Below, in pieces: positions 1 through 45,242 of a DNA stretch of 45,242 bases (positions are counted from its first letter, which is position 1; every line of letters begins with the position of its first letter). The translations under genes and the position numbers were made by a program. The stretch is from positions 1 to 45,242 of the forward strand of contig JABDCE010000017.1 in the NCBI GenBank assembly GCA_013288285.1, written 5' to 3'. Under the pieces are notes generated by a model that made no database searches, was not told the origin of the DNA, and saw nothing but the letters and a program-made list of their open reading frames with translations. The DNA is from Bacteroidota bacterium. Lineage in GTDB: Bacteria; Bacteroidota; Bacteroidia; Chitinophagales; Chitinophagaceae.

Positions 1-123
1 TTTCTTTTTCAGTAAGCGTGCTTTTGCAGCGGCGCATTGTTTCATTACCAATGCTTTGTTTTCGATGAGCAGCCCGGTGATGATACCGGCAGCACTGTAT
101 GCTATTAACCTGGAGAGTTTCAT
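1..123 (-). CDS. Partial small protein (MKLSRLIAYSAAGIITGLLIENKALVMKQCAAAKARLLKKK...), possibly YtxH-like; runs off the window start
   Basis: Open reading frame on the minus strand from ATG at 123 to the window edge; N-terminal hydrophobic segment with Gly. Confidence 0.4.
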   Translation of the reverse strand, partial: MKLSRLIAYSAAGIITGLLIENKALVMKQCAAAKARLLKKK

Positions 124-191
124 GTTTCGTAGTGTTATACCAATGAGATACTACATAACCATGCCATGAACGAGGGGAACGATGACTTTCC

Positions 192-1136
192 TTACTTTGC
201 CGGGTTATCTTTAGGCAGGGCGTCGCTCCAGCCTATTCCGAATTTTTTGTAGGTCTTGGTGCTTTTGTAGGCCGGCTCCATCATACTATTGGCCTGACCC
301 TGGCTGTGACTACCATGAGACCCGCCACCTCCGCCCCCCATGCGCATACCCATGCCCATACCACCCATGCCGAAGCCGGGGCGCATACCACCACCTCCGC
401 CACCACCATGGTTACCACTTCCTCCGCCACCTGATGTGCGCTTCATGGCTACTGTCTCAACAGAGATGCTCATTGGCTTACCCTTGTCACGCCTGTCGAT
501 CTCGGCTTTTGTATAAAATGTTTTGAACGGCACAACAGCTTCCCATACAAGTTCATTGTCCATATCGAGTGCCATACTTACTTGAATTCCGCAGGAGTCT
601 TTTGCGAGAATGGGGTATTGCAGATTGCATGACTTAAAGCCCTGCAAAGAAAACTCGTTAGCGGTTTCCAGTTCGGCCCTTACCTTGTCCTCCAATTCCA
701 GGCGCTGCTTGTCCTGTCCGCCGCCATTGCCCTGCTGCCACTGGCCTGAAGAAGGTTTTTTGCTAGATTTGGGCTTGTCTTCATCGCTCGCCTCCTTAGG
801 TATGGGGAAGTTGATGGCGGTCTGTTCATTTTTTTCGCCGGTTTTGTCTATCCACACTGTAAGGCCATTGCGCATGATCTTCAACTGGGTGGCGGGATCG
901 CCGGTCTCGACGGTTATATACAGGTTGTTCTTATCATTGGATACAGCATAACCCAGTTGCGCCTTATCATCATATTCGGGGTATGGCGATGGCCAGTCTT
1001 TGTTGTTGCCGTCTATGGTTATCGGTTCGGCCTGCCATGTGCCGGGCAATCTCTTTTTGGAATGTTTGGAACTCTTACAGGAAACGAAAGAAAAAGCAAG
1101 AAGTAATAAAAACGCCGCTGCGCCGAATTTTTTCAT
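192..1136 (-). CDS. Putative lipoprotein with Gly/Met-rich C-terminal region
   Basis: ORF 192..1166; internal Met at 1136 gives MKKFGAAAFLLLLAFSFVSCK with a lipobox-like SFVSC; C-terminal GGGGSGNHGGGGGGGMRPGFGMGGMGMGMRMGGGGGG. Confidence 0.7.
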   Translation of the reverse strand: MKKFGAAAFLLLLAFSFVSCKSSKHSKKRLPGTWQAEPITIDGNNKDWPSPYPEYDDKAQLGYAVSNDKNNLYITVETGDPATQLKIMRNGLTVWIDKTGEKNEQTAINFPIPKEASDEDKPKSSKKPSSGQWQQGNGGGQDKQRLELEDKVRAELETANEFSLQGFKSCNLQYPILAKDSCGIQVSMALDMDNELVWEAVVPFKTFYTKAEIDRRDKGKPMSISVETVAMKRTSGGGGSGNHGGGGGGGMRPGFGMGGMGMGMRMGGGGGGSHGSHSQGQANSMMEPAYKSTKTYKKFGIGWSDALPKDNPAK

Positions 1137-1259
1137 CTGAAAGTGTGGTCGTTTAAAACTGAGCATTGAAGATACTCCCTAGAGTCGCCTTTGACCAATC
1201 AAAATCCGGAAAGTTTAACCGAACAAAGCTATTCTTTTTTATTATTGGTATTACAATCT

Positions 1260-1268
1260 TACTTTTGC
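1260..1268 (+). promoter_or_regulatory. Bacteroidota -7 box (TACTTTTGC) upstream of the AsmA-like gene
   Basis: Matches TAnnTTTG(C) consensus; 24 nt upstream of ATG 1292. Confidence 0.5.
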
Positions 1269-1291
1269 ACTTAAATATACAAAGTATCTTT

Positions 1292-3976
1292 ATGAATATA
1301 GGGAAATTAATTAAGCGTTTTTTCATATTTATAGGCATTATCGTATTGCTCTTCATAGGGGCGGCAATCATTATCCCTGTATTTTTCAAAGACAAGATAA
1401 TGGCTGTAGTGAAAACGCAGCTCAACGAGCAGCTCAATGCTACCACAGACTTTAAGGATGTGGATATATCGCTGATACACAATTTTCCACACCTCTCTGT
1501 AAGCATCACGGGCCTGAGCATAGTGGGGAAAGATGCGTTTAAGAATGATACCTTGATCTCTGCAAAAAGCATAGATATAGCGCTGGACCTTATGAAGGCT
1601 ATCAATGGCAGCTATGACATACTAAACATAGCACTTGTGACGCCCCGTATACATGCCATAGTGCATACCGATGGCAGCGCCAACTGGAACATCACCAAGC
1701 CGACACCACCAACTGCACCTGCGGCACCTGCAAAACCTTTTGCGCTGAAGCTGAGGAAGTACTCTATTGAAAACGGGTATATAGAATACAATGACGAACA
1801 GGGTAAGATGCACGCCATTATCAATAACCTGAACCATAGCGGATCAGGCGACTTCAGCAGTGACGCATTTACACTGGCCACAAAGACCGATATAGAGGCA
1901 TTGACATTCATAGATGGCAACATCAGCTACCTGCACGATGTAAAAACGACCATAGACCTGGACCTGCAAATAGATAATAAAACCAACAAGTACACCTTCA
2001 ACACAGACAAGATACAGCTTAACGGCCTGCGCCTATCGACAAAGGGATCTGTGGAGATGCCAGACACCAACAATATGATAGTAGACGTGCAGTTCAGCAC
2101 ACCATCTAATGATTTCAAAGACATACTATCGTTAGTGCCTGGTGTGTACCAGAGCAACTTTAAGGACATTAAAACATCTGGTAAGCTAACGCTGAGCGGT
2201 TTTGTAAAAGGCAAGTATAACAAGAAACAGATGCCTGCTTTCCATGTAGACCTTGGTATACAGGATGGCTCATTCCAATACCCTGACCTGCCGGAGAAAG
2301 TAGCTGACATACAGGTGAAGCTGGACGTGACCAACCCTGACGGTGTGCCCGACCATACGGTAGTGAACCTGGAGAAATGCCATGTGGCACTGGGTACACA
2401 GCCATTTGACCTGCGGATGCTGATGAAAACACCGGTAACTGACCAATGGATAGACGCCAATGCGAAAGGAAAGCTGGACCTGACCGAAATACAGAAATTT
2501 GTGAAGCTGGAAGGCGGTACAAAACTCGCAGGTATCATCACTGCTGATGTATCGGTAAAGGGATCGATGGCGGCTGCGCAGAAAAAGGAATTTGATAAGA
2601 TAGATGCATCGGGAACGATAGGCATGACCAATCTTTCCTACACTTCGAAAGATTATCCAGATGGCTTGAACCTGTATAGCCTGATACTCACGTTTACTCC
2701 TAAGAATGTGACGATGTCGAACCTGAAGGGAGCATATATGAAAACGGTATTCAGCGGCGATGGCAGCATCAATAACCTGCTGGGCTACTACCTGCACAAT
2801 GAATCGCTGAGTGGGTCATTCAATTTTGCGGCGGATAAGATAGACGTAAATAAATGGATGGGGACGCCTACAACAACGACTGCTACTACAGCGGCACCAC
2901 CATCTACAGTACCATTCCTGGTACCATCGAACTTAGACGTGGAGCTGCATATGAGCGTGGGATCAGTAAAGTATGATAACATAACGCTGACCAACGTAAA
3001 GGGCGGCCTTGTGGTACGTAACGAGACAGTAACACTACAGGGCGTATCTGGTAATGCGCTGGGGGGCTTACTGACCATGAGCGGCAGCTACTCTACCAAG
3101 AACGACAAGAAGAACCCGGATATCGCTTTTGAGTATGGAGTACAGGCAGTAGACGTGCAGCAAACGTTTGCAACCTTTAATACCGTGCAGAAAATGATGC
3201 CTGTGGCTAAATATATACAGTCGGGCAAGATGACCTCTAACCTGACGATGACGGGCAAGCTGGGACCTGATATGAGCCCGGTGATGAATTCACTGGCCGG
3301 CAAGGGCGACCTGATGACGCTGGGCTGTGTGCTGAGCAACTTCCCTGTTACAGACCAGCTTTCGGATAAGCTGCACCTGACCCAGTTCAAAACCATAAAG
3401 ATACAGGACACCAAGGTGTTTTTCACCTTTGAAAATGGCCGTGTAACTGTGCAGCCTTACAAAATGAACATAGGCGGAGTAGACGCGGAAATTGCTGGCA
3501 GTCATGGATTTGATAATACAATTAACTACGGTATAAACCTGGCCGTGCCGACAGCGATGATGGGCGCCGCAGGCAGCTCCATGATCAGTAACTTAGTGAG
3601 CCAGGCAGCCAGCAAGGGTGTGCCGGTGAAAGTGGGCGATAAAGTGAACCTGGCTGTAAAAGTGACCGGGACAACCACGAACCCGAAAATAGAGACCAAC
3701 CTTAAAAACGTGGTGGGTGATGCTGTGAACAATGTAAAAGAAGAAATAAAGAAAGAAGTGCAGCAAAAAGTGGACAGCGTAAAGACAGTGGTGAAAACGG
3801 CAGTAAAGGATACGGTAAAAGCCATAAAGACACAGGCCGTAAATACTGCCAAGGACGCCATAAAACAACAGATACAAGGTGGTAGTAACCCCGGTGACAA
3901 AAAGCCAGACCCGGTAAAAGACGCCCAGGATAAGGTGAAAGGTGGCCTGAATGACTTGTTTCATAAAAAGAAATAA
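1292..3976 (+). CDS. AsmA family / AsmA-like C-terminal domain protein
   Basis: Long ORF (1166..3976); likely true start ATG 1292 (MNIGKLIKRFFIFIGIIVLLFIGAAIII...) followed by AsmA-like VDISLIHNFPHLSVSITGLSIVGKDAF and repetitive beta-rich sequence. Confidence 0.8.
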   Translation: MNIGKLIKRFFIFIGIIVLLFIGAAIIIPVFFKDKIMAVVKTQLNEQLNATTDFKDVDISLIHNFPHLSVSITGLSIVGKDAFKNDTLISAKSIDIALDLMKAINGSYDILNIALVTPRIHAIVHTDGSANWNITKPTPPTAPAAPAKPFALKLRKYSIENGYIEYNDEQGKMHAIINNLNHSGSGDFSSDAFTLATKTDIEALTFIDGNISYLHDVKTTIDLDLQIDNKTNKYTFNTDKIQLNGLRLSTKGSVEMPDTNNMIVDVQFSTPSNDFKDILSLVPGVYQSNFKDIKTSGKLTLSGFVKGKYNKKQMPAFHVDLGIQDGSFQYPDLPEKVADIQVKLDVTNPDGVPDHTVVNLEKCHVALGTQPFDLRMLMKTPVTDQWIDANAKGKLDLTEIQKFVKLEGGTKLAGIITADVSVKGSMAAAQKKEFDKIDASGTIGMTNLSYTSKDYPDGLNLYSLILTFTPKNVTMSNLKGAYMKTVFSGDGSINNLLGYYLHNESLSGSFNFAADKIDVNKWMGTPTTTTATTAAPPSTVPFLVPSNLDVELHMSVGSVKYDNITLTNVKGGLVVRNETVTLQGVSGNALGGLLTMSGSYSTKNDKKNPDIAFEYGVQAVDVQQTFATFNTVQKMMPVAKYIQSGKMTSNLTMTGKLGPDMSPVMNSLAGKGDLMTLGCVLSNFPVTDQLSDKLHLTQFKTIKIQDTKVFFTFENGRVTVQPYKMNIGGVDAEIAGSHGFDNTINYGINLAVPTAMMGAAGSSMISNLVSQAASKGVPVKVGDKVNLAVKVTGTTTNPKIETNLKNVVGDAVNNVKEEIKKEVQQKVDSVKTVVKTAVKDTVKAIKTQAVNTAKDAIKQQIQGGSNPGDKKPDPVKDAQDKVKGGLNDLFHKKK

Positions 3977-4035
3977 GTTATAAAAAGAATGTGAGCTATC
4001 GCTTACTTAGTAGAACTTATTTTGACATTCTCACT

Positions 4036-4044
4036 TACTTTTGC
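4036..4044 (+). promoter_or_regulatory. Bacteroidota -7 box (TACTTTTGC) upstream of rfbA
   Basis: Matches TAnnTTTG(C); 34 nt upstream of ATG 4078; identical 9-mer to 1260 and 31705. Confidence 0.5.
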
Positions 4045-4077
4045 ACAGTCAATTTTTCATAAACAACGATTAAGACT

Positions 4078-4944
4078 ATGAAAGGAATTATTCTTGCCGG
4101 CGGTTCTGGCACCCGTTTATACCCGCTTACTATAGCCGTGAGCAAACAACTAATGCCTGTATACGATAAACCCATGATCTATTACCCGCTATCTACATTG
4201 ATGCTGGCAGGGATAAGGGAAATACTTATTATCACTACACCTGAAGACCAACCGGCATTTAAAAAATTGCTGGGAGATGGCAGCCAGATAGGATGCAGCT
4301 TTGAGTATGTGGTGCAGCCTAAGCCGGAAGGGCTGGCGCAGGCGTTCATACTGGGCGCTGACTTTATAGGTAAAGACCCGGCTGCATTAGTGCTTGGGGA
4401 TAATATATTTTACGGGTCGGGCATGGGCACGCTTCTGAAGAAGAAGTCGAACCCGGACGGAGCTGTGGTGTTTGCGTACCAGGTAGGTGACCCGGAGCGA
4501 TATGGCGTTGTGGAGTTTGACAAGAACAACAAAGTACTGAGCATAGAAGAAAAGCCTGAAAAGCCGAAATCGCACTATGCGGTGCCGGGCCTGTATTTTT
4601 ATGACAACGATATTGTTGCCATCTCGAAAGCCATAAAACCATCTCACCGTGGTGAACTGGAGATCACAGACGTAAACAAAGTATACCTGGAAATGGGTAA
4701 ACTGGAAGTAGGCGTACTGGACCGTGGCACTGCCTGGTTAGACACCGGAACATTTGACTCACTGATAGAGGCCGGTGAATTTATAGAGGTTATAGAAAAA
4801 CGGCAGGGCCTGAAAATAGGTTGTATAGAGGAGATAGCCTACCGCAACAAATGGATAGATGACGAGCAGATGAATAAGCTCGCAACTATCTATCATAAAA
4901 GCGGTTATGGTGTTTACCTGAAGAAACTTATAGGTACAGTATAA
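4078..4944 (+). CDS. rfbA: Glucose-1-phosphate thymidylyltransferase
   Basis: [57 protein letters not shown]; full-length RmlA/RfbA-like sequence. Confidence 0.97.
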
Positions 4945-5007
4945 CATCCAAAACGATAATCAGGTATCATTTTTTTGCCAGCTTTTAAGTGAGCACTGCA
5001 TCCGCGT

Positions 5008-5610
5008 ATGAATAATTTAATGTTTTGGCTACAGCCGCTTATCTCGTCATTTATAGGCTGGGTAACTACCTGGGTGGCGATAAAAATGCTGTTTCACCCG
5101 AGGAAGCCAGTGCGCATATTGGGCTTAACCATACAAGGCGTTTTCCCAAAGCGGCAACAGCAGGTGGCGGAAAAACTGGGCAGCATGGTGGCGCAGGAAC
5201 TCATACACTTCAGCGAGATAGCTACTCAACTCAAAGACCCGGAAATGCTGAAGGGGCTAAACCCGACCATTGAAAAGCACCTGGATAATTTTCTGCAGGT
5301 GAAGCTAAAGGAGAAGCTGCCGGTGATATCTATGTTTGTAGGGGCGGATACGATGCAGAAAATAAAGGATGGGATGATGGAGGAAATAGAACTGCTGTTG
5401 CCAGAGATCATTCATCAATATACCGACTCGCTGAGTAAGAAGATAGACATTGAAAAAATGGTAACCGAAAAGGTATCAAACTTTTCATCTGATAAGCTGG
5501 AAGAGATACTTAATGCGGTGATGAAGAAAGAATTCTGGTTCCTGGAGATAGTGGCGGCAGTGCTGGGCCTGCTGATAGGACTGGTACAAATGGGGCTGGC
5601 GCTGATATAG
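5008..5610 (+). CDS. DUF445 family membrane protein
   Basis: PLISSFIGWVTTWVAIKMLFHPRKPVRILGLTIQGVFPKRQQQVAEKLGSMVAQEL is characteristic of DUF445 proteins; C-terminal TM helix. Confidence 0.85.
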   Translation: MNNLMFWLQPLISSFIGWVTTWVAIKMLFHPRKPVRILGLTIQGVFPKRQQQVAEKLGSMVAQELIHFSEIATQLKDPEMLKGLNPTIEKHLDNFLQVKLKEKLPVISMFVGADTMQKIKDGMMEEIELLLPEIIHQYTDSLSKKIDIEKMVTEKVSNFSSDKLEEILNAVMKKEFWFLEIVAAVLGLLIGLVQMGLALI

Positions 5611-5646
5611 CCAACCGTTAACGTGCTTTACATTCAACAAAGCGTG

Positions 5647-6132
5647 ATGAACAATAAGCCAATACTCGCGGGATTACTGATACTCTGTATACCTACGATG
5701 CTTTGCGCGCAAAAAGTGAAGCTGGTAGCTGCGGTACACATGGCCTGGAGCGGAGGCATTGCGGGCAGAAGCGGTGACAACTATACCTTCACGGTTGAAT
5801 TTACCCAGTATAAAAAAGAACCGTTACCAGATACTTTATGGCTGGGACAAGAAGCAATACTGGTGACTGAACAGACAAACAGCAACCCTTATACAAATAC
5901 CAGGGTGATAAGGAAGAAAGGTTCGGTGAGATTTGAGATAAGCGGGCAGGTAACCCGCGACGAATCTGCGTACAGTGACCCTGAGTCGGCGTTAAATGAA
6001 GGAAAGGTGGCCCACCCTTCCCCGATCGGCTACAAGGGTATTGCCTTACTATCATATACCTGCAACGGGAAGCGGCATTACTTCCCTATAACCCGGATCA
6101 CGAGGGAGTTGCCGCCCGCAGATTACCCGTAA
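5647..6132 (+). CDS. Hypothetical secreted protein
   Basis: Signal peptide MNNKPILAGLLILCIPTMLCAQ; no recognised domain. Confidence 0.6.
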   Translation: MNNKPILAGLLILCIPTMLCAQKVKLVAAVHMAWSGGIAGRSGDNYTFTVEFTQYKKEPLPDTLWLGQEAILVTEQTNSNPYTNTRVIRKKGSVRFEISGQVTRDESAYSDPESALNEGKVAHPSPIGYKGIALLSYTCNGKRHYFPITRITRELPPADYP

Positions 6133-6194
6133 ATGAGGCTTTGTTTGTTGGCACAGTATTATTATGTGTAACATCAACTAAACAAACTAACATC

Positions 6195-6347
6195 ATGAGA
6201 TCACTATTGTATATCATCGCGGTAATCCTGGTTATTAGCTGGGCATTGGGAGAATTTGCATGGCATGCCGGCGGCATTATTTATGTATTGCTGGTACTGG
6301 CTATCGCTTCGTTTTTATTGGGAGTTATCCGCAGGGGCAACGTGTAG
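6195..6347 (+). CDS. Small membrane protein, lmo0937/DUF5670-like
   Basis: MRSLLYIIAVILVISWALGEFAWHAGGIIYVLLVLAIASFLLGVIRRGNV, typical of lmo0937-family small membrane proteins; start ATG at 6195 within ORF 6141..6347. Confidence 0.75.
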   Translation: MRSLLYIIAVILVISWALGEFAWHAGGIIYVLLVLAIASFLLGVIRRGNV

Positions 6348-6460
6348 ACGCGAACCAGAAATATGTAAATGAATGTAGGCCAACTAAAAAGAACCGTTCG
6401 CAGGCATGATTTTTAAACGGGGTAAGTCAAATTCATCATCTCATTTAAAAACCAAGTAAA

Positions 6461-6694
6461 ATGAAAAAGTACACATCAATTGCGCTTTTAATGATCGGTA
6501 TGTTCTGCGTGTCTAATTTATCCGCCCAGGACGTGGGGCCGAAAACCGTTAAAAAAGAAACAAAGACGGAGAAAAAAGAAACAAAGAGCGATAAGAAAGA
6601 ATACAATGGCAGCGAACGCAAAGCCATGAAAAAGAACGAAAAGGCAGAAAAGAAACATGATAAGGCGAACCTGAAGGACGCACAATCAAAATAG
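6461..6694 (+). CDS. Small secreted Lys/Glu-rich hypothetical protein
   Basis: Signal peptide MKKYTSIALLMIGMFCVSNLSAQ followed by low-complexity K/E-rich tail. Confidence 0.6.
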   Translation: MKKYTSIALLMIGMFCVSNLSAQDVGPKTVKKETKTEKKETKSDKKEYNGSERKAMKKNEKAEKKHDKANLKDAQSK

Positions 6695-6714
6695 TAAGAT
6701 TTTATTTATGCGAG

Positions 6715-6747
6715 ATAGCCGTTGTATTTATTGCAACGGCTATTTTT
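6715..6747 (+). terminator. Rho-independent terminator
   Basis: 10-bp perfect stem ATAGCCGTTG / CAACGGCTAT (6715-6724 / 6734-6743) with trailing TTTT. Confidence 0.75.
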
Positions 6748-6772
6748 ATGCATGCGGATTTGATTCTTTTTC

Positions 6773-6780
6773 TAACTTTG
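6773..6780 (+). promoter_or_regulatory. Bacteroidota -7 box (TAACTTTG)
   Basis: TAnnTTTG match 22 nt upstream of ATG 6803. Confidence 0.4.
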
Positions 6781-6802
6781 TTATTCAATCGAACACAAAA
6801 TA

Positions 6803-7039
6803 ATGAGAAACTACATCCTGATCGCATTGTTATTCATAGGGTCGCTGGCGGGCTACTCGGTATCGGCACAAGAGTATTACAGCCCCCGGACGGCACGGAA
6901 AGGCTGGAAATCGGAAAAAAAAGAGAGCAAAATAAAAAAGAAAATGTTTCGTGACCGGCCCAACCAGGCAAGCAGGAAAAATATGAAGGCGCGCAAAAAG
7001 GAATTTAAACGGGAAAGACAAGAAGAGATGCACAGGTAA
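6803..7039 (+). CDS. Small secreted Lys/Arg-rich hypothetical protein, similar in design to 6461..6694
   Basis: Signal peptide MRNYILIALLFIGSLAGYSVSAQ, then highly basic tail. Confidence 0.55.
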   Translation: MRNYILIALLFIGSLAGYSVSAQEYYSPRTARKGWKSEKKESKIKKKMFRDRPNQASRKNMKARKKEFKRERQEEMHR

Positions 7040-7066
7040 CATCAACCTCTTTGTGCCAATTACTGT

Positions 7067-7095
7067 AACCCCTGTAGCAATGCAGGGGTTATTTT
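7067..7095 (+). terminator. Rho-independent terminator-like hairpin
   Basis: AACCCCTG / CAGGGGTT (7067-7074 / 7083-7090) followed by ATTTTAT. Confidence 0.65.
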
Positions 7096-7189
7096 ATGGG
7101 GTATACCGGCAGGCAGGGCCTTTCCGGAGCTATAAATTATCAGATTGTAGAATTACATTTGTTCCTGTCTATTTAAAAACAGGGATCAA

Positions 7190-9373
7190 ATGAAAAAAAT
7201 ATTTTTGTTATTTGTGGCGTTCATGTCGCTGCAGAGCGCTTGGGCTGACGAGGGAATGTGGATCCCAAGCCTTATAGGGAAGAACTATGATGAGATGCTT
7301 CGCCTTGGGCTGAGGCTATCGAAAGAAGACCTGTACAGCATCAACCACAGCAGCCTGAAAGACGCGATACTCCAGTTTGGCGGCGGGTGCACGGCTGAGA
7401 TGATCTCTGACAAGGGGCTGTTGCTCACTAACCACCATTGCGGTTATGACGCCATAGCTACACTGAGCACAGTAGACCGCAACCTGCTGGATAACGGATT
7501 CTGGGCGCACAATATGAGCGAGGAGTTGCCTGCACAAGGTGTAACGGCATTGTTCCTGCAACATATAGATGATGTGACCGACAGGGTGAAAGCAGCTGTG
7601 GGCAACGCTACCGGAGAAGAATACACTAAAAAGCTGGATGCTATACGCAAAGAAATTGAAGAAAAAGAAAGCGAAAAAGGCAAGTATGTGGCCAACGTAA
7701 AAGGCTACTTCAATGACAACCAGTTTTTCCTGCTGATATACAAGAAGTATACGGATGTGCGCCTGGTAGGCACTCCACCCAAATCGCTGGGCAAATTTGG
7801 CGGTGATACTGATAACTGGATGTGGCCACGCCACACTTCTGACTTCTCGATGTTCCGGGTATATGCAGATGAGAACAACCAGCCTAAACCATACAGTGCG
7901 ACAAACGTACCTTATCATCCGAAGAAATTTCTGCCGGTATCTATAAAAGGAGAACGCGAAGGGGACTATGCCATGATATTCGGTTATCCGGGACGTACCA
8001 ACCGTTATGAAGTTTCTTATGGTGTGGACCTGGCGGTGAATGTAACCAACCCGGCCATTGTAGCATGCCGGGACCTGCGCCTGAACATCATGCGCCGTCA
8101 TATGGACATGAACAAGGGTACTTATCTGCAACTGACGTCATTGTATTCACGCATAGCCAACTACTGGAAGTACTATATAGGGCAGACCGAGCAACTGAAA
8201 CGCCTGAACGTAGTGAGTGAAAAGATGAAAAGCGAGGACAACTTCTCTAAATGGGAGCGTGAAAATGGTATGAATACCGACCTGCTGGGCAATTTTGCCA
8301 GTATTTACGCGGCTTACAAACCTTATGCGAAACATGCGGTGTACTATAATGAATGTTTCAGGGCATCTGCTATAGCGCGTGTTGGCTCTGCATTGAAGCC
8401 GTTGTACGACGCATACGAAAGGCATGCCGGTGAGAAGGGCAAGGCAAATACCATGACCCAGGACACCGTGGATAAATATGTAAATATGGCCCGCACCACT
8501 TACCGCGCAAATATGAAAGAATTTGACCCCGGTACGGAAAAAGATATGCTGGCGGAGATGACAAAACTCTACCACGATAATGTGCCTGCTGACCAACTGC
8601 CGGAAGTGTACGCAAAAGTGATACTGAACGATAAGAATAAAGCTAAGGACGCTTATCATGGTAAGACTTACGGGGCATATGCTGACTATATCTTCGCGCA
8701 TACTTTCCTGGTGGACAGCAATAAGTTCAACGCATTCTGCAAGCAGCCAAGCCTTGCCAAGCTGAAGAGCGACGCAGCCGTAAGCTATGCGTTAAGTTTT
8801 GCGAGTAACTACAGTAAGAATTTTCAGCCTAAGATAGAGGCATTTGCGAGCAAGAAAGCTGATCTATCCCGCGAATACCTGCGCCAGATAATGATGCAGA
8901 AGAAGAATACGATGATGTACCCAGATGCGAACTCAACCATGCGCATCACCTATGGCCAGGTAAAAAGCTATGATCCGCAAGACGGCGTGCATGACAACTA
9001 TTTCACTACACTTGACGGGCTGATGACCAAGTATAAGCCCGGCAGTGACGAATTTGACGTACCGAAACAACTGATAGAACTGTACAATGAAAAGGACTAT
9101 GGGCCTTATGCCGACCGCGACGGCACGCTGCATACGTGCTTTATCACTGATAACGACATAACCGGTGGTAACTCAGGCAGCCCAGTGATAAACGCATACG
9201 GGGAACTGATAGGCGCTGCATTTGACGGCAACTGGGAAGCAATGAGCGGCGACATTGCGTTTGACAGTAAGTATAAAAGGACAATAGTGTGTGATGTACG
9301 TTACATACTCTTCCTGATAGACAAAATGGGACATGCCGATAACCTGATCAAGGAAATGGATATAAGGGAATAG
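7190..9373 (+). CDS. S46 family serine dipeptidyl peptidase (DPP7/DPP11-like)
   Basis: Signal peptide; ADEGMWIPSLI, LLLTNHHCGYDAIATLS (catalytic His region) and ITGGNSGSPVINAYGELIGAAFDGNWEAMSGDIAFD (catalytic Ser region). Confidence 0.93.
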   Translation: MKKIFLLFVAFMSLQSAWADEGMWIPSLIGKNYDEMLRLGLRLSKEDLYSINHSSLKDAILQFGGGCTAEMISDKGLLLTNHHCGYDAIATLSTVDRNLLDNGFWAHNMSEELPAQGVTALFLQHIDDVTDRVKAAVGNATGEEYTKKLDAIRKEIEEKESEKGKYVANVKGYFNDNQFFLLIYKKYTDVRLVGTPPKSLGKFGGDTDNWMWPRHTSDFSMFRVYADENNQPKPYSATNVPYHPKKFLPVSIKGEREGDYAMIFGYPGRTNRYEVSYGVDLAVNVTNPAIVACRDLRLNIMRRHMDMNKGTYLQLTSLYSRIANYWKYYIGQTEQLKRLNVVSEKMKSEDNFSKWERENGMNTDLLGNFASIYAAYKPYAKHAVYYNECFRASAIARVGSALKPLYDAYERHAGEKGKANTMTQDTVDKYVNMARTTYRANMKEFDPGTEKDMLAEMTKLYHDNVPADQLPEVYAKVILNDKNKAKDAYHGKTYGAYADYIFAHTFLVDSNKFNAFCKQPSLAKLKSDAAVSYALSFASNYSKNFQPKIEAFASKKADLSREYLRQIMMQKKNTMMYPDANSTMRITYGQVKSYDPQDGVHDNYFTTLDGLMTKYKPGSDEFDVPKQLIELYNEKDYGPYADRDGTLHTCFITDNDITGGNSGSPVINAYGELIGAAFDGNWEAMSGDIAFDSKYKRTIVCDVRYILFLIDKMGHADNLIKEMDIRE

Positions 9374-9397
9374 CCCCAAACCAATATTTTGAAGTAG

Positions 9398-9429
9398 AAA
9401 GCCATGGAGTTTCCGTGGCTTTTTGCTTT
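9398..9429 (+). terminator. Rho-independent terminator after the S46 peptidase gene
   Basis: AAAGCCATGGA / TCCGTGGCTTT (9398-9408 / 9412-9422, one wobble pair) followed by TTGCTTTTTG. Confidence 0.7.
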
Positions 9430-9484
9430 TTGTCAATAGCCTGTTATCACAAAGAGATAGCTATGAATAGCTGAAACATTTTAT

Positions 9485-9492
9485 TAGCTTTG
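9485..9492 (+). promoter_or_regulatory. Candidate -7 box (TAGCTTTG) for the conflict operon
   Basis: TAnnTTTG match 61 nt upstream of ATG 9554 and downstream of the preceding terminator. Confidence 0.4.
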
Positions 9493-9553
9493 GATCAGAA
9501 TAAAATAAATAATTAATTAATAGAAGGTAATCTACTAAAATAACCTACTGAAA

Positions 9554-10198
9554 ATGAAACAAATCCGTATTTTTTTAGCCTCCTCTAATGAACTAAAACC
9601 AGAAAGAGACAATTTTGAGATTGAGATATACCGCAAATGCAAGACTTGGTTTGACAGGGGTATTTTTCTTTACTTAGACATTTGGGAAGACCTGTCTGCA
9701 CGAATGGGGGCAAATGGCTCTCAAAGCGAATATGACAAAAAAGTAAAGAGTGCAGATCTGTTCGTTTTGCTGGGGTACACCAAGCTGGGCATGTATACAG
9801 CCGAGGAGTTTGATAATGCTATCGGCCAGTTCAAAGCGACCGACAAGCCATTTATTTTTACCTACTTCAAAAACACCACAGGGCCAGTGGAAGATAGCCT
9901 TACCGCATTCAAAGACAAGCTCTATAAGATGGGCCACTTTATCAGCCCTTTCACTGACTCTAACGATCTGTGGAATCAGTTCAACAAAGAACTGGACCGT
10001 CTGGATGCGGTATCGTTTACGAAAAATGAGCACCCCGAACCAACAGGAGCCGCCGCTATAAATGTTACCGGTAACAGCAACAATGTAATATCAGGAAATA
10101 CGAATAGCACCGTAACTGTAAATACAGGCAATACCAGTACACAGACCGCAGACAAAATATACAACATCAACAGTATTGACAGTGCGAATTTTTCTTAA
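9554..10198 (+). CDS. TIR/DUF4062-like domain protein, candidate conflict-system effector, with C-terminal N/G/T-rich repeat and terminal YNI-x(2)-I-x(2)-A-x-F motif
   Basis: MKQIRIFLASSNELKPERDNFEIEIYRK...ADLFVLLGYTKLGMYTAEEFDNAIGQFKATDKPFIFTYFK resembles TIR/DUF4062-like Rossmannoid effectors; C-terminus INVTGNSNNVISGNTNSTVTVNTGN...KIYNINSIDSANFS. Confidence 0.75.
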   Translation: MKQIRIFLASSNELKPERDNFEIEIYRKCKTWFDRGIFLYLDIWEDLSARMGANGSQSEYDKKVKSADLFVLLGYTKLGMYTAEEFDNAIGQFKATDKPFIFTYFKNTTGPVEDSLTAFKDKLYKMGHFISPFTDSNDLWNQFNKELDRLDAVSFTKNEHPEPTGAAAINVTGNSNNVISGNTNSTVTVNTGNTSTQTADKIYNINSIDSANFS

Positions 10199-10213
10199 AA
10201 AGAGCAGACGATA

Positions 10214-11461
10214 ATGGATACACCAGATAGTGCAGCTCCGGTAGCTGACGGAAACAAAACGTATAACATAGGGCAGATCAACAATGCTACTTTTGTACAG
10301 GAAACAGTGCAAGACCCGCCATTTAATGAAATACTTCTTGACAAGCTGATCAATGCCATAATACCATATAACCCAAAGGCAGAGCAGTTGCTAAGCTGGG
10401 CCGCCGGCCAGGATCCGAAGCCAGATATAAGTAACTACTCCATTTCCATACTCACCTATAGTTTTGTAGGCATCATAGGGATGCAGCTCACCAAGCTCTT
10501 TGCTATAGGTGCGGACTCTAAAAGCAACAGCAGGCGACACGACTATGTAGATATGTGCGTGGTAACTGCCAAAAGAGTGCTACAAATAATCTGCTTTGCC
10601 ATCATCTCTGATCTGTGGAATAAAGAAAAGGGCCACAGGTATGCCCTTACTGATGAACAAACAAAGAAAATTAATAACTTCTTTGTTACCCCTAACGAAC
10701 TGCCCTTAAGAGACTACCTGATACTACTGAGCAACCTGTGCGGTGTGTATGCCGGGAATTCTTTACCACTGCCGATCAGTGAGCTCTCGGCGATAGAAAG
10801 CCAGCTTACTGAGGGAGCGTTTTTTGATGCTTGCTGCAAACTGCAGGATATAAATGCGATCAAGAACACTGACGAAAAATACGCACCTAAAAATTGTATA
10901 GAAGCAGAAACGCAACTATCTGTGATATTGACAGCAGCAAGCTTCCTGGCTGCTTACAAGGTAGTATCGATCAAAAATATCGGTTATGAGGGCTTGCGGA
11001 ATACCGAAGGGCGTTACCTGCATAAATATGTGACACTGGGTCAGGACAGCGATCAGAATATAAACAGCGAGAAGATGAACTATGCCAACAACCCAATAAA
11101 TACAGATTCTGTTTTGCTGTACCGGGTGAGCAACCTGGACGATACTAACCTGTTTCCGGGTGTAAAGGAAACTGACATCATTAATATGTTCCCATTTATA
11201 ATAGACTATAACGCACTAACGGAGGAAACAGAAGGTGTGAAGATATGCTTTTATAGCTGCGTAGACTTACTCAACAATAAGGTCATGACCTATAGCTTCC
11301 TGGACGACAATAGCCCGCAAAAAATTACGTTCACCGACACGCAAGAGAATGACCCGCTGATCAATGATATAATTAAGGGCAAAGGAAAACGTACCGACCT
11401 GAAGTTAGATACTGTGTGGCGCCAGGTGAAGGAAGCGAAAGTAGCGATCATAGGCTCGTGA
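10214..11461 (+). CDS. Uncharacterised protein with N-terminal motif matching the C-terminus of the upstream effector candidate (possible adaptor)
   Basis: Starts 15 nt after the upstream stop; KTYNIGQINNATF at residues 15-27 (10256-10294); rest has no domain I recognise. Confidence 0.75.
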   Translation: MDTPDSAAPVADGNKTYNIGQINNATFVQETVQDPPFNEILLDKLINAIIPYNPKAEQLLSWAAGQDPKPDISNYSISILTYSFVGIIGMQLTKLFAIGADSKSNSRRHDYVDMCVVTAKRVLQIICFAIISDLWNKEKGHRYALTDEQTKKINNFFVTPNELPLRDYLILLSNLCGVYAGNSLPLPISELSAIESQLTEGAFFDACCKLQDINAIKNTDEKYAPKNCIEAETQLSVILTAASFLAAYKVVSIKNIGYEGLRNTEGRYLHKYVTLGQDSDQNINSEKMNYANNPINTDSVLLYRVSNLDDTNLFPGVKETDIINMFPFIIDYNALTEETEGVKICFYSCVDLLNNKVMTYSFLDDNSPQKITFTDTQENDPLINDIIKGKGKRTDLKLDTVWRQVKEAKVAIIGS

Positions 11462-11512
11462 CCCGAACAAGGTCGACACAAGTAAGAAGCACTCAATAAA
11501 CTACCCACCTGC

Positions 11513-13351
11513 ATGGACAAAATATACCCATTTAAATTCCTGGATTCTTACGGACAAGATGACAAAGAAGTATTCTTTGGCCGTAAAGCTGAAATAGATG
11601 CGCTTTACGAAATGGTCTTCCAAACCAGTATACTGATGGTGTATGGCGCATCAGGTACCGGAAAGACCAGCCTTATACAATGTGGACTGGCCGGCAGGTT
11701 CAAGTCGCACGACTGGCTGGCGATCTATGTCCGCAGGGGCGATAACCTTAACCGGTCTTTGGATAAAGCACTTGCAGAAAACGGCGCCAACGAAAAAATT
11801 CCGGATTTCGACATATTCAATACTACTAAAACTGCTGCCCCAGTTGCCGAGCTAACACCGCTGGCAAAATCATTCAAAGCTATTTATCTTAAAAATTTCC
11901 GTCCCATCTATCTCATCTTCGACCAGTTTGAAGAATTGTTTGTGATAGGTGATAAGACGGAACAAGAGGAGTTCATTAATACCGTACAGGAAATACTGCG
12001 GCTGGACCAGCCGGTGAAGATGATCTTCAGTATGCGGGAAGAATACCTGGGCAATCTGTTCGAATTTGAAAAGAGTGTACCCCAGCTCATGCGTAAGAAA
12101 TTGCGTGTGGAACCGATGAGCATTGACAAAGTACGGGAAGTGATTAATGGCATTGCAGCACTGAAAGAAACTTCATATGTAACCATAAAGGCTGGTGATG
12201 AAGGTCCCATTACGGAGAGTATCTTTCATAAAATAAAAGACAAAGACAAATCGCTAACTATACAACTCCCCTATCTGCAGGTATTCTTAGACAAACTGTA
12301 CCGCTCAAACACAGACGAAATAAAGCCGGAGGGAGTTCAGTACATCGATACCGAATTTACGAATGAAGCCATTACAAAAATGGGCAACATTGGTGACATA
12401 CTGCGCGACTTTCTTGATGAGCAAGTGGCCAGTGCCAGCAGTAAGCTCAGCAAAAGCGGTAGCCAGACAAGTGAAGATGATATCTGGGACATTCTGTCTC
12501 CGTTAGTGACCTTTGACGGCACGAAGAAACCAATGTCTATGGCAGCGCTACAAAAAGAGCTACCGAAGACAGAAAAGCCCGTTTTGGTTGCAGTAATAAA
12601 ACAATTTAAGGACAACCGGTTGCTGCGGCATACCGAAGAAGGCGATATATATGAACTGGCACATGACGCACTTGCCGGCCAGATAGCCAAAAAACGCTCC
12701 GTGGATGAAAAAGCTCTGATAGAAGTAAGAAGGATACTGACTATGCAGATAAGCCTGAACCAGGCCGGTTCTAATAATGGCATGCCGGAGTTACTGAGTA
12801 AAGCAAGGATGGATATCATTAACCCTTACAAGGATAAGATAACGGATCCAGACGAACTGGCTCTGATAAACGCCAGTAACAAGGCGATACAGAAGCAAAA
12901 AGAAGACGCTTTGGCAGAGGAGCTAGAGAAAAAGAAAAAAAGCAGGCAGCTGATTGCCGGGCTGGCGATCATACTCTCCGTTATGACCGTTTCATTTGTC
13001 TTTTCAATCTCCAAATATGTCGAAGCCAACCACGACAAACTATTAGCGGACACAGCTACGGCTAAAGCTAAATATGCGGAAACAAATGCGACAAAGAAAG
13101 AAGCTGAGACAAAAGAAACTCTGAAAGCACTGGTAAAACAAACAGCAATTTCAAAAGCAAAGGAAAAAGAAAGCTACGGCGACAGCTACCAGGACAATGG
13201 GAATAATGACTACGCACTGCAAATTTATAAAGAGGCTTTAGATTCGATTAAGGCCTATTCCGACGACAGCCTATATAAACAGATAGAACGGAAGAAAAAC
13301 GAATTAACTGTAACAACAACTCAAAGAAGTAGTCAAAAAAGAAAGCCATGA
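11513..13351 (+). CDS. nSTAND1-type STAND P-loop NTPase with C-terminal transmembrane segment and coiled/TPR-like tail
   Basis: YPFKFLDSYGQDDKEVFFGRKAEIDALYEMVFQTSILMVYGASGTGKTSLIQCGLAGRF (Walker A GASGTGKTS), RPIYLIFDQFEELFVIG (Walker B), TM RQLIAGLAIILSVMTVSFVFSISKYV (about 12950-13018). Confidence 0.88.
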   Translation: MDKIYPFKFLDSYGQDDKEVFFGRKAEIDALYEMVFQTSILMVYGASGTGKTSLIQCGLAGRFKSHDWLAIYVRRGDNLNRSLDKALAENGANEKIPDFDIFNTTKTAAPVAELTPLAKSFKAIYLKNFRPIYLIFDQFEELFVIGDKTEQEEFINTVQEILRLDQPVKMIFSMREEYLGNLFEFEKSVPQLMRKKLRVEPMSIDKVREVINGIAALKETSYVTIKAGDEGPITESIFHKIKDKDKSLTIQLPYLQVFLDKLYRSNTDEIKPEGVQYIDTEFTNEAITKMGNIGDILRDFLDEQVASASSKLSKSGSQTSEDDIWDILSPLVTFDGTKKPMSMAALQKELPKTEKPVLVAVIKQFKDNRLLRHTEEGDIYELAHDALAGQIAKKRSVDEKALIEVRRILTMQISLNQAGSNNGMPELLSKARMDIINPYKDKITDPDELALINASNKAIQKQKEDALAEELEKKKKSRQLIAGLAIILSVMTVSFVFSISKYVEANHDKLLADTATAKAKYAETNATKKEAETKETLKALVKQTAISKAKEKESYGDSYQDNGNNDYALQIYKEALDSIKAYSDDSLYKQIERKKNELTVTTTQRSSQKRKP

Positions 13352-16300
13352 TAAGGATAAGTATACTATTTTTTGTATTGCTGTATATACCTGCAATGGG
13401 ACAAAGCCCTGCATCACGCTACAAAAACGCGATGAGGGAGGGTGACCATTATTTTAAAATCAATAATTATAGCGAGGCGCTAAAGAAATACCAGGATGCA
13501 ATGATAGCGGCAAGAGAATGCCCCGATTGCACAGAGACTGGTAACACCGCAACAACGCCTCATGAGAAAATCGTTCAAGTTTTCGAACAAATTCAAAAGC
13601 AAAAAAACAAGTCCGATAGCCTGGCCAAACGAGCGAAACAAATGTATGAGGTAGCAAAAAATAAATCCAGAATAGCGTCATCCTATGAAGCCTCCGGCAA
13701 GGCATTTATTGCTATCTATAAAAATCATCTGCTTGCAGAGGGGCTAAGACAAGCTGCATCTGCGTACAGTATTGACGATAGTAATATGGATGCAAGAAAT
13801 GCACTTTATGCCAGTGTGTATGAATCGCAAGACAATCCCCACCTTGTATTTCCAATATCAACGGATACGAATAGCCACTTTATAAAATCTGTTATTTTCT
13901 CAAAAAATGGCAAGAAAAAAATAGTATTAAATGACGAGACCAGTTCAGGCAGTTTTGGAGGATCTGGTAACAATGACGATAACGTGAAACCAGTGGGACC
14001 AAAACTTTCAATCCCTTGTCCGGGCAATAAGGAAGTGCTTGTAATAGACGATTCGAACTACGTAAAAAAATGGGATACAGAAACCGGGCAGTATGAGAAT
14101 GACAGCGTTAAACTGTCTAGCGACCTGTCCTGCACATCAGCCGTATTTAGCGGCAATGGAAAAAGTCTCATCACTGCAGGGAATGGTTATCTTAATGTAT
14201 GGGATATGGCTTCCTGGACGTTAATTTCAGACATTAGAATGGATGGCGTTTACACATCCCCAGTTATTTCTGACAACGGGGCAAAAGCTTATGTAACTGT
14301 ATATGATTCTATTAAGGTAATTGACGCACTAACCGGAAAACAAACAAACTCATTTTTAATTGATGCGAATAATCCCCCATCCGCTATTAGCTTTTCGCCT
14401 GATGGCCGGTATTTACTGGTAGCAACAACATATGACACCCTTGACGCAAAAAACACTTCTGCGAAACTTTATGACCTTGAACAAAAAGACATATCTCTGG
14501 TCAGGGATTTCGATAGCCTGGTATTCGCCAGTTATACCCCTGACGGCAGATTTCTGTTCATAGGCCGGTCGGACTCCAGCGCTATACTTTACGACCTTAA
14601 AAAAAATACAGATACTATTAATTTCCTGAACCTTGGAAATGTACCTAACTCGATTATTTTTTCGCCGAACGGGAATAAAATAATACTCACTTTTACCGAC
14701 GAGACAATGGGGATAGGCACTTTATCCAAGGATAAATTCCAACTTTTTAACGGTAATGCTACCGATGCTGTGTTTTCACCAGATAGCAATAAGATCATCA
14801 CCATATACGACAATACTGTAAAACTATGGGATACGGGGAATTACGTTCGTGAAATCGCAACGCTTTCGGGTTCAGAAAATAATATCATAAAAGCAGGTTT
14901 CAGTGCCAACTCCAAAATCGTTTGGGCAATTTCGGACAATAAAGAGATCATACTATGGAACATCGAAAATTTCAACGAGAAAGGAACCTTGTACGGGAAT
15001 TGGGAATCAGCTAATTTTTCGGCTTTTTCAACCGATGGCAACCTGGTTTTTACCCTGCATAGAAATAAAGGGAAAATTGTCAGCGTCACCAACTCAGCCG
15101 ATTCAATTCCTATATTGGGATACATGGCTGCAAATACGAGGGGTGGTTTTTCCCCTGATAGCCGCAGGTTAGTTACCAGAGCATCAGATACCCTAAAAAT
15201 ATGGGACACCAAAACCGGAAAACTGGTGGGGAACCCTATAGGAAACGTTGCCGGCATTTTCAGCCTGGCAGGTTATTCGGCAGACAACAGAAATGTATTC
15301 CTTATTTATGAAGGAAAATTATCTTTGGTAGATGTGGCTGATGGCCGTCGAATACCTATAGACATTAGCGCTGACTCAGTCATATCCGCATCATTTTCAG
15401 CCGACAACCACCACTTAATGGCGCTTCAAAAAAACGGGACATTCAGCATATGGAATATTGATCGCAGCAGCACTCAACCAATTTTTACTACCAGTTGCAT
15501 CTCCGTTCTTTTTTCGCCCGACCGTAAAAGCGCATTACTGAAGTCTTTTTCAAAGGATACTAATTCGACAATGCGCTATAGAATTTCCAAGACCGGAACT
15601 CAGAACAAATCAGACACCTTGGTTGCTTACGTGAATACGGAGATATTGCTTCGGACAACTTTTAAAACCGAAGTTCTGAAGAAAGAGGATACTTTGACTA
15701 TATTCAAAAAATGCGATACTGCTTTTTATTCGCCCGATGGCAGAAGAATACTGGCGTATTCTTCGTCAGGATTCCCAGATGCTGATAACAGTAACGATAA
15801 CCATATTCTGCTCTGGAATATGGAAAACAGCCACAGCCTATTTTTTGAGACCCGTAAATCAAAGTATAATAATTTAAAAATAACAAAACCGTTTTTTTCT
15901 GCTAAAAATGAATTTATTTTTATGTCGGTCAACGACGCTACGGTTATATTTTATGATAACGGGCGGCAGGAAACAGGAACAGCACAATATAATAATCTAA
16001 GGAATGTTGTTTGTTCTCGTGACAATAAATCGTTTTTATGGATAATGGCAGGAGATATTGGCTATTATTTTAACCTTGACAGGGCGGTTAATCCAACGAA
16101 GATATCTCATGTGAGCGATGCTGTCTTTTCCCCCGACAGCAAGTATCTGCTCATTAAGTATTACAACACGTACAGATTGTTTGATACGACCGGTGAATTA
16201 GCAACTCTACCTATAGGAACAGCGCGCAGATATTTCTTTTCGGCTGACAGCAAGCGGATCATCACTCAATACGACAATAAACCGTCTAAGGTATGGCTTA

Positions 16301-16356
16301 TAGATCCCGCAGACATTATTGCGAACCTATATTCAAAATTCGGTCTCAAACATTAA
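13348..16356 (+). CDS. Secreted TPR plus WD40-like beta-propeller protein (candidate sensor)
   Basis: Signal peptide MIRISILFFVLLYIPAMGQ; N-terminal YKNAMREGDHYFKINNYSEALKKYQDAM (TPR-like); about 17-18 copies of FSPDG/FSADN...xLWD blades; ATGA overlap with the STAND gene. Confidence 0.87.
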   Translation: MIRISILFFVLLYIPAMGQSPASRYKNAMREGDHYFKINNYSEALKKYQDAMIAARECPDCTETGNTATTPHEKIVQVFEQIQKQKNKSDSLAKRAKQMYEVAKNKSRIASSYEASGKAFIAIYKNHLLAEGLRQAASAYSIDDSNMDARNALYASVYESQDNPHLVFPISTDTNSHFIKSVIFSKNGKKKIVLNDETSSGSFGGSGNNDDNVKPVGPKLSIPCPGNKEVLVIDDSNYVKKWDTETGQYENDSVKLSSDLSCTSAVFSGNGKSLITAGNGYLNVWDMASWTLISDIRMDGVYTSPVISDNGAKAYVTVYDSIKVIDALTGKQTNSFLIDANNPPSAISFSPDGRYLLVATTYDTLDAKNTSAKLYDLEQKDISLVRDFDSLVFASYTPDGRFLFIGRSDSSAILYDLKKNTDTINFLNLGNVPNSIIFSPNGNKIILTFTDETMGIGTLSKDKFQLFNGNATDAVFSPDSNKIITIYDNTVKLWDTGNYVREIATLSGSENNIIKAGFSANSKIVWAISDNKEIILWNIENFNEKGTLYGNWESANFSAFSTDGNLVFTLHRNKGKIVSVTNSADSIPILGYMAANTRGGFSPDSRRLVTRASDTLKIWDTKTGKLVGNPIGNVAGIFSLAGYSADNRNVFLIYEGKLSLVDVADGRRIPIDISADSVISASFSADNHHLMALQKNGTFSIWNIDRSSTQPIFTTSCISVLFSPDRKSALLKSFSKDTNSTMRYRISKTGTQNKSDTLVAYVNTEILLRTTFKTEVLKKEDTLTIFKKCDTAFYSPDGRRILAYSSSGFPDADNSNDNHILLWNMENSHSLFFETRKSKYNNLKITKPFFSAKNEFIFMSVNDATVIFYDNGRQETGTAQYNNLRNVVCSRDNKSFLWIMAGDIGYYFNLDRAVNPTKISHVSDAVFSPDSKYLLIKYYNTYRLFDTTGELATLPIGTARRYFFSADSKRIITQYDNKPSKVWLIDPADIIANLYSKFGLKH

Positions 16357-16390
16357 AAAAAAGAAAAAAAACTGAGAGTGAAGGTTGCTA

Positions 16391-17128
16391 TTAGAGCGGT
16401 TTTATACTTACTGCCAGGATATTGCAATACCCGTCACCCTGAGCTGTTGCTGTAAGGCTTTTTATTTTCTTCGGCGAACCTACAGGATACAAATAGCAAT
16501 ACAATCCGGGCGCGGTGTAACGTACCTGGAAAAGATTTTTTACGTTGTCTTGCTTTATCACGAAGCGGCTGCCGATCACTGACTCAAAACTTTGGTTATG
16601 AGTGGGCACATACCAGTCTGGAATAGTATCGTTAAAAGCTACGCCCGACATTGTAGAATCATCGGTAAACCGAACAGAATAGGTGATATATGACTCACCA
16701 CTGCCAGAGGTGGCCAACACATAAAATGTATCTGCAGCAATGGGTGTAACAAACTCCAGCGTGCCTTGTGAGTTGTGAAGGGTCAAGGAATTATTGGCAT
16801 TATACGGCGCTAACTTATAAACCAAGCCCGGGAAAAATGTACTATTAACGATACGATCGGCAGGGAAAAAATAGGCAGGCTTGTAACCCATGTAATTAAA
16901 ATCATCGGCCATAAATACACCGCCTACGTTATCTGCCCCGAAATAAGGCGTGCTAGTAATGGTGGACTGAGGGTCTTTTGTTTCGCCATTCACTACTATG
17001 TCGCTATTAAATCCTCTTAATTCTACAGTTTTGTACCCCTGCGAAAAAGCCTTTTCGTTACTGGCTATGACTGAAAGCAAAATACCTATGTGGAAACTTA
17101 ATAAGATTATTTTCTTCATGCTCTGCAT
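16391..17128 (-). CDS. Hypothetical secreted protein
   Basis: Signal peptide-like MQSMKKIILLSFHIGILLSVIASNEKAFSQ; beta-rich sequence. Confidence 0.6.
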   Translation of the reverse strand: MQSMKKIILLSFHIGILLSVIASNEKAFSQGYKTVELRGFNSDIVVNGETKDPQSTITSTPYFGADNVGGVFMADDFNYMGYKPAYFFPADRIVNSTFFPGLVYKLAPYNANNSLTLHNSQGTLEFVTPIAADTFYVLATSGSGESYITYSVRFTDDSTMSGVAFNDTIPDWYVPTHNQSFESVIGSRFVIKQDNVKNLFQVRYTAPGLYCYLYPVGSPKKIKSLTATAQGDGYCNILAVSIKPL

Positions 17129-17241
17129 ATTGATACAATATAGTCGTTTCGTAGAAACTATGCAACGATTGCCGGGGAAATAATATAGTGATCTCCCCTG
17201 CCGTCAAAAAAATCCGTAAAATTGTAGATCAATCATTAGTT

Positions 17242-18663
17242 ATGTTTCTTAAGGCGGTGTGTACCATTGGTGTGTTCTTCTCAGCTTTGCATTGCAGCGC
17301 TCAAACTTCATTTGCCGGAAGTTGGGAAGGCAAGCTGAACATTGGCACAACGATCAGGCTGGTATTCAATATTAAAGACACCACCGACAACAACTTGTAT
17401 AGTACCATGGACAGCCCCGACCAGGCAGCAATGGACATAGCATGTAGCCATACGGTGGCAAAGGAAGATTCTATATTCATCACCACACTTGGTGGCAGGG
17501 CAAAGTATAGCGGAAAGAAAATTGACGGTAATTATATACTTGGAGAGTTCAGGCAGAACGGGCATAAGCTGACACTGGACTTAAAGAAAACCGATAAAGC
17601 AATTACACTAAACAGGCCGCAGACGCCCAAACCACCGTTTGAATATATCAGCGAGGATGTCGTGTACCACAACGAGCCGAACAATATTCAGTTCGGAGCC
17701 ACGATCACTATACCTCATGGCGCAGGGCCTTTTCCCGCTGTGCTGATGATCACCGGCTCTGGCCAGCAGAACCGCGACGAGGAGTTATTTGGGCACAGGC
17801 CGTTTGCAGTGATAGCGGATTATCTTACTAAAAAAGGGTACATCGTATTGCGGGTAGATGACCGGGGAATTGGAAAATCGACGGGAGAATTCTCAGGAGC
17901 TACCTCAGAAGATTTTAAAAATGATGCGATCGTGAGCCTGAACTATCTGCGGTCGAGAAAGGAAGTAGACCAGAAGAAGATTGGCCTGATGGGACATAGC
18001 GAAGGTGGTATGATAGCACCCATGATAGCCGTGGAAGACAAAGGCGTGGATTTCTTAGTGCTGCTGGCTGCGCCGGGCGTGCCGTGCCTGCAACTGAACG
18101 AGGAGCAATTGGCGGCGTTGTTTGAAAAAAGCGGCGTCAAAAAAGAATCTACTGATGAATACCTGGAGCTATACGAAAAAATGGTAAAGAGCTCGCTTAA
18201 AACGGATGACAAAGAAGAATTCAGAAAACAAGTAAACAAAGAAGTAACAGAGTGGCGGGCAAAGACCCCTTCTTATGTGGTGCTGGAAACAACCAATATC
18301 TCTGATAACCGAAGCCAGGAAAAATTTGTTGACGGCATTGTAAATAAGCTCTCAGACCCGTGGTATAAGTACCTGATCTCTTACAACCCACAACCAACCC
18401 TGAGAAAGCTGTCGTGCAAGGTGCTGGCGCTGAACGGAGAAAAAGACATACAGGTATTGCCCGGCAGCAACCTTGTAGGTGTAAAAGAATGCCTGGATAA
18501 AAGCCATTCGCCAGAGCATGAAACTCTGGAGCTGAAAGGATTGAATCATTTGTTCCAGAGTTGCAAAACATGCAGCTTCCAGGAATATGCACAACTGGAA
18601 GAAACATTCTCGCCTACGGCATTAGCTGCCATATCTGACTGGATGGATAAGAACGTGAAGTAA
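17242..18663 (+). CDS. Secreted alpha/beta hydrolase
   Basis: PFPAVLMITGSGQQNRDEELFGHRPFAVIADYLTKKGYIVLRVDDRGIGKSTG and nucleophile elbow GLMGHSEGGMIAPMIA; signal peptide MFLKAVCTIGVFFSALHCSAQ. Confidence 0.88.
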   Translation: MFLKAVCTIGVFFSALHCSAQTSFAGSWEGKLNIGTTIRLVFNIKDTTDNNLYSTMDSPDQAAMDIACSHTVAKEDSIFITTLGGRAKYSGKKIDGNYILGEFRQNGHKLTLDLKKTDKAITLNRPQTPKPPFEYISEDVVYHNEPNNIQFGATITIPHGAGPFPAVLMITGSGQQNRDEELFGHRPFAVIADYLTKKGYIVLRVDDRGIGKSTGEFSGATSEDFKNDAIVSLNYLRSRKEVDQKKIGLMGHSEGGMIAPMIAVEDKGVDFLVLLAAPGVPCLQLNEEQLAALFEKSGVKKESTDEYLELYEKMVKSSLKTDDKEEFRKQVNKEVTEWRAKTPSYVVLETTNISDNRSQEKFVDGIVNKLSDPWYKYLISYNPQPTLRKLSCKVLALNGEKDIQVLPGSNLVGVKECLDKSHSPEHETLELKGLNHLFQSCKTCSFQEYAQLEETFSPTALAAISDWMDKNVK

Positions 18664-18674
18664 GACTTTGGACT

Positions 18675-20213
18675 ATGCAAAATATATTTGAAAAAATACT
18701 TAGCCTTTTTAAGCGCTCACGCACTGAAGAATTCATACGTCATAACACAGTATCTGACAAGAGTCATAAAGTTGTGGTCAGCAATGGCACTATCAAAGAA
18801 GTATTTGTTTTTAATTATTTAGGAGACTATTCTGTTCCAACGTTCGGCATTCAGTTCAATACCGATATAGTTGTCAATAGCGAATCTAGTTCCAACCGTG
18901 TTTATTACGTCAATTTGTATAATCTTACTTGTACATGCAAATCATATGAGCATTTAAAAACACTTTACAGCAGTCGACAACCTGGAATATTATGTAAGCA
19001 TCTTTGTAAGACGTTAATTAATCATGCTCAATTATTAGGGCTAAAACTTTGCGAAATATCTTGCATTGAATTAACAATAGGCAAGAAAGCACAGGAGAAG
19101 TATTCACTTTTTTCATACAATAGCCAGGAATTTATTGTTGCGTTTACAAAGGACAAAGGCTGGGTTAATATTTGTAAGGAAGCCTATTGGGGATATTCTC
19201 CATCAGAACAAAGATGGGCAGGTGCTGTTAAGCCCCAGGATGCGGGTATATTCCAAGCATTAGCCAAATATATACTACAGCGAACTACCATACCAACAAC
19301 TTTTAATCTTGAATCTGAAAGTGTAAAACCGTCAACAAGCGAAATTGTCTATCGTAAACGCCAACGCTGGATAAAGTCTATATCTGTAGTACCCGGAGGA
19401 GTTAGAATAAACTTTGAAAGTGATACTGCCCTAACTTTTTTAAATTGTACAACATCCATTATTAATAGTCTTGAGAATGAAATTTTACTAAATCCCAATA
19501 TATCATTAGATATCGCATTAGCTACATTTCTTTTCAAGCATCAAATTAGAGTTAAAGAAATTGAGGAATATTACGACCGTTATAGAAAAAAATATGAAGA
19601 GCGACTGGCAGAAGGTCAGCAGTCGGCAACGGCAATCAAATTTCTGAACATACGACCATTCAAATGCTGTAACAGAGAAATGAGTATTCTCAATGGTTAT
19701 GACAAAGATAGATTGATCTATCTTTTTACATTTAAGGATAGTATTTCTTTCAATAAAGTGAAATTAGTAGAACTTTTAGCTGGGGATGAACAGTTTAAAT
19801 TCAATCTTGCTTTTTATGTTTCACGAGGGCCAAATTCCATCCATAAAAGCAATACTTCTGACCACTATCGAACGAGGTTCCTATCTTTAGTCAAAACTGG
19901 GATAGTAAAACATGGGAGAGCGATAGATAGCAAAGATTTGTTGAAAACTCTTGCCATTAAGGATATAAGAAATATTTTATCTGGCAGTGGTCTAAAATGC
20001 AATACTAAAGAAGAAGGCATAACACATATTATAGGTTTGGATAACTATGAAGTAAAAGTTAAGCCATATCTATCCCAAATTGACGACTATTTTAAATTGA
20101 TGCCATTTCCATTTGAAGTTCCTAATGACTTAAGATCTGTAGTAGAAAGAGATTTAGAATACTACAATTCCATCGCAATTACTACAATAAACTTGACCGA
20201 CAATATTTTTTGA
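18675..20213 (+). CDS. SWIM-type zinc-finger domain-containing protein, otherwise uncharacterised
   Basis: C-x-C-x18-C-x-H motif (CTCKSYEHLKTLYSSRQPGILCKH, 18930-19001); visibly AT-richer than neighbours. Confidence 0.65.
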   Translation: MQNIFEKILSLFKRSRTEEFIRHNTVSDKSHKVVVSNGTIKEVFVFNYLGDYSVPTFGIQFNTDIVVNSESSSNRVYYVNLYNLTCTCKSYEHLKTLYSSRQPGILCKHLCKTLINHAQLLGLKLCEISCIELTIGKKAQEKYSLFSYNSQEFIVAFTKDKGWVNICKEAYWGYSPSEQRWAGAVKPQDAGIFQALAKYILQRTTIPTTFNLESESVKPSTSEIVYRKRQRWIKSISVVPGGVRINFESDTALTFLNCTTSIINSLENEILLNPNISLDIALATFLFKHQIRVKEIEEYYDRYRKKYEERLAEGQQSATAIKFLNIRPFKCCNREMSILNGYDKDRLIYLFTFKDSISFNKVKLVELLAGDEQFKFNLAFYVSRGPNSIHKSNTSDHYRTRFLSLVKTGIVKHGRAIDSKDLLKTLAIKDIRNILSGSGLKCNTKEEGITHIIGLDNYEVKVKPYLSQIDDYFKLMPFPFEVPNDLRSVVERDLEYYNSIAITTINLTDNIF

Positions 20214-20259
20214 GATAGTTTACTTAACCAAATAAACATGTACGCGGGTGACCCAACAT

Positions 20260-21213
20260 TTACAGTATCTGCTTCAGCACATTGTAGATGACGTTAGGTT
20301 TGCCCAGCGTGTAAAAATGTAAAACACGCGCGTTGTTCTTCAGCAGGTCCTTACATTGATGTAGCAGCCATTCCGTACCTACCTGTTCGCAGTCCGCATC
20401 AGTCTTGGCTTTCATCATTTCATTGCACAGCTCCACCGGCACTTCAATGTTGAAGGTGCGGGGAATAATGGTGAGTTGTTTCTTGCTGGTTATCGGTTTG
20501 AGGCCTGGTATAATAGGCACATCGATACCATGGTCCCTGCATTGTCTTATGTAGTTGTAATAGTGCTCATTGTTATAAAACAATTGCGTGGTTACATAGT
20601 CGGCGCCGAGGTCTATCTTGCGTTTGAGGTAGTAAATGTCGGTATCCATATTGGGCGCCTCAAAATGCTTTTCGGGGTAGCCCGCCACACCTATGCAGAA
20701 GTCTGTTTTAGCGCCATCAATAATATCCTCTTCCATGTAGTGCCCTTTATTGAGGGTCACTATTTGCTTCACGAGGTCCTCGGCATAACGGTGTCCGTTG
20801 GGGTGAGGATTAAAGAATTTTTCGTTTGCAGCCGCATCGCCGCGCAACGCCAGTACATTCTTGATACCGAGGAAGTCAAGATCAATCAGCGCGTTCTCCG
20901 TCTCTTCCTTACTAAAGCCGCCACAGATAAGATGAGGAATGGCCTCTATCTTATACTTATTCATGAGCGCGGCACAGATGCCCACGGTGCCGGGACGCTT
21001 GCGTATTTCCACACGCTCGAAATTACCATCTGTACGCTTTCTGAATACCTGTTCCGCGCGGTGATAAGTCACGTTAATGAACGCTGGCTTAAATTCCATC
21101 AGGGGATTGAGATGGGTGTATATAGATTCAATACTTTTACCCTTTGTAGGTGGCAGTATTTCAAACGAAATGATCGTGTCTTTGGCTTCTGCCAGGTGTT
21201 GTGTCAGTTTCAT
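20260..21213 (-). CDS. metF: Methylenetetrahydrofolate reductase
   Basis: ISFEILPPTKGKSIESIYTHLNPLMEFKPAFINVTYHRAEQ...GADYVTTQLFYNNEHYYNYIRQCRDHGIDVPIIPGLKPITSKKQL. Confidence 0.96.
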   Translation of the reverse strand: MKLTQHLAEAKDTIISFEILPPTKGKSIESIYTHLNPLMEFKPAFINVTYHRAEQVFRKRTDGNFERVEIRKRPGTVGICAALMNKYKIEAIPHLICGGFSKEETENALIDLDFLGIKNVLALRGDAAANEKFFNPHPNGHRYAEDLVKQIVTLNKGHYMEEDIIDGAKTDFCIGVAGYPEKHFEAPNMDTDIYYLKRKIDLGADYVTTQLFYNNEHYYNYIRQCRDHGIDVPIIPGLKPITSKKQLTIIPRTFNIEVPVELCNEMMKAKTDADCEQVGTEWLLHQCKDLLKNNARVLHFYTLGKPNVIYNVLKQIL

Positions 21214-21276
21214 ACTCAGGTTGGCAAAAGTATAAATTTATTGTCATTCCGTTTAAGGTAACTGACGGAGAGATAT

Positions 21277-24200
21277 TTATTTTTTTACAAATACTTTTGT
21301 GCCGATCTTTATCCCATTGTTGCTAATAACGACCATGTAGACCCCCGGAACGAGGTCATGCACATCTATCACCCCGCTGCCCTGCTCAATTTTGCCTGTA
21401 TAACGTTCCTTACCAGATACATCAAACACTTTTGCAACAACTTCTCCAGGCAAGCTATTTCCCTTCAGTTCTATATTGATACTGGCATCGGCAGGGTTGG
21501 GGAATAAAAGTATCTCCAAATTGCCTGCGGCGTATACAGGCCGTATTGCGGTAGGTACATTATAATAACTCTTCTGCAGGCAACCATTATGCATGGTAAG
21601 TACCCAATAATTCTTCCGCAGGAGATCAGGGGCTGCGCTGGTGTAGTTCTGATTGACGGCACTTTTGATGATCGTTGAATCAAGCGTAAACGCATCGTCA
21701 TACCCCCATTGATAACTTTCAGCCGTATTGTCTGTGCACACAAACTCAGGGGAATAATAGAGCACCGTAACATTCGGAGTCCTGCCCTGCCCTACGGTAA
21801 AGGGGAACACATCAGTGCTGATACAATCGGAACCCGGGAATGACGTAGACAATGTTATAGTGCCTGTACCTGAGGTATTGAAGCTGATGAGACAGTACTG
21901 CCCATCCTTACCGGTGGCGTAAATGTCGGCATTAGCAGCACCCCAGGTGTACTTGCCCCCCTGCGGCAGCAACGAGTCTGTGCCGAAGTTCATATATTCT
22001 GTATTGGCGCACAGCAGGCTATCAGGGTGCGTAGTGATCCGCGTAGGTGGCGCAGTTTGATTGACCGTTATGGTATCACGTGCTACGTCTGTTCCGCAAC
22101 TGTTGGTATAGGTGTACGATATGGTAACGGTAGCTGCTGTTATGCCATTCACCAGACCGATGCTGTCAATGTCGGCGATCTTGTAATCGGCGCTACTCCA
22201 TAGCCCACCACCAATGCTATCGGTGAGCGCAATAGAAGCCCCGGTACAAACTTTCACCGGCCCGTGTATGACACCTGCATAAGGCAATGGGTTGATCTGG
22301 ATACGTGCATTAGCCGTGCCACAGCTATTGACCAGTGAATAAGTAACAACTGCCGTACCGGGATCCACGCCGGTAACAAGCCCGGACGATACATCGACGG
22401 CTGCAATACCCGTATCGCTGCTGCTCCATTGCCCGCCGGGCACCACCTCGGTAAGCAACGACCGAACGCCCTTGCAAAACGTAGTAGTACCTATAAGCGG
22501 CTGCAATACGGGGAATACAGTATCGAGTACCGATATCAAACAATGCGCCGGTGAGGAGTATGTGATGGTCATGGTGCCCATGAATACACCTGTAACGCTG
22601 CCTGAAGTAACGTCGACAACAGCGACCGATGTAGTACTACTGCTCCATGTGCCTCCGGCCAATGAATCGCTCAACATGGTTGTTGATCCCGCGCATAGGT
22701 GTGTCGCCCCGGTTATTATAGATGGGTCAGGGTTAACAGTATATGCCACGGTAGACATACAACCCGTGCCCAGCATATAAGTGATAGTAGTGGTACCTGC
22801 TGAAACGCCAAGAACAGTACCTGAACTAACGACAGCAACGGCAGTGTTACCACTACTCCACCCGCCCCCTGTTGTATCATTAGTCAGCAATGTAACCAGC
22901 CCGGCGCAAACATTTGTAATGCCTTTTATTGGTGCGGGTAAAGGATTTACAGTTACTACTGTACTTGCCTTGCAACCGGTATTGAAGGTGTAAGAAATGG
23001 TATCTGTACCCGGAGCCGAACCGGAGAACATACCGGTACTTCGGTTGATCGTTGCAACAACTGTATTGTGTGAAGTCCATGCGCCACCGGCATCTGCATC
23101 GCTGAGTGTGGTCTTATCCTTATTACAGATAACCGACAGCCCCACGATAGGCGCTGGTGATGAATTGACTGTTACCGGCTGCGTGACCTGGCAACCCGTG
23201 GAGAAACTATAGGTGATCATTGCTGTACCAGCCGATACACCAGAAACAATTCCCGACCCGGCATCAACAATCGCAGTAACTGTATTGCTACTATTCCAGC
23301 CACCGCCGGTTGCAGCATCACTTAGTGCAGTGGTTAGGCCTGTGCAAACACTGTCTATACCACTTATGGCGACCGGCATCGGGTTAACCGTTATCTCAGA
23401 GGTAGCAAAGCAGCCTGTAGGAGCAGTATAACTGATGGTTGTAGTACCAGCAATCAGGCTGGTCACAATTCCCGAACCCGGATCTACTGTAGCGACAACA
23501 GTATTGGCAGAGGTCCACGTTCCACCGGCAGCGTCAGACAGGGCTATTGAGTACCCAGCGCATACCACATTAGGGCCGGTTATAGGGGTGGTCAACTGGC
23601 CTACAGTAACTACCTGGGTAATGCCGCATCCCGTTGGTAACGTATAGGTGATGGTAGCTGTTCCGAAAGCGCTGCCCGATACTATGCCCAACGATGGGTC
23701 TACCGTGGCTATAGATGTATTGCTGCTGCTCCATGCACCACCATTGGTAGCATCTGACAATGTAGTAGTATATCCTACACAGATATGCGGGTCTCCGGAA
23801 ATAGCCAACGGCAGGCTGTTCACAGTAACTGTTGTAGAGGCCTTACAACCTCCCACATCAGCATAGGTTATGGTAGCCGTTCCGCTTTTTATGCCGGAGA
23901 CAATGCCAGTTCCTACACCGACGGTAGCAATTGTAGTATTTGCAGTATTCCATGATCCTGCGCCTGCAGGGTCGCTTAGCGACGTAGTGGCACCCGCACA
24001 TACACTCATGACGCCTGTTACGGCGGCGGGCAAGGTGTCAACGGTGACAGATGTGGTGAGAATACACCCCGCTGTGTTGGTATAGCTGATCGTGGCAGTA
24101 CCAGCGGCCTGTCCTGTAACCTTTCCTGTACCTAATGTGACCGTTGCAACTGTTGTATTTCCACTCGACCATGCACCACCGGTCGGCGCATCTGTAAGGG

Positions 24201-27200
24201 AAGCAACGGAGCCAAGACAAACATCTGACGGGCCTGTAATAGGAGTCACAGGCGCGGTTACCGTAATTATTTTTGATACATTGCAGCCAGTGTTGAGCGA
24301 ATAGATAATGGCAACCAATCCGGTGGCGACACCCGTGACAACACCTGTGCCAGGCCCCACAACGGCAAGGGACGTACTGCTTGTTGTCCAGTTGCCGCCA
24401 GCTACCGCATCAGTGAGCACTATGGCGCCGCCTATACATACCGCAGAAAGCCCGGTAATGAGTTTTGGCGACTGGTCTACGATAATATTGCTGTCTACAA
24501 AACAACCGCCTGTCAACTGGTAAGTGATCGATGCAGTACCGGGATTAACCCCTGTAACAATTCCCGAACCCGACCCTATAGACGCAATAGAGGCATCGCT
24601 GCTGGACCAGGTACCACCTGATGCTATATCACTAAAAGTATTAGTGAATCCCTGGCAGATACGCAGCGATCCTTTGATAGCAGGAGGAATAGCATTTACC
24701 GTAGTGATCATGGAACTGCTGCAACCCGATGGGAGTGTATACAAAATCGTTGTTGATGCCGGGGATACCGTATTGGCAAAACCGGTAGTACCGTCTATGG
24801 TCATAACCGAGGTGTTTGCGCTACTCCACACCCCCCCGGAAGACGTATCAGTAAACGTGCCGGTCTGTCCTAAACAGATGCCTGCCGGGCCCGAGACAGG
24901 GCCAGGCAATGGACTGACCACTACATTTTTGGTGATACTTAATTTACAGCCTGCTGCATTGCCCACAGTAAGCGTTACGGCGTGGGTACCGGCAACTGTA
25001 TAGGTGTAAGCCGGATTATTTAATGTGCTGGTAGCGCCTGTGCCAAAGCTCCATTTCCACGAATTCAACGGAGTAAGATAGGTAGTAGATGAGTCAAGAA
25101 ATGCTGTACTGGTGTTGAGGCAGGCATGGTGCGGAGAAAATGTAAAACCAGGAACGAGTGTATCGATCCTGATGGTATCTGCACCAAGGCTAAAGCTGCT
25201 GCATCCTTTTGCCGTATCTGTCAGTATCAGCTTTGGAATATAGGCGCCGAGAGCATACCGGTGAGTGATGGTAGTGGATGTGGTAGGGCCGGCAGTAGTT
25301 CCATCGCTGAAATCCCACGTAATGTTCAATGACCCTGATATCGTGGCTTTGAACGTTACAGGAGTAGATGAGCATGCTGATAATGGAGTATATGTGAATG
25401 CAGCTGACGACACACCAATGCTTACATTGCCTATAGCTGTATCCGTACACCCTGCTGTATTAACCACTTGCAATTTCACCCTGTAAGCGCCGGGCACTGT
25501 GTAGATATCGCCGGGGTTATTATTAGTGGAATGTGCACCATCCCCGAAAGACCATTGGTAAGACGAAGCGCCCGTACTGGTATTAATAAAATTCACTGTC
25601 AGCGGAGGACAGATGGCAAACGAGTCGTCCATGTGAAATGATGCAACGGGCAGTGAGTTCACAGTGATGTAACCGGCTTGCGTCATGGTATCGGTGCAAC
25701 CCAGTGCGTTTGTCGCAACCAGCTTTACGGTATATACTCCCGGCGCTATGTATCTATGGCTTGGCAATGCCAGGGTTGTAGTGGCGCCATCACCAAACAT
25801 CCATAAATAACTGACGGCTCCGGAAGAAGTATTGTTAAAGTTGATGTTGGTGTTGACGCAGATATACTGGCTGCTTGCAGAAAACGAAGCTGACGGTTTG
25901 CTCACTGTTGGGTGCGAAGCACTCGTGAACGTATCCATACAGCCTACATTATCTGTCACAATCTCCTGCACCGTAAATGCCCCCGAAGCAAGATAAGTAT
26001 GAGATGTAAGCGGAGCAGATAAGGCCAGCGAACTGCCATCGCCGTAAGTCCAGCTATATTTGGATATAAATGCACCTGCAACGTCTGTGGTTGCATCTGT
26101 AAACTTAACAGGTAACGGCGAACAACCGGTGCCCGGCGTAAACGTATAGTTTGCCACGGGTTTAGCCACTAAAATACTTTGTGATGCGGTATCAAAGCAT
26201 CCGTTGTTATCCGTGAGTATCAGCGTCACAGTGTCTAATCCCCTGCGCGAAAATGTGTGGTACACTGAGTCATACATTTTTGACGCGATTACAATATAAG
26301 GTATATGCGTGTCGGTAAGCACCCCATTCAGATACCACGCTGCCTTTGCTGCTGAAACTTCTACAATTCCTCCAGGTCCTACATAAGTGTTGATATTTGC
26401 ACCAATTGAGTCAACAGCATCGCGGCAGATGCTTGTTTTGTAAGGCTTGAAGGAGACAGACAGCCGCTCAAGGTATATATTCTGATAGCTGGTGTCCCGG
26501 CAGCCGTTCGTAGTATTATCAGTAGTGAGTGTTACAGTGTATGTGGATAGTGCAGGAAAAGAATGAGAAGGGTTTAATACCGTAGATGTAGTCCCATCTC
26601 CAAAGCTCCACAGGTGGTTATTGTCTGTATTTGCTGTGTCATAAAAATTAACCACATTGTCTGGTATGCACGCATACGTATAGTTAATTGTGGCGCCGGG
26701 CGCGTCAGCCGTATCATTCAACATTGCGGCAGGGCCCCCGCAACCATTGTAGTAAGCTATAAGAGTGGGATTATAGACGCCAGGCGTTTTATAAATCTGT
26801 ACAGGATTCGCCACGATGCTGTGGTTACCATCCGCAAAATCCCACTGATAACCATTGATAAGCCCTGTAGACGTAGACGTAAATGTGACCGGCTGCCCGG
26901 TACATTCGCGGCTCCGCGACATAGTAAACGAATTAACGGGCGGCACTGCACCGGTACTTACCGAATCTACGCCACTGGCTACGCAGCCGTTAGTGGTGCG
27001 GATATTGCAAGTAACCGGGTATACCCCCTGCGCCGTATAGGTATGTACCGGTGATGAAAGCGTAGACGTAGTACCATCACCAAAATCCCATGCATATGTA
27101 GCAATACCGTAAGGATAGGGGTAATTGACCAGGTTTGACGGCGGGAATGAAGCGAAAGGTGTGTATACCAACGCAGCAAGCGATGCCGAGTAAGTTACGG

Positions 27201-28647
27201 TAAGCGGTATGCACCCCTTATTGTCAGGAGTACCTTTAAGGTTCACAAAAAGGCTGTTCACTGAATCAATAATTTTCCCTACTGTGTCCTTGCAGCCGCT
27301 GGCATCAGTGAGGTACATAGTGATGCCATCAATTACCCCGCCCAGGTTATTTCCTATTGTTTTGGGGTACGTAAATGTTACCGTATTGCCAGACCCCAAC
27401 GGGCCATATAGCAACGAACTCCAGGAGACCGTAGAACCCGGCGGAACCAATGCGCTCATTGTGACAGGGGCCGGTGGCTGACATCCTTTAGAAATACTAA
27501 CTGTGCCCGTAGGCTGGTAAATATTTATCACCCGTGATATGCTATCGTAGCAGGTACCATCGTAGACAACCAGTTTTACAATATAGTTACCTGCCACGCT
27601 GTAAGCGTGCACAGCAGTATCTGAAGTTGATGTTGCCCCATCGCCGAATGACCAGCTGCTGGAGATATGAGGTGTGCTTGCGTTCTTGAAAGTTACCGAT
27701 GAATACAGGCATGCTTTTGTCACAGACGTATAACCCGCTGTGAGATTGCCTATTTTTACTGTGGCTGTCTGCACCATGCTATCGGTGCAGCCTGTCCCGT
27801 CTGTTACTCTGAGTGTTACATTGTTGGTGCCGCTGGTTGTATACGAATGGGTTGGGTTTGTGGCGACCGATGTACCACCATCACCGAACAACCAGGTATA
27901 AGACAATGGCGGCGTACCGGTAGTAAGATTGGAAAACGATGCCGTGGCAGGCGCTTTGCAGAAGAAGGAATTAGGTGTACTGAAACTCACTAATGCAGGC
28001 TGGTAGACATAGATATAACCACTCTGAAGTTTGGAACCGGTACAGCCTGCCTTGTTTACCGCCGACAGGGTAACATTGTAAGAGCCAGGCACAGCGTAGT
28101 TATACACGGGGCTTGTGGCAGTGCTGCCACCGCCATCGCCAAAGTTCCAGGTGTAGGATAGTGTGCCCCAGCAATTAGCGATACTGGTACTGGTGAAGGT
28201 AACAGGTGTGCCCGGACATACTGACCCACTGCTTGCAAAGAAATTTACAGTTGGCGCAGTATAGGCATTGATCACCAGGCTATACTTCTTGCTGCCGCCG
28301 GCATTAGATGCGGTAAGGGTGACCGTATATGAGCCCACAGAAAGATAACTGCCTGAGACATCAGTAGCCGACGAAGTAGTGCCATTGCCGAGATCCCAGG
28401 CATAGCTGGTGGCGCCGGTAGATGTATTGGTAAAGTGAACAGAGAACGGGGCGCAACCGGCAGTATCAGAAGCTGTAAAACCAACAGTGAGCTGCGCCTG
28501 TGCATCTGCTGAACATAAGCAGATGATAAAGAGGATCACACACTTCACTGCCAGCGTTTGCCGAAAAAAAAGTTGATATAAAACATTGGGTGTTTTATAG
28601 CGAATGATAGTGGTTAAGTATATTACAAATTGTAAGAAATTATTCAA
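21277..28647 (-). CDS. Giant secreted PKD/bacterial Ig-like repeat protein with T9SS type A C-terminal sorting domain
   Basis: 2456 aa; N-terminal half of ~14 PKD-like repeats (YxWxFGDGxTSTxxxPxHxY), then ~13 Ig/Big_2-like ~70-72 aa repeats (VCxG...LSDxxxGGxWSSxNTxIATVDxxxGxVxGxxxGTxTITYxxxxGC); C-term LEILLFPNPADASINIELKGN...GVYMVVISNNGIKIGTKVFVKK. Confidence 0.92.
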   Translation of the reverse strand: MNNFLQFVIYLTTIIRYKTPNVLYQLFFRQTLAVKCVILFIICLCSADAQAQLTVGFTASDTAGCAPFSVHFTNTSTGATSYAWDLGNGTTSSATDVSGSYLSVGSYTVTLTASNAGGSKKYSLVINAYTAPTVNFFASSGSVCPGTPVTFTSTSIANCWGTLSYTWNFGDGGGSTATSPVYNYAVPGSYNVTLSAVNKAGCTGSKLQSGYIYVYQPALVSFSTPNSFFCKAPATASFSNLTTGTPPLSYTWLFGDGGTSVATNPTHSYTTSGTNNVTLRVTDGTGCTDSMVQTATVKIGNLTAGYTSVTKACLYSSVTFKNASTPHISSSWSFGDGATSTSDTAVHAYSVAGNYIVKLVVYDGTCYDSISRVINIYQPTGTVSISKGCQPPAPVTMSALVPPGSTVSWSSLLYGPLGSGNTVTFTYPKTIGNNLGGVIDGITMYLTDASGCKDTVGKIIDSVNSLFVNLKGTPDNKGCIPLTVTYSASLAALVYTPFASFPPSNLVNYPYPYGIATYAWDFGDGTTSTLSSPVHTYTAQGVYPVTCNIRTTNGCVASGVDSVSTGAVPPVNSFTMSRSRECTGQPVTFTSTSTGLINGYQWDFADGNHSIVANPVQIYKTPGVYNPTLIAYYNGCGGPAAMLNDTADAPGATINYTYACIPDNVVNFYDTANTDNNHLWSFGDGTTSTVLNPSHSFPALSTYTVTLTTDNTTNGCRDTSYQNIYLERLSVSFKPYKTSICRDAVDSIGANINTYVGPGGIVEVSAAKAAWYLNGVLTDTHIPYIVIASKMYDSVYHTFSRRGLDTVTLILTDNNGCFDTASQSILVAKPVANYTFTPGTGCSPLPVKFTDATTDVAGAFISKYSWTYGDGSSLALSAPLTSHTYLASGAFTVQEIVTDNVGCMDTFTSASHPTVSKPSASFSASSQYICVNTNINFNNTSSGAVSYLWMFGDGATTTLALPSHRYIAPGVYTVKLVATNALGCTDTMTQAGYITVNSLPVASFHMDDSFAICPPLTVNFINTSTGASSYQWSFGDGAHSTNNNPGDIYTVPGAYRVKLQVVNTAGCTDTAIGNVSIGVSSAAFTYTPLSACSSTPVTFKATISGSLNITWDFSDGTTAGPTTSTTITHRYALGAYIPKLILTDTAKGCSSFSLGADTIRIDTLVPGFTFSPHHACLNTSTAFLDSSTTYLTPLNSWKWSFGTGATSTLNNPAYTYTVAGTHAVTLTVGNAAGCKLSITKNVVVSPLPGPVSGPAGICLGQTGTFTDTSSGGVWSSANTSVMTIDGTTGFANTVSPASTTILYTLPSGCSSSMITTVNAIPPAIKGSLRICQGFTNTFSDIASGGTWSSSDASIASIGSGSGIVTGVNPGTASITYQLTGGCFVDSNIIVDQSPKLITGLSAVCIGGAIVLTDAVAGGNWTTSSTSLAVVGPGTGVVTGVATGLVAIIYSLNTGCNVSKIITVTAPVTPITGPSDVCLGSVASLTDAPTGGAWSSGNTTVATVTLGTGKVTGQAAGTATISYTNTAGCILTTSVTVDTLPAAVTGVMSVCAGATTSLSDPAGAGSWNTANTTIATVGVGTGIVSGIKSGTATITYADVGGCKASTTVTVNSLPLAISGDPHICVGYTTTLSDATNGGAWSSSNTSIATVDPSLGIVSGSAFGTATITYTLPTGCGITQVVTVGQLTTPITGPNVVCAGYSIALSDAAGGTWTSANTVVATVDPGSGIVTSLIAGTTTISYTAPTGCFATSEITVNPMPVAISGIDSVCTGLTTALSDAATGGGWNSSNTVTAIVDAGSGIVSGVSAGTAMITYSFSTGCQVTQPVTVNSSPAPIVGLSVICNKDKTTLSDADAGGAWTSHNTVVATINRSTGMFSGSAPGTDTISYTFNTGCKASTVVTVNPLPAPIKGITNVCAGLVTLLTNDTTGGGWSSGNTAVAVVSSGTVLGVSAGTTTITYMLGTGCMSTVAYTVNPDPSIITGATHLCAGSTTMLSDSLAGGTWSSSTTSVAVVDVTSGSVTGVFMGTMTITYSSPAHCLISVLDTVFPVLQPLIGTTTFCKGVRSLLTEVVPGGQWSSSDTGIAAVDVSSGLVTGVDPGTAVVTYSLVNSCGTANARIQINPLPYAGVIHGPVKVCTGASIALTDSIGGGLWSSADYKIADIDSIGLVNGITAATVTISYTYTNSCGTDVARDTITVNQTAPPTRITTHPDSLLCANTEYMNFGTDSLLPQGGKYTWGAANADIYATGKDGQYCLISFNTSGTGTITLSTSFPGSDCISTDVFPFTVGQGRTPNVTVLYYSPEFVCTDNTAESYQWGYDDAFTLDSTIIKSAVNQNYTSAAPDLLRKNYWVLTMHNGCLQKSYYNVPTAIRPVYAAGNLEILLFPNPADASINIELKGNSLPGEVVAKVFDVSGKERYTGKIEQGSGVIDVHDLVPGVYMVVISNNGIKIGTKVFVKK

Positions 28648-28781
28648 TTCTATCCCATTTATTCAATCTACAGATTCATCTTCAATAACATTCGAAAAAC
28701 AAATTCTATAAAAAAAGTAACTACGATCCAAAGTTAAGGAATTCCTGTCTTATAGAAAACTTTTAAATAAAATATTTGCAT

Positions 28782-28808
28782 AAAAAAAGGGCTTGAACAA
28801 AGCCCTTT
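28782..28808 (-). terminator. Rho-independent terminator of the FadL/OmpP1-like gene
   Basis: Minus-strand AAAGGGCTT-TGTTC-AAGCCCTTT followed by a run of Ts (AAAAAAA on +, 28782-28788). Confidence 0.8.
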
Positions 28809-28830
28809 AAAATTGGTTCGCTGTGCCTCA

Positions 28831-30378
28831 TCAGAACTTCATCCCGACCGTCAGTGCCAGATTATTTACGTTGTAATTTATTTTGGCAGTAGGCACGGTT
28901 GCGGCATAGCCGGTATTCACGCCGCTATAGTCAATAGTGTATGGCTGTTCATACCCCTGGTACATACTATGTACGTAGCCCAGATCGGTAAAGAAGTGGT
29001 TGAAACGGAAGCCCAGGCCACAGCTCAGGTCTATGCGCTCGGTACTGTAAAAAGAGGTGGCAGTAGATTCGCCGTAAGAAGTATACGCATTGCCATAATA
29101 GCCAAAGCCCGCCCGTATCATAAAGTATTTAGACAAGCGGCCTTCCGCCCCCAGGCGGAAATTTGAGGCAGGCTGGAATGTCTTCTTGATCTGTTGGTTC
29201 ATGGCATCCTGCGCCAGTTGCAGGGAGTTGCCATTGTTGTCCATGCCGCCGGGATACTCGTAACGCATACTGCTATAATCCACATATTCATAGTCGGCTG
29301 TGATGAAGCCTATCTTATCCAGTAGCACAGTGGCGCTCAGCACGCCTTTCCATGGTGTAGTGAGGTTATAATCAAACCTGTTATGATAAAAATAGCTGCC
29401 GGAACTGTCTGCGTTTGAACTCAATGAAGGCGTAGACATATCCGAGATAGAATAGTAAGTAGGTGAATGAAACGCTGCACCAATGCGGAAGAGGTCATTA
29501 ACCTTGTATATCGCGCCTATTTTTGCGTTAATACCTGCACCAGTTATGTTTGTGTTTTCATTATAAGTAAAGGAATTAAACCCACCGGGATTAGCCTGGG
29601 TATTACCATCGGCCAGTGTTTCACTATAAGTGGAATTGCGCTGAATATTGATACTTGGTATACCTATGGTCATGCCCAGCATTAGCTTCTCTTTATAATT
29701 GCCGCCAAGCGACAAAAGGTATTCGTTCACACCTCCATTCTGCTGCACCGTTTTCAATTGGTTTACCCCACCCTGGAATGGCACAATGGATGAATACGTA
29801 CCATTAGCGTTGCGGTTCAACAAATAAGACTGATAGCCCATTGCGCCCAATGTACTTCCATAAGCGTTTCCGGCATCTGCCTTATCCAGGTTGGCATCTG
29901 ATTCGAAAACCTGTGAGCCCGAGCTGGTAGTGTTCTTACCCTGGTAGGTATAATTGTTATTGAAATCAGCCGTCCTGTTCATGCCAAATGCGAATGAAAC
30001 AGCCTTCCAGTTGCGGTGATCGTAATGCCGCCCATGGGGCGCACGGGTAAATACCATACCGAAATTGTTGACATTAAAATGCGTATTGTTATCCGCGGTC
30101 GTCTGATTGGTGTATTCCGAGGAGGTTGAGTTGATCCTGAGCGATGGCGTAAACGTGAATTCTGAACTTCTGTAGACTCCTAAACCTGCGGGGTTAACGC
30201 TTAAAGAACTAAAATCACCGCCTACCGAACCAAGCGCATTACCAAAGCCCATGGACCTTGCTGTGCCTTGTACCGTTAAATTAGAAAGACCATAGGCTTC
30301 TGTGAGATCCTGCGCAGACGCAGTGGCTACACAGCCGGCTACTATTGCGGGAAAAAATACAAATCTTAACTGACGCAT
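28831..30378 (-). CDS. OmpP1/FadL-like outer membrane transport protein
   Basis: Likely start at 30378 (MRQLRFVFFPAIVAGCVATASAQ); YGLSNLTVQGTARSMGFGNALGSVGGDFSSLSVNPAGLGVYRSSEFTFTPSL typical of OmpP1/FadL/TodX-type porins in Bacteroidota. Confidence 0.82.
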   Translation of the reverse strand: MRQLRFVFFPAIVAGCVATASAQDLTEAYGLSNLTVQGTARSMGFGNALGSVGGDFSSLSVNPAGLGVYRSSEFTFTPSLRINSTSSEYTNQTTADNNTHFNVNNFGMVFTRAPHGRHYDHRNWKAVSFAFGMNRTADFNNNYTYQGKNTTSSGSQVFESDANLDKADAGNAYGSTLGAMGYQSYLLNRNANGTYSSIVPFQGGVNQLKTVQQNGGVNEYLLSLGGNYKEKLMLGMTIGIPSINIQRNSTYSETLADGNTQANPGGFNSFTYNENTNITGAGINAKIGAIYKVNDLFRIGAAFHSPTYYSISDMSTPSLSSNADSSGSYFYHNRFDYNLTTPWKGVLSATVLLDKIGFITADYEYVDYSSMRYEYPGGMDNNGNSLQLAQDAMNQQIKKTFQPASNFRLGAEGRLSKYFMIRAGFGYYGNAYTSYGESTATSFYSTERIDLSCGLGFRFNHFFTDLGYVHSMYQGYEQPYTIDYSGVNTGYAATVPTAKINYNVNNLALTVGMKF

Positions 30379-30558
30379 ACTATCTGTTTTTCTTTTTGAC
30401 AAAAAATAAGGGCAAATGTTTAAAACCAACCAGGCTGTGCAAAAATAAATACTTCAGTGGATTTAAGGCATAAAAACCGTACCTGTCGCGTGTTTCAAAA
30501 TATAAAGGCATTATCACAAAACGTAACAATGCCTTTTTTATAAAATCGTTAACTAAAC

Positions 30559-31662
30559 TTAGTGCCTGCCGCCACCGCCGCCATGACCACCGCCACCGCC
30601 GCTACGACCACCACCGCCGCCGCCGCCACTACGACCACCACCACCGCCACCTAAACTGCGTGCTGCACCGCCGCCACCGCCGAAACTACGACCGCCGCCG
30701 CCATAATTGCCACCACCGCCGCGTGACATGGCGCCACCATAGTTACCGCCACGCGCACCGCCATAATTACCGCCACGTGCACCGCCATAGTTACCACCAC
30801 GTCCGCCATAATTGCCTCCGCCACGGTTACCATAGTTTCCACCACCACGATTGCCAGAATTGCTCATACGGCTGCCCTGGCCGCCACCACGGTTGCCATA
30901 GCCTGCCCCACCTGCACTGCTGCGGGCGCCCATGCTATTTCCTGCGGTATGATTTGCTGCTGCCAGTGGAGCGCTTCTAAGACCCATGCTGCCACCTGAA
31001 GAGCGGAAACCACTGCCGCCACCACTTGTCCTGAATCCATTATGCGATGCCATCCTGTTGCCTATGCTGCCTCCGCGCGGACCATAATTAGCATATCTGC
31101 CACCCCCGTAACGACCGAAACGGCCACCTTCAAACCCGCCATAGTACCTGTTCCAATATCCACCATAAAAATGACCATACCAGCCGCCTGCATACAAAGG
31201 ATAGTTCCAGTAGCCGAAGCCACCAAAGCCCCACCAGGTGTTCCATCCCCAGCCACCATACCAGCATGGGCCGACACCAATAGCCAGGCCACCGCCATAC
31301 CATGGGTTATATCCCCAATAAGGGTCTACCCAGTAACGGTCGTACCAAAACGGATTATAAAATGTGCTGTAATAGCCCATATTATAGAAGTCATTATCAA
31401 AACGATTGATACGTGAGCTATAGGCGTCGTCGTCATAGTCTACATAGTCATCGCTATTGTTATTCTGATAATTGTCCGGCACATCACTCTGATCACGGTT
31501 GCCGTATTGGTTACCGTCATTGCCCTGATCCCTGTAGTTATGATGGCGGGTGCTATCATTACCCCGTTGGTCAGCGCCGGTAGAATAAATATCGTCATTC
31601 TGAGCATTTGCTATAGCTCCTATTCCGAGGACGAATAAACTGATTAACGCAAAACGTTTCAT
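30559..31662 (-). CDS. Secreted Gly/Tyr/Trp/Asn-rich low-complexity protein
   Basis: Signal peptide MKRFALISLFVLGIGAIANAQ; C-terminal GGNYGGARGGNYGGARGGNYGG...GGGGGGRSGGGGGGGRSGGG repeats. Confidence 0.75.
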   Translation of the reverse strand: MKRFALISLFVLGIGAIANAQNDDIYSTGADQRGNDSTRHHNYRDQGNDGNQYGNRDQSDVPDNYQNNNSDDYVDYDDDAYSSRINRFDNDFYNMGYYSTFYNPFWYDRYWVDPYWGYNPWYGGGLAIGVGPCWYGGWGWNTWWGFGGFGYWNYPLYAGGWYGHFYGGYWNRYYGGFEGGRFGRYGGGRYANYGPRGGSIGNRMASHNGFRTSGGGSGFRSSGGSMGLRSAPLAAANHTAGNSMGARSSAGGAGYGNRGGGQGSRMSNSGNRGGGNYGNRGGGNYGGRGGNYGGARGGNYGGARGGNYGGAMSRGGGGNYGGGGRSFGGGGGAARSLGGGGGGRSGGGGGGGRSGGGGGHGGGGGRH

Positions 31663-31704
31663 GTTTCTCTGTTTTTTACTTAAAAATATCAATAGTGAAA
31701 TTAC

Positions 31705-31713
31705 TACTTTTGC
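31705..31713 (+). promoter_or_regulatory. Bacteroidota -7 box (TACTTTTGC) upstream of proS
   Basis: Identical 9-mer to those upstream of the AsmA-like gene and rfbA; 47 nt upstream of ATG 31760. Confidence 0.5.
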
Positions 31714-31759
31714 AACACCTCACCAATAAATAGACGTTAAAAGATACTCTTAGTTTATT

Positions 31760-33238
31760 ATGTCAAAAACTTTAACAAATAGAAAAGATGATTATGCCCA
31801 ATGGTATAATGATATCATATTAAAGGGCGGACTTGCTGACTATTCGGCGGTTAAAGGCTGCATGGTCATCAAACCGCACGGCTATGCCCTGTGGGAAAAT
31901 ATGCGCGACAACCTGGACAAGAGGTTTAAAGAGACCGGCCACCAGAATGCTTATTTTCCTTTATTTATCCCTAAGAGCTTTTTGAGCAAGGAGGCCGCCC
32001 ATGTGGAAGGATTCGCGAAAGAGTGCGCCGTAGTGACGCACTATCGCCTGAAGAACGACCCCAACGGCGGCGGCGTGATCGTAGACCCGGAAGCAAAACT
32101 GGAAGAAGAGCTGATAGTAAGGCCTACCTCTGAAACCATCATCTGGAATACTTATAAGGACTGGATAAAATCTTACCGCGACCTGCCACTGCTCATCAAC
32201 CAATGGGCGAATGTGGTACGGTGGGAGATGCGCACACGCCTTTTCCTGCGTACAACTGAGTTTTTGTGGCAGGAAGGCCATACCGCGCACGCCACCCGTG
32301 AAGAAGCCATAGAGGAAGCCGAAAAGATGCTGGAAGTGTACGCCAGTTTTGCTGAAGAATATATGGCCATACCGGTGATCCGTGGTGTAAAATCTGCCAA
32401 CGAGCGTTTTGCCGGCGCAGAAGACACTTACTGCATAGAGGCGCTGATGCAGGATGGCAAAGCATTGCAGGCAGGTACATCGCACTTCCTGGGGCAGAAT
32501 TTTGCAAAGGCATTTGATGTTAAGTTCCAGGACAAGGACAATAACCATGACTACGTATGGGCCACGTCCTGGGGAGTATCTACCCGCCTGGTGGGCGCAC
32601 TGGTAATGGTGCACAGCGATGATGAGGGCCTGGTACTGCCCCCAAAACTGGCTCCGCTACAGGTGGTCATTATCCCCATCTTCAATAAAGACCCTGAAGC
32701 TACAGCTAAGATAGAACGCACTGCCCAAGACATCATCAACAATCTGAAACAGCAGGGCATACGGGTTAAATATGACAACGACGACAATACCCGTGCAGGC
32801 TTTAAGTTTGCGGAGTATGAGTTGAAGGGTGTACCCGTGCGCATAACACTGGGCGCCCGCGACCTGGAAAACAATATTGTGGAGGTAGCCCGCCGCGATA
32901 CCAAGGAGAAAAAGGCCTACCCGCTTGATGGTATAGCGGCCAGTATCCCCGGATTACTTGACGACATCCAATCGAACATGTATAACACAGCATTAAAGTT
33001 CCGTACGGAAAACACTATCGAAGTGAATAGCTGGGACGAATTTGTGAAGATACTGGACGAGAAGCCCGGCTTTGTATCTGCACACTGGGACGGGACGCCG
33101 GAGACAGAAGAAAAAATAAAGGAGCTTACAAAAGCTACCATCCGCTGCATACCGCTGAATAATAAAATGGAAGAAGGCAAATGTATCCATTCCGGTAAGC
33201 CATCAACGCAACGGGTATTGTTTGCGCGGGCGTATTAA
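31760..33238 (+). CDS. proS: Prolyl-tRNA synthetase
   Basis: [103 protein letters not shown]; ends ...RVLFARAY. Confidence 0.97.
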
Positions 33239-34905
33239 GCATCACATTTATACGACAAAGAGGCCGTCTCAAAATTGCTTTTGAGACGGTTTTTTATTTC
33301 CGGTAAATCGATGTTGATGTAGCTTCTGGTATCGTTTATGGAGTCAGATAGAATGATAAGGGCGAAGAAGCAGGTTTTTAAGCTGCTTTTTTTCCTTAAG
33401 TTTTGTGCAAGTGCCAATAATCCAGCCTCTATAGCCACTTTTTCTTTACCTCTGAGCATGAAGCGTCTGAACCCATGATTGGATTTAATGTTTCCGAAGA
33501 CCGGCTCCACATCTACAGGTCTTCGCTTTCGATGATAAATACCTTTTTCGCTGGTTAATCTTTCGGTAGCTTTTCTTTTATGCTCGTTAAGTGCGTGATT
33601 GATCTCTATAATTCTGTTTTCTTTGGATTTATGGCAGGCTCCCCGAAGTGGGCATCCCTCACAGTTAGCCACCTGGTAGCGGGTAACATTTTGCTTAAAT
33701 CCGGTAACTGTTGTTTTATTTGTTGTCCCTATGTTCTGCATCGGCTGGCCCATAGGACAGTAGTAGCGATCCTGCTCCTTATTATAGTAAAGCTGGTCTG
33801 CTGCAAATGGGTGTTTCTTTAAGTATGCATTATGCTGGTCTTTGTCAAAGTAGTTATACTTAACATAGCCTTCCATGTCGTTGGCTTCCAGGTACACATA
33901 GTTCTGTTCTGATCCATAGCCTGCATCTGCTACTACAATATTGGGATATTGTCCATATTGCTCTTTATGTTCATCAAGGTGGGGTTCAAGAGTAGTTGTA
34001 TCCGCTGTGGTCTGATGTATACTGTAGTCAACTATATACTGATTATTGCTCGATACCTGAAGATTGTATCCCGGCTTTAACTGTCCGTTCTTCATATGGT
34101 CTTCCTTCATCCTCATAAACGTCGCATCAGTATCTGTTTTACTATAGCTGTTACGGCCTGCCAGTATCTTTTCCTGCTGTTCATATTTATCAAGTGCTGC
34201 AGGCCAATGCTTCTTTGCGTAATTAAGCTTTTGTTTTACCTGGTTGCTTACCGGTTTGTCTTTGATCGACTCTGATATTTGTTCGATAGCCTCTTTTACT
34301 TTCTGTGCATCCGGCTTATCAAAATCAGGTGGCTCAGGTAACTCCATTTCCTGGGCAAGTATTTGTTGCGCTTGCTGCCATAACTCATCCAACTGTTGTT
34401 TCATCTTCTCCTTATTGGCCTTTATACTGTTACCCCAAACAAAAGTGTATTTATTGGCATTTGCCTCTATTTTGGTACCATCCACATAAATCTCTTTGAG
34501 GCTCACAAGACCCTGATCGGCTAACAACTGCACAACCTGGACAAATATCTTTTTGAGCACACTCTTAAGTCGCTCACTTCTAAACCGGTTAAGTGTGTGA
34601 TGATCAGGCTTCTGCATCCCGCTTAACCACATCAGGTGAATGTTTTCTTTTATCGCTGTTTCCATCTTACGACTACTGTAGATATTGACCAGATAGCTAT
34701 ATACTACAACCTTAAGAAGCATTGCAGGATGGTAAGAGGAGGTCCCGCCTCCTTTATATTTACTTAGCAACGGACTGATGTCTATTTTATTGATCACATC
34801 ATTTACGACCCGAACAGGATGATTAGAAGCAATAAGATCATCCAATGACGGAGGAAGTAGAAACGCCTGCTGCTGATTATACGCTTTAAATACAGGTTTT
34901 ATCAT
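33235..34905 (-). CDS. IS1182-family transposase
   Basis: [92 protein letters not shown]...; [39 protein letters not shown]-type. Confidence 0.95.
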
Positions 34906-34998
34906 GCTGATATAACAGCAAATTGCATTCCATTATTATCACAATCCACACCAGTGTGAATAAAAAAAGAGGATGTCCTTTTGAGACACCCTCTTTGT
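33255..34998. mobile_element. IS1182-like insertion sequence
   Basis: Terminal inverted repeats ACAAAGAGGCCGTCTCAAAA (33255-33274) and, reverse complemented, ACAAAGAGGGTGTCTCAAAA (34979-34998), 18/20 identical; single transposase ORF between them. Confidence 0.88.
33264..33295 (+). terminator. Perfect hairpin plus T-tract at the IS left end, downstream of proS
   Basis: CCGTCTCAAAA-TTGC-TTTTGAGACGG followed by TTTTTT. Confidence 0.75.
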
Positions 34999-35054
34999 TC
35001 ACTAATAGGCTTACCGCAATAGCCTGTGTCTATATGTTAAAGAACCAGCTATTC

Positions 35055-36848
35055 TTATCTTTTAAATCCAGGCTCTTCGTACATTTTTTCTATCTCTTTG
35101 GAAAATCGCTGCTCTATCGCTTTACGCTTGATCTTCAGAGATGGCGTTAACTCACCTGAGTCTATCGTCCATTCATCGGGTATCAGCGTTATCTTTTTTA
35201 CCTGCTCAGGATGGCTGAACAGGACATTGTACTTGTCTATCTGCTTTTGCACCAGCGCGGTCACTTCAGGCAGGCTGATCAGGTCGCCGTTCTTATCCGG
35301 CACACTCATATTCGGAAAACTATCTCTCAGGTATTTTCTCAGCTGCATAAAGCTGGGCACGATCAATGCACTTACAAATTTCCGGTCGGCGCCTATTATC
35401 ATCATCTGCTCTATGTAAGGGCTCTCCTTCATTTTATTTTCAAGTGCCTGCGGAGCTACGTATTTCCCACCTGAGGTCTTGAATATCTCTTTCTTACGGT
35501 CTGTGATCTTTAGGAACCTGCTGTCTACCCACTGCCCTATATCGCCGGTATGAAACCAGCCATCGTTCATGGCAGCGGCAGTAAGCTCAGGATGTTTGTA
35601 ATATCCCATCATCACATTAGGGCCTTTGATCAGTATCTCTCCGTCTTCCGCCAGCTTCACATCTACATGCTCTATCAGCGTGCCTATGGTGCCTACGCGC
35701 CTGTCTGCGCTTTCAAACCTGTTTACTGATACTACAGGCGAGGTCTCGGTAAGCCCGTACCCTTCCATGATCACAATGCCCGCAGCACAGAATATACGCA
35801 CCAGCCTTTCCTGGCAGGCGGCAGAGCCTACCACTATGGCTTTAACATTGCCACCTAATGCTTCGCGCCACTTACTGAATATGATCTTATTGGCCAGCCA
35901 CAACTGGAAGCGATACCAGGGGCTGCCGGGAATAGAGTTATCATACTGCTTGCCCAGGTCAAGCGCCCAGAAAAACAGCATACGCTTAATGCCTTTAAGG
36001 TCCATTGCCGTATTCATGATCCGCTCATACACCTTCTCCAGCAGGCGGGGCACGGTGGTGAATACCAGCGGATGTACCTCCTTCAGGTTAAGGCCTATCG
36101 TATCCATGCTCTCTGCATAATAAATACACACACCCGAATAGATATACACGTACGTCACCATCCGCTCAAATATATGGTTGAGCGGCAGGAAGCTCAGCGC
36201 CTTACTGCCCACCTGCGCAAAAGTGAATGCCGGCAGCGAGTCATTAATATTGCTGACAATATTATTGTGGCTCAGCATCACACCCTTAGGGTTGCCCGTA
36301 GTGCCTGATGTATAGATGATGGTAGCCAGTGTCTCCGGTTTTATGCGGGCTATCACTGTTTCATCAGGCTGAAGGTTCTTTGCCACCAGGTCCTTCCAGT
36401 TAGTGACTCCATCTATCACATCAAACGAGTAAATATTGGTCAGTGTGGGTATCTGTTTAAATGCATCTTTGAACCGTTCGTATATTTCGGCGTTGGCTAC
36501 AAAACATACTTTTACGCCTGCCTCACCCAGCACATAAACGAGTTCAGATGGGCTGATGGTAGGATAAACCGGTGTCAGCACCGCACCTGTCAGTTGCACA
36601 CCTATATCGGTGATCATCCATTCCGGACGGTTTGGCGAAATGATGGCTATTTTTTCCTGCTGGTCGGGCTCCAGTATTTCATTAGCTATGCCTAGTGTCA
36701 GCAGGCCGCCGGCAAGCTTGCGCGCAGTCTCCCACACTTCACCACAACTGTAGGTGCGCCACTGCCCGTTTTCTTTTGCGGCAAGCATTACGGCGTTTGG
36801 AGCTTTCTTCCCTTGCTGCTCCGCTATGTCAAATAGGCGCTGAATCAT
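35055..36848 (-). CDS. Long-chain acyl-CoA synthetase (AMP-binding)
   Basis: TLATIIYTSGTTGNPKGVMLSHNNIVSNI, GYGLTETSPVVSVN, GWFHTGDIGQWVDSRFLKITDRKKEIFKTSGGKYVAPQALE. Confidence 0.94.
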   Translation of the reverse strand: MIQRLFDIAEQQGKKAPNAVMLAAKENGQWRTYSCGEVWETARKLAGGLLTLGIANEILEPDQQEKIAIISPNRPEWMITDIGVQLTGAVLTPVYPTISPSELVYVLGEAGVKVCFVANAEIYERFKDAFKQIPTLTNIYSFDVIDGVTNWKDLVAKNLQPDETVIARIKPETLATIIYTSGTTGNPKGVMLSHNNIVSNINDSLPAFTFAQVGSKALSFLPLNHIFERMVTYVYIYSGVCIYYAESMDTIGLNLKEVHPLVFTTVPRLLEKVYERIMNTAMDLKGIKRMLFFWALDLGKQYDNSIPGSPWYRFQLWLANKIIFSKWREALGGNVKAIVVGSAACQERLVRIFCAAGIVIMEGYGLTETSPVVSVNRFESADRRVGTIGTLIEHVDVKLAEDGEILIKGPNVMMGYYKHPELTAAAMNDGWFHTGDIGQWVDSRFLKITDRKKEIFKTSGGKYVAPQALENKMKESPYIEQMMIIGADRKFVSALIVPSFMQLRKYLRDSFPNMSVPDKNGDLISLPEVTALVQKQIDKYNVLFSHPEQVKKITLIPDEWTIDSGELTPSLKIKRKAIEQRFSKEIEKMYEEPGFKR

Positions 36849-36988
36849 TCCTAAATTTATAAAAATATTTTTTAGACAACCGAATTTATAACCCCGGCCA
36901 TCATTATTTTATTGTAATACCTCTATTCCTGCCTATCTGCGCCCACCAATTTCCATACGTTCCCCGCCTTTTGTATCTTGCCGCCCTT

Positions 36989-37987
36989 ATGAGCAAGGAA
37001 ATTGTAGTGAGCGGAATACGCTCCACCGGGCATTTACACCTCGGTAATTATTTTGGCGCAATACAGAACTACGTGATGATGCAGGAAAATTATAACTGCT
37101 ATTTCTTCGTGGCCGATTATCACTCGCTGACAACGCATCCCGACCCGAAGCTGCTGCGGCCAAATGTATTCCGTGTATTGGCGGAAAACATAGCCAGCGG
37201 CCTAAACCCGGATAAAGTAACCCTATACGCCCAAAGTGATATACCCGAGATACCCGAGCTGTACCTGATGCTGAACATGCTCGCTTACAAGGGTGAACTG
37301 GAAAAAGTACCCACTTTCAAAGATAAAGTACGCCAGCAGCCAGACAATGTGAATGCGGGGCTGCTCACTTACCCTGTATTGATGACTGCCGATATACTCA
37401 TACACAAGGCGGTAAAAGTACCGGTGGGCAAAGACCAGGAACAGCACCTGGAAATGGCGCGCAACTTCGCACAGCGGTTCAATACCCGCTATGGTGATTT
37501 TTTCCCGGAGCCGCAGGTATTCAGGTTTAATACCGATGCGGTAAAGATCATGAGCCTGGATGGCAATGGTAAAATGAGCAAAAGTGAAAATGCCAACAAT
37601 ACCATCTACCTGAGCGACGATGACGATACAATACGTAAAAAGATAATGAAGGCAAAAACCGATTCAGGCCCTACTGCGCCCAATGCGGAGATGCCGGGTT
37701 ACATTCAAAACCTTTTCCTGCTGATGCAGCTCACATCCACACACGAGGTGTATGACCATTATCGCGCTGCCTACAATGGCTGTAACATCCGGTACGGAGA
37801 TATGAAAAAGCAACTGGCAGAAGACATGGCTGCATTCGTTCGCCCCATACGTGAGCATGCTGCAGAATTGCAGAAAGATGAAGAAAGCCTGGGGAAAATA
37901 CTGAAAGCGGGCGCGGAAAAAGCGCGAGCCAGTGCATCGGCAACAATTGCCGGCGCTCGTAAACTTATTGGGATCAGTTATTACTGA
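36989..37987 (+). CDS. trpS: Tryptophanyl-tRNA synthetase
   Basis: MSKEIVVSGIRSTGHLHLGNYFGAIQNYVMMQENYNCYFFVADYHSLTTHPDP...; KMSKS motif (GNGKMSKSENANNTIYLSDD); ATG at 36989 preferred over TTG 36971. Confidence 0.95.
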   Translation: MSKEIVVSGIRSTGHLHLGNYFGAIQNYVMMQENYNCYFFVADYHSLTTHPDPKLLRPNVFRVLAENIASGLNPDKVTLYAQSDIPEIPELYLMLNMLAYKGELEKVPTFKDKVRQQPDNVNAGLLTYPVLMTADILIHKAVKVPVGKDQEQHLEMARNFAQRFNTRYGDFFPEPQVFRFNTDAVKIMSLDGNGKMSKSENANNTIYLSDDDDTIRKKIMKAKTDSGPTAPNAEMPGYIQNLFLLMQLTSTHEVYDHYRAAYNGCNIRYGDMKKQLAEDMAAFVRPIREHAAELQKDEESLGKILKAGAEKARASASATIAGARKLIGISYY

Positions 37988-38007
37988 TCCTGGTCGCCCG
38001 GAGTTTA

Positions 38008-38220
38008 TTAACTGACGTGTTCATTATTTTTCATAACATCCCTTGTGCCCCTGATGAGGCCAATGCCTGAAAAGAAAAATATGAGACCCAGCAACAAACT
38101 TACGGCCATCACTTTCATATTATACGTACCGCCAGAGTGGTTTATAAAAGTAACCGCTCCGTATATCAATCCCAGGATACCAAGTAATGTCAGTATACCG
38201 CCTATTGCCCTTTTTTCCAT
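38008..38220 (-). CDS. Small two-TM hypothetical membrane protein
   Basis: MEKRAIGGILTLLGILGLIYGAVTFINHSGGTYNMKVMAVSLLLGLIFFFSGIGLIRGTRDV. Confidence 0.65.
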   Translation of the reverse strand: MEKRAIGGILTLLGILGLIYGAVTFINHSGGTYNMKVMAVSLLLGLIFFFSGIGLIRGTRDVMKNNEHVS

Positions 38221-38401
38221 GGTTTTAATGTTTACTATAGTGTATATAAATAGCGTGCCTGTAAAATATTTGAATGAAACCCGGCTTATTAACTGACTCT
38301 TATTATATTTACACGCTTAGTATGTATGTATTTATATCACGAACAGCTAAATAACCCTATCTTACTTTTTAATTTTACTTTTTTGAATTGAATCAGCAAA
38401 C

Positions 38402-39049
38402 ATGCCGCCAAAATCTACCACAAAGCATATAGCAGTAGCAGGGAATATAGGTTCCGGAAAAACAACCCTTACCGGTATGCTCGCCAAACATTACAAGTGG
38501 ACGCCACATTTTGAAGATGTGGAGCACAACCCATACCTCGTCGATTTTTATGAAGACATGCCCAGGTGGTCATTCAACCTGCAGATATACTTTCTCAACA
38601 ACCGTATCAAGAACCTGATAGAGATAAGGAATGGGAAAGAAACCGTGATACAGGACCGTACCATCTACGAAGACGCCTACATATTCGCACCCAACCTTTT
38701 TGAAATGGGCCTGATGACCAAGCGCGATTTTGAGAACTACACTTCATTTTTTCATAATCTTAAAACACTGATCCAGCCACCCGACCTGCTGATTTATCTG
38801 AAGGCTACCGTACCTGCGTTAGTAGACCAAATACAGAAGCGTGGCCGTGACTATGAAGAAAATTTAAGGCTCGATTACCTGAAAAGGCTCAACGGTTTTT
38901 ATAACAAGTGGATAGATAACTATACCGATGGCCCGTTATTGGTAATAGATGTAGACAACTGCAATTTTGCAGACAAAGAAGAAGATCTTGCCGATGTGGT
39001 GCGTAAAATAGATGCACAGATGCACGGCCTCTTCAGTAAAAGTAAGTAG
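38402..39049 (+). CDS. Deoxynucleoside kinase family protein
   Basis: KHIAVAGNIGSGKTTLTGMLAKHYKWTPHFEDVEHNPYLVDFYEDMPRWSFNLQIYFLNNRIKNL...VIQDRTIYEDAYIFAPNL. Confidence 0.92.
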   Translation: MPPKSTTKHIAVAGNIGSGKTTLTGMLAKHYKWTPHFEDVEHNPYLVDFYEDMPRWSFNLQIYFLNNRIKNLIEIRNGKETVIQDRTIYEDAYIFAPNLFEMGLMTKRDFENYTSFFHNLKTLIQPPDLLIYLKATVPALVDQIQKRGRDYEENLRLDYLKRLNGFYNKWIDNYTDGPLLVIDVDNCNFADKEEDLADVVRKIDAQMHGLFSKSK

Positions 39050-39103
39050 ACAAAACAAAATGAGTATCTGAATATTTCTTACCCCGAAAATGTGCTGCAG
39101 TTG

Positions 39104-41650
39104 ATGAAATACCCGGTAACGCTCATTTGTCTGCTGCTGCTTCCCTGTAGCTTGTTTGCCGGTATGCTGAAAGGCAAGGTGACTGACGAAAAAGGCGGTC
39201 TCCTACCCTATGCTACGGTCTTTATCGAAGGTACCACTATAGGCACGAACGCCAATGGTAATGGAGACTTTGAATTAGCTATCGAGCCGGGCCTCTACAA
39301 AGTTGTCTGTCAATATGTAGGTTACAAACAAGCTTCTTTCAATCTCACAGTTATCGGGACGGAGACCACACAGCATACTTTCATATTGAAGTCGCAGAAC
39401 CTGGAGATGAAAGAAGTGGTGATCCATGTCAGCTCAGAAGACCCGGCATACCCTATTATCCGCAAAACCATAAAGAGAAGAAAATTTCACCTGGAGCAGG
39501 TACACTCATTCCAGACGTCAATTTACCTTAAAGGGCTGGCCCGCTCACGGAAGATGCCCGATAAATTCATGGGCCAGAAAGTAAAGGACGATGAAACAGT
39601 GGTAGACAGCATAGGCAAGGGCATACTATACCTCATGGAAGAGAATGCCGATTTCTATACACAGGACAACAAAGAAAAAACGGTCATCCATTCTGTACAT
39701 GAAAGCGGCAACAATAACGGCCTCGGATTTTCACAGCTTCCACCTGTGGTTACTTTTTACGACAATAATGTGAACCTGTTAGGCCGCCAGAACCGGGGCT
39801 TTATCTCGCCGGTCAGCGATAATGCCTTATTATACTACAAGTATAAATTGCAGGGGCAGTTTGTGGAAAACGGGCATACGATCTACAAAATAAAGGTAAC
39901 AGCCAAGCGGGCCTTCGAACCATGCTTTAACGGCACCATATACATTGTTGACGAAGACTGGGCTATTCACAGCCTCAATATGACGCTGGCAAAAAAATCG
40001 GGCATGGATATTTTTGACACCATGGTGGTCAGCCAGCTATCCCTGCCGCTGCAGAAAGATACATGGGTAATAAAAAGCCAGGTGGAGTATGTTACCGTCA
40101 ATCTGCTGGGCTTCGATATCACTGCAAACTTCGTTACCGTCTATAATAACCAGAAAATAAACAGCCCTATACCGGATTCTGTATTTGCCGGCAAGGTTAC
40201 CAGCGCCTACGATAAAACAGCCAATAAAAAGGATAGCACCTACTGGACAGAATCGCGGCCCATACCGCTGGAAACAGATGAGAAACATGATTTTGTTACA
40301 AAGGACAGCCTGTTTAAGAAACTGAAAGATCCCGCGAGGGTGGATTCTGTGAGAAGAAAGCAGAATAAACCGAAGCCGTTTGCATTGCTGTTGGGTGGCT
40401 ACGATTATAGTGGCAAAGACTATAAGAACACCTTTAAAACAAACTCACTGCTGCTGGGCCTCGGCACCGATAATATCATCAACTACAACATTGTGGAAGG
40501 GTTTAATATTGCGCCCAAGGTACAATGGAAACACATGGTGGATACTGGTGTATACCTGGTGGGCGATATTGCTGCCCGGTACGGTTTCAGCAATACACAT
40601 TTCAACTCAGTCGCAAGGCTGTATTATATCCGTCGTGACAGGGCTTTGCTGAACAATTCATGGCTGTATGGTATAGAGGGCGGGAAGTATGTGTATCAGT
40701 ATAATCCCGATAATCCGGTACTCCCCTGGTTCAATACCTACGATGCGCTCTTTTTGCGGGAAAACGACCTTAAACTATATGAGCGCTGGGACGGCTCGGC
40801 ATTTATCAGGCGCAATTATGGCGATGGCCTTAGTTGGATAGTCAAAGCATCTTACCAGGAGCGTATCCCACTTCAGAACACTGTATACTATAGCTTCTTC
40901 GACGCTACCCGAAACGGATTCGCTGATAATACGCCGCCGCATCTGCTACAGACGGCTACCGCATGGGAGAAAAATGATGCCGCGCTTATCTATGCTTCAG
41001 TTACTTACAAGCCGGGGATCACCTATACACAATACCCCGATTATAAAGTAGCCAATGGCAGCGCCTGGCCACGGTTCACGCTTACCTACGACAAAGGGAT
41101 ACCCGGGATATTGAACAGTGTTTCCGATTTTGATAAATGGCGTTTTACAGTTACCGACGAACTGCACCTGCGCTTACTCGGCAATATCAAATACAATTTT
41201 GCCGTCGGTGGTTTCCTGAATACAAATTATGTTTCCATTCCCGATCTGATGCACATCTATGGCAACCGGGGTATTGGCTACGTGGCGCCCTACCTGCAAA
41301 GTTTCCAGTTTGCACAATACTATGATTTCAGCAACAAGGCGTCACTGTACGGAGAAGCGCACGTGGAGTATCATCTCAACGGCCTGCTGAGCAATAAGAT
41401 CCCGTTACTGCGGCAGGCAAGGTATTACCTGCTGTTTGGCGGCAATGCATTTTACATCAACCAGGGCCAGTACTATACTGAGGCTTTTGTGGGCATAGAC
41501 AATATCGGCTGGAAGTTGCTGCGGATATTGCGGATAGACTTCGTTCAGTCATGGGATAGCTACATGGGTCATAACTCGGGTATCAGGTTCGGGCTCAATT
41601 TGCCGGGAATACCCCAGGCGAAGAATAACCCTACGCATAGCGAATGGTAA
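39104..41650 (+). CDS. DUF5686 and carboxypeptidase-regulatory-like domain protein (outer membrane)
   Basis: MLKGKVTDEKGGLLPYATVFIEGTTIGTNANGNGDFELAIEPGLYKVVCQYVGYK (CarboxypepD_reg-like), then FNGTIYIVDEDWAIHSLNMTL and TonB-receptor-like beta-barrel C-terminus. Confidence 0.88.
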   Translation: MKYPVTLICLLLLPCSLFAGMLKGKVTDEKGGLLPYATVFIEGTTIGTNANGNGDFELAIEPGLYKVVCQYVGYKQASFNLTVIGTETTQHTFILKSQNLEMKEVVIHVSSEDPAYPIIRKTIKRRKFHLEQVHSFQTSIYLKGLARSRKMPDKFMGQKVKDDETVVDSIGKGILYLMEENADFYTQDNKEKTVIHSVHESGNNNGLGFSQLPPVVTFYDNNVNLLGRQNRGFISPVSDNALLYYKYKLQGQFVENGHTIYKIKVTAKRAFEPCFNGTIYIVDEDWAIHSLNMTLAKKSGMDIFDTMVVSQLSLPLQKDTWVIKSQVEYVTVNLLGFDITANFVTVYNNQKINSPIPDSVFAGKVTSAYDKTANKKDSTYWTESRPIPLETDEKHDFVTKDSLFKKLKDPARVDSVRRKQNKPKPFALLLGGYDYSGKDYKNTFKTNSLLLGLGTDNIINYNIVEGFNIAPKVQWKHMVDTGVYLVGDIAARYGFSNTHFNSVARLYYIRRDRALLNNSWLYGIEGGKYVYQYNPDNPVLPWFNTYDALFLRENDLKLYERWDGSAFIRRNYGDGLSWIVKASYQERIPLQNTVYYSFFDATRNGFADNTPPHLLQTATAWEKNDAALIYASVTYKPGITYTQYPDYKVANGSAWPRFTLTYDKGIPGILNSVSDFDKWRFTVTDELHLRLLGNIKYNFAVGGFLNTNYVSIPDLMHIYGNRGIGYVAPYLQSFQFAQYYDFSNKASLYGEAHVEYHLNGLLSNKIPLLRQARYYLLFGGNAFYINQGQYYTEAFVGIDNIGWKLLRILRIDFVQSWDSYMGHNSGIRFGLNLPGIPQAKNNPTHSEW

Positions 41651-41729
41651 CGGAAACTATTTGCTGTTATATTTATTTTCGTACATTTAAATGAAAATAG
41701 GTGTCTCCACTTCTTAAAACACACTTTTT

Positions 41730-42263
41730 ATGAAGATCATTTACTTGCTTACTATACTTGCATGTGTACAAACTGCCCATGGACAGGACTATTGCAAACT
41801 GATAACCAAAGAAGTGTCTGACGACAAAAAGACTTTTGAATACGCATCCCCTTTCGACCAGAATGATAAGCCGGCAGTTAGGGTAACCAGGAATTACAAC
41901 ACAGACCCTGAATACGCCTACGACAACTTCTATGTCATCTTCCGGCTGGAGAGTCCCCTGGACAGTATTTACAACACCACCCCTGATGGGCGGCAGACGG
42001 AAAGAGATGAGCGGAAGCTGGTAGTGGAATTTGAAGACCAATCAAAAATAACAGACGATACCATACGTATCAACCACGACGTTTCTGACGACCATACCCA
42101 GGCAGTCCGTTATATCGACTTCCCGCTGACAGATGCAACTGCAAAAGATTTTGCTACAAAAAAGATCGCACGGTTCAGCCTGGCCGGCAACTACCGGTCT
42201 GTAGCGCCAGACAGCGCTAATTCCATCCTTCACTATATACAATGCATGAAATCAGTAAAATGA
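41730..42263 (+). CDS. Hypothetical secreted protein
   Basis: Signal peptide MKIIYLLTILACVQTAHGQ; no recognised domain. Confidence 0.65.
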   Translation: MKIIYLLTILACVQTAHGQDYCKLITKEVSDDKKTFEYASPFDQNDKPAVRVTRNYNTDPEYAYDNFYVIFRLESPLDSIYNTTPDGRQTERDERKLVVEFEDQSKITDDTIRINHDVSDDHTQAVRYIDFPLTDATAKDFATKKIARFSLAGNYRSVAPDSANSILHYIQCMKSVK

Positions 42264-42360
42264 TGGTATACGTTCAAAATCACGTGATTGCGTCCTTGGC
42301 ATGATTTTTGATATCTGATCATTATCATTTTTTCTATCAGAAACTACAGAAATACCAACC

Positions 42361-42385
42361 AAAATAACAGGAATACCGTTATTTT
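42361..42385. promoter_or_regulatory. Inverted repeat upstream of the histidine kinase gene
   Basis: AAAATAAC-a-GG-AATA-CC-GTTATTTT; no following T-tract. Confidence 0.35.
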
Positions 42386-42439
42386 AGTTGCTGTTATCGT
42401 AGAATAGAAAAATTCATACGTGTAAAAATCGAACGCATA

Positions 42440-45242
42440 GTGTCAAAAGAAGCCTTGGCAGAAAAAAAGCACCATACAACCCCAAAAGGCCAGTCTACAG
42501 GCTTTAGGTATTTGCCTGCTTATGCCCGTTTCATTAAAGACAATTACCTGGTGCCTTACATACAGGAGCAACTGGATATATGCCGGGAAGTAGACCTACC
42601 TTTATTGAAGTTCATAGAAGGTTTGACCGATGAGCAGTTGATAGATATGGGTATTCAATCCCATCGCGACTTCCTGGAGGCTGTTGAAAATAATGCTATA
42701 AAAGAACATCAGCAGAAGACACTGAAAACGTGGGCCGAGGACCGGCTGGGTGTGATGAAACGCGAAGAGCTGACGGCTGAAGATATTACACTGGCCGGAT
42801 ACGTGCGCAAAAGGGCATTGGTGAAGTTTCTTCCCTCTTACACCACCGACGTGAATGAAGCCATAGAAGTAATAAATGAGATCGATGCATTTACGGTAGA
42901 AGGCACTACTGCTGCTACCAACATGTATATAACGTTGCTCAAAGACCGGATAAATGAGCAGGCATTATTTACAGAGATTTTGTCTAATACTACCCCTGGC
43001 CTTAACTACATTTTCGATCTGTCGCGCATGTCCATAAAATACGCTAACCAGAACGCTATCCGTTTTTTTGGCCAGACATTGCTGCAGATGCAGGAAATGG
43101 GCAACGCGGTCATTGGGCAGAAAGTACATCCTGATGATGTGGCTTTGACTATCGATGAACTGGAGAAATGTGCCGGTGCCGCAGATGAAGAAGTAATAAC
43201 CTGGGAGTTCAGATTAAAAACAGCAGGTGGCCTTTACCTGTGGATGAGGAACTATGCGTCAGTTTTTAAAAGAGATGAGCAGGGCACGCCGACTGAAATA
43301 GTTGGGATAATACTGGATATAAACGAAGAGAAAAATACCTCGGAGCAATTGTCTGTCAGGGAGCAGCAATTGCTGGATGCACAAGCGCAGGCGCAGGTAG
43401 GCAGTTTTGAACTGGATATTGAAACAGGGCAAATGGTGTTTACACCACAATTCCAGGCGATATATGAGATGGATGCCACCGACCTTGCTGCATTCAATAC
43501 AAATGTGCATCCTGCCGACAAAGAACGGGTAACAGCAACCCGGAATGATGCTATAGCAAACGGAACTCTTTACGACAACGAATACCGGTATATTGTAAAT
43601 GGCAAAGAAAAAGTAATACGCGCACGGGGGATAATATCTAGTAAGAAGGGGCGGAAAGTACTAACGGGTACAGCTATGGACGTAACCGAGCGACACCAGA
43701 TGGTGCAGCAAATAATAGAGAGTCGCGACCTTTATAAGCAAGCCCAGGAGCTGGCACACATAGGAAACTGGAGTTGGAACTTGAAAACAAATGAATGCAC
43801 CTGGTCTGACGAGTTATACCGCATTTACGAGATGAAGCCTGAACCCGGCAACGTACAACCACAAATAACACGTACATACCGGCACCCTGATGACGAAAAA
43901 ATGGTTGATGCCGAAATGGAGCGCTTGATGACCCAACACATGCCTGCCAATTACAACTTTCGCATCGTTCTGCCATCAGGAGTTATCAAATACCTCAATG
44001 TAAAAGGCGAGGTGTTTTATGATGAGCAAAAGACAGCCACAAATATATTTGGCACCGTTCAGGATATTACCGAGAAGCAATCGCTGATAGAAAAACTGCA
44101 AAAAAGTGATGCGCTATACAAGCAGGCGCAGGCCATAAGCCATATTGGCAACTGGACCTGGGACATGAAAACAAAACAACTGGAATGGTCTGATGAGATA
44201 TACCGTATCTATGAACTGGAGCCACAATCGCTCGATAGCAGTTTTACCCTAGATCAATACAATCATCCAGAGGACGCGCAACTTGTACTTGACAATATAA
44301 AGCTTGCTGTAGAGACCCATCAGCCATTTAGCTTCGACTACCGCATTATCCTGAAGACCGGAAAGATAAAGACGGTACATACAAAAGGAGAGATAGACTT
44401 CTCAAATAAAAGATCCATAAAAATCTATGGCACGCTGCAGGACATAACAGACCAAAAAGCCGTGGAGCGCCAGCTAAAAGATTACCAGGAATTTATTGAA
44501 AAGATCACAGACGTTACACCTTCTATCATTGCTGCTTACAATATCCATACCGGCGAGTATTCATTTATTAATGACGCCATCGAGAAGCTGCTGGGCTATT
44601 CTACCATCAAAATAATGGAGGAAGGGGTACCATTTTTTGTCTCCATCATACATCCTGACGACCTGGCCTCGCTGATGGAAAAAAACACCAAAGCACTTGA
44701 AGAAGCAAACCTGTTGCCGCCCGGCAGTGAAGAACCTGTAGCAGAATTCAAATACCGGATGCGCAACAAGAATGGCGAATACCGCTGGTTCCAGACTTAC
44801 GGCACCATTTTCGAACGCAATACAAAAGGACTTGTAGAAAGTGTACTGAACATCTCTGTTGACATTACCGGCCAGGAAATGGCAGAACAGGAATTGTTCA
44901 GAAAAAACCTTCAGTTGCAGCAATCAAACACCAGCCTGGAAGAATATGCATACGTAGCCAGCCATGACCTGAAAGAGCCGCTGCGCAAAATAGCCACATT
45001 CAGCGATCGTATCCTTATCACCCAGGCTGCAACGCTTAATGATGATGGCAAGGTATACCTGAATAAAATGATCGATGCATCTAAACGCATGCAGGTCATG
45101 ATCAACGACCTGCTCTCTGTATCTACCATTCTCGGTAATACTGCTTTCGAAACCTGCGACCTAAATGTTATCCTGGAAGAAGCGATCATCCCGCTCGAAT
45201 TTAAAATAGATGAGACCAACGCTACGGTGGATGTCAGCAAAT
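42440..45242 (+). CDS. Multi-PAS sensor histidine kinase, truncated by the window end
   Basis: Open frame not in the supplied ORF track because it has no stop in the window: GTG 42440 VSKEALAEKKHHTTPKGQSTGFRYLPAYARFIKDNYLVPYIQEQL...; repeated PAS/PAC domains (QAISHIGNWTWDMKTKQLEWSDEIYRIYELEP; GTLQDITDQKAVE) and His-box YVASHDLKEPLRKIATFSDRIL. Confidence 0.88.
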   Translation, partial: MSKEALAEKKHHTTPKGQSTGFRYLPAYARFIKDNYLVPYIQEQLDICREVDLPLLKFIEGLTDEQLIDMGIQSHRDFLEAVENNAIKEHQQKTLKTWAEDRLGVMKREELTAEDITLAGYVRKRALVKFLPSYTTDVNEAIEVINEIDAFTVEGTTAATNMYITLLKDRINEQALFTEILSNTTPGLNYIFDLSRMSIKYANQNAIRFFGQTLLQMQEMGNAVIGQKVHPDDVALTIDELEKCAGAADEEVITWEFRLKTAGGLYLWMRNYASVFKRDEQGTPTEIVGIILDINEEKNTSEQLSVREQQLLDAQAQAQVGSFELDIETGQMVFTPQFQAIYEMDATDLAAFNTNVHPADKERVTATRNDAIANGTLYDNEYRYIVNGKEKVIRARGIISSKKGRKVLTGTAMDVTERHQMVQQIIESRDLYKQAQELAHIGNWSWNLKTNECTWSDELYRIYEMKPEPGNVQPQITRTYRHPDDEKMVDAEMERLMTQHMPANYNFRIVLPSGVIKYLNVKGEVFYDEQKTATNIFGTVQDITEKQSLIEKLQKSDALYKQAQAISHIGNWTWDMKTKQLEWSDEIYRIYELEPQSLDSSFTLDQYNHPEDAQLVLDNIKLAVETHQPFSFDYRIILKTGKIKTVHTKGEIDFSNKRSIKIYGTLQDITDQKAVERQLKDYQEFIEKITDVTPSIIAAYNIHTGEYSFINDAIEKLLGYSTIKIMEEGVPFFVSIIHPDDLASLMEKNTKALEEANLLPPGSEEPVAEFKYRMRNKNGEYRWFQTYGTIFERNTKGLVESVLNISVDITGQEMAEQELFRKNLQLQQSNTSLEEYAYVASHDLKEPLRKIATFSDRILITQAATLNDDGKVYLNKMIDASKRMQVMINDLLSVSTILGNTAFETCDLNVILEEAIIPLEFKIDETNATVDVSK

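What the first reader, a model, noticed from the sequence alone, without database searches (positions are those of the whole stretch)
12905..13480. STAND protein and WD40 partner look built to meet across the inner membrane
The STAND protein has one hydrophobic segment after its basic KKKKSR stretch (about 12950-13018), followed by a ~110 aa charged helical, TPR-like tail ending NNDYALQIYKEALDSIKAY. Under the positive-inside rule that tail would be periplasmic. The overlapping next gene encodes a protein with a signal peptide and an N-terminal TPR-like YFKINNYSEALKKYQDAM. The two TPR-like pieces (DYALQIYKEALDSI / NYSEALKKYQDAMIAA) could interact, relaying an envelope signal to the cytoplasmic ATPase. 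Most described STAND sensors are cytoplasmic single chains, so a split transmembrane version is notable.
Basis: partly seen in the sequence, partly recalled or inferred. Interest (0 to 1): 0.72.

Follow-up and report, generated by a model that had tools for sequence, protein, structure and literature searches.

The report
Split membrane-spanning bacterial immune-like receptor
A Bacteroidota operon appears to encode an immune-type receptor cut into two proteins, an exported beta-propeller sensor and a membrane-anchored NLR-like switch ATPase, which probably dock outside the inner membrane and signal inward to a TIR-like enzyme; about 20 related operons show the same layout with interchangeable sensors and effectors.

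Summary
Gene C (11513-13351) is an nSTAND1 ATPase with one transmembrane (TM) segment and a helical TPR-like tail. Gene D (13348-16356, ATGA overlap) has a signal peptide, a TPR-like N-terminus and a WD40 propeller. No localisation program or assay was available, but relatives support the topology. All 66 homologous STANDs with a detectable TM segment carry it just after the ATPase; the basic flank is on the ATPase side in 63, reversed in none. Relatives either carry the sensor in-chain after the TM segment, or have a short tail followed by an exported sensor gene (18/22 short-tailed versus 5/41 long-tailed, p=6e-8). Split and in-chain sensors are homologous. The split form adds a C tail and a D N-terminus, which covary independently of the ATPase core (partial r 0.54-0.78, p<=3e-4). 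Sensors (WD40, LRR, lectin/FGE-like) and effectors (DUF4062/TIR-like, CHAT, caspase, patatin, EAD11) are swapped. Upstream, effector A and adaptor B share a terminal YNI..I..A.F motif, absent from A-B fusions, like known amyloid-type signalling motifs. Best reading: a split transmembrane NLR-like receptor sensing in the periplasm. Docking, trigger and NADase output are inferred.

The parts
9554..10198 (+). Gene A, 214 aa: putative DUF4062/TIR-like effector with a low-complexity linker
   Evidence: 5 of 11 homologues hit Pfam DUF4062 (best 1.5e-5) and 5 of 11 TIR_2 (best 0.001); the window copy itself does not; IRIFLASS.ELK..RD start and invariant E45, E59, E85
10157..10192 (+). C-terminal motif IYNINSIDSANF of gene A, one residue before the protein's end
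   Evidence: all 33 motif hits in 445,640 aa (the window copy counted once more through L001) lie at the effector C-end or the B N-terminal region
10214..11461 (+). Gene B, 415 aa: constant adaptor of no known family; N-terminal 32 residues disordered in the model
   Evidence: no Pfam, NCBIfam or PADLOC hit; AlphaFold2 pLDDT 82; no PDB fold with E<=0.001
10259..10294 (+). N-terminal motif TYNIGQINNATF of gene B, matching the end of A
11513..13351 (+). Gene C, 612 aa: nSTAND1 NTPase (Pfam residues 6-388), single TM segment, helical TPR-like tail
   Evidence: Pfam PF20703 2.8e-43; Walker A G.SGTGK.SLI, FDQFEEL and HD motifs conserved in 22 homologues; fold matches to STAND ATPases, Apaf-1 and CED-4
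12950..13012 (+). Transmembrane segment of C (residues 480-500) after KKKKSR (12929-12946)
13013..13348 (+). Predicted periplasmic tail of C; TPR-like GDSYQDNGNNDYALQIYKEA at 13178-13237
   Evidence: AlphaFold2 helices, pLDDT about 90 over residues 545-600; covaries with the D N-terminus
13348..16356 (+). Gene D, 1002 aa: exported WD40 beta-propeller protein, ATGA overlap with C
   Evidence: Pfam WD40 and beta-propeller matches, residues about 224-750
13348..13401 (+). Signal peptide of D (residues 1-18, predicted cut before Gln19)
   Evidence: +1 Gln invariant in 18 D proteins
13441..13500 (+). TPR-like N-terminal motif of mature D (GDHYFKINNYSEALKKYQDA)

Best explanation
The four genes encode a split transmembrane receptor of the STAND/NLR type. 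D is exported and folds in the periplasm as a WD40 sensor. Its TPR-like N-terminus docks onto the short helical tail of C, which reaches the periplasm through a single TM helix. A ligand or envelope change sensed by D would be passed through tail and TM helix to the cytoplasmic STAND ATPase, which would switch from ADP to ATP and oligomerise. That would recruit or cluster adaptor B. The YNI..I..A.F motif at the start of B would then template the same motif at the end of A and activate A, a TIR-like (DUF4062) enzyme likely to destroy NAD+ and stop the cell. Shown by sequence: gene order, TM segment, signal peptide, domain types, motif pairing, module swapping, tail/D covariation. Inferred: tail-D contact, periplasmic trigger, B-A templating, NADase output, defence role.
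For: (1) Each of the 66 homologues with a detectable TM segment has it at about residues 400-545, with no comparably hydrophobic segment before residue 400; K/R flank higher on the NTPase side in 63, lower in 0. (2) Sensors occur either in the same chain after the TM segment or on a separate exported protein: complete homologues with tails under 135 aa have a signal-peptide gene downstream in 18/22, longer tails in 5/41, Fisher p=6e-8. (3) The same sensor modules occur in both forms: L058 D aligns from residue 162 with the L076 in-chain tail from residue 6 at 41% identity; LRR-type D proteins align with the L050/L051 tails. (4) The extra pieces of the split form are the C tail and the D N-terminus, and they covary: Mantel r 0.79, partial r given the ATPase core 0.78 (n=20), 0.54 after removing near-duplicates (n=16), p about 2e-4, while the core-tail correlation is 0.20 or less. 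(5) Split and in-chain forms interchange at least 7 times on the ATPase tree. (6) Sensors vary within one tail type, and effectors vary: DUF4062, CHAT, caspase, patatin, EAD11. (7) All 33 motif hits sit at effector C-ends or B N-terminal regions, none in A-B fusions. (8) DUF4062 proteins are TIR-like NADases in anti-phage defence (PMC13174449).
Against: No experiment and no model of the C tail with D (the structure tool takes single chains only). The C tail and the D 5' end are neighbouring DNA, so covariation could partly reflect joint transfer of one cassette rather than contact. Signal peptide and TM calls rest on hydropathy heuristics. The window's own A gives no DUF4062 hit by itself. The TPR motifs are single and below Pfam detection, and the exact TPR spacing is found only in one of the tail types. 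Nothing here ties the locus to phage: no viral relative, no convincing PADLOC hit, and housekeeping or surface-protein neighbours where identifiable.
Confidence: 0.72

Rival explanations
1. C and D are membrane and periplasmic proteins of one operon but do not dock through the TPR-like pieces; D acts separately (for example scavenging or binding envelope material), and tail and D N-terminus travel together only because they are adjacent DNA.
For: The two segments are neighbours in the DNA, so a recombination cassette would give similar covariation; tail types are scattered over the ATPase tree.
Against: The same sensor modules occur in-chain after the TM segment in relatives, and the two pieces that mark the split form are the ones at the junction. 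Sensor type is swapped within a tail type while the D N-terminus stays matched to the tail, not expected if only whole cassettes moved.
Confidence: 0.17
2. The hydrophobic segment and signal peptide are not functional; both proteins are cytoplasmic and form an ordinary intracellular STAND complex sensing a phage protein, as Avs-type systems do.
For: Most characterised bacterial STAND defences are cytoplasmic (established knowledge); WD40 domains are often cytoplasmic scaffolds.
Against: TM segment, charge asymmetry and signal peptide recur in many divergent homologues; the Gln at the predicted cleavage site is invariant in D.
Confidence: 0.05
3. The split transmembrane receptor is real, but it is an envelope-stress or developmental signalling pathway rather than phage defence; A modifies a nucleotide for signalling rather than killing. 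(This concerns the output only and can be true together with the best explanation of the receptor.)
For: The trigger is predicted to be periplasmic, no phage link was found, and identifiable neighbours are housekeeping or surface-protein genes.
Against: Effector swapping between CHAT, caspase, patatin, EAD11 and DUF4062 and patchy distribution (5 of 148, 11 of 388, 2 of 396 genomes) are typical of conflict systems.
Confidence: 0.25

Closest known systems
nSTAND1 conflict systems (Kaur et al. 2020/2021; PMC7159879, PMC8195603)
   Same: nSTAND1 NTPase; effectors such as caspase and TIR; effector-associated domains; variable C-terminal domains
   Different: Here the sensor lies beyond a TM segment or on a separate exported protein, with a constant adaptor B of no named family; no such split form was found in the passages searched
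DGR-diversified STAND NTPases with lectin-type sensors (PMC10907252)
   Same: nSTAND1/NACHT with CLec/FGE sensors; one target there is predicted to be periplasmic
   Different: In the passages read the sensor is fused to the STAND; no exported partner docking to a STAND tail is described
EACC1 membrane-associated two-gene systems (PMC7159879, System 4)
   Same: A TM component and a caspase component acting near the membrane
   Different: There the conserved TM protein is EACC1, not a STAND, and no exported WD40 or LRR partner is described
Swarozyc (DUF4062 NADase; PMC13174449)
   Same: DUF4062/TIR-like effector domain
   Different: Swarozyc is a single protein that binds the phage portal through its own auxiliary domain; gene A lacks that domain and ends in a signalling motif
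Bacterial amyloid signalling sequences (BASS; PMC8086366, PMC12261475)
   Same: Matching short motifs at an effector C-terminus and at the N-terminus of the neighbouring gene's product, absent in fusions
   Different: Here the receiving motif is on adaptor B, not on the NLR itself; fit to a BASS family could not be tested
Toll-like receptors (works like, from general knowledge)
   Same: Extracytoplasmic LRR or propeller sensor, one TM pass, TIR-type output inside through an adaptor
   Different: No homology claimed; here a STAND ATPase sits between sensor and adaptor and the sensor may be a separate protein

Membership tests
STAND NTPase, nSTAND1 clade | nSTAND1 profile match with Walker A, Walker B and winged-helix HD motif | tested here: met
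   PF20703 149 bits against cut-off 27; motif residues invariant across 22 homologues; fold match to Apaf-1 and CED-4
Single-chain NLR-like receptor (effector, NTPase and repeat sensor in one protein) | All three modules in one polypeptide | tested here: not met
   Effector A, adaptor B, STAND C and sensor D are four genes
Swarozyc | DUF4062 domain | tested here: inconclusive
   Best homologue E 1.5e-5, 5 of 11 members hit, window A itself none
Swarozyc | C-terminal auxiliary portal-binding domain on the same protein | tested here: not met
   A is 214 aa; after the about 160-aa domain only linker and motif remain
BASS-type amyloid signalling pair | Same short motif at effector C-end and at the N-terminus of the neighbouring product, lost in fusions | tested here: met
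   33 of 33 hits at these two places, 0 in A-B fusions
BASS-type amyloid signalling pair | Motif on the NLR N-terminus | tested here: not met
   Motif is on B, upstream of the STAND gene
BASS-type amyloid signalling pair | Match to a BASS profile; amyloid formation in vitro | not testable with these tools
   BASS profiles not held; the original BASS paper is not in the library
Avs/AVAST and other catalogued defence systems | PADLOC profile match | tested here: not met
   No convincing PADLOC hit for A-D; weak mad8 E 0.003 and RTasCOG2852 E 0.4 on C only
TPR proteins | Pfam TPR match | tested here: not met
   None listed for C or D; single motif with TPR spacing only

The most novel reading that the evidence does not exclude
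A widespread bacterial receptor class in which the NLR sensor has been separated from its STAND ATPase and placed across the inner membrane: an exported WD40, LRR or lectin-type sensor docks through a matched helical, TPR-like pair onto a membrane-anchored STAND, which signals through a new adaptor and an amyloid-like motif to interchangeable death effectors.
Probability: 0.5. Interest if true: 0.86.

Novelty: new variant of a known kind. Interest (0 to 1): 0.73.

Why it matters
Characterised bacterial NLR/STAND defences sense infection inside the cell. A STAND that reads a periplasmic sensor would detect attack at the envelope, before or during genome entry, and would be a bacterial counterpart in layout of animal Toll-like receptors. 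The system gives directly testable parts: a matched tail/D-N-terminus pair, a constant adaptor of unknown fold, a short effector motif that predicts partners, and exchangeable sensors.

Tried and rejected
Viral scan with the STAND alignment: no relative. PADLOC and NCBIfam gave nothing useful for A, B or D. PDB profile search with the A alignment: nothing meaningful. PDB fold search with the B model: nothing at E<=0.001. Class and phylum searches added few close relatives, mostly in-chain or partial; the family search around G861 mainly re-found known loci. Modelling the C tail with D was not possible (single chains, own sequences only). Considered and rejected: a cytoplasmic-only complex (TM, charge and signal-peptide conservation), and whole-cassette transfer alone as full explanation of the covariation (sensor swapping within a tail type). 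I did not claim the window's own A as a clear DUF4062 member, since only homologues hit.

Full report
What is in the sequence. Four same-strand genes lie at 9554-16356: A (214 aa), B (415 aa), C (612 aa) and D (1002 aa); C and D overlap by 4 bp, ATGA. C is an nSTAND1 NTPase (PF20703, 2.8e-43) with one hydrophobic segment at residues 480-500 directly after KKKKSR, then a 112-residue tail predicted helical with high confidence over residues 545-600. D starts with a signal-peptide-like segment and carries WD40/beta-propeller repeats. C residues 556-575 and D residues 32-51 both fit TPR spacing.

Is the topology real? No localisation program was available, so I used relatives. A scan of one genome per species returned 78 loci, most from Bacteroidota. 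In 66 homologues with a detectable TM segment, the K/R count is higher on the NTPase side in 63 and never lower; none has a comparably hydrophobic segment before residue 400. Eighteen aligned D proteins share Gln at the predicted cleavage site.

Split versus single chain. Relatives fall into two forms. In one, a long tail follows the TM segment and carries the sensor itself: WD40 (for example L060, L070, L072, L074, L076), LRR (L042, L050, L051), FGE-like (L037), or a 160-aa domain (Algoriphagus). In the other, the tail is mostly 65-131 aa and an overlapping or close gene encodes an exported sensor. Among complete homologues, 18/22 short-tailed and 5/41 long-tailed ones have a signal-peptide gene downstream (p=6e-8; one further short-tailed case, L065, was missed by my heuristic). 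The 135-aa boundary was chosen after seeing the tail lengths, so the p value is descriptive. D proteins align with in-chain tails, in the clearest cases from just after the TM segment onward, so split and in-chain sensors are homologous; WD40 repeats also resemble each other in general, so the LRR cases and the pre-propeller linker of L058/L076 carry most weight.

Do the two pieces belong together? Distances between C tails correlate with distances between D N-termini (r 0.79; partial r given the ATPase core 0.78; permutation p=2e-4, n=20), while core and tail are nearly uncorrelated (0.20). Without near-duplicates the partial r is 0.60 (n=17) and 0.54 (n=16), p=2.5e-4. Tail types are scattered over the ATPase tree, and split and in-chain forms change at least 7 times. 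Within one tail type the sensor can be WD40, LRR or lectin/FGE-like. A caveat: tail and D N-terminus are neighbours in the DNA, so joint transfer contributes to the correlation. The strict TPR spacing is shared by both partners in one tail type (window, L009, L024, L058; L063 on the C side); other tail types have helical pieces of a different pattern.

The inner side. B is present in most of these operons, matches no family (hits there belong to effectors fused to it) and no PDB fold, and its first 32 residues are disordered in the model. A relatives match DUF4062 (5/11, best 1.5e-5) and TIR_2 (5/11), though the window's A alone does not. DUF4062 proteins are TIR-like NADases in bacterial defence (PMC13174449). 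At other loci the A position holds CHAT, caspase, patatin or EAD11 proteins. A motif [IVLT][YF]NI..I..A.F was found 33 times in 445,640 residues: every time at the last residues of A or in the N-terminal region of B, and in no A-B fusion. This is the pattern of amyloid signalling motif pairs (PMC8086366), with the difference that the receiving motif is on B rather than on the STAND.

Mechanism proposed. Periplasmic D senses; its N-terminus docks on the C tail; the signal crosses by the TM helix; the STAND switches and oligomerises; B is clustered; its motif templates A; A acts on NAD+. The first two rest on comparative evidence, the rest on inference from family knowledge.

What is not shown. 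There is no experiment, no complex model, no phage link and no defence-island context: identifiable neighbours are housekeeping or surface genes. The window's assembly is 57.67% complete. A paralogue of the B-C pair lies on contig C103 but the contig ends at the TM segment.

Literature. Searches of the open-access library found nSTAND1 systems, one predicted periplasmic lectin-type STAND target and a membrane-associated EACC1 system (PMC10907252, PMC8195603, PMC7159879), but no description of a STAND with a separate exported docking sensor. The library does not hold most subscription papers, so absence there is weak evidence.

Verdict. Observation confirmed; interpretation supported. A new variant of the STAND/NLR kind, with confidence 0.72 for the split transmembrane receptor reading and lower for the full effector pathway.

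Noticed in passing
10157-10192 and 10259-10294; also L007, L008, L015, L024, L031, L036, L040, L043, L065, L078: Motif pair [IVLT][YF]NI..I..A.F at the very end of effector A and the start of adaptor B, never in A-B fusions; looks like an amyloid-type signalling pair, possibly a new BASS family.
   Followed up: partly
10214-11461 and L-series B genes: Constant adaptor B, about 390 aa, no Pfam match and no PDB fold match, with a confident AlphaFold2 model (pLDDT 82).
   Followed up: partly
G000:C103:3100-4410 (L002): A second copy of the B-C part of the system in the same genome, 57% identical in C, cut by the contig end at the start of the TM segment.
   Followed up: partly
L007:10930-12000 and L011 from 10965: The closest relatives, which have the sensor in-chain, are followed by an exported protein with a TPR-like start; in L007 the rest looks like an outer-membrane barrel, a possible link from STAND to outer membrane.
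   Followed up: no
L010:9983-11575 minus strand, and the same place in L012, L014, L016, L019, L022, L025-L028: A conserved convergent gene for an exported protein of about 530-840 aa sits right after the in-chain STAND in Algoriphagus and in Mariniflexile and Subsaximicrobium.
   Followed up: no
L009, L063: A patatin-like phospholipase gene precedes the adaptor-STAND pair, an alternative effector (Pfam hit tested for L009; L063 by sequence likeness).
   Followed up: partly
window 21277-28647 minus strand: 2456-aa protein with many PKD and bacterial Ig-like repeats, a likely surface protein unrelated to the operon.
   Followed up: no
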